Positions 1-64,000 of a stretch of 64,000 bases of DNA are shown piece after piece. Each line of letters opens with the position of its first letter. Within the stretch, counting starts at the first letter, position 1. The stretch spans positions 1 to 64,000 of the forward strand of contig JAEEOQ010000111.1 of assembly GCA_016284355.1 (NCBI GenBank), read 5' to 3'. The notes under the pieces are model-generated. The model ran no database searches, was not told where the DNA came from, and saw only the letters and a program-made list of their open reading frames with translations. The stretch comes from Lachnospiraceae bacterium. GTDB lineage: Bacteria > Bacillota > Clostridia > Lachnospirales > Lachnospiraceae. The position numbers and the translations under genes are program-made.

Positions 1-259
1 TTCCGCCGTTATTTACGGTTACGCTTACCTTTTTCTGCAATGCGGTTATGGCACTTATCACTTCGCCGCCTGTTATATTTCCGTCTTCGTATCTGGTGTA
101 TTCATATTCTTCCTGTTCTTTTATTTCTTCGGAAAGGGCGCGGTTAAACTCTGATGCCATCTTTTTCCCTTCCCTGAAGGTATACATGGAAAAGCTGATA
201 AGTGTAAGGGTCATGATAAGTCCCGCTGCAAGTACCAGCATTTTTAATGATTGTTCCAT
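1..259 (-). CDS. Pilin-like membrane-anchored protein of a Tad-like operon (3' part missing)
   Basis: The reading frame starts at ATG 259-257 and runs off the window edge after about 86 codons, so only the N-terminal part is seen. It begins MEQSLKMLVLAAGLI, followed by a single hydrophobic helix and a polar region with an ITGGEVISAI motif. The same layout (short N-terminus, helix, then [IS]xG[SG]EVxxAI) occurs in the gene at 1316-1720, so these are probably paralogous minor pilin or pseudopilin-like proteins. Its start overlaps the end of the upstream gene by 16 bases, which supports both the start and co-transcription. Exact function is unknown; the role in a Tad-like pilus is inferred from context. 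Confidence 0.7.
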   Translation of the reverse strand, partial: MEQSLKMLVLAAGLIMTLTLISFSMYTFREGKKMASEFNRALSEEIKEQEEYEYTRYEDGNITGGEVISAITALQKKVSVTVNNGG

Positions 260-765
260 TTTCTTTCCTTTCTTTTTGCTCCGCCTATAGCAGCAAGCCT
301 TTCCCCTCCGGTATCGTAGATCACTGCAAAGCTTCCCTTCTCCGCTTTTAAAGAGCTGCCGTAAAAGGGATCTTTCATAAAGTCGGCGGCGTAAAGCCCC
401 TTAAGCAGCTCCTTTGCTAAATCCGCCGGCGCTCTGCCCGCATATTCTGATCTTATAATGTTTTCCCCGTCTCTTCCGTAATAAACAGCGTCTTTTCCAA
501 AGAACATTACAAGTACTATCCTGTCTTTAAAGCCTTGAAGACCGCATATACTTTCGTAAAACCTGCTTATGGCTCTTTTTACGTCGCTGCTCCCTTCTAT
601 GTCTTCATTAAAGGAAAGGGCGTCAAGTGCCGCGCTGCTTACGGTTTCATCTGCATATACTCTATTTATAAAAAGCTCCTTTGCCTTTGAAAATCTATAG
701 ATCGCAGACAGGTACAAAGTTCCCACGGCTATCCCCATAAGTATTCCTATCCTAAGAAGCTTCAT
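244..765 (-). CDS. Membrane-anchored pilus-operon protein
   Basis: This 173-aa protein has an N-terminal helix (MKLLRIGILMGIAVGTLYL) and a soluble remainder. A segment near residues 58-72 (GSSDVKRAISRFYES) resembles the GSEVERAIKRLYDS segment of the protein at 1316-1720, so the two look like distant paralogues. The start overlaps the end of the 752-1195 gene by 14 bases, as expected for a translationally coupled operon. No catalytic motif is visible. By position it is a minor pilin, pseudopilin or assembly factor of the Tad/Flp-like system, but it could also be a lineage-specific envelope protein. Confidence 0.65.
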   Translation of the reverse strand: MKLLRIGILMGIAVGTLYLSAIYRFSKAKELFINRVYADETVSSAALDALSFNEDIEGSSDVKRAISRFYESICGLQGFKDRIVLVMFFGKDAVYYGRDGENIIRSEYAGRAPADLAKELLKGLYAADFMKDPFYGSSLKAEKGSFAVIYDTGGERLAAIGGAKRKERKWNNH

Positions 766-1195
766 TTAAGACAAGTCCCCCTTGCTCAAAGTTTCTCTTC
801 TTTCCCTTTGCTTTTACGTATAGCCTGTCACCAATCTTCATTTCATAAGTTCCCTTAAGGTCGCTTTCTTTTTCGATCTCAGAAAAAGTATGGCTGTAAT
901 ACCCGCTTCCGGTCTTTATAAAAATGCCGTTTTCTATATGTCCTTCCACCACCTTTTCTTCGTGGATTATATCAAGGCCGTAGCCCCTTTTTGCAAGGTA
1001 TTCCGAAAGAAGAGTCAGCTCTCTTTTTGTTATGACACCCTCCTGCCTTACCTGCTCGCTAAAAAGAGCTACCACTTCCAAAGTCTCAAGGGATTTTACC
1101 GTATCGTCTCTTATTAAAAAAAGTCTTAAGGGCGCCGCCACAATAAGTAAAAATGCAAGAATAGTCGCAAAGAAACCTTTTAGATGATCAGACAT
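752..1195 (-). CDS. Small membrane-anchored protein of the Tad-like operon
   Basis: The product is 147 aa, with a hydrophobic helix near residues 8-27 and then a hydrophilic domain containing two charged helices (around 30-70) and a glycine-containing beta-rich part. The start ATG lies inside the last codons of the 43-codon gene upstream (8-base overlap), which argues for coupled translation. I do not recognise a named domain. Its size, single anchor and position after the CpaF-like and TadB/C-like genes suggest a TadE-like or pseudopilin-type component; this is inference. Confidence 0.65.
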   Translation of the reverse strand: MSDHLKGFFATILAFLLIVAAPLRLFLIRDDTVKSLETLEVVALFSEQVRQEGVITKRELTLLSEYLAKRGYGLDIIHEEKVVEGHIENGIFIKTGSGYYSHTFSEIEKESDLKGTYEMKIGDRLYVKAKGKKRNFEQGGLVLNEAS

Positions 1196-1319
1196 AAAGA
1201 GTCCTTTCGTAATACAGCATATTTACCGTTTTTTCTCTTCTTTCCATCATTCTTTCCGCCGCAAAGAAAAATGTGACAGCGCTTATAAAGATACAAAGAG
1301 CCATAACGGTCTTTATCAT
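1188..1319 (-). CDS. 43-aa membrane microprotein in the Tad-like operon
   Basis: ATG 1319-1317 sits in an ATGA overlap with the stop of the upstream pilin-like gene, and the TGA at 1190-1188 overlaps the next start. The frame gives 43 residues, with a hydrophobic stretch (VMALCIFISAVTFFFA) followed by a basic/polar tail (ERMMERREK). Overlap at both ends makes this a real coupled gene rather than chance. Flp prepilins are also very short single-helix proteins, so it may be a pilin subunit or a small stabiliser; no prepilin-peptidase site can be assigned with confidence. Confidence 0.7.
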   Translation of the reverse strand: MIKTVMALCIFISAVTFFFAAERMMERREKTVNMLYYERTLYV

Positions 1320-1720
1320 ACCTGATTGAATATCATCCATTTGATCTTGCCTTTCTCATCGTATTCAATGGTTCCTTCAAAAGTTCCGTAAGAATTGATC
1401 TCAAGAGATTTTACCGTGGCTTCAATATCTGCAACCGAACTGTCAAGATAAACCTTAGTGTTGTTCTTCTGATTTACCCAGATACCGCAGGAATCATAAA
1501 GTCTCTTTATGGCTCTTTCAACTTCGCTTCCGCTGATAGTCATACCGCTGTAAAACTCTATCCCTGAGTTACTCATCTCTTCTGTGTAATACCCCATCTG
1601 GTTTACTCCGGATACCGCAATATCCTTTGCCTCTCTTGTAATAAAAAATCCAATACTTACCACAAGGCAGGTAATGATAACTCCCGCTGCAAGTGTAAGT
1701 CCTTTTAATCCGTTTTCCAT
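1316..1720 (-). CDS. Pilin-like single-pass protein
   Basis: This 134-aa product starts MENGLKGLTLAAGVII with one long N-terminal helix, then a soluble domain with a GSEVERAIKRLYDS motif near residues 63-76. The N-terminus closely matches that of the gene at 1-259 (MEQSLKMLVLAAGLI), indicating tandem duplication. It follows the TadB/C-like gene by 18 bases and has a good ribosome binding site (AAGGAG). It is probably a pilin-like subunit of the predicted Tad/Flp-like apparatus, although it is much longer than a classical Flp pilin. Confidence 0.7.
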   Translation of the reverse strand: MENGLKGLTLAAGVIITCLVVSIGFFITREAKDIAVSGVNQMGYYTEEMSNSGIEFYSGMTISGSEVERAIKRLYDSCGIWVNQKNNTKVYLDSSVADIEATVKSLEINSYGTFEGTIEYDEKGKIKWMIFNQV

Positions 1721-1738
1721 TTGTTTTCTCCTTTGTTT

Positions 1739-3322
1739 TTAAAATGTAGTTGTCATGTCCATAAATGAACCAAGACTCTTCATGCTCTCATACATAAACG
1801 GTATTATAAGATACATAAATACCGTTGCCGTAAAGGGCACGTAAAGCATCAGCTCCAAGACATTTTTCTTAAATCCCTGCAAAATCTCAAGGTCCTGTTT
1901 CCTTTTTTGCCCGTAAAAAAGTGTTTGCTCAGGGATATCATCAAAGCTTTCTTTTATTCCAACTTTGTCTATGGCGTAAAAGTCATCTGCGATCCTTGCA
2001 AGTTCTTTACTTCCGGTAAGCTTTAACTCATCAAAAGCATGTTCATCGTTATCGCCGTACCTGTCAAGGCACATGCCTATCTCTTTCTTGTAGTAGAAGC
2101 TGTATTTTTCAAGCTCTTCAAGGATGTCTGCAGTGCAGATGCCGGGCATGGCAGAAAGCATCAAAAGCAGTCTCCTGTATGTTGCAACCTCACCATTTTT
2201 TGCATTAATAAGCATTGTTCCTTCAAGCGCCAGCTCAAGGTACGGGTAAAATGAAGCAGCAAGACTTAAAAGCGAAAAGCCAAGAAGCCTTCCCCTCGTA
2301 AAGCCGTATATCACCATATGCAACATCCCTGCCAAAAACACGAAAAGCGCCGTAAATATCCTGCTTATATAAAACTCTCTTACGTTTTTCCCGGGGAAAT
2401 TGTTTTCAAAAAGCTTTGCTGTATATCTTGCCAGTTTTCCTTCCCTGAAATTCAGATCTTTTGCAAACTCAGAATATAGCCTGATCCCTGCGTCTCCTCT
2501 CATGATAAAAAACATCCTTGATACCATAATTGTTATAAGAAGTGCGAAAGTTCTGACAAGGCCCCCTGCCGCTCCCTCAAAAAAGCTTTTAAGGTCTTCT
2601 ATCTGCGCTATTCCCCACTTTTCCATAAGCGGCATAAAAAGGACCGGTAAGGCTACAAAAAAGAATGTTCCTCTTGTGATCGCGCTGTCTTTTTCAATCT
2701 CAAGCCTTTTTGTAAAAATGTCTTTTTCAAGTTCTTCAAGATTTGTAAGGAAGGAAGAATGTCCCTTTATCTTTGAATCTCCGTATCTTATGGCATTTTT
2801 GAGGATCGCGAGCAAAGATATGATAAAATTATCCGGTGCTCTGTAGATATACTCAAAAGGGATCTCTTCCGACTCAAAATATCTTTCCATAACGGAAAGA
2901 TGAAGTTTCATGATCTCTCCTGCTGACTCCCAGGCCTCATAAACTGCTTCAAGTGTGTCGTTATTCTTAAAGAACGCATGTCTAAGCTCTGCTATATAAT
3001 CACCTATCTCGCAAAGCATTTTATGTCTTGCCTTTTCATATATAACAAACCCTGAAAGGCGAAACATAAGGACACCGACACATATAGCGGAAATCATATA
3101 ACCGATTCTTATATTTCCCGCGATCATTAATACTATTCCCGGAATAACAGTGGCCGTAAAAGCCATGATCTGTATAAGAAGTTCTTTCTGGGCATTTACC
3201 TTTCTTCCAAAAGAATCATAAGGGTATATCTTTGACATCTTCTCATCAGCAGCCCGGAGCAAAAGCCTTAAGAAGGGGATCCTTTCAAAAAAGGTAAAAA
3301 GTTTAAATAATATTCTTTCCAT
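1739..3322 (-). CDS. TadB/TadC-like polytopic inner-membrane platform protein
   Basis: The product is 527 aa, with hydrophobic helix pairs near residues 50-90 (IQIMAFTATVIPGIVLMIAG, YMISAICVGVLMF), several in the middle (TFFFVALPVLFMPLM; TFALLITIMVSRMFFIM; IFTALFVFLAGML) and a C-terminal one (LMLYVPFTATVFMYLIIPF). Long cytoplasmic loops lie between them. This is the layout expected for a fused TadB/TadC (GspF-type) platform that couples the CpaF-like ATPase to pilin assembly. It overlaps the ATPase gene by 20 bases. The family call rests on topology and neighbourhood rather than on a strong motif. Confidence 0.6.
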   Translation of the reverse strand: MERILFKLFTFFERIPFLRLLLRAADEKMSKIYPYDSFGRKVNAQKELLIQIMAFTATVIPGIVLMIAGNIRIGYMISAICVGVLMFRLSGFVIYEKARHKMLCEIGDYIAELRHAFFKNNDTLEAVYEAWESAGEIMKLHLSVMERYFESEEIPFEYIYRAPDNFIISLLAILKNAIRYGDSKIKGHSSFLTNLEELEKDIFTKRLEIEKDSAITRGTFFFVALPVLFMPLMEKWGIAQIEDLKSFFEGAAGGLVRTFALLITIMVSRMFFIMRGDAGIRLYSEFAKDLNFREGKLARYTAKLFENNFPGKNVREFYISRIFTALFVFLAGMLHMVIYGFTRGRLLGFSLLSLAASFYPYLELALEGTMLINAKNGEVATYRRLLLMLSAMPGICTADILEELEKYSFYYKKEIGMCLDRYGDNDEHAFDELKLTGSKELARIADDFYAIDKVGIKESFDDIPEQTLFYGQKRKQDLEILQGFKKNVLELMLYVPFTATVFMYLIIPFMYESMKSLGSFMDMTTTF

Positions 3323-4865
3323 CCGTATTCCACCACCTTCTTACGCAGCCCGCAAATTCTCCTGCTTCTTCCTTGTCAAGTGACATGCTGATCTTTCTTA
3401 TAAGCTCTTTACTCATCATATCTTTAGGCAGATAAGCTCCTCCCTCTCTTACAAAAAGATCGCGTATCTCATACATTTTCTCCGTGTTTTCACTCTTAAC
3501 CACCTCAGTAACTCTTTCTATGTACCTCTTTCCCTCCGGGGTTTTCCCAAGATGTATATCCACACTGATGGCATTAAGCGCCTGCTCCATGGCAAGCCTT
3601 TCGTCAGAAAACCCGCCTTTAGATAATAGTGCATTTCGCATATAATAAAGCAGTTTTTCCGTTGTAAGTGCATGATGGGTAAATAAAGTAAATGCAGATG
3701 CTGTCTGAGTTAACTGGATCAGATAACTAATAGATTCAAGACTTGCGGCTTCTCCAAGTATGGTAAGCCCTCCATCTGTTTTCTTTGCAAAATCAAGGGT
3801 GTTTTGAACACTGATCTGTTCTGTTTCCCTGAAGGAAAGTATATTTCGATCCGGATATCTTTTTGAAAGATGAAGTTCACTGCTTGTTTCCGTAACTCTT
3901 ATGTTTATGCCCTTTGGCACAAATTCAATGAGTGATGCAAGAAGTGTTGTTTTTCCTGCTCCCATCTCGCCTGTTATGGCACATACGGTGTTTCCTTTAA
4001 TGAGAAAGCTAAGGAGCTTTATTATTTCTTCTGCTCCTTTTCCCGTAACAAGTTCTCTGATGGTCTTGTCTTCTCCGCTCTTAAAACTTCGAACAAAGAA
4101 CGCCCAGCTTTCGCTAAATGGGGGCCTTGAGACCGAAACTCTGCTGCCATCGCTCATTTCTGTCACAATATTTCCTCTCTTTTCATCAAGCTGACCCATG
4201 TGATTTGTTCTTGCGATGTTTTTGCATATACGGATAAGTTCAGCGTCGCTGTCAAACTTTAAAAACGAAAGCCTTATGTTCCTTCCCTCATACATTATAT
4301 AGACATATTTTTCTTTTCCCGAAACACCGCCCGATATACCGTCAAGCCTGCTCTCAAGAAGCATATCGCACACTCCGTTGCCTTTATAATCTGCGTATAT
4401 GGTTTCAGCCACATATTCAAGTTTTTCCGGAAATGTCATTTTCTTATACGGGAAAAGAAGAAATGCCTTCTCTATTTCTGAAGGTTTTATCTCAAAACCT
4501 TTCCCAAGTTTTCCGTCCTTTAAGAGTCTTGTCAGTCCGTCTTCCTTATACCTTCTTTTGTACTGATACAGCATATACAGGAATTTATCCCGGGGGCTTT
4601 CCGTTTTTATAAGCTCATCAAGATCTCTTTCAGTGAGATCATATTTAGTAAGCAACAGCCTTGCTATATGATCGCATACAAATATCTTGCTGCCTGCATC
4701 GCCGCTTCCGCATTTACGAAGGGCAGTTCGCAGCATTTCTCTTGCTCTTATTCTTTCTTCTCTTGCTTTTCTGCTTATAAAGACACCGTAACCGTTTACA
4801 CCGAGCATCTCGCGAAAATCCTGCATTACCGCCAATGTGAGCTCATTTATACCGGACTTAAGCAA
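3303..4865 (-). CDS. CpaF/TadA-family type II/IV secretion ATPase
   Basis: This 520-aa cytoplasmic ATPase should power pilus assembly or secretion. A Walker A motif (GEMGAGKTT) lies at about residues 299-307, an Asp/His-box-type region follows (RVTETSSELHL), and a Walker B-like GLTILGEAAS lies near 367-376. The HALTT segment further on is also typical of the GspE/CpaF superfamily. The N-terminal 200 residues are poorly conserved. It overlaps the genes on both sides (19 and 20 bases). The Walker B end is GEAAS rather than the usual GEVRG, so it is a divergent member. Confidence 0.85.
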   Translation of the reverse strand: MLKSGINELTLAVMQDFREMLGVNGYGVFISRKAREERIRAREMLRTALRKCGSGDAGSKIFVCDHIARLLLTKYDLTERDLDELIKTESPRDKFLYMLYQYKRRYKEDGLTRLLKDGKLGKGFEIKPSEIEKAFLLFPYKKMTFPEKLEYVAETIYADYKGNGVCDMLLESRLDGISGGVSGKEKYVYIMYEGRNIRLSFLKFDSDAELIRICKNIARTNHMGQLDEKRGNIVTEMSDGSRVSVSRPPFSESWAFFVRSFKSGEDKTIRELVTGKGAEEIIKLLSFLIKGNTVCAITGEMGAGKTTLLASLIEFVPKGINIRVTETSSELHLSKRYPDRNILSFRETEQISVQNTLDFAKKTDGGLTILGEAASLESISYLIQLTQTASAFTLFTHHALTTEKLLYYMRNALLSKGGFSDERLAMEQALNAISVDIHLGKTPEGKRYIERVTEVVKSENTEKMYEIRDLFVREGGAYLPKDMMSKELIRKISMSLDKEEAGEFAGCVRRWWNTDGKNII

Positions 4866-5680
4866 TATGCTCTCCTCCTTTTGTTGGCATATCTTACAAG
4901 CTTTCTTGTGGCTTTTTGAATATCTTCAAGATATCCGCCGGTAATTTTATTCCTTGGCATACTGTTATGTTTAGCGATATAATGAGCGATCCTGCCCTGA
5001 TGACAAAGAAGAGGCACAGCGCTGCAATCCTTTACGCATGCTAACTGTTCTTCAGGGATATTATAGAGTTTCTTAATAGCTTCAACATTAAACGGATTTT
5101 CAGGATCATATTTATTTATGACAAAGAGGGCTTTTGGCAGGATAACCGTATACTTTTGCATGAATTCTTCAAACTGCGCACGGTCCTGAGAAATATTTAC
5201 CACCACCACATCAGATGCCCCCAGAATATACTTTGTTGAAAGGCTTTGAAAAGGTTTTGTGTCAGCAAACACGTATTCATAACGTTTTTGCAGGTTAAGA
5301 AGCAGTTTGTCGATAATGTTGTTCATCTCATATTCGTAAATATCCGGATTTGTTCTGTATGAGCCTGTAAGTACAGACAGACTTCCTTTAAGAACAGGGA
5401 TCTCGGTCTGTCCTGCTTCTTCTTCAGAAAGGCCTGCGCGAAGGATCTTGTATAACATATCAAGCCCGCTTGTATTGTAGTAGTAGGGCTGCGGATCCTC
5501 TCTTAGCATATGCGTTCTGCCGGGAAGCAGCATTTTTTCGATACCGAGTCTGTCGCTGGTATGATTTTCAAAAGCAACAATCCTTTTGTTGGTATTTGCC
5601 GCAAGACAGGAAGCCATAGCGGCAAGATTGGTCGTAATACCGGATGAGGCCGGCGAGTTACTCCAAAAAGATACTATCAT
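4847..5680 (-). CDS. TadZ/CpaE-like (MinD/ParA-type) protein with degenerate Walker A
   Basis: First gene of the operon, 277 aa. The N-terminus (MIVSFWSNSPASSGITTNL) has the beta strand, glycine loop and TTNLA helix of the MinD/ParA fold, but the P-loop has no lysine (SPASSGITT instead of KGGxGKTT). TadZ/CpaE proteins are known as atypical ParA-like polar localisation factors of Tad pili, and the lost lysine fits that group. Later segments (YEYVFADTKPF; DVVVVNISQD; ALFVINKYDP) match the Walker B-side strands of the fold. It probably places the secretion machine rather than hydrolysing ATP. Confidence 0.75.
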   Translation of the reverse strand: MIVSFWSNSPASSGITTNLAAMASCLAANTNKRIVAFENHTSDRLGIEKMLLPGRTHMLREDPQPYYYNTSGLDMLYKILRAGLSEEEAGQTEIPVLKGSLSVLTGSYRTNPDIYEYEMNNIIDKLLLNLQKRYEYVFADTKPFQSLSTKYILGASDVVVVNISQDRAQFEEFMQKYTVILPKALFVINKYDPENPFNVEAIKKLYNIPEEQLACVKDCSAVPLLCHQGRIAHYIAKHNSMPRNKITGGYLEDIQKATRKLVRYANKRRRAYCLSPV

Positions 5681-5785
5681 CTTTACGTTTCCTCCTAATT
5701 TTAGACAACAATTATTTCGTTATCGCCTGTAAAATGGGGATCTGTTACGAAACGTAAGATATTCGTGATTTCCTTAGACCCGAAT

Positions 5786-5814
5786 ACTATATACCAAAAT
5801 TTTTGATTTGTAAA
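5786..5814 (-). promoter_or_regulatory. Promoter of the Tad-like operon
   Basis: On the minus strand TTTACA (5814-5809) and TATAGT (5791-5786) are separated by 17 bases. The start of transcription would fall near 5779, leaving a leader of about 100 bases before the ATG at 5680. That leader contains a short TTACG-TTT-CGTAA hairpin but nothing I recognise as a riboswitch. Confidence 0.6.
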
Positions 5815-5851
5815 GAAAAATTTTTAAAAATTTTGCCGGGCCAATTAATTC

Positions 5852-5880
5852 TTGATGATTATAAAAAAAGATGCTATAAT
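5852..5880 (+). promoter_or_regulatory. pyrE promoter
   Basis: TTGATG (5852-5857) and TATAAT (5875-5880) are 17 bases apart, and a TG precedes the -10 (extended -10). In-frame start codons further upstream lie inside this promoter, which rules them out and supports the ATG at 5921 as the pyrE start. Confidence 0.75.
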
Positions 5881-5920
5881 CATTGAAGCTTATAAAAAAC
5901 AAATAAAAAGGGGTATTTCG

Positions 5921-6598
5921 ATGGAAGATTACAAAAAAGAATTTGTGGACTTTATGGTTGATTCAGGTTGCCTTAAGTTTGGAGAATTTACTTTAAAGAG
6001 CGGCAGAAAATCACCTTTCTTCATGAATGCAGGTGCCTACGTTACAGGAACTCAGCTTGCAAAGCTTGGTGAGTATTATGCTAAGGCTATCCATGAGAAT
6101 TTCGGAGACGATTTTGATGTTCTCTTTGGGCCTGCCTATAAGGGTATTCCGCTTTCTGTGGCCACCACCATCGCCTACGCAAAGCTTTACGGCAAAGACA
6201 TCAGATACTGTTCAAACCGTAAGGAAGCAAAGGATCACGGTGATACCGGCATTCTTCTTGGAAGTAAGCTTAATGACGGAGACCGCGTTGTTATGATCGA
6301 AGATGTTACAACCTCCGGCAAATCCATTGAAGAGACCTTCCCTATACTTAAATCCCAGGCAGATGTTGAGGTAAAGGGACTTATAGTTTCTCTTAACCGC
6401 TGCGAGCGCGGCAAGAGCGAAAAGAGTGCTCTTGATGAAGTTTCAGACCTTTATGGCTTCCCTACCGCCGCCATAGTCAACATGAAAGAGGTTATTTCTT
6501 ACCTTTACGGCAAAGAGGTAAACGGCAGCGTGCTTATCGATGATAAGATCAAGGCAGCACTTGACGAATATTACGCTCAGTACGGAGCAACAAACTAA
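5921..6598 (+). CDS. pyrE: Orotate phosphoribosyltransferase
   Basis: This cytoplasmic enzyme joins orotate to PRPP, giving OMP, the fifth step of UMP synthesis. The 225-aa product has the family PRPP-binding motif VVMIEDVTTSGKS around residues 120-132 and the lysine/arginine-rich YCSNRKEAKDHG loop. ATG 5921 follows AAAAGGGG with good spacing; upstream starts fall within the promoter. It is a single-gene unit closed by a terminator, apart from the pyrCFKD operon 4 kb away on the other strand, which supplies its substrate and uses its product. Confidence 0.95.
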   Translation: MEDYKKEFVDFMVDSGCLKFGEFTLKSGRKSPFFMNAGAYVTGTQLAKLGEYYAKAIHENFGDDFDVLFGPAYKGIPLSVATTIAYAKLYGKDIRYCSNRKEAKDHGDTGILLGSKLNDGDRVVMIEDVTTSGKSIEETFPILKSQADVEVKGLIVSLNRCERGKSEKSALDEVSDLYGFPTAAIVNMKEVISYLYGKEVNGSVLIDDKIKAALDEYYAQYGATN

Positions 6599-6632
6599 AA
6601 AAAACGCCGGCGCATCAGCGTCGGCGTTTTTT
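6597..6632. terminator. Bidirectional terminator between pyrE and the SanA-like gene
   Basis: The stem ACGCCGGCGC / GCGTCGGCGT has an ATCA loop and is flanked by A-run and T-run, so it can work for both convergent genes. It slightly overlaps the stop codon of the minus-strand gene. Confidence 0.85.
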
Positions 6633-7251
6633 AATCCGTATAACTTGACTTTGGTTTGATCATACTTTTTACAAAGTCCTTACACCTAGCAAGTATTTCT
6701 CTTACTTCTCTTGCTTCTCTTCCCGTATACTTTATGTTTTCCGCAGGGACACCCACAGCATCTATACCAAGGCTTCTTGCTATATATACGGCTCTATACA
6801 TGTGATATCTTTGTGTTACTATTATCATCTTATCTATTCCGTATACGTTTTTTGCCCTGTACATGGAATCGTAAGTGGAAAGCCCATAATCGTCATACTT
6901 CACATTTTCTTCAGGTACTCCGTTATCTGTGGCGTATCTTCTCATGGCTGTGGTCTCGTCATAAAAATCTCTTTCATTATCTCCGCTCATAAAAAGAATA
7001 CTTGTCTTTCCGTCTTTGTATAGTTCAACGCTTTTGCTTAATCTGTCACGCAGCATCGGGCTTGGCTCTCCGCCCCATATAGCTGCTCCGAGCACAAGTG
7101 TATATTCGTAATTATCATCAGGTGTATCCGTAATATGAGAAATGCTGCCAAGTACCACTATGGCATTAGGAAGTACTATAACCAAAAGAAAACAGATCAC
7201 ACCGATAAGCATCAATTTTTTAATTACCTTTATAAATCTATTGTTTTTCAT
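6631..7251 (-). CDS. SanA/YdcF-like (DUF218) membrane protein
   Basis: The 206-aa protein has one N-terminal helix (residues 12-36) and an extracytoplasmic DUF218 domain. Visible family features are LVLGAAIWGGEPSPMLRDRL (about residues 53-72), the ILFMSGDN strand-loop, and IVTQRYHMYRA. SanA-type proteins affect the envelope barrier (vancomycin exclusion in E. coli), but their reaction is unknown. It is a single gene converging on pyrE. The DUF218 call is firm; the role is borrowed from distant homologues. Confidence 0.85.
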   Translation of the reverse strand: MKNNRFIKVIKKLMLIGVICFLLVIVLPNAIVVLGSISHITDTPDDNYEYTLVLGAAIWGGEPSPMLRDRLSKSVELYKDGKTSILFMSGDNERDFYDETTAMRRYATDNGVPEENVKYDDYGLSTYDSMYRAKNVYGIDKMIIVTQRYHMYRAVYIARSLGIDAVGVPAENIKYTGREAREVREILARCKDFVKSMIKPKSSYTD

Positions 7252-7392
7252 AAGAACCCTTCATATATCCGGTGCGTTCAAAATGAAAATGCACCGATAA
7301 ACTTCCACAAGTATAACACATATGAATGTAAAGTAAAAGACAAACATACCCGGCATTTGATTTCATTTGTTTTGTGTCTTTGCTATGCCTTT

Positions 7393-7464
7393 TAGGTATG
7401 GCATTCCATCATCTATAGGTATTTGTTTTTATACTTGTAAGATGCTAACATGTTTATGTTATAC
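7393..7464 (+). promoter_or_regulatory. Probable promoter and direct repeats upstream of the amino-acid ABC operon
   Basis: TAGGTAT occurs twice (7393-7399, 7416-7422), 23 bases apart, i.e. about two helical turns, just upstream of a weak promoter TTGTAA (7435-7440), 18 bases, TTATAC (7459-7464). Such spacing suits a dimeric activator such as the LysR protein encoded at 9862-10743, but that link is inference. The remainder of 7252-7500 shows only a small GGTGC/GCACC hairpin near 7271-7295. Confidence 0.35.
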
Positions 7465-7500
7465 AGAGAAATTTTGCTTTTTGAAAAGAGATAGATATAA

Positions 7501-8190
7501 ATGTCCGCAGATACTTTAAAATTACTCGCTGAGTCGTTTACAAAAATACTTATACCGGGACTTGCCATGACAGTCCCTCTTACGATAATTTCCTTTATCT
7601 TTGCGGTTATAATAGCTGTTATCGTTGCTGTTATACAGTACGCAAAGGTGCCTGTGCTTTCACAGATCGCCAGGGTTTACATCTGGATAATAAGAGGAAC
7701 ACCTCTTCTTGTTCAGCTTATGGTTGGATATTACGGTTCTTCCGCTCTTGGTTTTAAAGCGAGCGGTTTTACCGTTGCAATAATCGTATTTGCCATCAAT
7801 GAGGGTGCATATTGCGCTGAAACCATTAGAGGCTGCCTTGAAGGCGTGCCTAAAGGTCAGCTTGAAGCAGGCTATTGCGTTGGCATGAATTATGTAAGCA
7901 TCATGTGGCATGTGGTTTTGCCTCAGGCTTTCCGTACAGCGGTGCCGGCCCTTGGCAACTCCCTTATCAGTATGGTAAAAGATACTTCTCTTGCCTCAAA
8001 TATCACAGTTGCAGAGATGTTTCTTGCCACAAGACAGATCGCAGGAAGAACATATCAGTTCCTTCCTCTATACCTTGAGGTAGCCCTTATTTACCTCCTC
8101 TTCTCCACATTTATCAGTTATATTCAACGTCTTACCGAAAAGCGCCTTGGCAGATTTGATAAGACGAGCGAAAACGAAGGGAGGTCTTAA
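7501..8190 (+). CDS. Polar amino-acid ABC transporter permease (HisM/TcyB type)
   Basis: This 229-aa inner-membrane protein has about five helices and the conserved permease loop EAGYCVGMNYVSIMWHVVLP (residues ~121-140), which contacts the ATPase. Its N-terminal GTPLLVQL segment is typical of the His/Glu/cystine permease family. The following ATPase gene starts 3 bases after the stop, and the binding protein follows, so the three form one importer. The substrate cannot be fixed from the permease; cystine or another polar amino acid is likely. Confidence 0.9.
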   Translation: MSADTLKLLAESFTKILIPGLAMTVPLTIISFIFAVIIAVIVAVIQYAKVPVLSQIARVYIWIIRGTPLLVQLMVGYYGSSALGFKASGFTVAIIVFAINEGAYCAETIRGCLEGVPKGQLEAGYCVGMNYVSIMWHVVLPQAFRTAVPALGNSLISMVKDTSLASNITVAEMFLATRQIAGRTYQFLPLYLEVALIYLLFSTFISYIQRLTEKRLGRFDKTSENEGRS

Positions 8191-8193
8191 GGC

Positions 8194-8940
8194 ATGGCAC
8201 TGCTTGAAGTAAAAGGACTTAAAAAGGGCTTTGGTGACCTTAAGGTCCTTGAAAGCGTAGATCTTACCGTAGAGAAAGGCGACGTTATCGCGGTACTCGG
8301 CCCATCCGGTTCCGGAAAGACAACCATGCTCCGCTGTATCAATTTTCTCGAGACAGCAGATGCAGGGACCATGACTATGGACGGTACGGTTTACGACCTT
8401 GCAAATGCAGACAAAAAAGAAATCGCGGCTCTTCGCCGTCATACAGGTTTTGTTTTTCAAAATTACAACCTGTTTTCAAATAAAACCGTACTAAGTAACG
8501 TAACCTTAGGACTTACTTCCGCAAGAAAAATGCCAAAGGCCGAGGCAAAGGAAAAAGCCATGAAGATGCTTGAAAAAGTCGGCATGGCTGATCACGCAAA
8601 TTACTATCCTGCCCAGCTTTCAGGCGGCCAGCAGCAAAGAGTTGCCATAGCAAGATCCCTTGCTACAGACCCTGAGATCATCTATTTTGATGAGCCCACC
8701 TCAGCTCTTGACCCTGAGCTTACAGGCGAGGTACTTGAGACCATGAAATCCCTTGCAGAATCAGGCATGACCATGGTTGTTGTTACCCACGAAATGTCCT
8801 TTGCAAAAAATGTTTCCACCCACGTTATCTTTATGGAAAACGGCGTTGTAGTGGAAGAAGGACCTTCCAAAGAATTCTTTGAAAATCCAAAGGAAGAACG
8901 AACAAGAGAATTTCTTCGCATGGAAAATATCGATGCGTAA
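8194..8940 (+). CDS. Polar amino-acid ABC transporter ATP-binding protein
   Basis: The 248-aa ATPase has Walker [10 protein letters not shown] (about 36-44), the Q-loop FVFQNYNLF, signature LSGGQQQR, Walker [13 protein letters not shown] and the H-loop VVTHEMSFA. These are hallmarks of the GlnQ/HisP/TcyC group. It energises import by the permease encoded immediately upstream and the lipoprotein downstream. The start overlaps the ribosome binding region GGGAGG in the end of the permease gene, indicating co-translation. Confidence 0.93.
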
Positions 8941-8976
8941 GATTTCATAAATAAAAATAATTAGGGAGGATTTTAT

Positions 8977-9768
8977 ATGAGACGTAAAATCGTTACACTT
9001 ATTCTTGCAGCATCAATGCTTACTCTTGCAGCCTGTGGCAGCAAAAAGACCGAAGCAGACCATCTTGCAAGAGTAAAAGAGGCAGGTAAGATCACCATCG
9101 CTACCGAAGGCTGCTGGTCTCCTTTTACCTACCACGATGAGACTACCAACGATCTCGTTGGATTTGATGTGGAAGTCGCAGCAGAGATCGCAAAGCGCAT
9201 TGGCGTTGAAGCCGATTTTCAGGAAGTTGATTTTGACGGCGGCCTTACAGGCGTAAGTCAGGGAACTTTCGACATGATGGCAAACGGCGTTGACATCACA
9301 GAAGACCGAAAAGGAACCTTTGATTTTTCTGATGCTTACGCATATGACAGAGCCGTTCTTGTTACAAAGGCAGACAACACAGAGATCACTTCTTTTGAGT
9401 CATTAAACGGCAAGAAAACAGCCAACTCAGTTGGTTCTACATACGCTGAAAAAGGCGAGGCAAACGGAGCCAGCGTTATCAACGTTCCTTCTCTTGGTGA
9501 GACAATGGAACTTGTACTTAACGGAACAGCAGATGCTACTATCAATGCCAACACTTCCGTACAGGATTACCTTAACACCACAGGCGAAACAGGTCTTAAG
9601 GTAGCAGCTACAGAAGATGAGGCTACAGAATATGCAATTCCTCTTAAAAAAGGTGCTGACAATGATACTCTTCGTGCAGAGATAAACAAAGCTATCGCAG
9701 CTATGAAGGCTGACGGTACTCTTTCAAAGATCTCAGAAAAGTATTTTGGTTCAGATATTACAAAATAA
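8977..9768 (+). CDS. Amino-acid ABC transporter substrate-binding lipoprotein, cystine-like
   Basis: The 263-aa protein has a lipoprotein signal peptide (LTLAAC, lipid-modified Cys20) and a family 3 solute-binding fold. Segments ITIATEGCWSPFTYHD, LVGFDVEVAAEIAKRIG, FDMMANGVDITEDRK and the C-terminal GTLSKISEKYFG fit the FliY/TcyA cystine-binding group, so cystine is my best guess; glutamine or another polar amino acid is possible. It is preceded by TTAGGGAGG and followed by a strong terminator. A cystine importer would fit the sulfur operon at 28.8-37 kb. Confidence 0.88.
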   Translation: MRRKIVTLILAASMLTLAACGSKKTEADHLARVKEAGKITIATEGCWSPFTYHDETTNDLVGFDVEVAAEIAKRIGVEADFQEVDFDGGLTGVSQGTFDMMANGVDITEDRKGTFDFSDAYAYDRAVLVTKADNTEITSFESLNGKKTANSVGSTYAEKGEANGASVINVPSLGETMELVLNGTADATINANTSVQDYLNTTGETGLKVAATEDEATEYAIPLKKGADNDTLRAEINKAIAAMKADGTLSKISEKYFGSDITK

Positions 9769-9815
9769 TTCATTTTTCATCGGATATTTTAAATAGGGAT
9801 TTATATTTTATAGAA

Positions 9816-9846
9816 AACTCCCCCGCTTATCTTAAGCGGGGGAGTT
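9816..9846. terminator. Bidirectional terminator between the amino-acid ABC operon and lysR
   Basis: The stem AACTCCCCCGCTTA / TAAGCGGGGGAGTT has a 3-base loop, with A-rich flank upstream and T-rich flank downstream. It separates two convergent units. Confidence 0.85.
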
Positions 9847-9861
9847 ACGTTTTATATCTGT

Positions 9862-10743
9862 TTATATATTAAGACAGTTTTTTACCTGATCAAGGAATGC
9901 GGCTGCAGCCTTTGAAAAGGTTTGATTTTTCTTCCATGCAAAATAAGAATTAACTTCTTTGGCACCCTTAAACGGAACAAAGCATATTGTTTCGTAGCCT
10001 TTTGTATTCTCTATGTTGTATGGGCATATAGCATACCCAAGCCCTGCTTCTACCATAAGCTCTGCATTATATAAAAGCGAGTAGGATGCCACTACATTTT
10101 TGTTATCTTCAAAAAGCCCAAACTTCTTTATGTTTTCTTTTTTTAGCATCTCAGCTCTTGAAACAATAAGAGGTACGTCCTTAAGATCTTCGGGAACTAT
10201 ACATTTTTTCTTTGAAAGCGGGCAGTCTTTTCGCATAAGCACTCCCCAGACATCCTTAGTCTTAAGGGGAATACTGTTATATTCCTTTTCATCAACCTCA
10301 TCTACCACAAGGCCAAAATCAAGAGATCCATAGGAAAGCTGCTCAAGAAGTTCTTTTGAATCTCCTCCCGATACCCTGAACTGAATACCCGGGTGCTTCT
10401 TTCTTGTAAGACCGATACACTTTGCTATACAGCTAAAGCTGTCACCTTCGCCTGAGCCCACATGAACCACGCCTGATACCGAGCCTTCAGAAAGTTTAAG
10501 ATCGTTTTCTGTTCTTTCCACAAGTCCGAGGATCTCAGCCGCCCTCTTTTTAAGCAGAATTCCCTCATCGGTAAGCGAAACCTTCTTCGGGCCTCTTATA
10601 AAAAGAGGCTTTCCTATCTCATCCTCAAGTTCTTTAAGCTGTCTTGAAAGGGTCGGCTGTGAGATAAAAAGGCTTTCAGCCGCCGCAGAAATGCTTTCTT
10701 TGTTTGCTACCGCAAGAAAATACTTAAGTACACGAAGTTCCAT
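9862..10743 (-). CDS. LysR-family transcriptional regulator
   Basis: This 293-aa regulator has an N-terminal winged helix-turn-helix (residues 1-60; SISAAAESLFISQPTLSRQL is the recognition region) and a LysR substrate-binding domain from about residue 90. It starts 29 bases after the end of pyrD on the same strand and may be partly co-transcribed with the pyr operon. It converges on the cystine-like ABC operon, whose upstream region has spaced TAGGTAT repeats. A role in controlling that importer is possible but unproven. The effector is unknown. Confidence 0.9.
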   Translation of the reverse strand: MELRVLKYFLAVANKESISAAAESLFISQPTLSRQLKELEDEIGKPLFIRGPKKVSLTDEGILLKKRAAEILGLVERTENDLKLSEGSVSGVVHVGSGEGDSFSCIAKCIGLTRKKHPGIQFRVSGGDSKELLEQLSYGSLDFGLVVDEVDEKEYNSIPLKTKDVWGVLMRKDCPLSKKKCIVPEDLKDVPLIVSRAEMLKKENIKKFGLFEDNKNVVASYSLLYNAELMVEAGLGYAICPYNIENTKGYETICFVPFKGAKEVNSYFAWKKNQTFSKAAAAFLDQVKNCLNI

Positions 10744-10772
10744 AGATTACCTCGCAAAAAAACTATACAAAA

Positions 10773-11678
10773 TTACTTTACGCATCCTATTATATCATTA
10801 ATATCGGATATGTTGTTCTTTTTTAAGTAATCTTCTATTCCATTAATAACTTCCATAGTTACATAAGGATTAGCAAAGTTTGCTGTTCCAATGCTTACTG
10901 CCTTTGCGCCTGCCATAAGAAATTCAAGAGCATCCTGCGCATTAGCGATACCGCCCATGCCGATAACAGGTATTCTTACCGCATTTACGGTCTGATATAC
11001 CATTCGAAGAGCAACAGGCTTTATGGCAGGACCTGAAAGTCCGCCGGTCTTATTTGCAAGTGCAAATGTCCTTTTGTTAATGTCTATCTTCATACCTGTA
11101 AGGGTATTTATAAGGGAAAGGCCGTCTGCTCCGCCGGCCTCTGCTGCCTTTGCGGTTTCTGTAATATCTGTTACATTTGGAGAAAGCTTCATGATAACCG
11201 GCTGCTTTGCCTTTGCTTTTACCGCTGCGGTTATGGCTTCTACTGCTTTAGGATTCTGCCCAAAGGCAATACCGCCCTCTTTTACGTTAGGGCAGGAAAT
11301 ATTGATCTCAAGAAGATCAACAGGTTCATTTGCAAGTCTTTCCACAACTTCTACGTATTCCTCTGTTGTATGTCCACATACATTCACCATTATGGTGGCA
11401 TTTCTCTCAGTTAAATACGGAATATCACGCTTGCAAAAAAGATCTATACCGGGGTTTTGAAGCCCTATAGCGTTAAGCATACCTGATGAAACCTCAGCTA
11501 TACGTGGGGTTGGGTTACCGGGCCAAGGCACATTTGCTACGCCCTTAGTTACTACTGCTCCAAGCTTTGAGATATCAACAAATTCATTGTATTCAGCCCC
11601 TGAGCCAAAGGTTCCCGAAGCCGTCATAACAGGGTTCTTTAAGGTAACGCCTGCAAGATCAACGCTCATATTTATCAT
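10773..11678 (-). CDS. pyrD: Dihydroorotate dehydrogenase catalytic subunit, type 1B
   Basis: The 301-aa FMN enzyme oxidises dihydroorotate to orotate. Family features are KNPVMTASGTFG (residues ~14-25), the Cys-containing loop INISCPNVKEGG (catalytic Cys of class 1), IMKLSPNVTDI, and the phosphate-binding GMGGIANAQDALEFLMAGA. Start and upstream pyrK stop share an ATGA overlap, as expected for a PyrD/PyrK heterotetramer that passes electrons to NAD+. It is the last pyr gene of the operon. Confidence 0.95.
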   Translation of the reverse strand: MINMSVDLAGVTLKNPVMTASGTFGSGAEYNEFVDISKLGAVVTKGVANVPWPGNPTPRIAEVSSGMLNAIGLQNPGIDLFCKRDIPYLTERNATIMVNVCGHTTEEYVEVVERLANEPVDLLEINISCPNVKEGGIAFGQNPKAVEAITAAVKAKAKQPVIMKLSPNVTDITETAKAAEAGGADGLSLINTLTGMKIDINKRTFALANKTGGLSGPAIKPVALRMVYQTVNAVRIPVIGMGGIANAQDALEFLMAGAKAVSIGTANFANPYVTMEVINGIEDYLKKNNISDINDIIGCVK

Positions 11679-12439
11679 AGCTCTACCTCCCCTGCCTCAA
11701 ATACCGGGCCTTCTTTGCAGATACGCTTGTTGTGTACGTTTGTGTGCTCATCTGTTTCTTTTGACTTGCATACACAGGCAAGGCAGGCACCTATACCGCA
11801 GGCCATTTTTTCTTCCATACTGATATAAGTCGGAACGCAAAGCTCCTCTCCGAAAGCCTTTACTCCGCGGAGCATAGGTGTAGGTCCGCAGGCGTAGATC
11901 ACTTCGCCTTTAAGCCCTGCTGCCTTAGCTGCATCTATAACATTGCCCTTTGTTCCTACGCTTCCGTCATCTGTGGCAATATATACGTCAGCGACTTTTG
12001 CAAATTCATCCGCAAGGAAGTTCTCTGCGTCTCTGTATCCAAGTACAACGATAGGCCTTTCTTTAAGGCTTTTTGCAAGCTCAAGCATAGGCGGGATTCC
12101 GATTCCGCCGCCAAAAAGGATCGCTTTTTTGCCAAAATCCGTAAAACCGTTGCCAAGAGGCCCCATAACCTCTATATCATCTCCCGCAGTAAGCTTTGCA
12201 AACTCAGCTGTTCCTGCTCCTGCGATACGGAAAACAAGGCGTAATTCGCCTTTTTCCCTGTCGATACCGCAAAGACTTATGGGACGGGGAAGCATACGGC
12301 TTTTATCTTTACTGTAAAGTGCCACAAACTGTCCGCATTTAGCCTCTTTAGCTATATCTTTTGCGTCTATTCTCATGTCAAAAATATCTTTTGCTATTTC
12401 CTTATTTTCAAGGACACGGCAAGGTATCTTCTTTTTCAT
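11675..12439 (-). CDS. pyrK: Dihydroorotate dehydrogenase electron-transfer subunit
   Basis: This 254-aa iron-sulfur flavoprotein carries electrons from PyrD to NAD+. The FAD-binding RPISLCGID segment, the NAD-binding GGGIGIPPMLELAK and the C-terminal [2Fe-2S] cysteine cluster (MACGIGACLACVCK, plus a Cys near the end) are visible. ATG 12439-12437 follows TAGGAG at good spacing; a more upstream in-frame ATG lies inside pyrF and is less likely. It overlaps the pyrD start by four bases. Confidence 0.95.
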   Translation of the reverse strand: MKKKIPCRVLENKEIAKDIFDMRIDAKDIAKEAKCGQFVALYSKDKSRMLPRPISLCGIDREKGELRLVFRIAGAGTAEFAKLTAGDDIEVMGPLGNGFTDFGKKAILFGGGIGIPPMLELAKSLKERPIVVLGYRDAENFLADEFAKVADVYIATDDGSVGTKGNVIDAAKAAGLKGEVIYACGPTPMLRGVKAFGEELCVPTYISMEEKMACGIGACLACVCKSKETDEHTNVHNKRICKEGPVFEAGEVEL

Positions 12440-12447
12440 ATTTTCTC

Positions 12448-13371
12448 CTATTTCATCCATGCCTGTTTTAAATCTTCTTTCATGGCAAGTGCTGCTGCCC
12501 TTGCTGCATCCGCAAAGCCCGCATCGCCGTAATTTGCGTAGGCTTCCTGCTTGTATGCGGCTATAATGCCTCTTGAAGAGTTAACGATTGCTCCAAGACC
12601 GTCTGCATTAAAGTAAGGAGCGATGTCTGCGCCCTTAGCGCCCTGGGCGCCGTAACCCGGTACCAGAATAAATGTCTTTGGCATAGCTTTTCTAAGGACT
12701 CTTCCCATCTCAGGGTAAGTTCCGCCAACAACAGCGCCCACATAGCTGTAAGCATCTCCCATAGCGTCAGCTCCCCACTCGCATACTTTATCTGCCACAT
12801 GCTCATAAAGAGGTCTTCCGTCTATAAGTCTGTCCTGAAACTCACCGCTTGATGGGTTTGAAGTCTTTACAAGTACAAAGATACCCTTCTTTTCAGCTTT
12901 ACATACATCTACAAAAGGCTTGATACCATCAGTTCCAAGATATGGGTTTACTGTGGCAAAGTCTTCATTAAAGGCTGCAAAGGTGTTATTTCCAACCTTT
13001 ACCTTTCCAAGATGAGCAGTAGCATAAGCAGCAGAAGTTGAGCCGATATCACCGCGCTTTACATCGCCTATTACCACAAGTCCCTTTTCTTTTGCATAAT
13101 CAACAGTCTTCTTATAGGCAATAAGACCTTCGATGCCAAACTGCTCGTACATGGCGATCTGCGGCTTTACTGCAGGTACGATATCTGCTACCGCATCTAT
13201 AAGAGCTTTATTGTACTGCCATACTGCTTCTCCGGCGCCGGCAAGTGTCTCGCCAAATTCAGCGTATGCCTTGCTCTTAACGCACTCCGGAATGTAGTTT
13301 TCCATAGGGTCAAGGCCCACTACTATAGGAGCCTCCATTTTTACTATCTTTTTAATGAGTTCGTTTATCAT
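12448..13371 (-). CDS. pyrF: Orotidine 5'-phosphate decarboxylase (subfamily 2)
   Basis: It decarboxylates OMP to UMP, the last step of the pathway. The 307-aa length and the motif VIGDVKRGDIGSTSAAYA (with the Asp-Lys-Asp catalytic set) place it in the longer subfamily 2 rather than the 230-240-aa bacterial form. The C-terminal LVPGYGAQGAKG phosphate loop is intact. It lies 3 bases after pyrC and 8 bases before the pyrK start. Confidence 0.95.
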   Translation of the reverse strand: MINELIKKIVKMEAPIVVGLDPMENYIPECVKSKAYAEFGETLAGAGEAVWQYNKALIDAVADIVPAVKPQIAMYEQFGIEGLIAYKKTVDYAKEKGLVVIGDVKRGDIGSTSAAYATAHLGKVKVGNNTFAAFNEDFATVNPYLGTDGIKPFVDVCKAEKKGIFVLVKTSNPSSGEFQDRLIDGRPLYEHVADKVCEWGADAMGDAYSYVGAVVGGTYPEMGRVLRKAMPKTFILVPGYGAQGAKGADIAPYFNADGLGAIVNSSRGIIAAYKQEAYANYGDAGFADAARAAALAMKEDLKQAWMK

Positions 13372-13374
13372 CTT

Positions 13375-14646
13375 TTACTCTCCTTCGCTATATACCACTC
13401 TGCCACCGCAGATTGTTTTCTTTACTTTTCCATACACCTTTCTGCCGTCAAATGGTGTATTTTTGCCTTTTGAAGCAAATTCTTTTGAGTCTATGATGTA
13501 GCTTTCGTCAAAGCTTACTATAGCTATATCTGCTGGTGCCCCCTCTTTAAGAGTTCCGGCCTCAATGCCAAGGATCCTTGCAGGATTTGTGCTCATACAT
13601 TTAACAAGCTCGGCCTTTGTAAGGACTCCTCCCCTTAAAAGCTCTGTAACAGAAAGAGCAAAGGCAGTTTCAAGGCCTACTATGCCAAAAGGCGCCTGGG
13701 CAATTCCTTTTGCCTTTTCTTCTGCTGAATGAGGCGCATGATCTGTTGATATCACTTCGATTATCCCGTCTTTAAGGCCTTTTTTAAGTGCCTCCACATC
13801 CCTTCTTTTTCTAAGGGGCGGATTCATCTTAAAGTTTGCATCATCTCCCGGAATATCATCTTCCGTAAGGGTAAAGTGATGCGGGCACACCTCGGCGCTA
13901 AGCCTTACTCCCGCTTCCTTGCCCTCTTTTACTATACGAACTGAATCTTCCGTAGAACAGTGGCAAAGGTGGAGCTGTGCCCCCGTGTCTTTTGCAAGCA
14001 TTACATCTCGCACCGCAATAATGTCTTCAACAGAGTTTGTAATCCCCGGTACACCGATCCTTGCTGCTACAGCTCCCGCATTTAAGGCACCTTTTGCAAC
14101 AAGGTTTTTATCTTCGCAATGGGCAAGCACAGGCAGGCCTTCAAGCCTTGCTATCTTCATGGCTTTTTCATAAAGCCCCGAATCCATAACAGATTTACCG
14201 TCTTCGCTTATAGCACATATTCCGAGCTTTTTCATGCCGGAAATATCTGAAAGCTCTTTCCCTTCCTGGCCCATGGTGACTGCACCTACGGGAAGAACAT
14301 TTATTACTGCCTCATTTTTGATCTTTTCAAGCTGAAGCTTAAGGTGCGAAGGGCAGTCCATAACCGGCTTTGTATTTGGCATGGTACAGACTGTAGTGTA
14401 GCCGCCTCTTGCAGCCGCCTTTGAACCTGTACCTACGGTTTCTTTATATTCAAAACCGGGATCTCTGAAATGAACATGCATATCAACAAATCCCGGCAAT
14501 ACGTAGAGACCGGATGCATCTATGACTTCTTCATCAGCATCCGTCACATTTCCAATATTTACTATTTTTCCATCTTTGATCAAAACGTCAAAGATTCCGT
14601 CCGTTCCGGTACCGGGATCGATGACATGTCCGTTTTTAATGATCAT
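13375..14646 (-). CDS. pyrC: Dihydroorotase
   Basis: The 423-aa zinc amidohydrolase cyclises carbamoyl-aspartate to dihydroorotate. The metal ligands DMHVHFRDPG (about 58-67) and the later HCED, HLCHCST and STDHAPH segments are present. The ATG at 14646 is chosen because GGGAGG lies 11 bases upstream and the predicted protein starts MIIKNGHVIDPG like its family; a longer frame upstream adds an unrelated hydrophobic stretch. It is the first gene of pyrC-F-K-D; pyrB and pyrI are not in the window. No PyrR-type attenuator is evident upstream. Confidence 0.95.
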   Translation of the reverse strand: MIIKNGHVIDPGTGTDGIFDVLIKDGKIVNIGNVTDADEEVIDASGLYVLPGFVDMHVHFRDPGFEYKETVGTGSKAAARGGYTTVCTMPNTKPVMDCPSHLKLQLEKIKNEAVINVLPVGAVTMGQEGKELSDISGMKKLGICAISEDGKSVMDSGLYEKAMKIARLEGLPVLAHCEDKNLVAKGALNAGAVAARIGVPGITNSVEDIIAVRDVMLAKDTGAQLHLCHCSTEDSVRIVKEGKEAGVRLSAEVCPHHFTLTEDDIPGDDANFKMNPPLRKRRDVEALKKGLKDGIIEVISTDHAPHSAEEKAKGIAQAPFGIVGLETAFALSVTELLRGGVLTKAELVKCMSTNPARILGIEAGTLKEGAPADIAIVSFDESYIIDSKEFASKGKNTPFDGRKVYGKVKKTICGGRVVYSEGE

Positions 14647-14805
14647 AGGTTTCGTTTCCTCCCTTTCGCAGTAGAAGTTTCCAAAATCTCTCATAAAAGA
14701 ATAACATAAATAGGCTATCTTGCAAAGAAAAATCAAAAGGCGTATAGTTATATTTACAAATAAAATTGATTAATCTTGCTTATGGCTGAAGGAGGGACAT
14801 AAAAT

Positions 14806-15942
14806 ATGGCTAATTTTATTGATTACATTCGTTGGCGCGGAGACCTTAGTTTTAAGAAAGTTCCTTTTAATGAGGTAGATAATCTTATCTTTTCACAGCT
14901 TGTCTACATGAAGTTTGATAAGATAATCACACCTGACAAATACACGGAATATTTTACCGTTGCCGACGTAGCGGCAAAACTCCTTAACTCCACGACGATC
15001 GATGATAAAATATCCGAAAATGTTACGTCCGACACTCCAAATGACAGACTTTTTCTTAAGGAGCTCATAGGCAGCAAGAGGTTTGGCAAGACCAAGATCT
15101 CAAGATATATTAATAAAGTTGACAGAGAAAAAGCCGAGCAGTTTGCTGCTGCCACATTTTTCACAGATGACGGCTGTGCCTTTGTGTGCTACCGCGGCAC
15201 CGACACTTCCATAGTGGGCTGGCAGGAGAATTTTAATCTTTCTTTTATGGCCCATGTCCCTGCCCAGCTTGCTGCTGTTAAATATTTGCAGGAGATCGCG
15301 GGCGCATTTCCTTTCCCTCTTCGTGTGGGCGGTCACTCTAAAGGCGGCAATCTTGCGGTTTATGCCGCTGCTTTTTGCGGCAAGGAGATTCAGGATGAGA
15401 TCCTTGACGTATATAATGACGACGGCCCGGGCTTTAATAAAAAAGTGGTTTCTGAAGAATCCTACAGTGCTATTATAGGCAAGGTTCACACTTTTGTGCC
15501 ACAGTCTTCCATTGTCGGTATGCTCCTTGAACACGAAGAGCCATACATTGTCATCCACAGCTCGGAAAACGGTATCATGCAGCACAACCCTTACTCCTGG
15601 GATGTAATGGGACCGGAGTTTGTTAAGCTAAACGGCACCGATGAAGGCAGCAAAATTATAGACAAAACTCTTCACGAATGGATAGGCTCTATGAACGACG
15701 ATCAGCTTAAGGCTTTTGTTGACAATCTTTTTGGACTTCTTAATTCTTCGGGAGTTCATACCACAGAAGAGTTTGATGCAAAGAAACTCCCTGCCATAAA
15801 GAAGGTTATTCAGACCATGTCCCATATGGATGAGCAGGACAAGAAGATGATGAGTAAGACCATTCAGGTGCTCTTTAAGATCGGCAGTGCCAATTTCTTT
15901 GGCAGGAAGGAAACACCGAAGCTGATCACTAAGAAGGCCTGA
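14806..15942 (+). CDS. Mbeg1-like (DUF2974) alpha/beta-hydrolase
   Basis: The 378-aa cytoplasmic protein has a lipase-like core: CYRGTD near residues 126-131 (oxyanion region) and VGGHSKGGNLAVYAA near 177-191, where Ser in GHSKG is the likely nucleophile, followed by NDDGPGF with a candidate acid. These match the Mbeg1-like/DUF2974 family, widespread in gut Firmicutes with unknown substrate. GAAGGAGG gives a strong ribosome binding site. It is divergent from the pyr operon. The hydrolase fold is well supported; the substrate is not. Confidence 0.85.
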   Translation: MANFIDYIRWRGDLSFKKVPFNEVDNLIFSQLVYMKFDKIITPDKYTEYFTVADVAAKLLNSTTIDDKISENVTSDTPNDRLFLKELIGSKRFGKTKISRYINKVDREKAEQFAAATFFTDDGCAFVCYRGTDTSIVGWQENFNLSFMAHVPAQLAAVKYLQEIAGAFPFPLRVGGHSKGGNLAVYAAAFCGKEIQDEILDVYNDDGPGFNKKVVSEESYSAIIGKVHTFVPQSSIVGMLLEHEEPYIVIHSSENGIMQHNPYSWDVMGPEFVKLNGTDEGSKIIDKTLHEWIGSMNDDQLKAFVDNLFGLLNSSGVHTTEEFDAKKLPAIKKVIQTMSHMDEQDKKMMSKTIQVLFKIGSANFFGRKETPKLITKKA

Positions 15943-16058
15943 GGTTTTTGACTAAGTCAAGGATTTGCCGAGATTTTGTTTTGAAGGACTAATTGACGGT
16001 GCCTGCCTGGTCAAATTCCGCATTTTTTGTCCGGTTTTTGAACGCAAATCAATCCGCT

Positions 16059-16088
16059 AAAAACTCACGGGCGTTACCGTGAGTTTTT
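16059..16088 (+). terminator. Terminator after the Mbeg1-like gene
   Basis: The stem AAAAACTCACGG / CCGTGAGTTTTT has a GCGTTA loop and a T-run. The 5' flank (15990-16020) contains a GGTGCCTGCCTGGTCA segment that resembles a decayed REP-like palindrome. Confidence 0.8.
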
Positions 16089-16119
16089 CAGTGCATCACC
16101 GAAAGAAAGGATTAAAAGT

Positions 16120-17631
16120 ATGGAAAAGATTGAAAAATGGGGACTTTTTGAAGTCTCAGATACAGGAATTGCCACAGGCAATCCTTTTACAGACTGCGAA
16201 ATAACAGGCATCTTTACCGGACCAGACGAAAGCGTACAGGTGCGTGGTTTTTATTATGGAGACGGCGTTTATAAAGTACGTTTTATGCCATCATATGAAG
16301 GAAAGTATTCCTACGAGATAAGCGGAAACTATAAATCAGGCAGTGACGAGGTAACGCTTAAAGGCGAGTTCGAGGTTACCGCCCCAAGTGATGGTAATCA
16401 CGGATCTGTGCGTGTTAAGGGAACTCATCTTGCATACGAAGATGGCTCCCCTTATTACTCCATAGGTACCACCTGCTATGCCTGGGTATTGCAGGGTGAA
16501 GAAAGACGGGCTGAGACCTTTGAGACACTTAAAGAAAACGTGTTTAACAAAATCCGTTTTTGCATTTTCCCAAAGCACTATCTTTATAACCTTACTGAGC
16601 CTTGCCGCTATCCATACGAAAAAGGAAATGGCGAAGGCCTTGTTAAAGACCCGAAGGGACCAATGTTCCCGCCGGTAGAAAAATATCCGATCATGGGATT
16701 TAATTACTATAAGCCAAACCCCGATCATTTTAAACTTTTTGATGACGTAATCGAAAAGCTTTGCAAAATGGGCATCGAAGCCGACATTATCATCTTCCAT
16801 CCTTACGACAGATGGGGTTTTGCTGCCATGGACAAAGATGCTGACGATCTTTATCTGAAATACGTTGTAGCGAGATACGCGGCTTATCGTAATGTTTGGT
16901 GGTCATTTGCAAATGAATATGACCTGATGTCAAATAAAGAGATTGCTGACTGGGAAAGATACGCTGAAATCGTGTGCAAAGAGGATCCATATAACCATCT
17001 TCGCGGCATTCACCACTGCACAAAGCCATATGATAGCAGCAGACCGTGGATAACCCATCTTTCAAGCCAGCGAGTAGACCTTTATAGACACGTTGAATAC
17101 ACAGATCACCTTATAGAAAAATTTGGTAAGCCTGTTGTTTGGGACGAGATAGCTTATGAAGGCAATATCGGCATGGGCTGGGGAAATATAAGCGGTCAGG
17201 AGCTTACAAGACGTTTCTGGGAAGCCTTTCTTCGTGGCGGTTATGCAGGACACGGCGAAACCTTCGAAGGTCATAACGATGTTCTTTGGTGGAGTCATGG
17301 CGGAAAGTTATACGGCGAAAGCCCTGAAAGATTTAAGTTCCTTCTAAAGATACTTAAAGAAACGCCGGGAACAGGAAACCTTGTGTATAAGCCGGGCATG
17401 TTTGATGAAACCATAGCAGAGGCCGAAGGTGCTCCGGGCTATACACTTCACTATTTTGGATTTGGCAGGCCGTCATCTCGTACTCTCTTTATGGACCCAG
17501 CTAAAAAATATGAGGTTGAACTAATCGATACCTGGAACATGACTATAGAAAAACTCGGCACATTCGGCGGCATGGATACCGTACCGATGCCCGGGCGCGA
17601 ATATATGGCGCTGCGCCTTAAAGAAGTTTAA
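16120..17631 (+). CDS. DUF5060/DUF4038-type glycoside hydrolase
   Basis: This 503-aa protein has an N-terminal beta-sandwich of the DUF5060 type (residues ~1-90) and a TIM-barrel from about 105 (YEDGSPYYSIGTTCYAW). Likely acid/base and nucleophile glutamates lie in WWSFANEYDLM (about 267-277) and VVWDEIAYEG (about 341-350), as in clan GH-A-like enzymes. A small beta-domain like DUF5605 closes it. No signal peptide is present, so it acts inside the cell on imported glycan pieces. The related apiosidase-type DUF4038 family gives a hint, but the actual substrate is unknown. Confidence 0.8.
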   Translation: MEKIEKWGLFEVSDTGIATGNPFTDCEITGIFTGPDESVQVRGFYYGDGVYKVRFMPSYEGKYSYEISGNYKSGSDEVTLKGEFEVTAPSDGNHGSVRVKGTHLAYEDGSPYYSIGTTCYAWVLQGEERRAETFETLKENVFNKIRFCIFPKHYLYNLTEPCRYPYEKGNGEGLVKDPKGPMFPPVEKYPIMGFNYYKPNPDHFKLFDDVIEKLCKMGIEADIIIFHPYDRWGFAAMDKDADDLYLKYVVARYAAYRNVWWSFANEYDLMSNKEIADWERYAEIVCKEDPYNHLRGIHHCTKPYDSSRPWITHLSSQRVDLYRHVEYTDHLIEKFGKPVVWDEIAYEGNIGMGWGNISGQELTRRFWEAFLRGGYAGHGETFEGHNDVLWWSHGGKLYGESPERFKFLLKILKETPGTGNLVYKPGMFDETIAEAEGAPGYTLHYFGFGRPSSRTLFMDPAKKYEVELIDTWNMTIEKLGTFGGMDTVPMPGREYMALRLKEV

Positions 17632-17640
17632 GAAATTCAA

Positions 17641-17670
17641 AGGGACAATTCCTAAAAAGGAACTGTCCCT
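17641..17670. repeat. REP-like palindrome, family B copy 1 (also a terminator)
   Basis: AGGGACAATTCC / GGAACTGTCCCT arms enclose TAAAAA, followed by TTTTGGTTATT. It lies between two convergent genes, where it can terminate both. A nearly identical copy in opposite orientation is at 19294-19324. Confidence 0.75.
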
Positions 17671-17688
17671 TTTGGTTATTCCTTTTGG

Positions 17689-18510
17689 TTATTTTCTGAT
17701 GTGGTCAGGGTCATAAACAAGCCTTGCGGCTCCGTAATTTACGCCTGTTACGGTTCGGCCAAGAAAATTACTTTCCGTTGGCTCTGCTTTACCCTCTAAG
17801 ATAAGGTCGCAGATATGTATAAGGTCGTCGATCACTGTTTTTGGCTGAGAGCATATAAATGGCATGCCTGCATAGCCAACATGACCGTTCCAGTTCTGGT
17901 CAAACTTATCTGATAGCTTTTTAAGCTTTTCAAAACCGGTTTTCATCTCTTCAACTGTTCCCCAAAGTGCCAGAGTGTTTACATTTGCACAGTCGCCGCT
18001 TATAAGGATCCTGTTTTTTTCATCAAGAAGAGCAAGTCCGCCCGGGGTATGTCCTGAAACTGCGATAACGGTTAAGGTTCTGCCCCCAAGGTCAAATACA
18101 TAACCGTCATCCACATTTATCATCTCAGGGAACTTCGTGATCTGTTTTACCATATCAGGGCTATAATCAAACACGTCATAGCCGCCTTGTTTCCCAAGAT
18201 TATCGCAATAATTACGAAGTTCATCGGCGTTTACACTTCTGATCATTTCAAAATCACGCTCATTTGCATAGATCTTATCGAAAGCTCCAACGCCGCCTGC
18301 ATGATCAAGATGACCGTGGGTAAGGAATACGTCGTAAGGCTTATCAGTAAGCCTTTCCACAAGTCCTTTAACATCTGATACACCGCATCCGGTATCCACA
18401 AGAAGCGCGCGCTTTTCCCCTACTACAAGATACATTGCCGCAAGACCAAACTCGTTGATAACAAACGTATCGGGAGCGATCTCGCTGACAAAAGGCATTT
18501 TAATTCCCAT
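17689..18510 (-). CDS. MBL-fold metallo-hydrolase
   Basis: The 273-aa protein carries the metal-binding THGHLDHAGG motif (about 64-73) and the later metal ligands in AVSGHTPGG and ISGDCAN, giving a dinuclear zinc hydrolase of the glyoxalase II/beta-lactamase fold. No signal peptide is present. It may be a thioester or phosphodiester hydrolase; the substrate cannot be read from sequence. It lies downstream of the two-repeat hypothetical gene with a 56-base gap, and the pair is bounded by inverted copies of a REP-like palindrome. Confidence 0.9.
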   Translation of the reverse strand: MGIKMPFVSEIAPDTFVINEFGLAAMYLVVGEKRALLVDTGCGVSDVKGLVERLTDKPYDVFLTHGHLDHAGGVGAFDKIYANERDFEMIRSVNADELRNYCDNLGKQGGYDVFDYSPDMVKQITKFPEMINVDDGYVFDLGGRTLTVIAVSGHTPGGLALLDEKNRILISGDCANVNTLALWGTVEEMKTGFEKLKKLSDKFDQNWNGHVGYAGMPFICSQPKTVIDDLIHICDLILEGKAEPTESNFLGRTVTGVNYGAARLVYDPDHIRK

Positions 18511-18566
18511 TTTTTCTTCTCCTTTTAATCCTTTTTTATTTATTATCTTATTTAATAAACATCCCT

Positions 18567-19268
18567 TTAGCGCCCAAACACATAATAGTCAGGATCACAG
18601 CCACCATAAATGTAGTTGCCCATTCTCCATTCCATAAAAAGATATTCCCTATCGTTGATTGTCTTAATAATATACGGAGCGGCCGTTGATCTGTGTAAAC
18701 TTATAACAAGTCCATTTGTCCACTTATCATTCCATGTATCATCCATATATTCCTGAATGAGCTGTCCATTCGGTTTAAATTCCACTGATTTTAAATAAAA
18801 ATCATTCTTTGAAGCCGATGGAACAAAATCAACTATATTTTCAACATATCCGACGGAATGCCACTTTCCCAGCACTTTTTCATCGTCAATAAAGTCAACA
18901 TCAATATTATCATGTCTTCCTAAAGTTGCTCTGTCATATATTTCGCTGTTTTCCTTTACAAAAACTTCTGTCCTATCATCTTTGCGAAAAAACAAATGAT
19001 CATTCCCGTCTACATTATAAATATCATAAGAATATGTCAGTATTGGAGCATCCCCGCCACGACAGATAGTCAGATAGCCTTTTGTCCAACCTTCGAAAAT
19101 CCAATACGGTTCACCGTTTGGAAGAAAATATATTTCTTTGTAAGGTGCATTTTCAAATATAAGGTTATCTGTGCTTTTTATGTTTTTATCCTCGGAATAA
19201 CCGAGATATTTCCACTTTCCTATGACTCTTTCGTCATTTATAAAATCCATTCCATTAGCAATTTTCAT
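18567..19268 (-). CDS. Hypothetical protein with two copies of a BlaR1-tail-like beta domain
   Basis: The 233-aa protein is made of two related halves: DFINDERVIGKWKYLGYSE (residues ~8-26) recurs as DFIDDEKVLGKWHSVGYVE (~125-143), and each half continues with a KEIYFLPNG/KSVEFKPNG strand, a W.KG/WTNG turn and an F.../YLFMEWR strand. I recall similar units as C-terminal extensions of Firmicute BlaR1-like sensors, from memory only. There is no signal peptide or catalytic motif. It may be a stand-alone ligand-binding or sensory module. The start is preceded by GGGAG and a REP-like element. Confidence 0.6.
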   Translation of the reverse strand: MKIANGMDFINDERVIGKWKYLGYSEDKNIKSTDNLIFENAPYKEIYFLPNGEPYWIFEGWTKGYLTICRGGDAPILTYSYDIYNVDGNDHLFFRKDDRTEVFVKENSEIYDRATLGRHDNIDVDFIDDEKVLGKWHSVGYVENIVDFVPSASKNDFYLKSVEFKPNGQLIQEYMDDTWNDKWTNGLVISLHRSTAAPYIIKTINDREYLFMEWRMGNYIYGGCDPDYYVFGR

Positions 19269-19293
19269 TTTCCGACTCCCACTCTTTATTATA

Positions 19294-19324
19294 AGGGACA
19301 GTTCCCTTTTTAGGAATTGTCCCT
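19294..19324. repeat. REP-like palindrome, family B copy 2
   Basis: AGGGACAGTTCC / GGAATTGTCCCT arms have one mismatch. The reverse complement equals the copy at 17641-17670 except for one extra G, so the two copies form an inverted pair 1.6 kb apart. It lies between the stop of the AAA ATPase gene and the start of the two-repeat gene. Confidence 0.75.
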
Positions 19325-19332
19325 ATGAATAC

Positions 19333-20700
19333 TTAATTATACAAATCTTCTCCTGTATAATAGCTATAACCATCTTCTTGTTTTTCAAAGCCGTTAATCG
19401 AGATAAAACCTAGTTTTCTAATCTTTATCTCGTTAATGTCTTTTATCTGCTCTGCTTCACGATGTATATCATCAAGCTGCATAGGTCCTTTAAAAAACTT
19501 GGCTTCGTAGATTTCGTACTCACCTTTATACTCAAGAGCCACGTCAAACTCACCGCTTTTACGAGCTTTAACATCATCGTAATAATATGTGCCAATATTG
19601 GTAATTCCCTTAAGTTTACCGGCTCTTGCAAGATCGGCAAAGAAGGAACGGCATATGTCTTCAAATCTTCTTGGGATAAAATCCTTTGTCAAAGTGTCAG
19701 CTATCATCTCATTGTAAAAAGTCTGCTCGCCAAGCATCTGCAGAGAGCTCTTATTGTTGTAAACATAAGCATAATAGAAACGAATGAGATTATCATCTAT
19801 CTCATAATACCTCTTTTTTGCGTCATTAGGCTTATTTATAGGTGATACCTGGCGCACTAGTTCTATCGAAGTCAAGGTTTTGAGTTGCTTTGCCAGGTTA
19901 CCGTTATTGCTTGAAAATAGCTTGCTTTCAATATCACTGTATTTTTTCTTGCCATTTCCAATTACGGCAAGTATTCTTTCTGCATTAACAGCGTTTACAT
20001 AGTCTGTAAGAAGCATGTTTGACGCATAAAGATTTACAGGATTATTATCAGAAAGTATTGTTCTGACAATATTTTGCTCGAGGGTTTCGTCTTCACGAAG
20101 TTGATTCAACACAAAAGGAGAACCACCAAAAACGCTGTAAAAGGCCACTTTTTCATAAGGACTTTTTGAAGGATAAAAAGCTGTAGCCTCTTTATAAGTG
20201 AGCTCATGAAGATGAATCACTGTTTCAAAACGTCCATAGAGAGCGTTTCCCTCACTAAGCATATCTTTCATGATGCTGATCTGAGAGCCGGATAGTATCA
20301 GACTGATATTCTTTAGGCGATTATCAATAATATTTTGAAAGTCCGAATCTACGATCTGGCTGTCGGTAAATGTACTAAGATATGGGTACTCATCTATAGC
20401 TACCACGTATCCCCCGGAAAGCGTATTCATAAATGCAAACACGTCCACAAAATTATCAAAGGATGGCAGAAAATCAACTATTTTCTGCTCGGCAAGCATT
20501 TTAGTAAAAGCATCAACATTTTCCTTTATCGTACCTTTTTTACATTCGTAATAAACAAAAGGTTTCTTCTGAGTAGAAAGCGCCTCCTGAATAAGTCTGG
20601 TTTTACCAACACGCCTTTTACCGTATATCAACACAGCATTTCCCGGCTGTTTAAGTGCCTCATTTATTTTATTTAATTCATCTTTTCTAGCGACAAACAT
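19333..20700 (-). CDS. AAA ATPase with C-terminal DUF234/nuclease-like domain
   Basis: About 455 aa. An N-terminal AAA domain has Walker A GKRRVGKTRLI (about 27-37), Walker B VVAIDEYPYL and sensor-like LILSGSQ. A winged-helix region follows, then a C-terminal DUF234-type domain whose GEFDVAL...YEAKFFKG segment resembles a PD-(D/E)xK core (Asp, then Glu-x-Lys). Such STAND-like ATPases are common accessory genes with unknown function and often look horizontally acquired. ATG 20700 is preferred because GTGAGG lies upstream. The gene is more AT-rich than its neighbours. Confidence 0.85.
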   Translation of the reverse strand: MFVARKDELNKINEALKQPGNAVLIYGKRRVGKTRLIQEALSTQKKPFVYYECKKGTIKENVDAFTKMLAEQKIVDFLPSFDNFVDVFAFMNTLSGGYVVAIDEYPYLSTFTDSQIVDSDFQNIIDNRLKNISLILSGSQISIMKDMLSEGNALYGRFETVIHLHELTYKEATAFYPSKSPYEKVAFYSVFGGSPFVLNQLREDETLEQNIVRTILSDNNPVNLYASNMLLTDYVNAVNAERILAVIGNGKKKYSDIESKLFSSNNGNLAKQLKTLTSIELVRQVSPINKPNDAKKRYYEIDDNLIRFYYAYVYNNKSSLQMLGEQTFYNEMIADTLTKDFIPRRFEDICRSFFADLARAGKLKGITNIGTYYYDDVKARKSGEFDVALEYKGEYEIYEAKFFKGPMQLDDIHREAEQIKDINEIKIRKLGFISINGFEKQEDGYSYYTGEDLYN

Positions 20701-20720
20701 TATTACTCGCCTCACTTATA

Positions 20721-20763
20721 TTTTAATGAAAATATTTTCACTGAAATCTGATTCATTAAAATT
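20721..20763. repeat. 43-bp palindromic repeat, copy 1, upstream of the AAA ATPase gene
   Basis: It starts TTTTAATGAA and ends ATTCATTAAAATT, so the ends form an inverted repeat, and the centre holds the palindrome TTTCACTGAAA. It matches copy 2 at 20791-20833 at 37 of 43 positions, offset exactly 70 bp. Position in the promoter region suggests a pair of operators. Confidence 0.7.
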
Positions 20764-20785
20764 ATAGCACAAACATGTTTAGGCG

Positions 20786-21556
20786 TCAATTTTTAATGAA
20801 TTCATTTTCACTGAAATTAAATTCATTAAAATTGCCATCTGCATCCACTTTTAGCATAAGATCGGCCTTCTTTGAGTGCTCCGCGCAAAGCCTTACATTG
20901 TACATGTCGGAGAAATCCACAAAGGCTGCGGCACTTTCCTTTTCGTGTCCGCTCGCAATACGTCTTGTGACAAGCCTATCCCTAAGCATATCTTCATTTG
21001 CACTGATACTGATGGTGTAATCTGCATAATCAGAAAGCTCTTTCCACCCTTCTGTATCTAAAAGAAGGTAGTTTCCCTCAAGAAGAACAATTTCAGAATC
21101 TACAGTTATGGCATTTTCCACAGGATTATGGAGTAGCCTATCGTATGCCGGCCAACCGCAGGTTTTATCATTCAAAACAATCTTTATGGCATTTTCAAGC
21201 TTCTCAAGATCAAAAGTCTCGGGAGTCCCTTTTACCTCAACCATAGAGACTTCTTTACCTTCTCTGATAAGAGAATGGGTCTGAAGATATTCCTGCCTTC
21301 TGTGAAATCCGTCCATTCCGATAGCCTGCAGATTTTCAAACTCAGCTCTTTTCTTTGAAAGATGCTCAAGGAAGCTTGCAAGGGTGCTTTTCCCTGCTCC
21401 CGGAGGGGCAGCTAGAAAGACAAGGACTCTCCTGCCCTTTTCTTTGTGTATCTCAGTAAGTTTTTTAAGAAGCGGCTCAAAAATACCTGTTATCTCATCA
21501 TCAGAGTACTTGGCATTTATATCTATGCCATTAATGTTAACCTGAAATTCAGTCAT
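20786..21556 (-). CDS. P-loop nucleoside/sugar kinase (uridine-kinase/phosphoribulokinase type)
   Basis: The 256-aa protein has Walker A AAPPGAGKSTL (about residues 49-59), the GMDGFHRR motif with the acceptor-site Asp, and a CGWPAYDRLLHNP segment like the PRK/uridine kinase superfamily (KGWPAFDRxxHDP). EIVLLEGNYLLL is the Walker B-like strand. Start ATG 21556 follows AAGGGAAAA. The last 13 or so residues (FNEFNFSENEFIKN) are encoded by copy 2 of a 43-bp palindromic repeat, so the native C-terminus may have been replaced. Substrate is unknown; fructose- or nucleoside-like. Confidence 0.82.
   Translation of the reverse strand: MTEFQVNINGIDINAKYSDDEITGIFEPLLKKLTEIHKEKGRRVLVFLAAPPGAGKSTLASFLEHLSKKRAEFENLQAIGMDGFHRRQEYLQTHSLIREGKEVSMVEVKGTPETFDLEKLENAIKIVLNDKTCGWPAYDRLLHNPVENAITVDSEIVLLEGNYLLLDTEGWKELSDYADYTISISANEDMLRDRLVTRRIASGHEKESAAAFVDFSDMYNVRLCAEHSKKADLMLKVDADGNFNEFNFSENEFIKN
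20791..20833. repeat. 43-bp palindromic repeat, copy 2, within the end of the kinase gene
   Basis: Second copy of the repeat at 20721-20763 (six differences), with perfect TTTTAATGAATT/AATTCATTAAAA-like ends and the same TTTCACTGAAA centre. It encodes the C-terminus of the kinase on the minus strand. Confidence 0.7.
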
Positions 21557-21582
21557 TATACTTTTTCCCTTTCGTATCAACA

Positions 21583-21608
21583 AAGAACCAACCCTGTGGT
21601 TGGCTCTT
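21583..21608 (-). terminator. Terminator after the FtsX-type permease gene
   Basis: On the minus strand AAGAGCCAACC / GGTTGGTTCTT with an ACAG loop, followed by a short T-rich tract. It separates the exporter genes from the kinase gene downstream. Confidence 0.65.
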
Positions 21609-21616
21609 CGTCCTAT

Positions 21617-24250
21617 TTATCCGATTTCACGAATTCTTTCCACAACACTTGCCTTAGAGAGTCCCTTGTATGAGATCAGTGGAACCAATACACCGAGTAA
21701 TGTCATAATCGGTATAAAAATCAGTACCGGCGTGATAGAAAAATGATCAGAATAAAACCAAAAGATACTGTTCGCTATTCCATTTTCTGCCGGTATAAAA
21801 AGCAGAGAAAGGATGAGCGCTAAAAAGCCTGATCCAACCGTATATATCATGCCCTCGATTATGAGCATCTCTTTAACCTGTTTTCCGGTCATCCCTATTG
21901 CTTGCAGAACTGCGATTTCATTCTTTCGTGCTATAATACCGGCCATAACAGTATTAATAAAGTTCAAGACTCCAACAAATCCAATAATCAGGCAAAGTAC
22001 TCCACCTAAAAGTGTAAACATTTTCTTAAAATCCTCAAACTCAGAGCGTTTAACAGCTTTACTCTCATAAGTGATGCCGGAATCCTCTTCACTTAATCTA
22101 TGCAAATAGCTTTCTGCCTTTTCTTCTGCATCAATGGACTCTGTATCAAAGGCATAGAACACAGGCACAACATTTTCTCCAAAATTTTCTTTCAGATTAG
22201 CTGAGCCGGCAATAACATTATATCCTAATGAAGTCATTCTAAGACTGATATCATCCGGAACATTAACATAAGCACATACGGTGTATTCATACTCGGTCAA
22301 CCCGGAATATGTTCCTGCCAAGAACTCCGGATGTTCATATGTAGAATCTGACGCCATCTCACCGGTTCTTGTATCAATATACTCTACAGAGGCTGCCTCT
22401 GCAATTGTAATCTTATCACCGATTTTCGGTAAGTTTTCATCAAGAGGGTATTCTCCATTTTCATCCTTGTATGCTATCAATGCGATGTATCGGTTGCTTC
22501 GATCTTTAAGAAGCGAAGCGTCTCCTTCATATACATCCAGCTTATCTATAAGGTAATCATCCATTCCCTCCATAAAACAATCCATATAAAACATTCCGTC
22601 TTCGCTGCCAACATAAGAAATTGCCTCAGCCTGAGTATCCCGGTATGCTCTATATCTTTCTTCACCTACTTTCATAAGTGGAATACCGCCAACTTCATAT
22701 GCAATTCCACCTTTAGCGGAATCGATATTTTCTTTTATGAGATAGATTTCATCTTCACTAATTGAATTTTGACCGACTCCCTGGAACTTAAAATACGGAT
22801 ACTTGCCAACAATAAAATCTATAGACATTGATTTTTCAAGCCATTTTTCAGAATCAAAACCTCCTACAAACATATTAACAGTATTTAAGATAACTAGCGA
22901 AAAAGTCAAGGAAGTAAACACAAGTATAATTTTCTTGCGGTTTCTTTCTGTATTGGCAAAAGCCATCTGCGCAACACGAGCACCTCTTGTATTCTTTTTG
23001 GATTTTCTGCCATCCATGCCATCATTAAATCTTAATGCCTCTATTGGAGATACTTTTCCGGCCATGCTCCCCGGCTTACTTACAGACATTAAAACAGTGA
23101 TTATTTCGAATAATGCTGCCAAAATAAAAATAACCGGGGATGAACTGATTGAAAACGAATTTTTTGACATGGTCGTAGTTTCCATAACAGTAGGAACAAG
23201 TACTGATCCAAGCAAAAATCCCAGAAGCAAGCCTATAGGAATTCCCACAATGCATAGCGCTAATGCTTGTAATCTTATAATTCTCTTAACTTGCTTTTGT
23301 GTGGTTCCTATGGTTTTAAGTAATCCATAGAAGCGAATGTCATTAGCCACGGAAATTTGGAAAACATTGTATATTATCAAATAACCCGTAAAAATAACAA
23401 GAAGCAAAAATACGCCCAGCGGAATTGCTGTTTCCAGCATTTCATCGTCATCCATACTTACCCCGGTATATCCGTGATTTACACCTATTCTTATGCTATC
23501 TTCAGTACTTTCTTCTCCATAAGTGAATCCACTGTCTTCAACAGCCTTAATCATCTTATTCCATGCGTTAACAGAAGATGAGAGCATTACATCTAAGTCA
23601 GTACTGATGGGTTTAAAACCCATTTTTTCAATAATTTGCGAAAACTCTACGGCATATTCTTTAGATACATTAATATAATGAGCCGGACTAAGGGTATCAA
23701 AATCCCAGAAGCCTACTAAGGTAAATGTATCGGTATATTTACTGTCTTCATCTGTATTTCCGATAATATCAAATGTGAGTTCTATGTTCTCACCTATCAC
23801 CGGCTCATATCCAAGAAGCCTAAGAGCTTCTTTATCCATCACCACTTCATTTTTTTTAGCAGGCATATGACCTTCTTCAAGCTCAATGAATGACCACTTG
23901 GCTGTGTTGTCATCCATGAAACTGATCTCTGCAGATTGATTTCGAAAAGAATCGTCTGCAATCACACCAAGAACCATCCGTTCGCCATATGCTTTAATAT
24001 TTTTATGCTTAATCAGTTTTTCCTCCTGAGCAGCTGTGACATTCTTGAATGTTCCATGCATATATCCTCCAAGCTGTCTAAAACTACTGTTCTCATACGA
24101 AGCATTGATTGATAACATAATAGTAAACAATGAAGTAAACAACACCGCTGTAAGTACAATAGCAAATATAGTTATCATATTTCTTCGTCTGTTAGAGAAA
24201 AGAAGTCTGCTTGCCATTCTGAATATGCATTTTCTGTTATTAACCTTCAT
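21617..24250 (-). CDS. ABC exporter permease with FtsX/MacB domains
   Basis: The 877-aa protein has an N-terminal helix (RRNMITIFAIVLTAVLFTSL), a large extracytoplasmic domain, then a helix bundle (~290-420), a second long extracellular domain, and a C-terminal FtsX bundle (MFTLLGGVLCLIIGFVGVL; MLIIEGMIYTVGSGFLAL). Two FtsX modules in one chain are typical of antimicrobial-peptide or lipid exporters such as BceB/YxdM-like proteins. Start ATG 24250 has GGAG upstream and lies 7 bases past the ATPase stop; longer frames overlap the ATPase. A nearby two-component system supports a peptide-sensing detoxification role. Confidence 0.88.
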   Translation of the reverse strand: MKVNNRKCIFRMASRLLFSNRRRNMITIFAIVLTAVLFTSLFTIMLSINASYENSSFRQLGGYMHGTFKNVTAAQEEKLIKHKNIKAYGERMVLGVIADDSFRNQSAEISFMDDNTAKWSFIELEEGHMPAKKNEVVMDKEALRLLGYEPVIGENIELTFDIIGNTDEDSKYTDTFTLVGFWDFDTLSPAHYINVSKEYAVEFSQIIEKMGFKPISTDLDVMLSSSVNAWNKMIKAVEDSGFTYGEESTEDSIRIGVNHGYTGVSMDDDEMLETAIPLGVFLLLVIFTGYLIIYNVFQISVANDIRFYGLLKTIGTTQKQVKRIIRLQALALCIVGIPIGLLLGFLLGSVLVPTVMETTTMSKNSFSISSSPVIFILAALFEIITVLMSVSKPGSMAGKVSPIEALRFNDGMDGRKSKKNTRGARVAQMAFANTERNRKKIILVFTSLTFSLVILNTVNMFVGGFDSEKWLEKSMSIDFIVGKYPYFKFQGVGQNSISEDEIYLIKENIDSAKGGIAYEVGGIPLMKVGEERYRAYRDTQAEAISYVGSEDGMFYMDCFMEGMDDYLIDKLDVYEGDASLLKDRSNRYIALIAYKDENGEYPLDENLPKIGDKITIAEAASVEYIDTRTGEMASDSTYEHPEFLAGTYSGLTEYEYTVCAYVNVPDDISLRMTSLGYNVIAGSANLKENFGENVVPVFYAFDTESIDAEEKAESYLHRLSEEDSGITYESKAVKRSEFEDFKKMFTLLGGVLCLIIGFVGVLNFINTVMAGIIARKNEIAVLQAIGMTGKQVKEMLIIEGMIYTVGSGFLALILSLLFIPAENGIANSIFWFYSDHFSITPVLIFIPIMTLLGVLVPLISYKGLSKASVVERIREIG

Positions 24251-24257
24251 AGACACA

Positions 24258-24938
24258 TCATCTCCTTTCAGACTCAGACACGATATGTCCATCTTCAATT
24301 CTGATGATGCGGTCGGCAAGTTGAGCAATTTCGTCATTATGCGTGATCATAACAATAGTTTGCCCATACTTATCCGCAGAAACTTTTAAGAGACTTAAAA
24401 CATCCTGTCCTGTTTTAGAATCAAGATTACCGGTTGGCTCATCAGCAAGTATAATTGATGGTCTAAATGCAAGTGCTCTGGCAATAGCAACGCGCTGTTG
24501 CTGTCCACCGGAAAGCTGATTGGGTAATACTTCCTTTTTTGATGACAGCATCAAGGTATCAATTATTTCTTCAACATACTCTTTATCAACCTTTTCGCCA
24601 TCAAGTTCCAACGGAAGTACAATATTCTCATACACATTTAGCACCGGAACAAGATTGAATGCCTGAAAAACAAAGCCAATTTTTCTTCTGCGGAATATTG
24701 TCAATTCATCATCTTTAAGGTTAAAAATAGGAATATTATCTACTACTACCTCTCCTGATGTTGGTCTATCCAAGCCTCCGAGCATATGAAGGAGAGTGGA
24801 TTTACCACTACCGGATGTCCCGACAATCGCTAAAAATTCGCCTTTTTCTACTTCAAGATTTACTCCTGCAAGAGCATGGACACCGTTTTCCCCTTGCCCA
24901 TATACTTTTACCAAGTCTTTTGCTGCTAAAATACTCAT
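24258..24938 (-). CDS. ABC exporter ATP-binding protein (MacB/BceA type)
   Basis: The 226-aa ATPase has Walker [12 protein letters not shown] (about 36-46), the Q-loop [10 protein letters not shown], signature LSGGQQQR, Walker [12 protein letters not shown] and H-loop MITHNDE. The EPTGNLD form marks the MacB/LolD/BceA group. It partners with the large FtsX-type permease gene directly downstream. A hairpin terminator lies only 14 bases before its start, between it and the sensor kinase gene. Confidence 0.92.
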
Positions 24939-24951
24939 ATTTTATCCTCGC

Positions 24952-24991
24952 TTATAATAAAAAGTGTGTAGACTTTTCCCTTCTACACACT
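24952..24991 (-). terminator. Terminator or attenuator between histidine kinase and ABC exporter genes
   Basis: The stem AGTGTGTAGA / TCTACACACT is followed by TTTTTATTATAA. The exporter ATG is about 14 bases further on, too close for a separate promoter, so a promoter upstream of the hairpin must be read through, or the hairpin limits read-through from the two-component genes. Confidence 0.75.
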
Positions 24992-25066
24992 GATTATCTC
25001 ACTCAAATCTTTCCAGATTCTTTCATAATTTCCATGAATTCTTACAGTTTTGAAAGATTTACATCC

Positions 25067-25966
25067 CTATCGTTTTAGATAAACAAGGAATTCAGATCCT
25101 TCGCCGGGCACTGACCTAACCTTAATATATCCGCCCTCTTTAGAAATAATCTCACGGGCCAAATACAAACCTATGCCAACACCTTCTTTTTCCCGAGAAG
25201 ACTGGAGCCGTCCGAACCGTGCAAAAATCTTTGGAATATCCTCCTCTGCGATGCCGATACCTGTATCCTTAATACTGATACATGCAAACATTTCTGTAGG
25301 TTTGAGCGTTATAGATATGCTGCCTTTTTCAGTATATTTTATGGCATTGTCAACAATATTACTCAGAGCTTCTAACGTCCATTTATAGTCAAAAGAGGCA
25401 ACTACATCCTCTTTTGTAACCACAAAAGATAGTCCCTTTGACTCTGCCTTCTTGCGCATAGAAGAATCCACTTCCATAATAAGCCTTCTGACATTATCGT
25501 TTTTAGCTTCAATAGTTAGGATCCCATTTTCGAGCCTTGAAAGCTTCACAAGTGCATCTATTAGAAATCGAAGTTTTTCCGCTTCTTTACCAATCACTTC
25601 TAAGCTTTCCCTCTGATCATCCGATAATTCTGTTTCTCGCAAAAGTTCGCTATGGAGAAGAAGGTTTGTAATCGGTGTTTTCGTCTGATGCGATATATCT
25701 GCGATGAGAGTTTTTATCTTATCCCTGTCTTTACGAACATTTTCTGCAGAAAGAACAGAGGACTGAAGATAATCTGCTAATTTAGATTCTATTTTAGACT
25801 CCCTATCTTCTGAAAATTGCCCTTCATGGAATTTTCCCCTGACAGCATCTGCCAGCATTTTTTCGATGTGATCCAAGACTTTTTTATTCTTATGGCTGTT
25901 ATAAACTGAAAATGCTATAGCAATTATCGTAACGAGACCGGCAAGTGTCAGCAATAATTCATTCAT
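25067..25966 (-). CDS. Sensor histidine kinase
   Basis: The 299-aa kinase has a single N-terminal helix (residues 4-22), a short linker, the H-box DISHQTKTPITNLL near residues 92-105 (phospho-accepting His), the N-box EALSNIVDNAIKY, and G-boxes DTGIGI and GVGIGLYLA. With no sensory loop it belongs to the small intramembrane-sensing type that often pairs with FtsX-type exporters. It overlaps the response regulator gene by 8 bases and lies upstream of the exporter genes. Confidence 0.92.
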   Translation of the reverse strand: MNELLLTLAGLVTIIAIAFSVYNSHKNKKVLDHIEKMLADAVRGKFHEGQFSEDRESKIESKLADYLQSSVLSAENVRKDRDKIKTLIADISHQTKTPITNLLLHSELLRETELSDDQRESLEVIGKEAEKLRFLIDALVKLSRLENGILTIEAKNDNVRRLIMEVDSSMRKKAESKGLSFVVTKEDVVASFDYKWTLEALSNIVDNAIKYTEKGSISITLKPTEMFACISIKDTGIGIAEEDIPKIFARFGRLQSSREKEGVGIGLYLAREIISKEGGYIKVRSVPGEGSEFLVYLKR

Positions 25967-26645
25967 TATTCTTTACCCACATATATCCAAGTCCATAGAC
26001 TGTTTTGATATAATCCTTAGCATGTAGTTTATCACGAAGCCGCTTTATCGCTACAGAGAGCGCGTTTTCATCAACAAATTCAGCCCCATCCGTCCAAAGT
26101 CTATCTATAAGATCATCCCTCGAAAGCGTGACACCCTGATTATATATGAGTAATTTTAAAAGACGTTGTTCTGTCTTGCTCAAAGAGATTTCTTCTCCAT
26201 TAACCATAAAGATCATACGCTCAAAGTCAAAAGAAAAATCCCCGATGGTAACTTCGTTCTCACCTGAGAGTAGCTCTCTTTTTCGTAGCTGAGTATTAAC
26301 GCGTGCCCTTAACACGCTTAATGAAAAAGGCTTTGTAACATAATCATCCGCTCCCAGTTCAAGCCCTTTTACTACATCAGCATCCGTGTCATTAGCAGAT
26401 AAGAGGATTATGGGATATGATAACTTCTTATCTCGAATCTCTTTGACAAGATCTAGTCCATTTCCGTCCGGGAGATTGATATCCAGTAATATCAATGCCG
26501 GACTTGTTAAAAAGATCTGTTCCCTGGCGCCCCTTAGGTTTTCGCAAGAAACAATGCTTCTAGATTCATCTTTTAATGCCTTGCATAATCCGGCACAAAG
26601 ATCTTTGTCATCCTCGACAATAACTATTTGAGAATTCTTTTGCAT
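25959..26645 (-). CDS. OmpR/PhoB-family response regulator
   Basis: The 228-aa regulator has a receiver domain (acidic pair VEDDKD near residues 8-13, phospho-Asp in LILLDINLPDG, Lys in YVTKPF) and a C-terminal winged helix (ENALSVAIKRLRDKL; TVYGLGYMW). ATG 26645 is preferred since GTAAGGATG lies upstream and the protein then starts MQKNSQIVIVEDD; a longer frame overlaps the neighbouring gene. It is the partner of the downstream kinase and likely controls the exporter operon. Confidence 0.93.
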   Translation of the reverse strand: MQKNSQIVIVEDDKDLCAGLCKALKDESRSIVSCENLRGAREQIFLTSPALILLDINLPDGNGLDLVKEIRDKKLSYPIILLSANDTDADVVKGLELGADDYVTKPFSLSVLRARVNTQLRKRELLSGENEVTIGDFSFDFERMIFMVNGEEISLSKTEQRLLKLLIYNQGVTLSRDDLIDRLWTDGAEFVDENALSVAIKRLRDKLHAKDYIKTVYGLGYMWVKNNE

Positions 26646-26667
26646 AAAAAACATCCTTACATTATTT

Positions 26668-27483
26668 TCAATCATAGGGCGCTGTTGCCACAATATCCAT
26701 GGTCCCGTCATCATAAAACAGCATCATCATAGGATAAGTTGAAGAATAATCGTTTGTAAATGAACTTCCAAACTGATATCTGTCATACCAGTGATCGCGG
26801 TTTAACTCTTTTCCATAATGCCAAGCCACCTGCAAAAGTTCGCTGTTATTTAAGAGATACCCGTAATCAGGGGCGTCGCTCCTACCACCTGTAATAGTCT
26901 CAATGTCACGCACATACTCCCAGCCTGTAATATGGCTAATCCCGCCCATTACATTTTCCATGGCTGCATTGATGTAAGTTTTTCTAAGTTCCTCAAACTC
27001 ACCCGGGTGAGCATTTTTAAGGTTAGAAAGAGTGTCATTTACCACTTTTTCTTTGACATACTCGTAAATGTAATCATGTTCTGTCCAGCCGTTTATCCCC
27101 CAGTTAGCATTGCGTTCTTTTTCCTCTGCAAGCCAGGTTTCGTATATAGGGATCATTTTAGCGTTACTTTCAGGAGTTACTGTAAGCTTTTTACCAAAGG
27201 TATTCCAAAGAAAAATAAAGACAAACGCCGCGCCTGCGCTGACTAAAACATATTTAATCGCCCCGGGGTGACTCCCTTTTAGCCAGGTAAACAGGCTAAT
27301 GCAGGAAAGAACCAAAGGCGGCACAAATACAATTATGCGCCAGAAAAAGACATAGACAATGGCAGATGCAAGTGCGTCAAGCCCGCCACTTGGGGCAAGC
27401 TTCTGCCCCACAGTAAATATCAAAATAAGTCCAATAACAAGCCATGCTATGGCTATTACAAATAGTTTCAGAGCTTTGCTCAT
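26668..27483 (-). CDS. Conserved membrane protein of unknown function
   Basis: The 271-aa protein has three N-terminal helices (about residues 7-29, 38-68, 76-95) and a soluble C-terminal domain of some 170 residues rich in Tyr/Trp (WGINGWTEHDYIYEYV; WHYGKELNRDHWYDRYQF). No known motif is recognised. It ends 23 bases before the response-regulator start on the same strand, so it may be co-transcribed and could modulate the sensor or exporter. Confidence 0.6.
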   Translation of the reverse strand: MSKALKLFVIAIAWLVIGLILIFTVGQKLAPSGGLDALASAIVYVFFWRIIVFVPPLVLSCISLFTWLKGSHPGAIKYVLVSAGAAFVFIFLWNTFGKKLTVTPESNAKMIPIYETWLAEEKERNANWGINGWTEHDYIYEYVKEKVVNDTLSNLKNAHPGEFEELRKTYINAAMENVMGGISHITGWEYVRDIETITGGRSDAPDYGYLLNNSELLQVAWHYGKELNRDHWYDRYQFGSSFTNDYSSTYPMMMLFYDDGTMDIVATAPYD

Positions 27484-27507
27484 TTTTATTTTTCCCCCAA
27501 ACCCTTA

Positions 27508-27816
27508 TTAATATTCTTCGTCCTCATCAGGATGAAGGTCTGAATTTAGAAAATCCGTATAGGATTCCTGCGCCGCTTCACTTTCCTTCTTTTCCTTCCA
27601 GGCGTTAATCTCGCTGCATATAGCAAGCATCTCGTCTATCACAAGTTCGATCTTCTTTGGCTTTACATAATTAAGATAGGCTTTCATGCGTTCCATTGCC
27701 CTTGGGCTTCCAAGATTCTTTGCAAGCACCTCTCCAAGCTCCCTTGGAAATCCAAGAGCTTTAACTGCATTTTCAAGTGATATCTTAGCATCTATCCAGT
27801 CTTCTCTTGAATTCAT
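27508..27816 (-). CDS. Small acidic hypothetical protein
   Basis: This 102-aa protein is mostly helical (NAVKALGFPRELGEVLAKNL; ELVIDEMLAICSEI) and ends in an acidic tail (SDLHPDEDEEY). It is sandwiched between the GNAT gene (two bases upstream) and the membrane-protein gene (24 bases downstream) and probably belongs to that unit. Function is unknown. The helical, acidic character suggests a small regulatory or binding protein. Confidence 0.6.
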   Translation of the reverse strand: MNSREDWIDAKISLENAVKALGFPRELGEVLAKNLGSPRAMERMKAYLNYVKPKKIELVIDEMLAICSEINAWKEKKESEAAQESYTDFLNSDLHPDEDEEY

Positions 27817-27818
27817 AT

Positions 27819-28322
27819 CTATAGCTCCTTTATAAAGAATCTGTTCATAGTGGAATGCCCCACTTCCTTTGGTCTTTCTATCAGCCTGTAGCCGCTCTTT
27901 TCGTAAATGTGGATAGCTGCAGGAAGGTTCGTATGGGTTTCAAGGTAAGAATATTTAAACCCGGCTTTTCTCATCTCTTCTTCAATAAATGCTATCATGG
28001 CATAACCGGTACCTTTTCCGTGGAAGTCTTCTTTAAGATAAAGCTTTTGAAGTTCAGCCGTTTCTTTCATAAAAGGAAATGGCGAAAAACCGATGCCTCC
28101 GACTACAGTGTCTTTGCTATCTGTAAGTACAAAGTATTTGCTGTCAGGTTTGCCGTATACGTCACTTAGAGCAGAGAGCTTTTCATCGTAATATGCTGTG
28201 CCGGGAATGTTAAGTGATGCAAGTTCAAGGCTTTCGCGGATTATGGAGTAGATTGCGGCATTGTCGGAGGAAGTGATGGGACGGAACGTGAGATTGTTGA
28301 TCGTGTTGTTTTCTAAATTCAT
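27819..28322 (-). CDS. GNAT-family N-acetyltransferase
   Basis: The 167-aa protein shows the GNAT acetyl-CoA binding pattern ELQKLYLKEDFHGKGTGYAM (residues ~89-108; the R/QxxGxG/A-type loop appears as HGKGTG), preceded by VVGGIGFSP and followed by YLETHTNLPAAIHIYEKSGY. The acceptor (amine or protein) cannot be inferred. It begins a short minus-strand unit next to the tRNA-Gly locus. Confidence 0.88.
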   Translation of the reverse strand: MNLENNTINNLTFRPITSSDNAAIYSIIRESLELASLNIPGTAYYDEKLSALSDVYGKPDSKYFVLTDSKDTVVGGIGFSPFPFMKETAELQKLYLKEDFHGKGTGYAMIAFIEEEMRKAGFKYSYLETHTNLPAAIHIYEKSGYRLIERPKEVGHSTMNRFFIKEL

Positions 28323-28409
28323 TAATATAAACCCCTTGTAAGTTCTTTCTTAAAATTTTAGCATAATGGCAAACATAATAAAAGGGGGTGTAGTAAAGTT
28401 GGGGTTTGT

Positions 28410-28582
28410 CGCGTGGCCTTTCAGGCCCACGCGAAGCACGAGACTACAAAACACGTAAGCTCATGCTACGCATTCGCTAAGTGTTTTGCATGCGTCGCAC
28501 GTAAGATGCCGCAATGCGCCATCTAAGTGCTCATCGCGAGGTCTTCGAGCCCGCTTGCGGGCTCTTCATCAGCCTCCGGCTG
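28410..28582. repeat. Structured intergenic element of five hairpins next to tRNA-Gly
   Basis: The roughly 300-base gap 28323-28630 is filled mainly by hairpins: 28410-28433 (CGCGTGG stem), 28448-28487, 28497-28530, 28547-28564 (GAGCCCGC stem) and 28570-28582. The hairpins at 28448-28487 and 28497-28530 share the outer arms CACGTAAG...CTAAGTG with matching changes in the inner stems (TAAGC/GCTAA and TAAGATG/CATCTAA), the same T-T mismatch and the same bulge. This suggests selection for RNA (or single-strand DNA) structure. No protein frame is credible here. Confidence 0.6.
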
Positions 28583-28587
28583 AAAAA

Positions 28588-28623
28588 TAAAAAAGAGAGT
28601 ATGCTTCGCATACTCTCTTTTTT
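28588..28623. terminator. Bidirectional terminator downstream of tRNA-Gly
   Basis: The stem GAGAGTATGC / GCATACTCTC with a TTC loop is flanked by A6 and T6 runs, so it terminates the minus-strand tRNA transcript and could stop transcription from the other side. Confidence 0.85.
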
Positions 28624-28630
28624 ATTTTCG

Positions 28631-28702
28631 AGCACGAGACGGGATTCGAACCCGCGACCCTCGCCTTGGCAAGGCGATACTCCACCACTGAGCCACTCGT
28701 GC
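28631..28702 (-). tRNA. tRNA-Gly(GCC)
   Basis: The minus strand folds into a 72-nt tRNA: acceptor GCACGAG/CTCGTGC with discriminator U, D-arm AGTGGCTCAGTGGTGGAGT region, anticodon stem TCGCC/GGCGA with loop TTGCCAA (anticodon GCC), and T-arm GCGGGTTCGAATCCCGT region. No CCA is encoded. Decodes GGC/GGU. Confidence 0.96.
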
Positions 28703-28728
28703 ATTGCTCTATTTCTTAGCGCTCTATT

Positions 28729-28757
28729 AATATACTATAGGGGAAAAGAAATGTCAA
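28729..28757 (-). promoter_or_regulatory. tRNA-Gly promoter
   Basis: TTGACA (28757-28752), 17 bases, TATATT (28734-28729) on the minus strand, about 27 bases before the mature tRNA 5' end. Confidence 0.85.
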
Positions 28758-28814
28758 CAGTTTTTTGAATTTTTTTAAAAATTTATTAAACAGTGTAAGG
28801 ATAAGTATCGCAAG

Positions 28815-28840
28815 AAGGAAAAAGCCCGCTAGCTGCGGGC
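28815..28840 (-). terminator. Terminator of the organosulfur operon
   Basis: The stem GCCCGC / GCGGGC with loop AGCTA is followed by TTTTTCCTT on the minus strand. It includes the stop codon of the last gene, so coding ends inside the hairpin. Confidence 0.85.
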
Positions 28841-30004
28841 CTTTAGTGCTAATTCAAGTCTTTTTAGTGCTTCTTTTAAGTATTCTCTGCTGCAAGCCAC
28901 ATTTATACGCTGGAAGCTTCCTGCATCGCCGCCGAATATACTTCCTTCATCAAGCCAGAGCTTTGCCTTGTCTTTTATAAAGTCATCAAGCTCTTTTCCG
29001 GACAAACCGGTTTCCTTAAAGTCGATCCAGACAAGGTATGTGCCCTCAGTCGGAACTACGTATAACTCCGGTATGTTTTTCTTTACGTATTCATTTAAGT
29101 AATCTATATTTTCTCTTATGTACTTTTTAGCAGAGCTAAGCCAGTTTTCGCCCCTGCTGTAAGCACTTTTACATGCAACTAAACCAAAGGCATTCGGCTC
29201 GTCATACCCGGTTATATATATTGCTCTTTCAAATGCCGCTTTCTTTTTTGCATCAGGAATGAATATATTTGAGATCTGAAGCCCCGCAAGATTAAAAGTT
29301 TTACTTGGTGCAGTGCATATAACCGTATTTTTAAGAAGGTCTTCAGGGAGTCTTGCTGCGGAGTAAAACTCGTGTCCTTCCCATGCAAAATCGCAGTGTA
29401 TCTCATCTGCTGCCAGGATAACGCCGTATTTAGCGCATAGCGTGGCAACTTTTGTAACTTCCTCTTTTGTCCATATTTTACCAACAGGGTTATGAGGCGT
29501 GCAAAAGATCATCATTTTCGTTTCTTTACTTGCAAGCTTTCTTTCAAGGTCTTCAAAGTCGATACTGTATTTTCCGCCTTCATATTTAAGCCTGTTTTCA
29601 ACCACAACTCTGTCATTGTCTTTTATTACATTAAAAAAAGGATAATAAACAGGCGGCTGTATAAGAACGCTATCTCCCGCTTTTGTAAATGCTCTTACTG
29701 CTGCCGAAAGACCAAATACCACTCCCGGTGTAAGTACAAACCAGTCTTCCTTTGGCCTGTAACCGTGATGCTTTTCAAACCAGGAGGCTACAACGTGCTT
29801 ATATTCCTCATCAGGAACAGTGTATCCAAATATCCCGTGAGCCGCCCTTTTTTTAAGATCTTCTATGATCTCATCTGCCGAAAGAAAATCCATATCGGCT
29901 ACCCAAAGGGAAAGTTCATCTTCGCTGTGTCCTCTCTTTTTTGCAAGGTCAAATTTTATAGCTCCCGTGCCTTTTCTGTCTATTATCTTGTCAAAATCGT
30001 ACAT
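28829..30004 (-). CDS. PatB/MalY-type PLP C-S beta-lyase
   Basis: The 391-aa fold-type I enzyme belongs to the MalY/PatB group: SLWVADMDF near the N-terminus, the GIFGYTVPDEEY segment, CTPHNPVGKIWT, the ADEIHCDF Asp/Tyr region, and TAPSKTFNLAGLQ with the PLP lysine. Such enzymes cleave the C-S bond of cystathionine or S-substituted cysteines to a thiol, pyruvate and ammonia. It ends the operon of sulfur-compound genes, 18 bases after the transsulfuration enzyme, which argues for C-S cleavage rather than transamination. Confidence 0.9.
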   Translation of the reverse strand: MYDFDKIIDRKGTGAIKFDLAKKRGHSEDELSLWVADMDFLSADEIIEDLKKRAAHGIFGYTVPDEEYKHVVASWFEKHHGYRPKEDWFVLTPGVVFGLSAAVRAFTKAGDSVLIQPPVYYPFFNVIKDNDRVVVENRLKYEGGKYSIDFEDLERKLASKETKMMIFCTPHNPVGKIWTKEEVTKVATLCAKYGVILAADEIHCDFAWEGHEFYSAARLPEDLLKNTVICTAPSKTFNLAGLQISNIFIPDAKKKAAFERAIYITGYDEPNAFGLVACKSAYSRGENWLSSAKKYIRENIDYLNEYVKKNIPELYVVPTEGTYLVWIDFKETGLSGKELDDFIKDKAKLWLDEGSIFGGDAGSFQRINVACSREYLKEALKRLELALKARS

Positions 30005-30022
30005 TTTATAAATTCCTTTACT

Positions 30023-31195
30023 TCAAACTGTATTTGCTGCCTGCTTGATATCATTTATAAGGTCTAAAGAACTCTCAAGCCCCACGGAAAATCTAAGAAG
30101 TCTGTCATTTATCCCAAGCTTTTCACGCACTTCTTCTGGTACGTCAGGATGGGTCTGAACGAGGGGATAAGTAACAAGTGTTTCTGTTCCCCCAAGACTT
30201 TCCGCAAACGTGATCACTTTAACGCCCTTTAATATTGAAAGAGCCCTTTCTTTACTGTCTACCTCGATAGATATCATGGCTCCCGAGCCTCTTGCCTGTT
30301 TTAAGTTTACCGCATATCCGGGGTGTGTTTCAAGTCCCGGATAATAGATTTTTTTAACAAAATCCGCGCTCTCAAACCATTTAACAAGAGCTTTTGCATT
30401 TTCCTGTTCCCTTTCAAGCCTTACTGAAAGAGTCTTTATGCCTCGAAGCACAAGCCAGGAATCAAAAGGTGCCAGACCGTTCCCTATAGTCTTTGTAAGA
30501 AGTCTTATCCTATCTGCCGTTTCTTTGTCTGCAAGGCAGACAAATCCTGCTATGGTATCATTGTGTCCCGCTAAGAACTTGGAGCCGCTGTGTACTACAA
30601 TATCGGCTCCAAGAGCTATCGGGTTTTGAAAGTAGGGTGATAGGAATGTATTATCAACTATAAGAAATGCATCAATTCCATGGGCAATACGTGCGCACTC
30701 CGCTATATCCGTTATGTTCATCATGGGGTTGCCGGGTGTTTCGATATATATTGCTCTTGTGTTTTTCTTTACCGCGCTTTTAATGTTTGATATGTCACTC
30801 TTTACGCAGGTTACTTCCACTCCGTTCTTTTTTGCAATAAGCTTTATAAGCCTTACGGTTCCGCCGTACAGGTCATCTCCGCATATAACGTGATCTCCCG
30901 GTTTAAACAGTTCAAACACTGTATTTATCGCTGCCATACCGGAAGCAAAAGCAAGGCAATCTTTAGCCCCTTCAAGAGCCGCTACCGTTTTTTCAAGCAT
31001 TGCTCTTGTAGGGTTTGATTCTCTTGTATAGTCAAAACCGCTTCCGTTATGCCCCGGCTCTATATGGCTAAATGACGCCGTCTGGTAGATCGGCATGCTG
31101 ATAGGTCTGATTCCTTCGGTACCAAATGCTCCCGCTCCGTGAACGCACTTTGTTTCTATATCATTAATAAGACAGCAACAGTCTGCATCTGTCAT
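30023..31195 (-). CDS. Transsulfuration PLP enzyme (cystathionine gamma-synthase/lyase family)
   Basis: The 390-aa protein matches the Cys/Met metabolism PLP family: TKCVHG, YQTASFSH, Y-T-R pattern in FDYTRESNPTR, ASGMAAI, the SPxx-type IVDNTFLSPYFQNP, and SGSKFLAGHND with the PLP lysine. The specificity (cystathionine gamma-synthase, beta/gamma-lyase, O-acylhomoserine sulfhydrylase) cannot be set by eye. Unusually, the N-terminus MTDADCCCLIND carries three consecutive Cys codons before the normal ETKxxHG start region; no other in-frame start is near. Its ATG directly follows the M20 stop. Confidence 0.92.
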   Translation of the reverse strand: MTDADCCCLINDIETKCVHGAGAFGTEGIRPISMPIYQTASFSHIEPGHNGSGFDYTRESNPTRAMLEKTVAALEGAKDCLAFASGMAAINTVFELFKPGDHVICGDDLYGGTVRLIKLIAKKNGVEVTCVKSDISNIKSAVKKNTRAIYIETPGNPMMNITDIAECARIAHGIDAFLIVDNTFLSPYFQNPIALGADIVVHSGSKFLAGHNDTIAGFVCLADKETADRIRLLTKTIGNGLAPFDSWLVLRGIKTLSVRLEREQENAKALVKWFESADFVKKIYYPGLETHPGYAVNLKQARGSGAMISIEVDSKERALSILKGVKVITFAESLGGTETLVTYPLVQTHPDVPEEVREKLGINDRLLRFSVGLESSLDLINDIKQAANTV

Positions 31196-32533
31196 CTATT
31201 TTCCCCCTTCCGGTATATCTGCTTCTTCAACACTGTTAAATTTATCCATAAATGCCACATATTCATCTTTTGACTTAAATCTTGGCTTATAATCCGCCTT
31301 AAGACCTTTTGCAAGCTTTGCTCCGTCTTTAAGGAGTCTGTAGGCAGAGATTGCAAATATCTTTGCAGTAAGCACGTACGCCTCATCCTCGTCAATGATG
31401 TCAAAATCGCTTTGATGTGTGCCTCCTGTCATGCCGCCTGTGTGAAATGTATATACAGGAAGTAAATGCTGCACATCACCGACATCTGTGGATCCGCCGC
31501 TGTGAAATCCGGGGCCGCGCAAGGTAAATGGCTTATCTGTTATCTCTTTTACTCCCTCTACAAGGTCTGCAGGAAATTCCTGAGCTATGGCAGGAAGATA
31601 ACCCGGCATAGTCTCTATGCGGTATCCTGCTCCAAGTGCAAGAGCCCCTGCTTTAAAGGATCTGTCGGTCTTTTCTGCCGCATCCGCAAATGCTTCAAGG
31701 GTGCCGCCTCTTACGAGAGTCTCTATAACTGCCTCTTCAGGGACCACATTTACAAGGTCTCCGCCCTTAGTAAGGATAGGATGCACTCTTACGCTGTCCT
31801 CATCTCTAAAGGTCTCTCTGTTAAGTGCAAGGGCCTGAAGGCCAAGGCTTGCTGCAGAAAGGGCGTTTATGCCTGCTTCAGGTCTTGCCGCCGCATGCGC
31901 TGCCCGCCCCTTTATCTTAATTACCTTTGATACAAAACCATTGTTGCTGCCGGAGCCAAGCTCAATCCCTTTAGCAATGTGGTGAGCAAGGGCACTGTCC
32001 ACATCATCAAACGCTCCGATGCGGATAAGTTCGCACTTTCCGCCGCCGTACTGTATGCGTCCTTCCGCTTTAAGGCCATTTTTAAATTCAACCTCACCGT
32101 ATTCTTCGGCAGGTACCGCAAAAAATATGACCTGACCGTCAAGGGCTACCTTAACCTGAGGGTCTGTAAGAGCAAATGCGGCTCCCACTACGCCTGCAAG
32201 CTGAGCATGGTGCCCGCAGCAGTGCGCCCCTTCTGTTTCAGGGTTTGCATGAGCATGAGAAGGAATACGAAGAGCATCAAGCTCGCCAATGAGAGCAAGA
32301 GAAAAATTGTCCTTTTTAGCCTCGTTTATATAGGACTTAACGCCTGTTATGGCAAGGCCGCCTTCGGTCCTTTCGGTTATGTTTTGTACCTTTTCCACAA
32401 ACTTGCCTGCGGTGCGATATTCCTTATAACCAAGCTCCGCATGATCGTATATATCTCTTGCAAAAGCTATGATCTCATCTTTCCTTGATTCGATTATCTC
32501 TATGATCTTTTGCTCTGTTTTATCCATTATCAA
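31196..32533 (-). CDS. M20-family amidohydrolase (AbgB/M20D type)
   Basis: The 445-aa zinc hydrolase has the GELDALR motif (about 83-89), the HCCGHHAQ metal-binding segment (~108-115), PAEEYGE with the catalytic Glu and metal Glu, and GRAAHAAARPE of the dimerisation/active lid. M20D members hydrolyse N-acyl or N-carbamoyl amino acids and dipeptides. Next to an ATC-hydrolase-like gene and C-S lyases, deacylation or decarbamoylation of a cysteine derivative is a reasonable role, by analogy to the L-ATC route where N-carbamoyl-cysteine is cleaved; this is inferred. Confidence 0.88.
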   Translation of the reverse strand: MIMDKTEQKIIEIIESRKDEIIAFARDIYDHAELGYKEYRTAGKFVEKVQNITERTEGGLAITGVKSYINEAKKDNFSLALIGELDALRIPSHAHANPETEGAHCCGHHAQLAGVVGAAFALTDPQVKVALDGQVIFFAVPAEEYGEVEFKNGLKAEGRIQYGGGKCELIRIGAFDDVDSALAHHIAKGIELGSGSNNGFVSKVIKIKGRAAHAAARPEAGINALSAASLGLQALALNRETFRDEDSVRVHPILTKGGDLVNVVPEEAVIETLVRGGTLEAFADAAEKTDRSFKAGALALGAGYRIETMPGYLPAIAQEFPADLVEGVKEITDKPFTLRGPGFHSGGSTDVGDVQHLLPVYTFHTGGMTGGTHQSDFDIIDEDEAYVLTAKIFAISAYRLLKDGAKLAKGLKADYKPRFKSKDEYVAFMDKFNSVEEADIPEGGK

Positions 32534-32548
32534 TTCTCCCCGTATTAT

Positions 32549-33421
32549 TTATTTTGTATCTCTGCTGTAGTACATATATTTAAGAGGGACTCTTCCTGAT
32601 TTAATGGAACCTGCAGCCGCGTATCCTACCGCAAGATGCATTGCAACCTCAAATTCTTCAGGAAGACCGTAAGCCTCTTTAAACTCCTTTGCATGTCCGG
32701 GGCTGTCAGAGAGCCATACGCTTGTAAGCCCAAGAGCATGGGCCATAAGTCCCATGTGATCTCCTGCTGCCGCGCAGTCAAAGCCTCTGTTATGAGGTAC
32801 TCTTTCAGGAAGATCCTGCTTTACTATCCTTGAAGGTCTCTTATCGTAGGCAATAACGATGATCACCGCATTTTCTGTAGATACGTCGCTCCAGATAAGC
32901 TTCTTTTCTTCCTCGCTTCGAAGAACTATAAACCTTACCTCATCAAGATTGCAGCCTATTGGCGCCGCTCTTCCCGCATCGCAGATTGCATCTATTATCT
33001 CATCAGACACGTACTTATCGCTCCAGCCGGATCTTCCTGATCTTCTGCCCCAAAGGAGCTTGTTTACCACTTTTAGCTCTTCATCTGTAAAGGGTTCCGG
33101 CTGCTCACCAACCTCAGGTATTTCAGGCTTAACACCGTTTCTTATCTGCTCTGCATATTCAAGATATCTTTTTACCCAGAGGATATCATCATCTTCTTCA
33201 GAGTATCCTCTTGCCTGCCATTCTTCAAAAAGAAGCTTTGCATCAATACCGAAGTTTTCGATGGCTTTTCCTCTCCAGTTAAGGATAGTTGGGTAAATAG
33301 GAACCTCTATACCGTGATGTGTTCTTTCGTGAAGCGCTCCGCGAAGAGTGACCTCATCAAATTTTTTAAGATCTTCCCTTGTATAAAACTCGCCGCCAAT
33401 CCTGGCTCTTTCTTCTGACAT
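32549..33421 (-). CDS. Nitroreductase-family flavoprotein with N-terminal extension
   Basis: The 290-aa protein has a nitroreductase core from about residue 122: RRSGRSGWSDKYVSDEI (FMN phosphate-binding RRSxR), GRAAPIGCN, and C-terminal MGLMAHALGLTSVWLS. About 120 extra N-terminal residues (TREDLKKFDEVTLRGALHER; ILNWRGKAIENFGID) are not part of a usual 170-200-aa nitroreductase. It should bind FMN and use NAD(P)H. In this operon it may reduce or activate an S-heterocycle or disulfide; the substrate is unknown. Confidence 0.87.
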   Translation of the reverse strand: MSEERARIGGEFYTREDLKKFDEVTLRGALHERTHHGIEVPIYPTILNWRGKAIENFGIDAKLLFEEWQARGYSEEDDDILWVKRYLEYAEQIRNGVKPEIPEVGEQPEPFTDEELKVVNKLLWGRRSGRSGWSDKYVSDEIIDAICDAGRAAPIGCNLDEVRFIVLRSEEEKKLIWSDVSTENAVIIVIAYDKRPSRIVKQDLPERVPHNRGFDCAAAGDHMGLMAHALGLTSVWLSDSPGHAKEFKEAYGLPEEFEVAMHLAVGYAAAGSIKSGRVPLKYMYYSRDTK

Positions 33422-33451
33422 TTTATTTCCTCCCTTTCGCCCCGGGTAAAC

Positions 33452-34153
33452 TTATAGTTCGGGGCTGTTTATATTAAAATTTACCTTCTCGTATTTTAAA
33501 AGTTTTTCTTTGGCTTCTTTACCGTAGTCTTTTTCTATATCGTCTAAGACTTTTTTGGCTACGGTCTCACCCTCTATGCCAAAAATCCCTATGCTGATCT
33601 CCCTGTAAGACCAGTAAGAGTGTGCGCAGTGATAAGTAAAACTCTTTAGCCCGTCCTCTTTTTTAAGAGGTCTGCCGCCTTCAGTAAGGCCTGAGTTTTC
33701 CACCCTCTGGATACAATAATCATGATCGTGAAGTGTCTGAGTCGTACTGTACTTTATCTCAGGACTAAACCCTCTTGCTATGGAAGGGTCAAGATTGCTG
33801 CAATAAGCCACTCCTGCCTCCGGAAGGTTCATTTCTTTAAACTGCGCTGCCCAGGGGCATCTTGTTACGTGTATCTCGTAATCAGGTGAAATGCTTATGC
33901 TTTCCGACTGGTTAGACTGCCCTAAATCTTTTATTTCTTCCGTATTTACCCACTCGCCGTACCTGCGGTAAGTTTCGTATGTAAGCGGCTCCCCGTCTGC
34001 TATGGCACGAAGCGCCATTCTCCTTCCGCGCTGCTCTGCGTAATACCTTGTGGCAAATATAAAAGCCTCGATTCCCCTGCTCCCAAACTCACTTTTAAGG
34101 TAAACGTAGTATTTTGCAGCTATGTAGGCATGAACTTTTTCGTTAAATCCCAT
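33452..34153 (-). CDS. L-2-amino-thiazoline-4-carboxylate hydrolase-family protein
   Basis: The 233-aa protein resembles the ATC-hydrolase family (PF14196): TRCPWAAQFKEMN (around residues 96-108), a CSNLDPSIARGFSPEI region, and HDHDYCIQRV, where the spaced Cys/Asp/His residues are the conserved set. Characterised members open the thiazoline ring to N-carbamoyl-L-cysteine; many relatives are uncharacterised. Its location between an SsuABC-type importer and an M20 hydrolase mirrors the AtcB/AtcC order of logic. The family call is from recognition of the motif pattern, not a search. Confidence 0.75.
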   Translation of the reverse strand: MGFNEKVHAYIAAKYYVYLKSEFGSRGIEAFIFATRYYAEQRGRRMALRAIADGEPLTYETYRRYGEWVNTEEIKDLGQSNQSESISISPDYEIHVTRCPWAAQFKEMNLPEAGVAYCSNLDPSIARGFSPEIKYSTTQTLHDHDYCIQRVENSGLTEGGRPLKKEDGLKSFTYHCAHSYWSYREISIGIFGIEGETVAKKVLDDIEKDYGKEAKEKLLKYEKVNFNINSPEL

Positions 34154-34177
34154 CTTATGTCCCCTTTCAAAGGCATA

Positions 34178-34960
34178 TTAAATGATATATTCTTCGTCAG
34201 AAGCTTCTTTGCCTCTGCTGATATCTGCAATAATATCCGCCGCATATCTTGAAAGGGCCGCATCGGTCCTGCTTCTTGGAAATCCCACATTTATCCTGTA
34301 TTCGGATAAAATGCGACCCGGTCTTGGAGTAAGTACTATTACTCTGTCTGCAAGATATACCGCTTCGTTAATGTCATGTGTTACAAAAAAGAAGGTCTTC
34401 TTTTCCTTTTGTCTTATGTTAATGAGCTCCTCCTGAAGCGTGCATCTTGTAAGATGGTCAACTGCAGAAAAGGGTTCATCCATAAGTATTACCTTTGGCT
34501 CTGCTATAAGGGTTCTGGCGATCCCCGCGCGCTGTCTCATACCGCCTGACAGCTGCGCAGGATATTTGTTTTCAAATCCCTTAAGCCCCATAAGATCAAG
34601 ATAATAATCAAGTCTCTTCTCTTTCTCTTCTTTTGTTACTTTGGTGTTTTCAAGTCCGAATAAGATGTTTTTCCTAACGCTTCGCCAAGGGAAGAGGGCT
34701 GCATTTTGAAAAACAACCCCTATTTCCCTGCTTGGCCCTGTTACCTTTTTGTCTCCGATGTAAACAGTGCCGCTGCTTTCCTTTAAAAGGCCTGCCACGA
34801 TCTCAAGAAGAGTACTTTTTCCGCAGCCTGAAGGACCAACTATGCAGACAAATTCGCCTTCTTCAATATCAAGATTAACGTCAGAGAGGGCTTTTACCTC
34901 CCCTGCCTCATCCGGATCATCGTAAATTTTATCTATACTTTCTATCTTTATAGCCGGCAT
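34178..34960 (-). CDS. SsuB/TauB-type ABC ATPase
   Basis: The 260-aa ATPase has Walker A GPSGCGKSTL (about 42-51), Q-loop VVFQNAALFPWRSV, signature QLSGGMRQR, Walker B VILMDEPFSAVD and H-loop FFVTHDINEA. The FPWRSV and SGGMRQR forms mark the nitrate/sulfonate/taurine importer group. It completes the importer with the lipoprotein (34979) and permease (36142) genes. Context suggests an organosulfur substrate. Confidence 0.92.
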   Translation of the reverse strand: MPAIKIESIDKIYDDPDEAGEVKALSDVNLDIEEGEFVCIVGPSGCGKSTLLEIVAGLLKESSGTVYIGDKKVTGPSREIGVVFQNAALFPWRSVRKNILFGLENTKVTKEEKEKRLDYYLDLMGLKGFENKYPAQLSGGMRQRAGIARTLIAEPKVILMDEPFSAVDHLTRCTLQEELINIRQKEKKTFFFVTHDINEAVYLADRVIVLTPRPGRILSEYRINVGFPRSRTDAALSRYAADIIADISRGKEASDEEYII

Positions 34961-34978
34961 GTTAATTACCTCGCTTTT

Positions 34979-36085
34979 TTATTTGCTTTCAGGATCTTTA
35001 AGTCCAAGTTCTTCTGCTGCCTTAAGTGCGAACTCATTTGTATACGTGCCTTCCGGAGTAACGTTTTCTTCAATCCATCCGTACTGTTTTAAGTATTCAA
35101 ATGTCTTCTCAAGTCTGTCTTCAGGAATGACAGGATAATCAAGCCATACGTCGATCTCTGAAAGAACTGCCTCACGAAGTACGTCTTTGTCTGTGTTAAG
35201 GTACTCACTTCCCCACTCGATAAACTCGTCAAAATACTCATTTTTAACCTGCTCATGTACTTTGTAGTATGCAGTAATAAATCTCTGAAGGTCTTCAGGC
35301 CTGTTCTTTATCACGTCATCACTTGCCATAAGAGTTCCGGTGTAATAGTCAGGAATGAAATCCCAGGCTCTTCCAAGAACATTTCCAACGCCTTCTACTT
35401 TTGCAAGCTCTGCATACGGGTTATGGATAATAGTTGCATCAACTTCGCCTGATGTAAGTGTTGCGTAGGCTTTCTGATATGAACCGTTTGCAATAAGCTC
35501 AACCTCATCTTCTTTAATACCGTTTGCTTCAAGCATCTTAAGTACTGAAAGTCTCATTCCGCCTGATGCACCCGATGTACCGATCTTTTTCCCGCGAAGG
35601 TCCTCAAAACTCTTTATATCATTATTTGCTATAAGCCAGTAGCATCCTGAATATCTCCACATATTTCCTACAAGTTTTGCAGGAACGCCGTTATTGATAC
35701 CTGCGATAAATGCGCTTGGATCACCATCAGTGATATCTATCTCACCTCTTGTTATAAGAGAGAGTTTACCCTGTGAACCATCTGCATTCTGAACGTTGTC
35801 AAATTCAATACCAAGTTCCTTGTATAGACCTTTTTCAATAGCAAAGTTGTTTACCGCGCCTGTCATACCTGTTGCAAAGCTTGAATTAAATCTGATAACG
35901 GGAAGTTCCCCATCTGCCTTAGAGCCTGAAGCATTTTCGCTTACTGCAACTGTTTTTGTCTGCTCAGTACTCTTTGCACTTTCGTTTTTATCTTCTTTTT
36001 TTGCACTGCCGCAAGCTGCAAGAGCTCCTATGGTTAATGCGGCGATAAGTCCAAGTACTGTTATCTTGTTAAATATTTTCTTCAT
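34979..36085 (-). CDS. SsuA/NMT1-type substrate-binding lipoprotein
   Basis: The 368-aa protein starts at ATG 36085 (AAAGGAAT upstream) with a signal peptide and lipobox ALAAC. The mature part has the family 9/NMT1 pattern: PVIRFNSSFATG, FAIEKGLYKELGIEF, ITDGDPSAFIAG, RGKKIGTSGASGG and the hinge GEVDATIIHNPYAEL. It delivers substrate to the SsuC/SsuB-like proteins. A sulfonate, thiazoline or other S-compound is likely from the operon; nitrogen compounds such as pyrimidine precursors are alternatives for this broad family. Confidence 0.88.
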   Translation of the reverse strand: MKKIFNKITVLGLIAALTIGALAACGSAKKEDKNESAKSTEQTKTVAVSENASGSKADGELPVIRFNSSFATGMTGAVNNFAIEKGLYKELGIEFDNVQNADGSQGKLSLITRGEIDITDGDPSAFIAGINNGVPAKLVGNMWRYSGCYWLIANNDIKSFEDLRGKKIGTSGASGGMRLSVLKMLEANGIKEDEVELIANGSYQKAYATLTSGEVDATIIHNPYAELAKVEGVGNVLGRAWDFIPDYYTGTLMASDDVIKNRPEDLQRFITAYYKVHEQVKNEYFDEFIEWGSEYLNTDKDVLREAVLSEIDVWLDYPVIPEDRLEKTFEYLKQYGWIEENVTPEGTYTNEFALKAAEELGLKDPESK

Positions 36086-36141
36086 TTTATTATTCCTTTC
36101 GATTTTGAGATTATTGTCTTTTTTATCCGGCATTTATCGGT

Positions 36142-36915
36142 TTATTTTTTTATCCACCTGTGAGTGAAGGTATATTCCGTAAGAGCTACAAGTTTTACAA
36201 GTAATACGGATATAACTGTTACTATCACTATCACAAGGAAAATTCGTGGTGTATTTAAAAGCTGCTGTGATTCTGCAAGCAGGAAGCCAAGTCCTGCCTT
36301 TGCAGACTGCATCTCCGCAAAAACCACTGTAGTCATTGCTGTTGCAGCCGCCATACGAAAGCCGTTAAACATTGAAGGCAACGCCGCCGGCACCAGCACT
36401 TTAAAAACTGTTTCAATCTTGTTTAGCTCAAAAACCCTTGCCACCTTTAAATACTCGTTAGGGCACTGCTTTGTTCCTGTTACGGTATTATAAAGAATCT
36501 GAAATACCGATGATAAAAATATCAGGAACACCTTTGATTTAAATCCGATTCCAAACCACAGGATAAGTAGCGGCAGGATGGCTGTTTTTGGCACCGCCAT
36601 GATAGCGGAACAAAAAACGTTCATGTATTTTTCAAGTGGCTTAAACAGTGTCCATAAAAGTCCAACCGTAACGCCCACCGCTCCTCCTATAACATAGCCA
36701 AGCAGAACTTCCTTTAGCGTAATGCCAAGATGTTCAAAAAGAATCCCTTCTTTTACTGTCTTTATAAGGTCTTTAAAGATGCCGCTTGGCGAAGCAAGAA
36801 AGACTTTACTGATCTTCCCGCTTGTAACGGAATATTCCATAAAGGCAAGAAGTGCGATCACGCTTAAGATCTGCAATATGGTCACTATGTCGACCTTTTT
36901 TTCTTTTACTTTCAT
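36142..36915 (-). CDS. SsuC/TauC-type ABC permease
   Basis: The 257-aa inner-membrane protein has about six helices and the family loop EYLKVARVFELNKIETVFKV (ATPase contact), followed by LPSMFNGFRMAAATAM. ATG 36915 has GAAGGGTG upstream and is favoured over an upstream GTG. It is the first long gene after the leader ORF and terminator at 36941-37117, so its expression depends on read-through. Confidence 0.9.
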   Translation of the reverse strand: MKVKEKKVDIVTILQILSVIALLAFMEYSVTSGKISKVFLASPSGIFKDLIKTVKEGILFEHLGITLKEVLLGYVIGGAVGVTVGLLWTLFKPLEKYMNVFCSAIMAVPKTAILPLLILWFGIGFKSKVFLIFLSSVFQILYNTVTGTKQCPNEYLKVARVFELNKIETVFKVLVPAALPSMFNGFRMAAATAMTTVVFAEMQSAKAGLGFLLAESQQLLNTPRIFLVIVIVTVISVLLVKLVALTEYTFTHRWIKK

Positions 36916-36940
36916 TTTTATCACCCTTCTTTTAAAGCTT

Positions 36941-36982
36941 AAAAAATAACACCCGGCTTTTGTTTTTCAACTATACCGGGTG
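36941..36982 (-). terminator. Leader terminator (attenuator) before the organosulfur operon
   Basis: On the minus strand CACCCGG / CCGGGTG with a 19-base loop, followed by TTATTTTTT. It lies between the stop of the Cys-rich leader ORF (36986) and the permease start (36915). Leader segment 37060-37050 (ATACCACCGGG) is complementary to its 5' arm, a possible antiterminator. Confidence 0.8.
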
Positions 36983-36985
36983 CTC

Positions 36986-37117
36986 TTAAAGCTTCATCTC
37001 GTTTGCATGCGCGTGCAAATAGCGCATATAGCTTGAAATGTTTTTCATTCCCGGTGGTATATGCTTCATACAACAACACATGCACATGTTTGAATTTGTC
37101 ATAAGTTCCCTTATCAT
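36986..37117 (-). CDS. 43-aa Cys-rich leader peptide, probable cysteine-sensing attenuator ORF
   Basis: ATG 37117-37115 has GGAAGGAG 10 bases upstream and the frame runs 43 codons to TAA at 36988. Residues 10-17 read NMCMCCCM: codon 12 is Cys and codons 14-16 are three Cys in a row (37078-37070), with Met between. The rest (KHIPPGMKNISSYMRYLHA) is Met-rich. It sits between a good promoter and an intrinsic terminator, in front of a sulfur-assimilation-type operon. This is the classical layout of ribosome-mediated attenuation, here for cysteine (perhaps also Met). The longer-than-usual tail means a functional small protein cannot be excluded. Confidence 0.8.
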   Translation of the reverse strand: MIRELMTNSNMCMCCCMKHIPPGMKNISSYMRYLHAHANEMKL

Positions 37118-37172
37118 GTTTTCATTTCTCCTTCCTCTTGCAAAACCAAATTGCAAATGAATCATGTGTCAT

Positions 37173-37201
37173 ATATTATACCTATCAACCTACTATGTCA
37201 A
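37173..37201 (-). promoter_or_regulatory. Promoter of the Cys-leader/organosulfur operon
   Basis: TTGACA (37201-37196), 17 bases, TAATAT (37178-37173); an overlapping TATAAT gives 15-base spacing. The spacer has TAGTAGG...GATAGGTAT, and TAGGTAT also occurs upstream of the cystine-like importer at 7393-7422. Transcription should begin near 37166, about 50 bases before the leader ATG. Confidence 0.75.
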
Positions 37202-37232
37202 TAGTTTTATTGATAAAAAAATTTCATGCTCA

Positions 37233-37280
37233 GTTATCATTTTTTTTGATAACACATGTACCGGGTACCATAGTCAAAAA
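37233..37280. repeat. GTTATCA/TGATAAC hairpin and degenerate REP-like family A element
   Basis: GTTATCA (37233-37239) and TGATAAC (37247-37253) form a hairpin over a T-run. Directly after it, ACATGTACCGGGTACCATAG with TCAAAAAATG resembles the GTACCTGGTAC palindromes at 38936-39022. It separates the sulfur operon promoter from the divergent esterase gene. Confidence 0.5.
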
Positions 37281-37351
37281 ATGCGTATATCAATCCATGG
37301 TTTTTTCTGTTAAAATTTATGTAAATGAATTAAACTTGGAGGATTAAAAAG

Positions 37352-38932
37352 ATGGTTAAGACAAAATACGGCTTTGTGGAAGGCGTGCCTTCTGACAGAG
37401 AAGATGTTACGGTTTTTAAGGGGATCCCTATCGGTGCCACTACTGAAGGTGCGGGGAGGTTTTGCGCTCCAAAAGAGCCTGCGCCCTGGGATGGCGTAAG
37501 GTTATGTGATAAGTGGCCTGACAGGTTTTTACAGGATATAACTTCTAAAGTTCCCGGTACCTTTTGGGGTGATGAGTTTTATTACGATGATGATTACGAA
37601 CCGGGAAACAGCGAAAACGGCCTTGCCGTAAATGTATTCGCGCCAAAAAAAGCTGCAAATGAAGATGGACTTCCCGTTTTATGCTGGATCCACGGCGGCG
37701 GTTTTACGAGCGGATACGCTTCAGAGATTGAGTTTAATGCAAGTAACCTTGCAGTGAAAGGCATTATAGTAGTTCTTATACAATACCGCCTTTCAGCACT
37801 TGGCTGGCTTGTAACTACAGAGCTTTGCGAAGAAAACGGTGGACACGCCGGTAATTATGCGGTTCTTGACATGGTACACGGCTTAAAGTGGATAAACGAG
37901 AATATAAAAGAGTTTGGCGGCGATCCTAAGAAAGTCACCATCGCAGGCCAGTCTGCAGGAGCATTTTCGGTTACTATGCTTCTTCGCACTCCGCTTGCAA
38001 AGGGACTTTTTAGAAATGCAATCGTACAGAGCGGATTTAACGGATTTTTAAACGGTGCCGATTTTGGTGCAAAGTTTTCTACCCTTAAAGCCGCCGCGGA
38101 AGCCGGTGATAAGGCGATCAAAACCGTATTTGGTGAAAATGCTTCTATAGAAGATGTCAGAAAGGTTTCCACTTCTGATCTCCTGCTGCCAAGAGAAGGC
38201 GCAGGCACAGGTTTTGGCGGTGCTCCTATGACAAGACTTGCGGAGCTTACATTTCTAACCGGAAATGCCACCGTAGATAATTATGTATTTACAGAAGAAT
38301 CAGTTGACCTTACGCGCCCGGGTGCCCTTGATGGCATCAATATCATCATTGGCGGTACAAGCGATGAATACACCTCACTTACAGGAGATTTCATCGATAA
38401 AATGGGAATCACAAAGGATACTGCAGCAGGCATCTTAGAAAAGCAATACAAAAAAGGCTGCGCAGAGCTTTATGATATAAGCGATGATAAAAAAGCTCAG
38501 GCTGCCCATATGCGCGCAGGAAGCGATGCATCCTTCCAGAAATACCTTCTTTCTGCGGGTGCCACTGAAAATAACAAGGATCACAAAACATTTGCCTATT
38601 ATTTTACTCAGGTTCCAAGCGGCAGAAACAGCGAATTTCGCGGAGCCTACCACTCTTCAGATCTTTGGTATATGTTTGATTCCATAAGAGAAGGAGCTGC
38701 TCATAGAAACTGGACAAAGGAAGATAGAGAGACCGCAAAGATCATGAGCACCTACTGGGCAAACTTTGTAAAAACCGGCGATCCAAACGGCGAAGGTCTT
38801 ACTAACTGGGAAGAATGTAAGGAAGAAAACGGCTACAGATTCCTTCAGATAGGAAAAGGAAAGTCAGAAATGAAAGACCACACAGATTTCCCTGAAAGAG
38901 ATGCCTTTTTCCGCAGCCTTTATCAGAAATAA
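37352..38932 (+). CDS. Type-B carboxylesterase
   Basis: The 526-aa serine hydrolase has the oxyanion-hole CWIHGGGFTSG segment (about 110-120), the nucleophile elbow TIAGQSAGAFS (~197-207), and a C-terminal AYHSSDLWYMF with the catalytic His. No signal peptide is present. Gut relatives hydrolyse small acyl or feruloyl-type esters; the real substrate is unknown. Ribosome binding site TTGGAGG. It is transcribed away from the sulfur operon and ends just before a large REP-like cluster. Confidence 0.9.
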   Translation: MVKTKYGFVEGVPSDREDVTVFKGIPIGATTEGAGRFCAPKEPAPWDGVRLCDKWPDRFLQDITSKVPGTFWGDEFYYDDDYEPGNSENGLAVNVFAPKKAANEDGLPVLCWIHGGGFTSGYASEIEFNASNLAVKGIIVVLIQYRLSALGWLVTTELCEENGGHAGNYAVLDMVHGLKWINENIKEFGGDPKKVTIAGQSAGAFSVTMLLRTPLAKGLFRNAIVQSGFNGFLNGADFGAKFSTLKAAAEAGDKAIKTVFGENASIEDVRKVSTSDLLLPREGAGTGFGGAPMTRLAELTFLTGNATVDNYVFTEESVDLTRPGALDGINIIIGGTSDEYTSLTGDFIDKMGITKDTAAGILEKQYKKGCAELYDISDDKKAQAAHMRAGSDASFQKYLLSAGATENNKDHKTFAYYFTQVPSGRNSEFRGAYHSSDLWYMFDSIREGAAHRNWTKEDRETAKIMSTYWANFVKTGDPNGEGLTNWEECKEENGYRFLQIGKGKSEMKDHTDFPERDAFFRSLYQK

Positions 38933-38935
38933 ATT

Positions 38936-39022
38936 ACATATGTACCAGGTACCAGTGTAAAAAAATGACATATGTACCTGGTACATGTGTCAAATTTTTA
39001 CACTGGTACCTGGTACATATGT
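38936..39022. repeat. REP-like family A composite palindrome
   Basis: Outer arms of 28 bp (38936-38963 and 38995-39022) are perfect inverted copies ending in A5/T5, and enclose an inner 27-bp near-palindrome at 38966-38992 built on GTACCTGGTAC. It lies between convergent genes and can fold as a branched structure. Related units are at 41011-41065 and 42860-42883. Confidence 0.8.
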
Positions 39023-39031
39023 TATTATCTG

Positions 39032-39985
39032 TTACTTTACAATCTCAAATTTTATATCTCCGGTGTCGGTGGTTATCTCGCACTTTCCACCGTTTGTGGT
39101 CTTTGGCACATTGATACTGCCGGTATCTGAGGAAGCAAAGAATACCTTGTCTGAAAGGAACGAGCCCTTTACGCTGCCGGTATCAGTTGTAACGTAAACC
39201 TCTGCGGCATCACATCTTTCAATTCTTACATCGCCTGTGCTTCTCTCTATTTTCATGGTATTTGTTACAATAACATTTTTAAGATCCATATCTCCTGTTG
39301 ATCCATCAGAAGTAAGGTTTGCGCAGGTGCTGTCTGTTACGCTTGCGCTGCCGGTACTGTTATGGATATAAAGATCGTTTTTAACGTTTACATCCTTAAG
39401 GCTCTTCATTCCTGTAGATGTAACAAGCTCCATATTGTTTGCAGATACACCGTCAAGAGTTATCATTCCAGTCGAAAGATTGATCTTAACATCTCCACTT
39501 GCACTTGCATAGCATCTTACATCTGCTGTATCACCTGTTATATCGATCTCGCTAAAGGAGAAATCTGAAGGGATATCGATATTTCCGGTATCCGTATCAA
39601 TTTTAAGATTCTCATAAATTTTTTCAGGAAGATAAACCGTAACCTCAGGGCTGCGCATTGAAAACATGGAAAAATCGGATATCTTGCGCTCATTTACGGA
39701 TTTGATGGTAAGAGTACCGTTTGAAACGCTGACCTCATGTCTAAGCTTTTCTTCCTCAAAGCATTCAACGGTTGTCTTGCCGTTTGTGGCAGGCTTAAAT
39801 GTCAGCCTTGTAATATCTGTATCAACTGAAATGTTTTTAAAGCTTTCCGAAAAATCGTATGTATTTGTCACATAGTTGCTGTTATCAAGCTTCTTAAAAT
39901 CAAAATTCATCCTGCTTGCGGCAAATACGCTGACTACAGCTCCAAGCGCCACAAGTGCTGTTGCTATTATAAGTAATTTCTTCAT
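39032..39985 (-). CDS. DUF4097 beta-strand-repeat protein, extracytoplasmic
   Basis: The 317-aa protein has an N-terminal signal/anchor helix (LLIIATALVALGAVVSVFAA) and a right-handed beta-helix-like region of short repeats, e.g. KIDTDTGNIDI, NLSTGMITLDG, TSTGMKSLKDV, NSTGSASVTD, RSTGDVRIERC and TTDTGSVKG, each centred on a (S/D)TG turn. This is the DUF4097 pattern. It follows the DUF1700 gene directly and belongs to the PadR-DUF1700-DUF4097 module often seen in Firmicutes, presumably an envelope stress or adhesin system. Confidence 0.9.
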   Translation of the reverse strand: MKKLLIIATALVALGAVVSVFAASRMNFDFKKLDNSNYVTNTYDFSESFKNISVDTDITRLTFKPATNGKTTVECFEEEKLRHEVSVSNGTLTIKSVNERKISDFSMFSMRSPEVTVYLPEKIYENLKIDTDTGNIDIPSDFSFSEIDITGDTADVRCYASASGDVKINLSTGMITLDGVSANNMELVTSTGMKSLKDVNVKNDLYIHNSTGSASVTDSTCANLTSDGSTGDMDLKNVIVTNTMKIERSTGDVRIERCDAAEVYVTTDTGSVKGSFLSDKVFFASSDTGSINVPKTTNGGKCEITTDTGDIKFEIVK

Positions 39986-40587
39986 TAGACTTCAGTCCCC
40001 TTTCCAATAACCATTGTCTTTATTCCAAGTGCGATCTTCTTTGTGAGTATAAATGCTGCTTTTGAAAGAGCCACGCATCCTGCAAACATAAAGATTGCAA
40101 AGCCTGCAAGTGCTACGGCTGAACCTGCTACAAATATTGCTCCCATAATGTTTGTTTTGGTCACATAAAATATAGCTCCAAGTACACCTGCTACCGCTCC
40201 GACTGCAAGTCCAAGATCTGCAGCCCAGATACCGATAAGCACCGCCCAGAGAGTGATGTAAAGTGAAAAGCATACTGCAAATGCTGCGATAAGAAGCGGA
40301 AACCAAAGCGGGAAACCAAGTATTAACAGTGCTATCTCCCAGCCCTTTCTTGGCTGTTTCTGCTTTACCTTTTCTTTTACGATCCTTGTCAAAGGAATCT
40401 CTGACATGATCTGATCTACTATTTCGTCTACAGAGCCTACGGCTGCCACAGCCTCCTCTTCGGAAAGCCCGTCTTCCATACGATCGTCGATCATCTCCGA
40501 ATAGAAAAGCACTCTTTCGTCAATGTCGCTTTGTGGAAGGCCGTTAAGCCTGAACTTAAGCTCGAATAAAAACTGTTCCTTATTCAT
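39985..40587 (-). CDS. DUF1700 membrane protein
   Basis: The 200-aa protein starts with the typical DUF1700 segment (MNKEQFLFELKFRLNGLP; RVLFYSEMIDDRMEDGLSEE) and then four hydrophobic helices (~80-185). It overlaps the PadR gene by 8 bases and abuts the DUF4097 gene. DUF1700 proteins are membrane partners in PadR-controlled envelope modules with unknown biochemical role. Confidence 0.9.
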   Translation of the reverse strand: MNKEQFLFELKFRLNGLPQSDIDERVLFYSEMIDDRMEDGLSEEEAVAAVGSVDEIVDQIMSEIPLTRIVKEKVKQKQPRKGWEIALLILGFPLWFPLLIAAFAVCFSLYITLWAVLIGIWAADLGLAVGAVAGVLGAIFYVTKTNIMGAIFVAGSAVALAGFAIFMFAGCVALSKAAFILTKKIALGIKTMVIGKGTEV

Positions 40588-40900
40588 TTACGTTGTCCTC
40601 CTTGCTGATAAACCTGTATACTGCCATGATCTCTTTCCAGTCTTCCTTAAACTCTTCTATACGTTTAAGCCCCGGCTCTGTAATGTGGTAATACTTTCGA
40701 AGCCTTCCCTCATGCTCTGCCGTTCGAACGGTGAGCATTTTCGCGTTCTCAAGACGTTTAAGGATAGTATAAAGAGTGGATTCCGAAAGCTCCAGATACG
40801 GCTTCATGTCTTTTATGATCTTATATCCGTAGGAGTCTTCATCCTTGATGGAAGCCAATACGCAAACATCAAGCAAGCCTCGTTTTAGCTGTATATCCAT
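40580..40900 (-). CDS. PadR-family transcriptional regulator
   Basis: The 106-aa protein is a small winged-helix PadR: MDIQLKRGLLDVCVLASI, SYGYKIIKDM, LSESTLYTILKRLE recognition helix and a C-terminal dimer helix. ATG 40900 is chosen for the TAGGAGG just upstream; a longer frame adds an unrelated 29-residue prefix. It heads the DUF1700-DUF4097 operon and probably represses its own promoter. Confidence 0.92.
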   Translation of the reverse strand: MDIQLKRGLLDVCVLASIKDEDSYGYKIIKDMKPYLELSESTLYTILKRLENAKMLTVRTAEHEGRLRKYYHITEPGLKRIEEFKEDWKEIMAVYRFISKEDNVNE

Positions 40901-40941
40901 ACCATACCTCCTATTACATAATACATCAGGTAACGTTATAC

Positions 40942-40987
40942 ATCTCTTTGTGATATACATCGTATCACGAGGTATTATATTTGTCAA
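40942..40987 (-). promoter_or_regulatory. padR promoter with overlapping operator
   Basis: TTGACA (40987-40982), 17 bases, TACGAT (40964-40959). An inverted repeat GTGATA-N7-TATCAC (about 40968-40950) covers the -10, which suits autorepression by a PadR dimer. Confidence 0.75.
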
Positions 40988-41010
40988 CTATATTTTTTAA
41001 AATATTTTTT

Positions 41011-41065
41011 ACATATGTACCTGGTACATATGTAAAAAAATGACACAGGTACCTGGTACATGTGT
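41011..41065. repeat. REP-like family A palindrome pair
   Basis: A perfect 23-bp palindrome built on ATGTACCTGGTACAT (41011-41033) is followed by a second unit TGACACAGGTACCTGGTACA (41041-41060). The second unit is part of the 97-bp inverted repeat arm 41037-41133. Confidence 0.8.
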
Positions 41066-41133
41066 AAAAAAAGGCCCCTGCCTTAGGCAGGGACCCCTTT
41101 CAAAGAGTCTACTGTGGTCTGTCTTCACCCATT
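41037..41133 (+). repeat. 97-bp inverted repeat, left arm
   Basis: The reverse complement of 41037-41133 equals 42792-42888 at 96 of 97 positions. It includes a REP-like unit, a terminator hairpin (GGCCCCTGCCTTAGGCAGGGACC) and a copy of the last 25 bases of the DHH gene, ending 5 bases before the stop codon of the minus-strand gene. Confidence 0.9.
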
Positions 41134-41138
41134 GGGCA

Positions 41139-41636
41139 TTATGCCCAAGGATCTTCTTCCTTCGGTACCCTTATATCTGCAAGGCACTGGATATCATTTA
41201 TGAACCATTCCCCTGTGGATGGCTTCTTACGAAGCTTTACAGGTCTAACTGAATCAGCGCCTGAGCTCTTTACATAAAGGACCGCCCAGTTCTCATCGTT
41301 AAATGAATATGGATTATCGCTTACTTCGATGGTATAAGGCGCGGTTGGCTTATAACCGTTGTCAGGAGTAGCGCCTGCAAAGAAAGAAAAAGCCTTGTAA
41401 TACTTTCCTTTAAGTCTATCGTTTAAAAACTGCTTTTCCATAAGCGAAACACTTTCAGGACCTTTAAGAAAATCAAGCATCTCATATACACTATCAGCAC
41501 TATTTTCGTATGCACAAAGAGCAGCAAGAGCAAGTGCACATGTCTTGTAAGGGGTATCAAGCTTTGCCTCAGGAAGAGCTTTAAGTTCTGTAAGGTTCTT
41601 TGGTAAATCTTTAAAAGTAAACTTTTCTGTAGCCAT
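41139..41636 (-). CDS. Hypothetical cytoplasmic protein
   Basis: The 165-aa protein has a helical N-terminal half (TCALALAALCAYENSADSV) and a beta-rich C-terminal half (PYTIEVSDNPYSF, WAVLYVKSSGAD, GEWFINDIQ). Similar Lachnospiraceae proteins are, as I recall, annotated DUF6935, unverified. Its start has TTGGAGG upstream. It is divergent from the DHH gene and the pair is enclosed by a 97-bp inverted repeat. A 17-bp palindrome TTGGGCATTATGCCCAA spans the stop codon. Function unknown. Confidence 0.75.
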   Translation of the reverse strand: MATEKFTFKDLPKNLTELKALPEAKLDTPYKTCALALAALCAYENSADSVYEMLDFLKGPESVSLMEKQFLNDRLKGKYYKAFSFFAGATPDNGYKPTAPYTIEVSDNPYSFNDENWAVLYVKSSGADSVRPVKLRKKPSTGEWFINDIQCLADIRVPKEEDPWA

Positions 41637-41835
41637 CTTTCAAATCCTCCAATACATAGTGATCATATTACCAAAGACCATTCTACCACTATGAGGAAAG
41701 GTGCAAATCCCTAAAAAGTGCTATTTGGTCACATGTTTCAAGTTGCCTATATATTTTTACCCCGATCTGTGATAAGATAATAGTGCTTTAGTCGAGTATA
41801 AATGAGAAATTTTTTACATAGAACGGAGAAATCAC

Positions 41836-42816
41836 ATGGCAGACATTAAAGACCTTATTGAAATATGCAAAGGAAAGCATGTTTACATTCAGACTCATAA
41901 CTTCCCTGATCCTGATGCCATAGCTACTGCATTTGGCCTTCAGAATCTTCTTAAGAAATTTGATGTTGAATCTACTCTTTGCTATGAGGGCAAGATCGAT
42001 AAGATCAGTACAAAGAAGATGACAGATCTTTTCAATATCGACATACACGGATATGGCACTCTTAAAGATACTATGAAAGAGGAAGACTATATCATCTGTG
42101 TCGATTCACAGAAGCTTGGCGGAAACACCACAGACTTTGTTGGTGACGAGATTGCAGCTATAGATCATCATCCTACTTACAAAGAAGTAGAGTACAAGTA
42201 TAAAGACATCAGACAGGTTGGTGCTTGTGCTACCATTATTTGCGGCTACTACAAAGACCTTGGTATTGAGCCCGACGCGCTTACCGCTTCAGCTCTTTTA
42301 TATGGTCTTAAAATGGATACAGCCCAGCTTACAAGAGGCGTAACAGAGGAAGATATTGATGCATTTGCTTATCTTTTCCCTCTTTCAGACGGCTCTCTTG
42401 TTACGAAACTTGAGCGTAATACTCTTGAATTTGCAGACCTTAAGGCATATGGGGCAGCCATTGAAAATATTAAAGTTTTCGGAAGAGTTGGTTTTTCTTA
42501 TATTCCGTTCTCTTGCCCGGATGCTGTCATAGCGATCATCTCAGACTTCATCCTTCAGCTTAATGAGGTAGAGGTAGCTATTGTCTATTCTGCAAGAGAG
42601 GACGGTATGAAGTTTTCCGTTCGAAGCGAAGCAGAAGGCGTTGATGCCGGCAAGATTGCAAATGAGGCCCTTAAAGAATGGGGTAACGGCGGCGGACATG
42701 CTTCTATGGCGGGCGGTCTTATCAAGTCAGATAATCTTGATAAATTAGGACCATATCCCGATGCAGTGATAAATCAGATTTTCCTTCACGTAATGGGTGA
42801 AGACAGACCACAGTAG
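41836..42816 (+). CDS. DHH/DHHA1 phosphoesterase, NrnA-like
   Basis: The 326-aa protein has the DHH set: THNFPDPDAIATAF (motif I, Asp pair), ICVDSQKLGG, AIDHHPTY (the DHH-like motif) and a DHHA1 tail with GNGGGHASMAGG. It should be a Mn-dependent phosphoesterase such as oligoribonuclease/pAp phosphatase (NrnA) or a c-di-nucleotide phosphodiesterase. No membrane helices are present. Its last eight codons are inside the right arm of the inverted repeat. Confidence 0.9.
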   Translation: MADIKDLIEICKGKHVYIQTHNFPDPDAIATAFGLQNLLKKFDVESTLCYEGKIDKISTKKMTDLFNIDIHGYGTLKDTMKEEDYIICVDSQKLGGNTTDFVGDEIAAIDHHPTYKEVEYKYKDIRQVGACATIICGYYKDLGIEPDALTASALLYGLKMDTAQLTRGVTEEDIDAFAYLFPLSDGSLVTKLERNTLEFADLKAYGAAIENIKVFGRVGFSYIPFSCPDAVIAIISDFILQLNEVEVAIVYSAREDGMKFSVRSEAEGVDAGKIANEALKEWGNGGGHASMAGGLIKSDNLDKLGPYPDAVINQIFLHVMGEDRPQ

Positions 42817-42888
42817 ACTCTTTGAAAGAGGTCCCTGCCTAAGGCAGGGGCCTTTTTTTACACATGTACCAGGTACCTGTGTCATTTT
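42792..42888 (-). repeat. 97-bp inverted repeat, right arm
   Basis: Matches 41037-41133 in inverted orientation with one difference. It starts within the coding end of the DHH gene and includes its terminator hairpin (GGTCCCTGCC / GGCAGGGGCC, T7) and a REP-like unit (ACATGTACCAGGTACCTGTG). Confidence 0.9.
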
Positions 42889-42900
42889 AAGTAAATTGAA

Positions 42901-42927
42901 AGAGGTCGCATAAGCGGCCTCTTTTTT
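42901..42927. terminator. Bidirectional terminator between DHH and potD genes
   Basis: AGAGGTCGC / GCGGCCTCT with ATAA loop and a T-run. It backs up the REP-associated terminator and serves potD on the other strand. Confidence 0.75.
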
Positions 42928-42945
42928 CGTGAAATCATATATCGA

Positions 42946-43995
42946 TTACTCCCCAAGTACTTCCTTCCAGAGTGAGTTGTACTTTGCATCGTACTCTTCA
43001 CCAAGGTACTTGAAGGTTTCGCAGCGCTCAAGTACTTCAGGGTCAGGGAAAGCAACCTTGCTGTTTCTGATGTCCTCATCTTCGATAAGCTTTTGAGCCT
43101 CTGTGTTTGGAGTTGAATATGTTATATATTCAAAGTTCTTAAGAGCAATGTCAGGTCTGCAAAGGAAGTTAATGAACTTTTCTGCATTCTCCTTGTGCTC
43201 GGCATTCTTAGGTATAACCCAGGAATCGATCCATACGTTAGAGCCTTCCTTTGGTACCACGTACTCAAGGTTTGGATTTTCTCTCTTTGTATAGATAGCT
43301 TCGCCTGAATAAATAACACCGATTGCAGCGCTATCGCCGATCATCTTATCTCTTACTTCATCTACTACATAAGCCTGAACCACGCCGCTTGCCTTCTGGT
43401 CTTTAAGAAGTTTTGTGGCAGCGTCAAGCTCAGCATCATTAGTAGAATTAAGTGAATATCCAAGATACTTTAAAGCCACGCAGTAAGCATCTCTTACGCT
43501 CTTTTGCATAAGAATGTTGTCCTGGTATTTCTCATCAAAAAGAACTGACCAGCTGTCGATAGGCTCATCTACCATAGTTTTGTTGTAAAGGATACCAACT
43601 GTTCCCCAGCAGTAAGGCACTGAGTATTTGTTCTCAGGGTCAAACTCTCTGCTTGACTGAAGGTACTGCTCACCAATATACTGAATGTTCGGAATGTTGT
43701 TAAAATCGATCTCAGCAAGAAGATCCTCTTCTCTCATTCGCTGGATCATGTAATCGGAAGGACACACAACGTCGTACTTTACAGCACCTGTAGCAACCTT
43801 TGGATACATGGTTTCATTTGTGTCAAATTCGTCGTATTTAACCTTAAGTCCTGTTTCTTCTTCAAAGATCTTAAGGACATCCTTATCCATATATTCACCC
43901 CAGTTATATATGTACAGGTCAGCCTTTTTGCCGCATCCGCCAAAAACCCCGGTGGCAACTACAAGTAACAATAATAAAGCAGTGATCTTTTTCAT
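42946..43995 (-). CDS. potD: Spermidine/putrescine-binding lipoprotein
   Basis: The 349-aa solute-binding protein has a signal peptide with lipobox VFGGC and the PotD-type start LYIYNWGEYMDKDVLKIFEE. Segments KYDVVCPSDYMIQRM, SVPYCWGTVGILYN and WIDSWVIPKNAEH are typical of the polyamine group. It binds polyamine outside the cell and passes it to PotB/PotC. Last gene of potA-B-C-D, 23 bases after potC. Confidence 0.93.
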   Translation of the reverse strand: MKKITALLLLLVVATGVFGGCGKKADLYIYNWGEYMDKDVLKIFEEETGLKVKYDEFDTNETMYPKVATGAVKYDVVCPSDYMIQRMREEDLLAEIDFNNIPNIQYIGEQYLQSSREFDPENKYSVPYCWGTVGILYNKTMVDEPIDSWSVLFDEKYQDNILMQKSVRDAYCVALKYLGYSLNSTNDAELDAATKLLKDQKASGVVQAYVVDEVRDKMIGDSAAIGVIYSGEAIYTKRENPNLEYVVPKEGSNVWIDSWVIPKNAEHKENAEKFINFLCRPDIALKNFEYITYSTPNTEAQKLIEDEDIRNSKVAFPDPEVLERCETFKYLGEEYDAKYNSLWKEVLGE

Positions 43996-44018
43996 TCTTT
44001 AAAAACTCCTTAGTATAT

Positions 44019-44813
44019 TTATTTTGAAGTCTCAGGCGAAATGTCTTTCTTTCCTGCAGATCTTCTGTTCACTATGATAAGAAGGATAAGCACCGACATA
44101 AAAAGAAGTGTGCTAAGGGCGTACATCTCAGGCTTAATTCCTTTTCTCACCTCTGTATAGATCTTGGTAGACAGTGTATCAACTCCGGGGCCTTTTGTAA
44201 AATGAGTGATAACAAAATCATCAAGGGACATGGTAAAAGCCATAAGAAAGCCCGATAAGATCCCCGGGAAAATGTCAGGGAAAATAACTTTCCTGAAGGC
44301 ATAAAAATGACTGGCTCCAAGGTCAAGTGCCGCCTCGTAGGTATTTTTGTTGGTCTGTCTGATCTTTGGCATAACAGAAAGCACAACGTACGGCAGGTTA
44401 AATGTAATGTGTGCAAAAAGCACGCTTACAAAACCAAGTGAAAACTTAAGGGCAATAAAAAGAAGCATAAGCGAGATACCTGTTACGATATCTGCATTAA
44501 GCATAGGAATATTGGTTATGCCCATAAGTATGGTACGCGGAAGTTTTTTCATTCGGTTCATGGCTATGCAGGCCATAGTTCCCACAACCGTAGCCACAAG
44601 AGCGCTTACAAAAGCTATAACAAGGGTATTTACAAGAGCAGACATAATGTCTTCGTTTGCAAACATCTTAGCATACCACTCAAAGGTAAAGCCGCCCCAC
44701 TTTGCCCTTGACTTGCTGGCATTAAAGGAAAGCACCACAAGCGTAGCTATCGGAGCATATAAAAATATAAGGATGAGGGCAAGGTAAACATTCTTGCCGA
44801 TCTTTTTTACCAT
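44019..44813 (-). CDS. potC: Spermidine/putrescine ABC permease
   Basis: 264 aa, about six helices, with the ATPase-contact loop EAALDLGASHFYAFRKVIFP and the PotC-like LALIFLYAPIATLVVLSFN start. It overlaps the potB stop by 7 bases. Works as the heterodimer partner of PotB. Confidence 0.93.
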   Translation of the reverse strand: MVKKIGKNVYLALILIFLYAPIATLVVLSFNASKSRAKWGGFTFEWYAKMFANEDIMSALVNTLVIAFVSALVATVVGTMACIAMNRMKKLPRTILMGITNIPMLNADIVTGISLMLLFIALKFSLGFVSVLFAHITFNLPYVVLSVMPKIRQTNKNTYEAALDLGASHFYAFRKVIFPDIFPGILSGFLMAFTMSLDDFVITHFTKGPGVDTLSTKIYTEVRKGIKPEMYALSTLLFMSVLILLIIVNRRSAGKKDISPETSK

Positions 44814-45622
44814 AACGAGCCCTCCCCTTCTTTATCGTATTTAGCTGTAATAAGCATGCTGACAAAGATAAAGATCATCAGCACGATAGAAAGGCCGGAG
44901 CCTGTATGCCAGTTCATTATCTGAAACTCCTGCTCGATAACATTGCCAAGAAGCAGTATCTTGCCGCCTCCGAGTATATCTGAGATAACGAATGTGGTAA
45001 GAGCAGGTACAAAAACCATGGTAATACCGCTTATGATACCCGGAAGTGATAATGGCAAAGTAACCTTCACAAAGGTCTGAACCTCATTTGCCCCAAGGTC
45101 TCTTGCCGCGTTAAGCACGTTGTCGTCTATCTTTACAAGTACGTTGTAGATAGGAAGCACCATAAATGGCAAAAAGTTATAAACCATGCCAAGAATGATG
45201 GCAGAAGGTGTGTTTATTATGTTCTGTTTTGGAAGCCCCACTGCGGAAAGCACGGTATTAATAACTCCGTTTTTATCAAGAAGGGTCTGCCACGCAAATG
45301 TCCTTAAAAGAAAGTTCATCCACATGGGAAGTATAAATATAAGTACAATAAAGCTGCTTGAGCTTCTGCCCTTGCCTTTAAGTATCATAGCGAGCGGATA
45401 CGCAAGGAAAAGGCAAAGCACCGTACTTATAAGCGAAAGCTCAATTGAAAGCCATAATGCCTTAAGATTTACAGGCTTTGAGATCTGCGCGATACTCCCA
45501 AGGGTAACGTTAAAATCGTTATCCGTAAATCCGTAAAACAGTATAAAGAACAGTGGTATAACAATAAATGCCACCATCCAGAGAGTATACGGGGCAGCAA
45601 GTAGTTTACCGTTACGTTTCAT
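44807..45622 (-). CDS. potB: Spermidine/putrescine ABC permease
   Basis: 271 aa, six helices; the contact loop is [20 protein letters not shown], and [14 protein letters not shown] is typical of PotB. It overlaps the potA end by 11 bases and potC by 7. Confidence 0.93.
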
Positions 45623-46688
45623 CTATCTTCACTGCCTCCTCATCCTCACTTTCAGGCTTGTTCATGATCTGGATGTCAAAAGGATCAACCTTTATACCGA
45701 CCCTTGCGCCAACAGGTGAAAGATCTGTGCTGTGTACAAGCCACTCTCTTCCTGCCGCTTCAACTTCCATCTCATAATGAACGCCCTTAAAAATAAGGCT
45801 TGTAACAACGCCGTCAAGTGTACCGGCTCCTTCAGGTACAAGGTCTATATCTTCAGGTCTTATTACTACATCTACAGGCTTATTGATGCCAAAGCCCGTA
45901 TCAACGCATTCAAATTTATGTCCAAATATCTCAACAAGTTTATCTTCAAGGAAAGTAGCAGGGAAAATGTTGCTCTCTCCGATAAAATCTGCCACAAAAG
46001 CGTTACAAGGCTCATTGTAGATATCCTCAGGGGAACCTATCTGCTGGATATAGCCCTGGTTCATAACCACTATGGTATCTGACATGGTAAGCGCTTCTTC
46101 CTGATCGTGGGTTACATATACGAAAGTAATACCAAGCTCATTTTTAAGTCTTATAAGCTCGTATTGCATGTCCTGGCGAAGCTTAAGGTCAAGAGCGCCA
46201 AGAGGCTCGTCAAGAAGGAGCACCTTTGGCTCGTTTACTATAGCTCTTGCTATGGCAATACGCTGCTGCTGACCGCCTGATAAAGAGTCCGGCATACGGT
46301 TTTCAAAGCCGTCAAGATTAACAAGCTTAAGAGCATACTTTACCTTGTCTTTTATATAATTACCGCTCTTTTTCTTTATCTTAAGACCAAAGGCAATATT
46401 TTCCGCCACAGTCATATGTGTAAAAAGGGCATATTTTTGGAAAACCGTATTAAGCTCTCTTTTATTTGGAGGAAGATTTGTGATATCCTTCCCGTCAAAA
46501 AACACATGGCCGCTATCAGGAGTCTCAAAACCGCCCATAATACGAAGGGTAGTGGTTTTTCCGCAGCCTGAGGGTCCAAGAAGTGTAAGAAATTTATTTT
46601 CATTAAAATACAGGTTCAGATCGTCAAGCACCACATTATCCCCGTAGCGTTTTGTAATCCCTGCAAGTTCTATAAGCTTATTAGCCAT
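45612..46688 (-). CDS. potA: Spermidine/putrescine ABC ATPase
   Basis: 358 aa. Walker [11 protein letters not shown] (~38-47), Q-loop [11 protein letters not shown], signature LSGGQQQR, Walker [14 protein letters not shown]-loop VTHDQEEAL, then a TOBE domain (residues ~290-345) and an acidic tail. This is the PotA layout. It follows the XRE-cupin regulator gene by 26 bases. Confidence 0.94.
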
Positions 46689-46714
46689 TTTAAAAGCCTC
46701 CCATAATTATCATA

Positions 46715-47260
46715 CTAAAAACTTGGCGGAGTCGAGATCCAAAGGACCTTCGCGCCGGAACTTCCCGCTTTTATATAATGGGTCTTTCCTGCCACATAGT
46801 AGAAAGATTCACCTTTTTTTGCCTTATAGCCCTTGCTTCCGATATATACGGTAATACTTCCCGAAAGCACGTACCCAAATTCCTCTCCTTCGTGAGGGTT
46901 GTCAGGGTAGGTAGAGCCGCCGGGCTCAAGAGTAAGAAGAATAGGTTCCATCTCATTTTTCTGGGCATTTGGAATTACCCACTCTATGGTGTTGCCAAGC
47001 TCGCTGTCAATTTTTTCAAAATAGTCACTTTTTTTGAATACCACCTGGTCCGGCTCGCTGTCCGTAAAAAACTCTTCAAGATTGGTGCCAAGGCACTGTA
47101 GTATGTCTACAAGAGTAGCTATGGAAGGTGAGGTAAGATCGCGCTCAAGCTGAGAAATAAAGCCTTTTGAGAGCTCGCACCTGTCCGCCAGTTCCTCCTG
47201 CGTAAGATTCTTTTGAACTCTTAGTTCTTTGATCTTCTGACCTATAACCAACTGTTCCAT
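46715..47260 (-). CDS. XRE-cupin regulator of polyamine uptake
   Basis: The 181-aa protein joins a helix-turn-helix (residues ~8-62; TQEELADRCELSKGFISQLE) and a C-terminal cupin (PHEGEEFGYVLSGSITVYIG near 120-139; GESFYYVAGKTHY). This is the PuuR-like arrangement, in which the cupin may sense polyamines. It heads the pot operon and its promoter has a clear inverted repeat, suggesting autoregulated repression. Confidence 0.9.
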   Translation of the reverse strand: MEQLVIGQKIKELRVQKNLTQEELADRCELSKGFISQLERDLTSPSIATLVDILQCLGTNLEEFFTDSEPDQVVFKKSDYFEKIDSELGNTIEWVIPNAQKNEMEPILLTLEPGGSTYPDNPHEGEEFGYVLSGSITVYIGSKGYKAKKGESFYYVAGKTHYIKAGSSGAKVLWISTPPSF

Positions 47261-47273
47261 CCCCTTTGTAAAA

Positions 47274-47337
47274 CTAAACTAAAAGTTTAGAAATGGTAAA
47301 CTCTGCTCATTATACACCGTAGGTTTATAAAATGCAA
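47274..47337 (-). promoter_or_regulatory. Promoter and operator of the pot operon
   Basis: TTGCAT (47337-47332), 17 bases, TATAAT (47314-47309), preceded by TG. Directly after the predicted start (near 47302) lie CTAAACT-AAA-AGTTTAG (47274-47290) and an overlapping AGTTTA-N7-TAAACT (47284-47302), a likely operator for the XRE-cupin protein. Confidence 0.8.
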
Positions 47338-47413
47338 TATATTTATAAATAAAAGCTACTGTCCCTCGGTTTTTTATGGTATAATCAGGTACGGATCTTA
47401 CTTAAGGAGAATT

Positions 47414-47731
47414 ATGATGATAGAGGCAAAGGATATTCTTTCGTTTAACTTTTATACCTACGGGCAGGCTTTTAAGGGGAGCTACTCCGGAATGCGCTAT
47501 CTTGTACAGATGAAAAAGAGAGAGCTGCCGCTTCCGGAAGGATCTGAAGAAGGTGCAAAGCCCCCTGTTGAAAAGTACTTTTTTGTAGCAACGTGGCCTG
47601 AGCCTTTTTCATACGAGAATACAGACGAAAGCCTGATAAAGAAGGTGGAATACCCTTTTAAAGAGGAGAGCTACCACGATATCATAGACTATCTAAACGG
47701 GATTCACAAAGAATATGTAAAAACCGAATAG
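47414..47731 (+). CDS. Small hypothetical protein
   Basis: The 105-aa protein is largely beta-strand/aromatic (ILSFNFYTYGQAFKGSYSGM; YFFVATWPEPFSYENT) with a C-terminal helix. An extended -10 TATAAT at 47380-47385 and AAGGAG precede it, and a terminator follows, so it is its own unit divergent from the pot operon. An alternative start is the second ATG at 47417. I do not recognise a family. Confidence 0.7.
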   Translation: MMIEAKDILSFNFYTYGQAFKGSYSGMRYLVQMKKRELPLPEGSEEGAKPPVEKYFFVATWPEPFSYENTDESLIKKVEYPFKEESYHDIIDYLNGIHKEYVKTE

Positions 47732-47739
47732 CAAAAAGC

Positions 47740-47768
47740 GGACCGGGATAATTTACCCGGTCCTTTTT
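47740..47768. terminator. Terminator between the small hypothetical gene and the GH2 gene
   Basis: GGACCGGG / CCCGGTCC with an 8-base loop, T5 on the plus strand and A5 upstream; both convergent genes can use it. Confidence 0.85.
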
Positions 47769-47775
47769 ATGCTTA

Positions 47776-49569
47776 TTATTCTGTTTTGTCAGGCGCGGTG
47801 TTTTCTGTGCCTTCTGCTTCTTCCAAAAGCTCGTCTTCAGGTTCTTCCTCTGTCTCGATAAGGAGCTTATTTACCTTACGGTCGTAGGTAAGAACTCCGT
47901 TTATCTCATCTTCTATATCCGAAACCTGAGTAAACACTCCTGCGCAAAGGCCGTCAGGAACAAGTTTAAAAAGGTCTTCTTTTAACTTAACGTAAGCTTT
48001 TTGAAGGGACCTTGGAGAGTCATAAAGCCTGTAGCCGTATATCTTTCTTGGAGCCGAGTGCTCTTTTACAAGGCAGGCAAAACCGCCGTATTCACTGTAG
48101 ACTATGGCGCGCTTATCGTCTTTTTTGCCTTCAAGGCTGAATACATCAAAGTAATTATGTATGCTCCGGACATCGCCGCCGCCCTGATCCACCCAGCCAC
48201 TGGCATGGTCAATAAGCCTTGTATTATCTGTCTCTCTTATCATTTTCGTTATCTTGAGAGCATCAAACTGGCCCCAGCCCTCATTAAAAGGAGTCCAAAG
48301 TGCAATACAGGGAACGCTTAAAAGGTGCAGCACCGTATTTTTACATTCAATAGTCCAGTTCTTTTTAGCCATACGGTCTGTTCTTGCAAAGTACATATAT
48401 CTGTTGTCACGGATCTTTGTCTGAAGCTTTGTAAATACGGTAGGGATATATGTTACTTTAAGAGCATTGTAAGGTCCGCCGCCATTTACCATATCCTGCC
48501 ATACGATCATGCCAAGCCTGTCGCAATGATAATACCAGCGCATAGGCTCGATCTTTATGTGCTTTCGGATCATATTAAAGCCGGTTTTCTTCATTTGTTC
48601 TATATCGTAAATAAAAGCCTCGTCAGAGGGCGGTGTCATAAGCCCTTCCGGCCAATACCCCTGGTCAAGAACGCCGTCCATAAAGATTGCCTTATGATTA
48701 AGACATAGCCTTAAAATGCCTTTTTTGTCACGCTCCATGGTAAAGCAGCGCATAGCATAGTAAACTTCAACTTCATCATTACCATATGTGATCTTTCTTG
48801 TGTAAAGATGAGGATTTTCAGTGGTCCATGGGATAAACTCGTCATCAGGGACTGCTATCTCCTCAAATATCTCGCGGTTTTCATTTCCAGCTATCTTTAT
48901 GGTAAATTCTACTTTTCGGTCGTCATAGTGCGGGATTATGACCACATTTTCAATGTATGTATCAGGAACCCATTCGCTCCAGACTGTCTGCCAGATGCCG
49001 CTTTGAGGAGTGTAAAACATGCCCTTGTGGGAAAGCATCTGTTTGCCTCTTGAAAGCTCGCATTTATCCGTCATATCGCGGACCTTAAGGCGAAAAACAT
49101 TGTGTTCTTTAAGTGTATTTTTTGTATCGATCGTAAAAGGAAGATATCCGCCTTCATGCTCCCCTACTTTTACGCCGTTAAGAAAGACCTCACAGACCTG
49201 ATCTACCGCGCCAAAATGAAGCAAAAGGCGCTTGCCTTCCTGTAATTTTACGTCAAATTCTCTTTCATACCAAAGTCGCTCGTTTGGTTGCAAGACTCTG
49301 TTTACTCCGGAAAGCAGGCTCTCCGGAGAAAATGGCACCAAGATTTTTCCGTCCCAGTCTTCTATACCAAGAGGATCCTCGCATTTTTCAGGGCGAAAGG
49401 CATAGTTCCACCAGCCGTTTAATATCTCGTAATTATCTCGTACCATCTGTGGTCTTGGGTATTCACAAAGTACCTTGTAAGATGGGTCGTCCATATGAAG
49501 GAGTGATTCCCTTTTAAGGTCCTCTCCCCAGGAAGTATAAAGCTCAGGCATTTCTTTTTTTCCAAACAT
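47776..49569 (-). CDS. Glycoside hydrolase family 2 enzyme
   Basis: The 597-aa protein has a GH2 sugar-binding jelly-roll (NGWWNYAFRP; YEREFDVKLQEGKRLLLHFG; LNGVKVGEHEGGYLPF), a beta-sandwich, and a TIM barrel with the acid/base Glu in LWTPFNEGWGQ (about residue 440) and the nucleophile in VYSEYGGF. No signal peptide, so cytosolic. GH2 covers beta-galactosidase, glucuronidase and mannosidase; specificity is not clear. The last 28 residues are an acidic low-complexity tail. ATG 49569 has GAGGGAAT upstream; a longer frame lacks a good site. Confidence 0.9.
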   Translation of the reverse strand: MFGKKEMPELYTSWGEDLKRESLLHMDDPSYKVLCEYPRPQMVRDNYEILNGWWNYAFRPEKCEDPLGIEDWDGKILVPFSPESLLSGVNRVLQPNERLWYEREFDVKLQEGKRLLLHFGAVDQVCEVFLNGVKVGEHEGGYLPFTIDTKNTLKEHNVFRLKVRDMTDKCELSRGKQMLSHKGMFYTPQSGIWQTVWSEWVPDTYIENVVIIPHYDDRKVEFTIKIAGNENREIFEEIAVPDDEFIPWTTENPHLYTRKITYGNDEVEVYYAMRCFTMERDKKGILRLCLNHKAIFMDGVLDQGYWPEGLMTPPSDEAFIYDIEQMKKTGFNMIRKHIKIEPMRWYYHCDRLGMIVWQDMVNGGGPYNALKVTYIPTVFTKLQTKIRDNRYMYFARTDRMAKKNWTIECKNTVLHLLSVPCIALWTPFNEGWGQFDALKITKMIRETDNTRLIDHASGWVDQGGGDVRSIHNYFDVFSLEGKKDDKRAIVYSEYGGFACLVKEHSAPRKIYGYRLYDSPRSLQKAYVKLKEDLFKLVPDGLCAGVFTQVSDIEDEINGVLTYDRKVNKLLIETEEEPEDELLEEAEGTENTAPDKTE

Positions 49570-49640
49570 TTTATTCCCTCGGTCCGTTGTATTTAATAAT
49601 GCCGCTACCGCGATATTTACCGCATACTTCATTATAACAT

Positions 49641-49675
49641 AAATGACCAAAAGAGGTATTCCCTTTTGGTCATTT
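49641..49675. repeat. REP-like family B relative between GH2 and the secreted-protein gene
   Basis: AAATGACCAAAAG / CTTTTGGTCATTT arms with a short loop. The TGACCAAAAG end matches the outer part of the large palindrome at 53911-53990, suggesting the same element family. Positioned to end the upstream minus-strand gene. Confidence 0.65.
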
Positions 49676-49696
49676 GTTTTAAGTTATTTCCTGTTA

Positions 49697-50809
49697 TTAT
49701 TTGCTTGATTTAACCTTGCTGTACTTACCGTAAATATTCTTTCCGAAAGGATCTGTTACATATCCACGTACGCGTACGTAGCAGTTTTTGTTACTCTCAA
49801 TATTGAAGTTGTAGACCTCTTCTTTGGTACTGATCTTTTTCTTTCCTACAACGCCGGCTTTTACATTGATGTCCCTGTTTACAAGTTTGCTCTTAAGCTT
49901 TTTGTTTGATGCTGCCTGAACGGTAAAGCCGCTTACTTCTCCGTTACCCTTCATCTTAATCGCATCGATAAAGTAATAATTCCAGATAGAGTTCTTTTTA
50001 ACGGTAACCTTGCTGACTGTAGGCTGCTTAACTGCAAACTTTTCAGCTTTATAGCTGATCTTGTATGGAACGTATCTGCTGCTGATGTAGTACTTAACTT
50101 TAAGGAAGTATGTACCTTTCTTTAAGTATACTGTCTCTTTTGAAACCGCAGAAACGCTTCCGCCATAAAGCTGGTGGCTCTCGCCGTCATCATTAAGGAT
50201 CTCTACTGTCCAGTATTCATAATTACCGCTTATGGTCTTTGGCCCAAACTCAAGTACAACCTTGCTTGTTTTATCTAACTTAAACGTATAGAAATCCTCA
50301 GACTCATCTTTTGTGATAACGCCGTACTTTACTTTGCCGTTTTCAAGCTTACAAGCTGCATCTGCTGTATCGTTAAGCTCATTTTCCCACTCGTTTGAAG
50401 CGGTATAGTTAACAGTTAATGTAACATCTTTTTTAATGTCCTCAGTATTATATGATGTAAGCTTAATGTAGAAATAACGGCCGCCCTTTGTTGCATACTC
50501 TGTGGTTGAAACCTTTTCAAACTGGTTTCTTCCATTAGCAGTTTCTGCAAGCTGATGACCTTCTGAGTCTAAAAGGAGCATTTCAAACAGTCTTTCATCG
50601 TCTGAATTGATAACTGCATCAACTGTAAAAACTCCGTCCTCAGGTGCTGTGAACTTAAGCATCTTTGGCTCACCTGAAAGAGTATAAGAATACGTCTGGT
50701 TAACGTTGATCTCTTCTTCTGCAGCCTTTACCTGCTTTGCAGGAATAAACTGACAGATAAATGCAAGTACCAGCACTCCCGCTAAAAGTCTTTTAAGTGT
50801 TTTCTTCAT
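49697..50809 (-). CDS. Secreted protein with two PPC-like beta domains
   Basis: The 370-aa protein starts at ATG 50809 (GGAGG upstream) with a signal peptide (LLAGVLVLAFICQFIPAKQVKA). Two beta-sandwich domains resemble bacterial pre-peptidase C-terminal (PPC) domains: a first (residues ~30-140; YSYTLSGEPKMLKFTAPEDG) and a second (~150-250; ESEDFYTFKLDKTSKVVLEF), then a fibronectin-like C-terminal part. No catalytic domain is visible, so it is likely a cell-surface binding protein. Confidence 0.75.
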   Translation of the reverse strand: MKKTLKRLLAGVLVLAFICQFIPAKQVKAAEEEINVNQTYSYTLSGEPKMLKFTAPEDGVFTVDAVINSDDERLFEMLLLDSEGHQLAETANGRNQFEKVSTTEYATKGGRYFYIKLTSYNTEDIKKDVTLTVNYTASNEWENELNDTADAACKLENGKVKYGVITKDESEDFYTFKLDKTSKVVLEFGPKTISGNYEYWTVEILNDDGESHQLYGGSVSAVSKETVYLKKGTYFLKVKYYISSRYVPYKISYKAEKFAVKQPTVSKVTVKKNSIWNYYFIDAIKMKGNGEVSGFTVQAASNKKLKSKLVNRDINVKAGVVGKKKISTKEEVYNFNIESNKNCYVRVRGYVTDPFGKNIYGKYSKVKSSK

Positions 50810-50927
50810 TTCATTATCCTCCGTAATAAACGTGTCGGTCACATTTTATGCGCATGACCAAATACTATGATACCAAAAGGTGACCGCAAACGCAAGGTTA
50901 AAAATATAACAAATACTCATAATAATC

Positions 50928-50957
50928 CGGCCTGTCGGTTATAAAGCCGGCAGGCCG
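50928..50957 (-). terminator. Terminator after the flavin reductase gene
   Basis: CGGCCTGCCGG / CCGACAGGCCG with an 8-base loop, then GATTATTATG on the minus strand. Confidence 0.75.
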
Positions 50958-50983
50958 TGTTTTACATATTATATTATGTTATA

Positions 50984-53215
50984 TTATTTTGCGTACTTAG
51001 CTGCTGCATCTTTACCTACAAGTCTACCTGAAGTAAGAGCCCAGCCCTGTGCTGCACCGCCGTATGTAACATATGCCTTGTTTGACTTGTTAAGTACACC
51101 AAGTGAGTTGTTACCTACTACGTATACGTTATCAACTGCGCTGCCGTCTTCCTTAAGAAGGTTGCAGTTTGTATCGATATCAAGACCACCACATGTTGAG
51201 TAAACATAAGCAGCACCCTTGATGCAGTAAACCTTACCATTAGCCTTGCCGTGGATATCAGATACGTTTACCTTAAATCCAAGCTTGCTTGAAAGATCGT
51301 CAAGTGAATCAGCAATTATAACATCGTTATACTTTACGCCCATTGCCATGATTTCGTCAATGTTTGCTACAGGAGTACCTGCTTCGTAAGCACCGCCCTG
51401 GTTAAAGAACATAGGAGATACGAAGTTGGTAAGACCTGTTGTCTTAATTGCATTGTACTCGTCCTCATTGATAAGAACGTAGTAGTTAGCGCCTGCCTCC
51501 CATGCATTAAATGAAATGCCAAGGCCGTTGTAGTTAGGATCGAAAGCATCACCGTTGCTCTTAATGAATGTGTAGCTCATATCCTGTACAAGTGAAGCAA
51601 GGATGCTCTTGTCATCGTTTGAATAATCATCGCTTCTGATGATGGTATCAAGGTTTGCGATATGATCCTCAACAGCTACATCTTCGTTGAAGAGAGCGCC
51701 GCCAAGCTTAAGACCTTCTGAGATACCAAAACCGTTACACTGGGTCATACCCTTTGTGTGCCATACAGCACCTGTATACTTCTGTGTCATCTCTGCATTT
51801 CCGATGTAACCACCATCTGCAAGAACTACGCTGTCGCCGTATACTTTATAAACTGTTCCGTCATAATACTCAGCTTCAACACCTACAACCTTGCCGTCTT
51901 CTACGATAAGGCTCTTTGCTGTAAGCTCTGTCATGTATTTGTTCTTCTCGTTCATAGCTGTTGCTTTTTCCATTGAGTTAAGGTAAGCAACATCTTTGCT
52001 TCCGCCGTTCTTTCCGCCGTACATTGTCCAAAGTGGCCAGCCGTGTACATCGTAGAATGCGAACATTCCATCAAGGAACTGGAAGTCATAGTTATCTTCA
52101 AGCCATCCGAAGGTCTCGCCTGACTCTTTAATGAAAAGCTTTACAAGCTCAGGCTTAGCGTCGTTTTCAGTGTACTCCATCCATGCGTTAAAAAGCTCGT
52201 CAGGATCTACAAAGTTGTTTCCGCCGTTATTTGCTACCTGTCTTGCAGGGTTAACAGCCATAGGACCGGCTGTATTTGTACCGTTTCCACCGATCTTTGC
52301 TGCTGCATCCATACCAAATACTGTAGCACCGTTTTCAGCTGCTGAAAGGTATGTGGCAACACCTGAAGTACCAAGGCCTACGATAACCACATCATAATCG
52401 TTAAGAACAACTTCTTCTGTGCTCTTAGCTACCTTCTCATACCACTGAGATGAATCACCGCCGTTGGCATCAATAACCTTGGCAATGATAGTCTTTGCAG
52501 CGTTGCTTGATACTGTAGCACCTGTGATAGAGTCTACTGCAAGTGACTGGCTCTCAATGATTCTTGGGAAAAGATATTTTTCAACTGTTTCGTAAATAGG
52601 GCTGTATTCATCTTCATCTGCCTGAGTAGCGCTACCTGCACAAACTGTTGTGATGTCTGTGATCTTGTTTCCTGCAAATGTTACAGAAAGCTCCATCTCT
52701 TTCATAACACCAAAGCCCGGAGTCTTGGCGCTGTATGTACCGTCAGCAACTTCAGCCTTGTCTGCTTTGCTTACTTCAATGCCCATGGCCTGATTTAAAG
52801 CGTCTGTAACTGCTGCCTTAACTGCGTTTGATGTAAGTGTAGCACCCGAAACGCCGTCAATCTCTGCGCTTCCTGCTGCAAGAACCTGTTCTTTAAGTTC
52901 TTCTGCTGCAGCGCCGCCAACTGCAGGAGTCTCGCTCTCAGCGTTAATCTCTACTGCTGTGATAGCATTCTCATCTACAGTAAGTGTTACTGTAACTGTT
53001 CCGCCAAAGCCTTCGCCCTCACCTGTATAAGTACCTGCTGTGTACTTACCTGCTACGGTTTCGTTTGATGCATTGTTTTCAGAATTCTCTGCTGCGCTGT
53101 TTGCATTAGCATCAGCGTTTTCTGCCGCACTGTTATCTGCTTTCTTACCGCATGCGCTAAGCACAAGGCAAAGAGAAAGAAGAATAAGTGCAAGTTTCTT
53201 CATACTGTTCTTCAT
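50984..53215 (-). CDS. Extracytosolic fumarate-reductase-type flavoprotein with two FMN-binding domains
   Basis: The 743-aa lipoprotein (lipobox LSAC, Cys22) has two FMN-bind domains with likely covalent FMN sites, SGATLTS (123-129) and TGATVSS (231-237), then an FAD-binding reductase domain (DYDVVIVGLGTSGVATYL, ~273-290) of the fumarate/urocanate reductase family. ApbE-type flavin transferases modify the Thr/Ser of such motifs. It is expected outside the membrane as a terminal reductase taking electrons from a flavin relay. Acceptor unknown; fumarate, urocanate or a cinnamate-type compound are options. No apbE in the window. Confidence 0.9.
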   Translation of the reverse strand: MKNSMKKLALILLSLCLVLSACGKKADNSAAENADANANSAAENSENNASNETVAGKYTAGTYTGEGEGFGGTVTVTLTVDENAITAVEINAESETPAVGGAAAEELKEQVLAAGSAEIDGVSGATLTSNAVKAAVTDALNQAMGIEVSKADKAEVADGTYSAKTPGFGVMKEMELSVTFAGNKITDITTVCAGSATQADEDEYSPIYETVEKYLFPRIIESQSLAVDSITGATVSSNAAKTIIAKVIDANGGDSSQWYEKVAKSTEEVVLNDYDVVIVGLGTSGVATYLSAAENGATVFGMDAAAKIGGNGTNTAGPMAVNPARQVANNGGNNFVDPDELFNAWMEYTENDAKPELVKLFIKESGETFGWLEDNYDFQFLDGMFAFYDVHGWPLWTMYGGKNGGSKDVAYLNSMEKATAMNEKNKYMTELTAKSLIVEDGKVVGVEAEYYDGTVYKVYGDSVVLADGGYIGNAEMTQKYTGAVWHTKGMTQCNGFGISEGLKLGGALFNEDVAVEDHIANLDTIIRSDDYSNDDKSILASLVQDMSYTFIKSNGDAFDPNYNGLGISFNAWEAGANYYVLINEDEYNAIKTTGLTNFVSPMFFNQGGAYEAGTPVANIDEIMAMGVKYNDVIIADSLDDLSSKLGFKVNVSDIHGKANGKVYCIKGAAYVYSTCGGLDIDTNCNLLKEDGSAVDNVYVVGNNSLGVLNKSNKAYVTYGGAAQGWALTSGRLVGKDAAAKYAK

Positions 53216-53248
53216 AAATGAACCTCCACTAAATGTAATTCTAAAACC

Positions 53249-53274
53249 TGTAAGCGACTTACATGTTGCTTACA
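53249..53274. promoter_or_regulatory. Operator-like inverted repeat upstream of the flavin reductase gene
   Basis: TGTAAGC (53249-53255) and GCTTACA (53268-53274) are inverted, with a further GTAAG/CTTAC pair inside, a TetR-type operator look. It lies about 35 bases before the reductase start. No TetR gene is in the window. Confidence 0.55.
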
Positions 53275-53426
53275 CCTTTAAAACGCCTTTATGTTAGCAC
53301 ATTTTTCCGAAAATATCCACTTTTATCTTATTTAAAAGTAACCAAAAATAGAAATAAATGGGGGTGTTTTTCCGTCAGATTTGATGATATACTCTTATTG
53401 TAATAAAAAAGAAAGGACTAGGGATC

Positions 53427-53915
53427 ATGGAAAAAAGAGCGTATTTTGCAGGAGGGTGCTTTTGGTGCGTAACTCCTGTATTTAAGATTTACGGAGCGAA
53501 AGAAGTTATAAGCGGATATTCAGGCGGAGATGAGGTAAACCCTTCTTATGAAGACGTAAAGCATCAAAAGACCGGTCACCGTGAGACCATAGAGGTTGTT
53601 TATGATGACGAGAAGACTTCATATGCCAAGCTCCTTGATATCTTTCTTGCAAATGTGGACCCCTTTGACGGCGGCGGTCAGTTTATAGACAGAGGGCACT
53701 CTTACACCCTTGCTGTCTATTATAATGATGAAACTGAAAAAGCACTGGCGGAAGAAAAACTAGCGGCACTTGCCAAAGAATCCGGCAAAGAGCCGCAGAT
53801 CGCAGTGGAAAGCTTTAAAAGCTTTTACCCTGCAGAAGAATACCATCAGGATTACTACCTAAAAAACCCTGATGCTTTTGAAAAAGAATTGATTGAGTCG
53901 GGTAGAAAGAAATAA
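53427..53915 (+). CDS. msrA: Peptide methionine-S-sulfoxide reductase A
   Basis: The 162-aa enzyme repairs methionine S-sulfoxide. The active-site FAGGCFWC (residues 8-15, catalytic Cys12) is present, as are SGYSGG and the EEYHQDYYLKNP C-terminal motif. It is slightly shorter than usual and lacks an obvious fused MsrB. GAAAGGACTAGG precedes the ATG. Its stop lies in the large palindrome that separates it from leuS. Confidence 0.95.
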   Translation: MEKRAYFAGGCFWCVTPVFKIYGAKEVISGYSGGDEVNPSYEDVKHQKTGHRETIEVVYDDEKTSYAKLLDIFLANVDPFDGGGQFIDRGHSYTLAVYYNDETEKALAEEKLAALAKESGKEPQIAVESFKSFYPAEEYHQDYYLKNPDAFEKELIESGRKK

Positions 53916-53990
53916 CCAAAAGGGACAGTCCCCCGGTGGTCAAAAAGCTTTGTTTTTTTGACCACCGGGGGACTGTCCCTTTTGGTTATT
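53911..53990. repeat. 80-bp perfect palindrome between msrA and leuS (REP-like, terminator)
   Basis: Two perfect 36-bp arms (53911-53946, 53955-53990) with an 8-base loop. The arms contain ACCAAAAGGGACAGTCCC, as in family B copies at 17.6 and 19.3 kb, plus CCCGGTGGTCAAAAA. It forms practically the whole intergenic space and overlaps the msrA stop codon. Confidence 0.9.
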
Positions 53991-53991
53991 T

Positions 53992-56418
53992 CTACTTAAC
54001 TACTATGTTATAAATTCTGCCTTTTACGTAGATCTCTTTTACGATCTGCTTTCCGTCTGTAAATTTCTTTACTTCATCAAGTGCAAATACTTTCTCTTTA
54101 ACCGTATCCTGCTCTTCGCTCTTGCCGACGGAAAGAGTTGCACGAACCTTGCCGTTTACCTGTACAGCGATCTCGATGGTATCTTCTACGGTAGCTGCTT
54201 CATCGTATTTAGGCCAGCTCTCGTAGGCGATGGTGTTATCGTGTCCCATTATCTGCCAGATCTCTTCACATACATGCGGAGTGATAGGAGAAAGAAGCTT
54301 TACAAGACCTTCTGCATATTCTCTAGGGCAGCTGCCTACTTTGTATACTTCGTTTACAAAGATCATCATCTGGCTGATGGCTGTATTAAAGCCAAGTGCC
54401 TCAAAGTCGTTTGTAACCTTCTTAACAGTCTGATGATAAAGTTTCTTTAATGCCTCATTATCTGTATCTGTAAGATTTGCCTCATCTGTAAAGAAGTTCC
54501 ATACACGGTTAATGAATCTTCTTGCACCTGCTACGCCCTGCTTGTTCCAAGGCTTGCTTACTTCAAGAGGTCCCATGAACATCTCGTAAAGTCTTAAGGT
54601 ATCTGCGCCGTACTCTTTTACTACATCACTTGGGTTTACAACAAATTCAGGGAAACGTTTACCCATCTTGATGCCGTTTTCGCCAAGGATCATACCCTGA
54701 TGTACAAGCTTTTTAAATGGCTCCTTTACAGGAGAAAGGCCCTTATCGTAAAGGAAACGGTTCCAGATACGTGAATACATAAGGTGACCTACAGCATGCT
54801 CAGGTCCGCCTATATAAAGGTCAACAGGAAGCCAATGCTTTAAAAGCTCCTGGTTTGCAAATTCTTTATCGTTATCAGGATCGATATATCTCATGTAGTA
54901 CCATGAAGAACCTGCTGAGCCCGGCATAGTTGAAGTCTCACGAACGCCCTTTACGCCGTTCTTATCGTACTTCTTCCACTCTGTGGCATTTTCAAGAGGC
55001 GCCTTGCCGTTCTTACCCTTGTAATCTTCAAGCTCAGGAAGGATAAGAGGAAGCTCCTCATCAGGCAGGAAGTAAATGCTGCCGTCTTCTTTGTATACAC
55101 AAGGAACAGGCTCGCCCCAGTAACGCTGTCTTGCAAAGATCCACTCACGGAAGTGATAGTTTACAACGCGCTTTGCAACGCCCATACCTTCAAGCTTCTT
55201 TGTAATGGCTTCTTTTGCATCTTCAACAACCATACCTGTAAACTCTTCTGAGTTCATAAGCTTGCAGCCCTTGCCAAGGTAATCGTATTTTTCAAAAGCA
55301 TGCTCTGATACGTCTGCTCCGTCAATAACCTGGATCATAGGAATGTTATGTACCTGTGCATACTCAAAGTCACGCTGGTCGTGGGAAGGAACAGCCATAA
55401 CAGCACCTGTACCATAGGAAGCAAGAACGAAGTCACCGATAAAAAGCGGAACTTCCTTGCCGTTTACAGGGTTGATACAGGTAACGCCCTTAAGCGGACA
55501 GCCTGACTTTGTTTTGTTAAGCTCGGTTCTGTCCATATCGTTTTTCTTAAGAGTCTCATCGATATAAGCCTGAACTTCGTCTTTATTTTGAACTCTGTCC
55601 ATAAGGCCCTTTACGATCTCTCCGTCAGGAGCAAGTACCATAAATGTGATACCGTAAATGGTCTCGATACATGTGGTAAAGATGCTGAACTCTCCGCCGC
55701 CTACGATCTTAAATTTAACCTCAACGCCCTCAGAGCGGCCGATCCAGTTTCTCTGCATCTCTTTTGTGGATTCAGGCCAGTCGATCTCGTTAAGGCCTTC
55801 AAGGAGTTTTTCCGCAAATGCAGGCTGATCGATAACCCACTGCTTCATGTTCTTACGAACTACAGGGTATCCGCCTCTCTCTGACTTACCGTCTATAACC
55901 TCATCATTTGAAAGAACGGTACCAAGCTCTTCGCACCAGTTAACAGGCATATCGATATGCTTAGCATAGCCTGCCTCGTATAATTTCTTAAAGATCCACT
56001 GTGTCCATTTGTAGAACTTAGGATCGCTTGTTGCAATACATTTGCTCCAGTCATAGTCAAAGCCAAGCTCACGAAGCTGACCTGAGAAGGTCTCAATATT
56101 TTTCTCCGTAAAACCTGCAGGGTGATTACCTGTGCTTACCGCATACTGCTCTGCAGGAAGACCGAAAGAATCATATCCCATCGGGTGAAGGACATTATAG
56201 CCCTGCATCCTCTTCATTCTTGACATGATATCTGTAGCTGTGTAGCCCTCAGGATGGCCTGCGTGAAGGCCTACTCCCGATGGATAAGGGAACATATCAA
56301 GTACATAATATTTTGGTTTACTAAAGTCCCAGACATCAGTTTTAAATGTCTCGTGCTCTGCCCAGTATTTGTGCCATTTTGCTTCGACCACCGCAGGGTC
56401 GTAAATTTTCTCTGACAT
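53992..56418 (-). CDS. leuS: Leucyl-tRNA synthetase
   Basis: The 808-aa class I synthetase charges tRNA-Leu. The HIGH-type motif is HAGH in YPSGVGLHAGHPEGY (~41-55), and the KMSKS region reads KMGKR (GIKMGKRFPEF). The CP1 editing domain is present (residues ~220-410; VPSHDQRDFEYA with the editing Asp), although its threonine-rich motif reads TTCIET rather than the textbook TTRPDT. The C-terminal anticodon and tRNA-binding domain is complete. It is under a T-box leader. Confidence 0.96.
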   Translation of the reverse strand: MSEKIYDPAVVEAKWHKYWAEHETFKTDVWDFSKPKYYVLDMFPYPSGVGLHAGHPEGYTATDIMSRMKRMQGYNVLHPMGYDSFGLPAEQYAVSTGNHPAGFTEKNIETFSGQLRELGFDYDWSKCIATSDPKFYKWTQWIFKKLYEAGYAKHIDMPVNWCEELGTVLSNDEVIDGKSERGGYPVVRKNMKQWVIDQPAFAEKLLEGLNEIDWPESTKEMQRNWIGRSEGVEVKFKIVGGGEFSIFTTCIETIYGITFMVLAPDGEIVKGLMDRVQNKDEVQAYIDETLKKNDMDRTELNKTKSGCPLKGVTCINPVNGKEVPLFIGDFVLASYGTGAVMAVPSHDQRDFEYAQVHNIPMIQVIDGADVSEHAFEKYDYLGKGCKLMNSEEFTGMVVEDAKEAITKKLEGMGVAKRVVNYHFREWIFARQRYWGEPVPCVYKEDGSIYFLPDEELPLILPELEDYKGKNGKAPLENATEWKKYDKNGVKGVRETSTMPGSAGSSWYYMRYIDPDNDKEFANQELLKHWLPVDLYIGGPEHAVGHLMYSRIWNRFLYDKGLSPVKEPFKKLVHQGMILGENGIKMGKRFPEFVVNPSDVVKEYGADTLRLYEMFMGPLEVSKPWNKQGVAGARRFINRVWNFFTDEANLTDTDNEALKKLYHQTVKKVTNDFEALGFNTAISQMMIFVNEVYKVGSCPREYAEGLVKLLSPITPHVCEEIWQIMGHDNTIAYESWPKYDEAATVEDTIEIAVQVNGKVRATLSVGKSEEQDTVKEKVFALDEVKKFTDGKQIVKEIYVKGRIYNIVVK

Positions 56419-56454
56419 CTATTTTTCCTCCTCGAAATAATAATCTTATAAAAA

Positions 56455-56688
56455 AATAAAGTCTCTGCCATAACAGCAGAGACGTATATTTACCGTGGTA
56501 CCACTCTGATTCAGATGCATAAACATCTGCACTCATGCGTTCTGTAACGGGAACACCCGCAAGGGACTACTAAAGTTCACCCCTTAAGCTCCCGGACGAG
56601 TTCAAAACCTCCCGCTTACCTGCTTACACCTGCCGCAGGCTCTCTGAAAAGGGGCCGATCTTTACTGCTTCCGTTCGTCGCGATTAAC
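56455..56688 (-). ncRNA. T-box leader of leuS
   Basis: The minus-strand leader has the T-box sequence GAGTGGTACCACGG (within 56507-56491), a terminator hairpin GTCTCTGC / GCAGAGAC with T-run (56483-56455), an AGUA-type and AGAGAG segment in stem I, and a likely specifier CUC (Leu) at 56600-56598 within GAACUCGUCC. Uncharged tRNA-Leu would stabilise the antiterminator. The specifier is assigned by position, not by a full fold. Confidence 0.88.
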
Positions 56689-56695
56689 TTTTCTT

Positions 56696-56724
56696 ATCAT
56701 AAGATAAATGCGTTTTTTTGTCAA
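56696..56724 (-). promoter_or_regulatory. leuS promoter
   Basis: TTGACA (56724-56719), 17 bases, TATGAT (56701-56696), placing the start of the leader near 56689. Confidence 0.85.
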
Positions 56725-56794
56725 GGATTATTCGCTAAGCCTTAGTCAGTTCGTCCGCCATTCTTACAACTCTGTAGGATTTTAATATAGTTCA

Positions 56795-56817
56795 GGCTGC
56801 CGCACAAGACGGCAGCC
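56795..56817 (-). terminator. Terminator after the sugar-binding lipoprotein gene
   Basis: GGCTGCCG / CGGCAGCC with a short loop, followed by an AT-rich tract on the minus strand; it separates the importer operon from the leuS promoter. Confidence 0.7.
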
Positions 56818-56846
56818 CGGCTATTTATTTTGCTTTTTTCTGCATT

Positions 56847-58583
56847 TTATTTTGCGAGGTATTCGTCGTAATATCTCTGGTAGATCTTAACGCTGTTTTC
56901 TGCTCCGAGGCTGTTTACTCTCTCAACAAAGTTAGCCCAGGTAGTGTCATTGATCTCTTCGTATCCCATGATAAATTTAGGGATCATGGTATCCATGTAA
57001 TCGGTGTAGTTTGAATAATCTGATGAAACAGCATCGTTATCCTCAGCAGTCATAGATACACCTGATGGATATGTATTTGCTTTTCCGTACTTTCTCCACT
57101 CGTCGGATGCTTTCTTTGAAGCCTCTGATGCATAAGCATTGTTGTATTTGTAAAGTGAAAGTCCCGGAAGTCTTATTCCGTAAAAGCTGTTGGTCTTGCC
57201 GTCGATTGAAAGCTGTCCTTTATCAGGAACAAGAAGGTCGTTAAACTTAAATGTATCTTCAATGCCTGTGTATGCACCTTCTGTAAGTCCTGCGTCAACA
57301 TATACCTTGTTGTCTGCTGCGCCCTGCTCTGCGGTAAGTCCGTAGCTTCTAAGCATCATTCCCTCATCTGTAAAGAGATAATCACAGATCTTAAGGAATC
57401 TTGCAAGCTTAGCTTCGCTGCAGGCCTTTGTTACTACGTATGCATTTGTATTTGCCAAAGCTCTGTCAGCATCTGATGACAAGAATCCCATTCCCTTGTC
57501 TGTATGAGCAGTGTCAAGAGGTGAAGGGATGGCATTTACGGTCATCTCAAGTCCGTATTCAGGCATGCTCATAGCTCCGCCAAGCTGAGATGTAAGTCCG
57601 TACCAGATACCTGCTGCAGCGCCGTATGTAAGGGCTGTATTTGGAAGATAGAACATGTCATTTGTACGGCTTGCAAAATCCTTGTAGATGTACCCTTTTT
57701 CGTACCACTCATGCATCTTTTCAAGATAATTTCTGAAGTTGTCCTGTGCAGGTCCAAACTTAACAGTATCGCCATCCACATAGATTCCCGGTGCAGCATC
57801 AAAACCGTTTAAAAGCTCACCTGTCTGGAAATATCCGTTGTATGGGATAATGAGGTCGGCATAATCTGTCATGCCTGCTGCCTGGAAGTAAAGATCCATA
57901 AGTGAAAGAGCGTATTCCCAGTCCTCAACGGTGGTCATTTCCTCGTTTCCGCTTGGGAAAGAAACATATCCGCCTGTCATAGTCTCAAGGATATCTCTTC
58001 TGTATACAAAACCGCCCCAATGGTAAGCCTCATCTTTTCTAAGTCCTGAAGGAATACTGAAGATTCTTCCTTCATTGTCATAGAGTGCTTTTCTTACGTC
58101 CTCATTTTCAGGAGCCTGTAAGAATGCGTAGTAGTTTGGCGCGTACTTCTCAATATAAGGAGCAAGGTCAACTATAACGCCGTCCTCGTAAAGTGAAGCA
58201 ACGCCTTCTGTAGAGAAGGTAACTTCCATTACATCTGTGTAGCTGCCTGTACCAAGCATAAGTGAAAACTGCTCTTTCTCAGAACCCATGGCAGGCTGCT
58301 GGAAATCAAGCTTACAGTTAAATTTCTTGTTTATATAATCAACTATCGGGTTCTCTGAATAAGAATCATATACTTTGTAATCATCCTTATAAAGCCAAAC
58401 TGTTATGTCAAGGTTCTCATTTTCATCATCAACAAGTTCGTTTGCAGATTTGCTCACTGTCGTTCCATCCTCTGCTTTTGTGGTAACGTCTGCTTTGCCG
58501 GTGTCTTCACTCTTACCGCAGCCGGCAAAAATGCTTACGATCATGGTGCAAGCAAGCACCAGTGCTACTAACTTTTTCTTCAT
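56847..58583 (-). CDS. LplA-type carbohydrate-binding lipoprotein
   Basis: The 578-aa protein has a lipoprotein signal (SIFAGC) and a long solute-binding fold: DITVWLYKDDYKVYDSYSEN near the N-terminus, KFNCKLDFQQPAMGSEKEQF, and EGRIFSIPSGLRKDEAYHWG. The 550+ residue size and YTDYMDTMIP C-terminus fit the LplA/YtcQ group that imports plant or host oligosaccharides. It is the third gene of a permease-permease-binding protein operon. Confidence 0.9.
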   Translation of the reverse strand: MKKKLVALVLACTMIVSIFAGCGKSEDTGKADVTTKAEDGTTVSKSANELVDDENENLDITVWLYKDDYKVYDSYSENPIVDYINKKFNCKLDFQQPAMGSEKEQFSLMLGTGSYTDVMEVTFSTEGVASLYEDGVIVDLAPYIEKYAPNYYAFLQAPENEDVRKALYDNEGRIFSIPSGLRKDEAYHWGGFVYRRDILETMTGGYVSFPSGNEEMTTVEDWEYALSLMDLYFQAAGMTDYADLIIPYNGYFQTGELLNGFDAAPGIYVDGDTVKFGPAQDNFRNYLEKMHEWYEKGYIYKDFASRTNDMFYLPNTALTYGAAAGIWYGLTSQLGGAMSMPEYGLEMTVNAIPSPLDTAHTDKGMGFLSSDADRALANTNAYVVTKACSEAKLARFLKICDYLFTDEGMMLRSYGLTAEQGAADNKVYVDAGLTEGAYTGIEDTFKFNDLLVPDKGQLSIDGKTNSFYGIRLPGLSLYKYNNAYASEASKKASDEWRKYGKANTYPSGVSMTAEDNDAVSSDYSNYTDYMDTMIPKFIMGYEEINDTTWANFVERVNSLGAENSVKIYQRYYDEYLAK

Positions 58584-58658
58584 TTCTCTTCTCCTGTTCC
58601 GCGGGTTTTTCCCGCTTAATCAATACTTTTGCGAAAAATTTTCGCGCCCACTTTTTTA

Positions 58659-59552
58659 TCAGCCCTTTACTCCGCCAAGTGTTACGCCTGTTACAAAATA
58701 CTTCTGGGCAAATGGATAAGCCATAAGAACAGGCAAGGTACCCACTATTACCACGCAGTATTTAACAAGGTTTGCGGTGTAATTTACAACTCCCGAAGCA
58801 TCGCCTGTAGCTATAAGTACCGTAGCCGTATCATTTTTAATGAGGAGCTCCCTCATTATAAGCTGAAGCGGCCAGGCATCTCTTGCTGCAGGAAGGTAAA
58901 TTGAAGCCGGATACCATGAGTTCCAGTGCATAACCACCGTAAACATGGCAATAACGGCTATATTTGCCTTAACAAGGGGCGCTAAGATCTTAAACATTAT
59001 GGTCATAGGCCCTGCTCCGTCAAGCTTAGCTGATTCTTCATAACTGTCCGGAAGCTGCTCAAAACCGCTCTTCATCATGGTGATGTAAAAGGCGTTTATT
59101 ATACCCGGGATCATAAGAGCCCATCTTGAATTAATAAGACCTAAGGCTCTGTTTACCTGGTAGCTTGGGATAAGTCCGCCTGAAAACATCATGGTAAAGA
59201 GAATAAATATCATGAGAGGGTTCTTAAGCTTAAAGCTCTTCCTGCTCACAAGATATCCTGCGATAACGGTAATGAGAGTTCCCACTACTGTATTCCATAC
59301 GACATATATGATGGTATTGCCGTATCCCTTAAGAACACTGGCAGTTTGAAGTACAAGTTTGTATCCGTCAAAGGTCACTTCTCCAAGTGGCTTCCAGATA
59401 ATACCCGAGGCGCTCATAAGAAGTCTCGGATTACTTAAAGAAGCCATGGTAACGTGCCAGATCGGGATAATACATAAAAATGCAAAAACTATCATAAATG
59501 AGTAGTTTAAAATGTTAAAAACCACCCTTGAAGGTTTTAATTTTTCTACCAT
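58659..59552 (-). CDS. LplC-type carbohydrate ABC permease
   Basis: 297 aa with six helices. The contact loop is EESAKLDGAGPMTIMFKILAP, typical of sugar permeases, and the C-terminus ends AQKYFVTGVTLGGVKG, a hallmark of LplC/YtcP. It follows the LplB-type gene by 14 bases. Confidence 0.93.
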   Translation of the reverse strand: MVEKLKPSRVVFNILNYSFMIVFAFLCIIPIWHVTMASLSNPRLLMSASGIIWKPLGEVTFDGYKLVLQTASVLKGYGNTIIYVVWNTVVGTLITVIAGYLVSRKSFKLKNPLMIFILFTMMFSGGLIPSYQVNRALGLINSRWALMIPGIINAFYITMMKSGFEQLPDSYEESAKLDGAGPMTIMFKILAPLVKANIAVIAMFTVVMHWNSWYPASIYLPAARDAWPLQLIMRELLIKNDTATVLIATGDASGVVNYTANLVKYCVVIVGTLPVLMAYPFAQKYFVTGVTLGGVKG

Positions 59553-59566
59553 TTTCTGCTTTCCCC

Positions 59567-60496
59567 CTATACGATGCCGATATCCGTCGCTTTTTTAGAA
59601 AGCGTATTTGAGATCACCAGCAATGTGGTTCCCACTACCGAGTTAAAAAGTCCTACTGCAGTAGCATATCCGTACTGCATGTTCTCAATACCCATACGCT
59701 GTACGTTTGTGGAGATTACATCTGCTGTTTCGTAGATACTGCTGTTGTAAAGAAGGAGTATCTTGTCTCCGCCTACGCTCATCATTGTTCCGCAGCGAAG
59801 GATGAGCATTGTGACTATAGCAGGCATTATGCCGGGAAGCGTAACATGCAAGCACCTTTTCCATCTGCCGGCACCGTCTATTGCTGCTGCCTCGTACTGC
59901 TCTGTCGGAACTGCCGTAATTGCCGAAATAAAAAATATGGAACCGTATCCAAGTCCCTGCCAGATATCTGAAAGCAGGTTTATGGTCCAGAAATACTTAG
60001 GGTTTTGTAATAGGTTTTCCCTTTGTATTCCAAAGAGTTTAACAGCAAGGTTTGTTACAACACCGTTTGTTGAGCAAAACTCAATGATAAGACCTGCAAT
60101 AACTACCATAGAAACAAAATATGGCATATAGCTTATGGTCTGAACCGACTTTTTAAACCATTTAAGTCTGATCTCGTTAAGGAGCAGGGCAAAGATAATT
60201 GTAAGCGGGAACCCCACGAAAAGTCCCAGTGCGTTGATAACAAAGGTGTTTCGTAAAAGTGTAAAGAAGTTTGGGCCTCCAAAGAAAGCCGCAAAGTTCT
60301 TAAATCCCACAAATCTGCTGCCAAGTATACCCCTTGCAGGCTTATAATCCTGGAAAGCCATTACCACGCCAAACATTGGCACATAACAAAAGATTATGAA
60401 ATATACCACGATAGGCACAGTAAGTAGATACAAAGACTTGTTGATGGCAAAATCATGCTTCCATCCATTGTTTGATTTAGGTTTACTATTTTTCAT
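59567..60496 (-). CDS. LplB-type carbohydrate ABC permease
   Basis: 309 aa, six helices; contact loop YEAAAIDGAGRWKRCLHVTLP and N-terminal FCYVPMFGVVMAFQDYKPA are typical of the LplB/YteP family. ATG 60496 with GGAGG upstream is favoured. No ATPase gene follows, as is usual for this family, which shares an MsmK-type ATPase encoded elsewhere. A TATAAT at 60528-60523 is the likely -10; the weak -35 fits activation by the divergent AraC. Confidence 0.92.
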   Translation of the reverse strand: MKNSKPKSNNGWKHDFAINKSLYLLTVPIVVYFIIFCYVPMFGVVMAFQDYKPARGILGSRFVGFKNFAAFFGGPNFFTLLRNTFVINALGLFVGFPLTIIFALLLNEIRLKWFKKSVQTISYMPYFVSMVVIAGLIIEFCSTNGVVTNLAVKLFGIQRENLLQNPKYFWTINLLSDIWQGLGYGSIFFISAITAVPTEQYEAAAIDGAGRWKRCLHVTLPGIMPAIVTMLILRCGTMMSVGGDKILLLYNSSIYETADVISTNVQRMGIENMQYGYATAVGLFNSVVGTTLLVISNTLSKKATDIGIV

Positions 60497-60635
60497 CTTT
60501 CTTAATCCTCCATCCGAAAACAATTATAGATGTGAGATCTTTTTTAGTATTGTATTGTTGTTTTATATATGGTAAATTTGTTGCGTAAGATATGTTTGTT
60601 TTATGAATTGTAGATTTGTTTAAGGAGAAGATAAA

Positions 60636-61826
60636 ATGCGATCTGTACCGGATTACGACTACATAGCCGAAAAAACAGGAGATATGCTTGGTGTACCAAT
60701 AAGAGTCTACGAAGGAAAAGAGCTTAAGATTTTTCACTTTTCTCTTCCATTTGCAAAAGATCCGATCACGCCCCATTTAGACAGGGTCTTATCAGGTAAC
60801 GGTAATGTGGGATATTATATTGCACCTGACTTTTCCTACTACGGCGTTATACGTCATAAGAAAAACACCATAGTCATAGGTCCTACCAAAGCAGCTTCCT
60901 TTGATGATAAAGAGATCCACGATATGTCTTTTGCACTTGAAGTCTCACCGGAAAAACAGTATGCCTTCTTTTCAGCAATGAAAGCCATTATACCTTTCCC
61001 TCTTTCCATTCTCTTACAGGTGCTTTGCTCCATGAACTACTCATTAAATGAGGAAAAGATGTCCACCAGCGATCTTGAGATAATAGAAAGCGAGCAGGAC
61101 GGCCTTTATAAAGAATTTACCGAGCTTCCATACGAGCGCTACGACGCTTCCGAAGAGCTTGATGCAGATGTAATAAAGTCATACCAGACAGAGCAGACCT
61201 TAAGCGATATGATAAGGCGCGGAAGCCGTGACGAATTTATGGAATGGATAAAGCATGCTCCCACCATCAGAGCAGGTGTCAGCACGCCAGACGGTCTTCG
61301 CCAGGCAAAAAATATTTTCATTGTAAGTACTGCCCTTTTTTCAAGAGCCGCAATAAGAGGCGGCATGGATGTAGCGGAAGCCATCAAGCTTTCCGACTCA
61401 TATATAATGAAGTGTGAGCAGCTGACAAACCCCCAGGCCATATCAAACCTGCAGTTTCATATGGTACTTGATTATATTGAAAAGGTTGAAAAAATAAGAT
61501 ATCACAGAAACAAATCCGAATTTGTTGGAGAAGTTGCAAACTATGTGCATCACCACATTTCAGAGCCAATAAAGACGGAAGATATTGCAGATGCCCTATT
61601 TATAAGTAGAAGCCGCCTTTCCACCAAATTTAAGGAAGAAAGCGGCATTACACTTACTGATTACATTAGAAATATGAAAATATCGGAGGCCAAGCATTTG
61701 CTTAAGCACTCCGATAAAAGTCTTCTTTTGATATCAACTTACCTTGGTTTTTCCTCCCAAAGCCATTTTTGCAGAGTCTTTAAAGAGGTGACAGGGATGT
61801 CACCTAAGGAGTACAAAGAGTCCTAA
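60636..61826 (+). CDS. AraC-family transcriptional regulator
   Basis: The 396-aa regulator has a C-terminal double helix-turn-helix (residues ~295-395; IADALFISRSRLSTKFKEES and LISTYLGFSSQSHFCRVFKE). The N-terminal 280 residues are a poorly conserved sensory region, without the long membrane part of YesN/YtdP-type regulators. It is divergent from the LplBCA genes and probably activates them in response to the imported sugar. Confidence 0.9.
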   Translation: MRSVPDYDYIAEKTGDMLGVPIRVYEGKELKIFHFSLPFAKDPITPHLDRVLSGNGNVGYYIAPDFSYYGVIRHKKNTIVIGPTKAASFDDKEIHDMSFALEVSPEKQYAFFSAMKAIIPFPLSILLQVLCSMNYSLNEEKMSTSDLEIIESEQDGLYKEFTELPYERYDASEELDADVIKSYQTEQTLSDMIRRGSRDEFMEWIKHAPTIRAGVSTPDGLRQAKNIFIVSTALFSRAAIRGGMDVAEAIKLSDSYIMKCEQLTNPQAISNLQFHMVLDYIEKVEKIRYHRNKSEFVGEVANYVHHHISEPIKTEDIADALFISRSRLSTKFKEESGITLTDYIRNMKISEAKHLLKHSDKSLLLISTYLGFSSQSHFCRVFKEVTGMSPKEYKES

Positions 61827-61827
61827 C

Positions 61828-61862
61828 AAAAATTCCCTTTGCCTTACGCAAAGGGAATTTTT
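61828..61862. terminator. Bidirectional terminator between araC-type and aminopeptidase genes
   Basis: AAAAATTCCCTTTGC / GCAAAGGGAATTTTT with a CTTAC loop. Confidence 0.88.
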
Positions 61863-61863
61863 G

Positions 61864-63255
61864 TCAAGCATTTTCAAGGAATGCTTTATATCCTTTGTAT
61901 GCTTCGTAGATATCTGCCTTACAGGTGATCTCCCAAGGAGCATGCATATTAAGTACAGGTACACCTGAATCGATAACGTTCATACCGTAGCGAGCCATAA
62001 TGTAAGCGATGGTTCCGCCGCCGCCCTGATCTACTTTACCAAGTTCAGAAGTCTGGAATGAAACGCCGCCCTTTTCCATAATGGCACGAAGCTCAGCCAT
62101 GTACTCAGGATTTGCATCGTTACAGCCATACTTTCCTCTTGAACCGGTGTATTTGTTAAATACGATACCACGTCCAAGGAAAGCTGAGTTCTTAAGCTCA
62201 TTAACTGTTCCGTAGTTAGGATCTACTGCAGCGCTAACGTCTGATGAAAGAAGCTTTGAAGCAGCAAGTGCACGGCGAAGATCAAGCTCTGAGTACTTGC
62301 CCATAGCGTTCATGATCTCAGCTACTGTATTTTCAAAGAATCTTGACTTCATACCGGTAGCACCGATGCTGCCAACCTCTTCTTTATCTACAAGGATGCA
62401 GCCAAGTGTCTTTTCAGGAGCCTTTGCCTCAAGGATAGCAAGAAGAGATGTGTAAGCACATACTCTGTCGTCCTGACCGTAACCCATGACCATGCTTCTG
62501 TCAAGGCCGTAGTCTCTTGCTTCGCCTGCAGGTACGAGCTCAAGCTCTGCAGAAAGGAAATCCTCTTCTTCCATATTGTATTCATCTTTAAGGATCTTGA
62601 TGATATTTGCTGCAACAGCCTTCTTTTCCTCGCCCTTAAGCGGCATGGTGCCAACGAGGATATCAAGCTTCTCGCCTTCTACAACCTTTGCGCCCTTCTT
62701 GTCAAGCTGATCTGCAGAAAGGTGAACAAGAAGATCTGTTACTGAAACAACAGGGTCGCCCGGCTTATCGCCAATGTTAATATTTACAAGGCTGCCGTCT
62801 TTTTTTGCCACAACACCGTGAATGGCAAGAGGAAGTGTAACCCACTGATATTTCTTGATACCACCGTAATAATGGGTATCCATCATTGCATAATGTGTTG
62901 TGTAAAGAGAATCTTCCCAAAGTGGATTCTGCTTAAGATCGATACGAGGAGAATCGATATGTGCACCAAGAAGTGACATACCCTCGCTAAGTGGCTTCTT
63001 GCCTATAACAAAGAGCATAAGGTTTTTATCCATGTTGTTTGCATAAACCTTGTCTCCTGCTTTAAGCTTCTTGCCTGCTTTGATGATATCTGCAAGGTCT
63101 TTAAAACCTGCCTCTTTTGCAAGTTTGACTGACTCACTTACGCATTCGCGCTCTGTCTTACAATCAGAGATAAACTTGCGGTAATCTTCTGAAAGAGAAA
63201 ATACAGCTTTTAATTCTTTAGCTTTGTATTTTTCCCATGCTGATTTGTTTTCCAT
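61864..63255 (-). CDS. M18-family aminopeptidase
   Basis: The 463-aa di-zinc peptidase has LLGAHIDSPRIDLKQNP (about 96-112; metal His and Asp), VDKEEVGSIGATG with catalytic Glu, and HAPWEITCKADIYE at the C-terminus with a metal His. These features define M18 (aspartyl/leucyl aminopeptidase, ApeB/LapA-like). It is cytoplasmic and takes part in peptide turnover. It stands alone, divergent from the rhamnosidase gene. Confidence 0.93.
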   Translation of the reverse strand: MENKSAWEKYKAKELKAVFSLSEDYRKFISDCKTERECVSESVKLAKEAGFKDLADIIKAGKKLKAGDKVYANNMDKNLMLFVIGKKPLSEGMSLLGAHIDSPRIDLKQNPLWEDSLYTTHYAMMDTHYYGGIKKYQWVTLPLAIHGVVAKKDGSLVNINIGDKPGDPVVSVTDLLVHLSADQLDKKGAKVVEGEKLDILVGTMPLKGEEKKAVAANIIKILKDEYNMEEEDFLSAELELVPAGEARDYGLDRSMVMGYGQDDRVCAYTSLLAILEAKAPEKTLGCILVDKEEVGSIGATGMKSRFFENTVAEIMNAMGKYSELDLRRALAASKLLSSDVSAAVDPNYGTVNELKNSAFLGRGIVFNKYTGSRGKYGCNDANPEYMAELRAIMEKGGVSFQTSELGKVDQGGGGTIAYIMARYGMNVIDSGVPVLNMHAPWEITCKADIYEAYKGYKAFLENA

Positions 63256-63473
63256 AATAAAAAGTCCCTTTCGTATATTAGCGAGTGCTTACTTCACTCG
63301 CACCAAAATGCATTATAACATATATTTTTACATAATAAAAGGTAACAAGCATATCATTATTGCAACAAATATGCAAGTTTTCCCCTTTGAAATGAGATAA
63401 AATACATCTAAGATGAGAGATTTTTTGATACATAGATCGGTAATAAAAAGAAACAAAAAGCGGAGGATGAAAT

Positions 63474-64000
63474 ATGAAAGCAGTAAGACTTAGGACGGCA
63501 GATCTTAAAGATCCTATAGGGATAGATATCGCAGCGCCCGTATTTACCTGGAACTGCGAAGACGGCGTAAGCCAAAGCGCGTATAAAGTGGTCTGCACAG
63601 ATGAAGACGGAAAAACAGCATGGGATTCAGGTAAAGTCACATCATCAGACATGCATGTAAAATATGCAGGAAGAAAGCTTTGCAGCAGGGACATCATCAC
63701 ATACACTGTGACACTTTGGGATGAAAACGGCGCCGAAGAAACAAGCGAGCCTGCCACATTTGAAATGGGGCTCCTTAACGAAAGTGACTTTAAGGCATCA
63801 TGGATAACAGGCAACTACAACCCAAATAAGAAAAACAGATACCCTGTAGATTATTTTAGAAAGAAATTTGTATCTGAAAAGAAGGTTAAAAAGGCAAGGC
63901 TTTATGCCACAGCATGCGGTGTATACGAGGCAAGCATCAACGGTGAAAAATGCGGAAGCTTTGTACTGGCTCCCGGTATTACGGATTACCGCTTAAGGAT
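63474..64000 (+). CDS. GH78 alpha-L-rhamnosidase, N-terminal part
   Basis: The frame starts at ATG 63474 with CGGAGGATG upstream and continues past the window end (175 codons seen). The sequence VRLRTADLKDPIGIDIAAP, SQSAYKVVC and WDSGKV is the typical N-terminal beta-sandwich of bacterial GH78 rhamnosidases, and FRKKFVSEKKVKKARLYATA begins the next domain. Catalytic residues would lie beyond the window. Together with the sugar importer upstream this suggests plant-glycan use. Confidence 0.88.
   Translation, partial: MKAVRLRTADLKDPIGIDIAAPVFTWNCEDGVSQSAYKVVCTDEDGKTAWDSGKVTSSDMHVKYAGRKLCSRDIITYTVTLWDENGAEETSEPATFEMGLLNESDFKASWITGNYNPNKKNRYPVDYFRKKFVSEKKVKKARLYATACGVYEASINGEKCGSFVLAPGITDYRLR

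Follow-up and report, generated by a model that had tools for sequence, protein, structure and literature searches.

The minus strand of the window, the 64,000-nucleotide stretch of Lachnospiraceae DNA under study, carries an operon whose gene families (Table 1) confirm the organosulfur type assigned by an earlier first-pass annotation; the gene set appears fit for the import of organosulfur compounds and the release of cysteine or sulfide. Ahead of its first gene lies a leader region in which the promoter (TTGACA-N17-TAATAT), the 43-codon ORF with a good ribosome binding site and a run of Cys codons, and the intrinsic terminator noticed by that annotation were all recovered. The layout is that of an attenuator: a promoter, a Shine–Dalgarno (SD) sequence and a short leader ORF precede the operon, the cluster of Cys codons matches the amino acid that the operon would supply, and an intrinsic terminator stands between the leader ORF and the first gene.

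Table 1. Features of the leader region and of the operon behind it, in window coordinates
Feature	Coordinates	Strand	Remarks
TAGTAGG half-site in promoter spacer	37189..37195	minus	possible CymR/Rrf2-type repressor site, by inference
Sigma-70-type promoter TTGACA-N17-TAATAT	37173..37201	minus	10/12 consensus bases
Shine–Dalgarno sequence GGAAGGAG	37128..37135	minus	10 nt 5′ of leader ATG
Cys-rich leader ORF, 43 codons	36986..37117	minus	ATG at 37117, UAA at 36988-36986
Cys control codons 12, 14, 15, 16 (TGC ATG TGT TGT TGT)	37070..37084	minus	
Candidate antiterminator 5′ arm ACCGGG	37050..37055	minus	shuffle test suggestive only
Terminator 5′ arm	36975..36984	minus	36980-36975 common to terminator and antiterminator
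Terminator 3′ arm and U tract	36941..36957	minus	3′ arm 36957-36948, U tract 36947-36941
ssuC-like ABC permease, first gene of operon	36142..36915	minus	alternative GTG start at 36924
SsuA-like substrate-binding protein	34979..36133	minus	
SsuB-like ABC ATPase	34178..34960	minus	
L-2-amino-thiazoline-4-carboxylate (ATC) hydrolase family protein	33452..34153	minus	PF14196, E 1.4e-15; would release cysteine
Nitroreductase-family protein	32549..33421	minus	
M20-family amidohydrolase	31196..32533	minus	
Cystathionine gamma-synthase/lyase-family PLP enzyme	30023..31195	minus	
PatB-family C-S lyase	28829..30004	minus	TIGR04350, above cut-off

The leader peptide reads MIRELMTNSNMCMCCCMKHIPPGMKNISSYMRYLHAHANEMKL; codon 13, between Cys codons 12 and 14, specifies Met, and the Cys codons lie about 28 codons ahead of the stop. 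The terminator hairpin (36984-36941) has 10 pairs and a folding energy of -18.4 kcal/mol (z -4.6), equalled by none of 200 shuffles; its loop, which exceeds 8, kept a simple terminator scan from calling it. It cannot belong to the divergent neighbour gene (37352-38932, plus strand). Since it sits between the operon's sole good promoter and the first gene, transcripts from this promoter must cross it, the more so as ssuC starts about 26 nt past its end and there is no room for a second promoter in between.

ORFs of this kind are rare in the window and in the genome from which it comes. Among 649 SD-preceded small-ORF starts scanned in the 64 kb, at least four Cys within eight residues were found only in the leader ORF and in one 12-aa ORF with a TTG start. 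The motif TGY-N3-TGYTGYTGY occurs at 37 sites in the 2.7-Mb own genome, and among the 30 of these inspected as loci the window's is the sole SD-led small ORF in a leader outside genes. A close rival in the own genome (MKCTCCCCST, locus L105) runs antisense inside an esterase gene and was dismissed as chance.

SsuC orthologs are found in only eight of 397 same-family genomes, the own genome counted, and further loci came from an alignment-based scan of GTDB genomes; the window organism is the only member of its genus among the genomes compared. Viral contigs yielded distant permeases only. Because gene order varies between genomes (elsewhere the first gene is often M20 or ATC-hydrolase-like), the leader was sought ahead of whichever gene comes first. 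An SD-led poly-Cys mini-ORF precedes 11 of the 34 orthologous operons, which differ in gene order and first gene (the window, L016, L017, L022, L027, L029, L032, L033, L035, L038 and L040); about two thirds of the operons have no Cys leader, and at L024 and L046 the contig ends before the leader region. An intrinsic terminator follows the leader in nine of the 11 (the exceptions being L022 and L033), and TTGACA-led promoters similar to the window's lie ahead of most relatives' leaders. In an automated count with the window excluded (at least three Cys in eight residues, plus SD), poly-Cys ORFs stand before 8 of 28 operons, as against 3 of the 179 remaining genes at those loci (P = 5e-6).

What is retained among these leaders is the cluster of control codons. 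Peptide sequence, length and Cys spacing vary (for example MKKMMMSMCCMCMQNAPCRMMFCHDGNR in L017, MKKLMCCMCCCCCRSCMNMRMSPGVGD in L016 and MKKTYSQNVFDMCMCMCCCMMMRHMVNLSCRKRA in L040), and no leader has a match in NCBIfam, Pfam or Rfam. Between L022 and L033, 15 codon changes are nonsynonymous and two synonymous, with all four shared Cys codons kept; between L035 and L038 the whole C-terminus differs and the Cys cluster stays, with four of five Cys codons kept. Retention of control codons in relatives while the peptide diverges is again a mark of an attenuator. The first-pass annotation had proposed to search related operons for small ORFs with Cys runs followed by terminators, and had held that a lack of conservation of Cys codons or terminator would speak against its idea; the search found both, in 11 and nine operons respectively. 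On the SsuC tree the window groups with L017, L027 and L029, all four carrying the leader, and leader presence across the tree needs six changes, three of them forced by well supported branches. This patchy distribution in Lachnospiraceae suggests repeated gain or loss.

Two loci in this set stand apart. L022 and L033 are Treponema/Spirochaetaceae MAGs that hold the same operon, with leader Cys codons adjoining the stop; since their SsuC groups with Lachnospiraceae, the sequences would suggest transfer between phyla or misbinning. In L014 (11976-12045; the same operon as in L030) a tRNA-Cys gene with anticodon GCA occupies the place where a poly-Cys leader would be, in the operon's orientation, about 70 nt 5′ of the first gene and downstream of a TTGACA-type promoter, and is possibly co-transcribed with the operon.

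The association with cysteine genes also emerges from a search blind to gene function. The 397 same-family genomes were searched for the pattern SD, ATG and Cys-Cys-x-Cys-Cys, and the matches listed were checked for reading frame and for overlap with longer ORFs; among them, seven are short in-frame ORFs free of a longer ORF (G118, G289, G264, G174, G086, G173 and G141), and five of these seven precede cysteine genes. The ORF of G141 seems to overlap a dehydrogenase gene at its start, and that of G173 is ambiguous. At L166 the pattern leader stands before a GST-like gene accompanied by a cystine-type ABC transporter, at L169 before a methyltransferase-mccB-mccA operon, at L170 before cysK, again with such a transporter, and at L175, where no intrinsic terminator is recognisable, before cysK; the gene names at these extra loci come from reading of translations rather than from family searches. 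The organosulfur operon was recovered again at L016. When the same pattern was applied to 255 genomes across the class, no cysteine gene outside Lachnospiraceae proved to have a convincing Cys leader; the in-frame matches were secreted or Cys-rich proteins, segments of genes in another frame, or ambiguous (L246). Only one of 28 readable cysK loci, L197, has a strong candidate, and the Cys leader is therefore not general for cysK. The L197 candidate, from another genus, is a 39-codon ORF with Cys clusters (MKAVNGFWMNTMCCSNVCTCMDRCCCRICVRENQKAGLR) whose hairpin is weaker and overlaps the ORF end. The Cys-rich ORFs at L167 (3963-4265, minus strand) and L168 (MCCCRCCCRCCC... and MCCRRCCHCCRC...) resemble genuine small proteins more than leaders.

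RNA folding with a ribosome footprint set at each leader codon was computed for 12 leaders. A sharp switch appears in L017 and L032, where the terminator probability is 0.01-0.02 when the ribosome covers the Cys run and 0.99 and 0.93 once it is further on; during the modelled stall the segment just 3′ of the Cys run pairs with the terminator 5′ arm, and none of 60 shuffles reproduces the switch. The same logic holds for L170 in transcripts ending before the terminator 3′ arm (0 of 60 shuffles, on one of two measures). Eight of the 12 leaders have no computed switch, and the sum over all 12, which exceeds every shuffle on the full-transcript measure, is driven by L017 and L032.

For the window, folding of the two states, which the first-pass annotation had called for, gives a less sharp picture. 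That annotation had taken 37060-37050 as complementary to the terminator 5′ arm; the pairing exists, in the narrower form of 6 bp between ACCGGG (37055-37050) and CCCGGU (36980-36975), and the ACCGGG arm lies immediately 3′ of the footprint of a ribosome stalled at codons 14-16. Antiterminator probability peaks at 0.78 with the ribosome at codons 13-14 and falls to 0.44 by codon 19, a Cys dependence of a short antiterminator that 7% of shuffles match. At equilibrium the terminator keeps a probability of 0.91-0.97 at nearly all ribosome positions, so that the idea of a stalled ribosome abolishing it at equilibrium was rejected; the signal is confined to the truncated-transcript (co-transcriptional) measure. 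A ribosome placed on the stop codon lowers the terminator probability to 0.22, because the stop codon abuts the terminator stem, and in these models the stop-codon geometry is not textbook. The Cys-sensing function is thus better supported than the detailed hairpin scheme.

Read from its sequence and that of its relatives, the window leader is probably a cysteine-specific, ribosome-mediated transcription attenuator. With ample Cys-tRNA(Cys), the ribosome would clear the leader, the terminator hairpin would form and transcription would end before ssuC. With charged tRNA(Cys) scarce, the ribosome would stall at codons 12-16, an interpretation already offered at first pass and now supported by the Cys clusters and terminators of relatives and by the other cysteine operons. 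The stalled ribosome would melt an upstream helix involving the Cys codons and so free ACCGGG, which could then pair with the terminator 5′ arm and let RNA polymerase enter the operon, whose products would import organosulfur compounds and free cysteine from them. At the promoter, a CymR-like repressor would probably add a second layer of control: CCTACTA/TAGTAGG half-sites occur at or near the promoter in many of the orthologous operons and at some of the extra Cys-leader loci, three Rrf2-family matches in the own genome exceed the cut-off, and these observations suggest that a shared Rrf2/CymR-type repressor may serve these operons.

Other explanations must be weighed against attenuation by hairpin exchange. 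Stalling at the Cys codons could act through translation or Rho, as in mycobacteria, where Cys uORFs have no terminators (PMC1262725), with the hairpin secondary. Such a route finds some footing at L022 and L033, whose Cys codons adjoin the stop and are followed by no clear terminator, and at L175, which has none, as well as in the prediction that a ribosome at the window stop codon would block the hairpin; it is nevertheless unlikely, for the window leader and most of those in relatives have a strong intrinsic terminator behind them, and modelled ribosome position switches the terminator of L017 and L032. Less probable again is that the ORF product is a small Cys-rich protein with a function of its own, binding metal or acting in redox, and that the ORF heads the operon by happenstance. 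The failure of relatives to conserve peptide sequence, length and Cys spacing argues against it, as do the lack of a protein-family match, the terminator that separates ORF from operon in nine of 11 cases and the fate of the C-terminus in the close pair L035/L038, even if Cys-rich small proteins do exist in Lachnospiraceae (L167 and L168) and CxCCC or CxxCxCxCC spacing could bind metal or sense redox. As to a chance meeting of a four-Cys short ORF with an unrelated terminator, about one in seven shuffled windows would be expected to hold a lone TGY-N3-TGYTGYTGY match, but the independent appearance of such leaders before orthologous operons and before other cysteine operons, with the enrichment given above, and the singularity of the ORF among the inspected own-genome sites make coincidence very improbable.

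If the leader is the cysteine attenuator favoured here, a major gut family joins the bacteria with cysteine-sensing leader-peptide attenuation; the family belongs to Bacillota, in which control of these genes had been attributed to T-boxes or CymR, and the leader is a likely switch for the scavenging of host or dietary organosulfur. A wider reading, put forward tentatively as possible rather than probable, is that Lachnospiraceae hold a patchy, fast-changing regulon (organosulfur operon, cysK, mccB-mccA and cystine transport) of non-homologous Cys attenuators that replace a Cys T-box or partner a CymR-type repressor, the window leader being a two-sided gate in which a ribosome at the stop codon would also permit read-through. 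The loci offer test cases for gain and loss of such attenuators. Protein-family and Rfam searches miss such leaders, as conservation extends neither to the peptide nor, so far as observed, to the RNA fold; control codons combined with a terminator serve as a search key that finds them.

Leader-peptide attenuators for His, Trp and Leu are known in enterobacteria. The window leader shares with them control codons and a terminator before the first gene, together with candidate alternative hairpins; unlike them, it would sense Cys, and its stop codon abuts the terminator rather than an antiterminator arm. His leaders also occur in bacilli, before hisZ/hisS* (PMC2965389). Cys T-boxes control cysK-cysE, the ubiG-mccBA operon and cystine transport genes in Clostridium perfringens (PMC2940859); the proposed attenuator has in common with them the sensing of tRNA(Cys) charging, premature termination and cysK, mccBA and cystine transport as targets. 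T-box RNA, however, binds tRNA directly, and scans of the window leader and of 23 relatives' loci turned up no T-box, nor was any riboswitch found in these leaders. A T-box leader does lie elsewhere in the window (56475-56687, minus strand, 142 bits), before an aminoacyl-tRNA synthetase-like gene, and the own genome therefore uses T-boxes, though not at the organosulfur operon.

The closest parallels are Cys uORFs of other phyla. Polycysteine uORFs of mycobacteria, which are reportedly leaderless (to go by the title of a 2020 paper from Canestrari and colleagues, cited in PMC13236596), resemble the window leader as short Cys-run ORFs ahead of cysteine genes. They differ in having Cys codons near the stop and no intrinsic terminator, whereas the window leader is SD-led, carries its Cys codons far from the stop and is followed by a terminator, in another phylum and before other operons. 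The first-pass annotation was right that poly-Cys leader ORFs are described there: for mycobacterial cys operons, cysteine-responsive attenuation by such uORFs has been proposed or shown (PMC1262725; PMC4633059). Its statement that no Cys leader of this kind is described in Lachnospiraceae holds for the literature searched, from which most subscription journals fell outside, but the combination of Cys uORF and terminator had already been proposed in Rhodobacterales (PMC8632094). Cys uORF attenuators are thus already described in mycobacteria and Rhodobacterales, the Lachnospiraceae case being unreported in the papers searched. The Rhodobacterales motif, uORFC-8-2, lies before cysS and combines two tandem Cys codons with an intrinsic terminator, for which ribosome-mediated attenuation was proposed (PMC8632094); a Cys-codon uORF followed by an intrinsic terminator is what the two systems share. 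The uORFC-8-2 motif is a conserved two-stem RNA found only before cysS in alphaproteobacteria, and the window leader, with ssuC as the first gene behind it, is set apart from it by location; the Lachnospiraceae leaders have variable peptides and spacing and precede cysteine acquisition genes.
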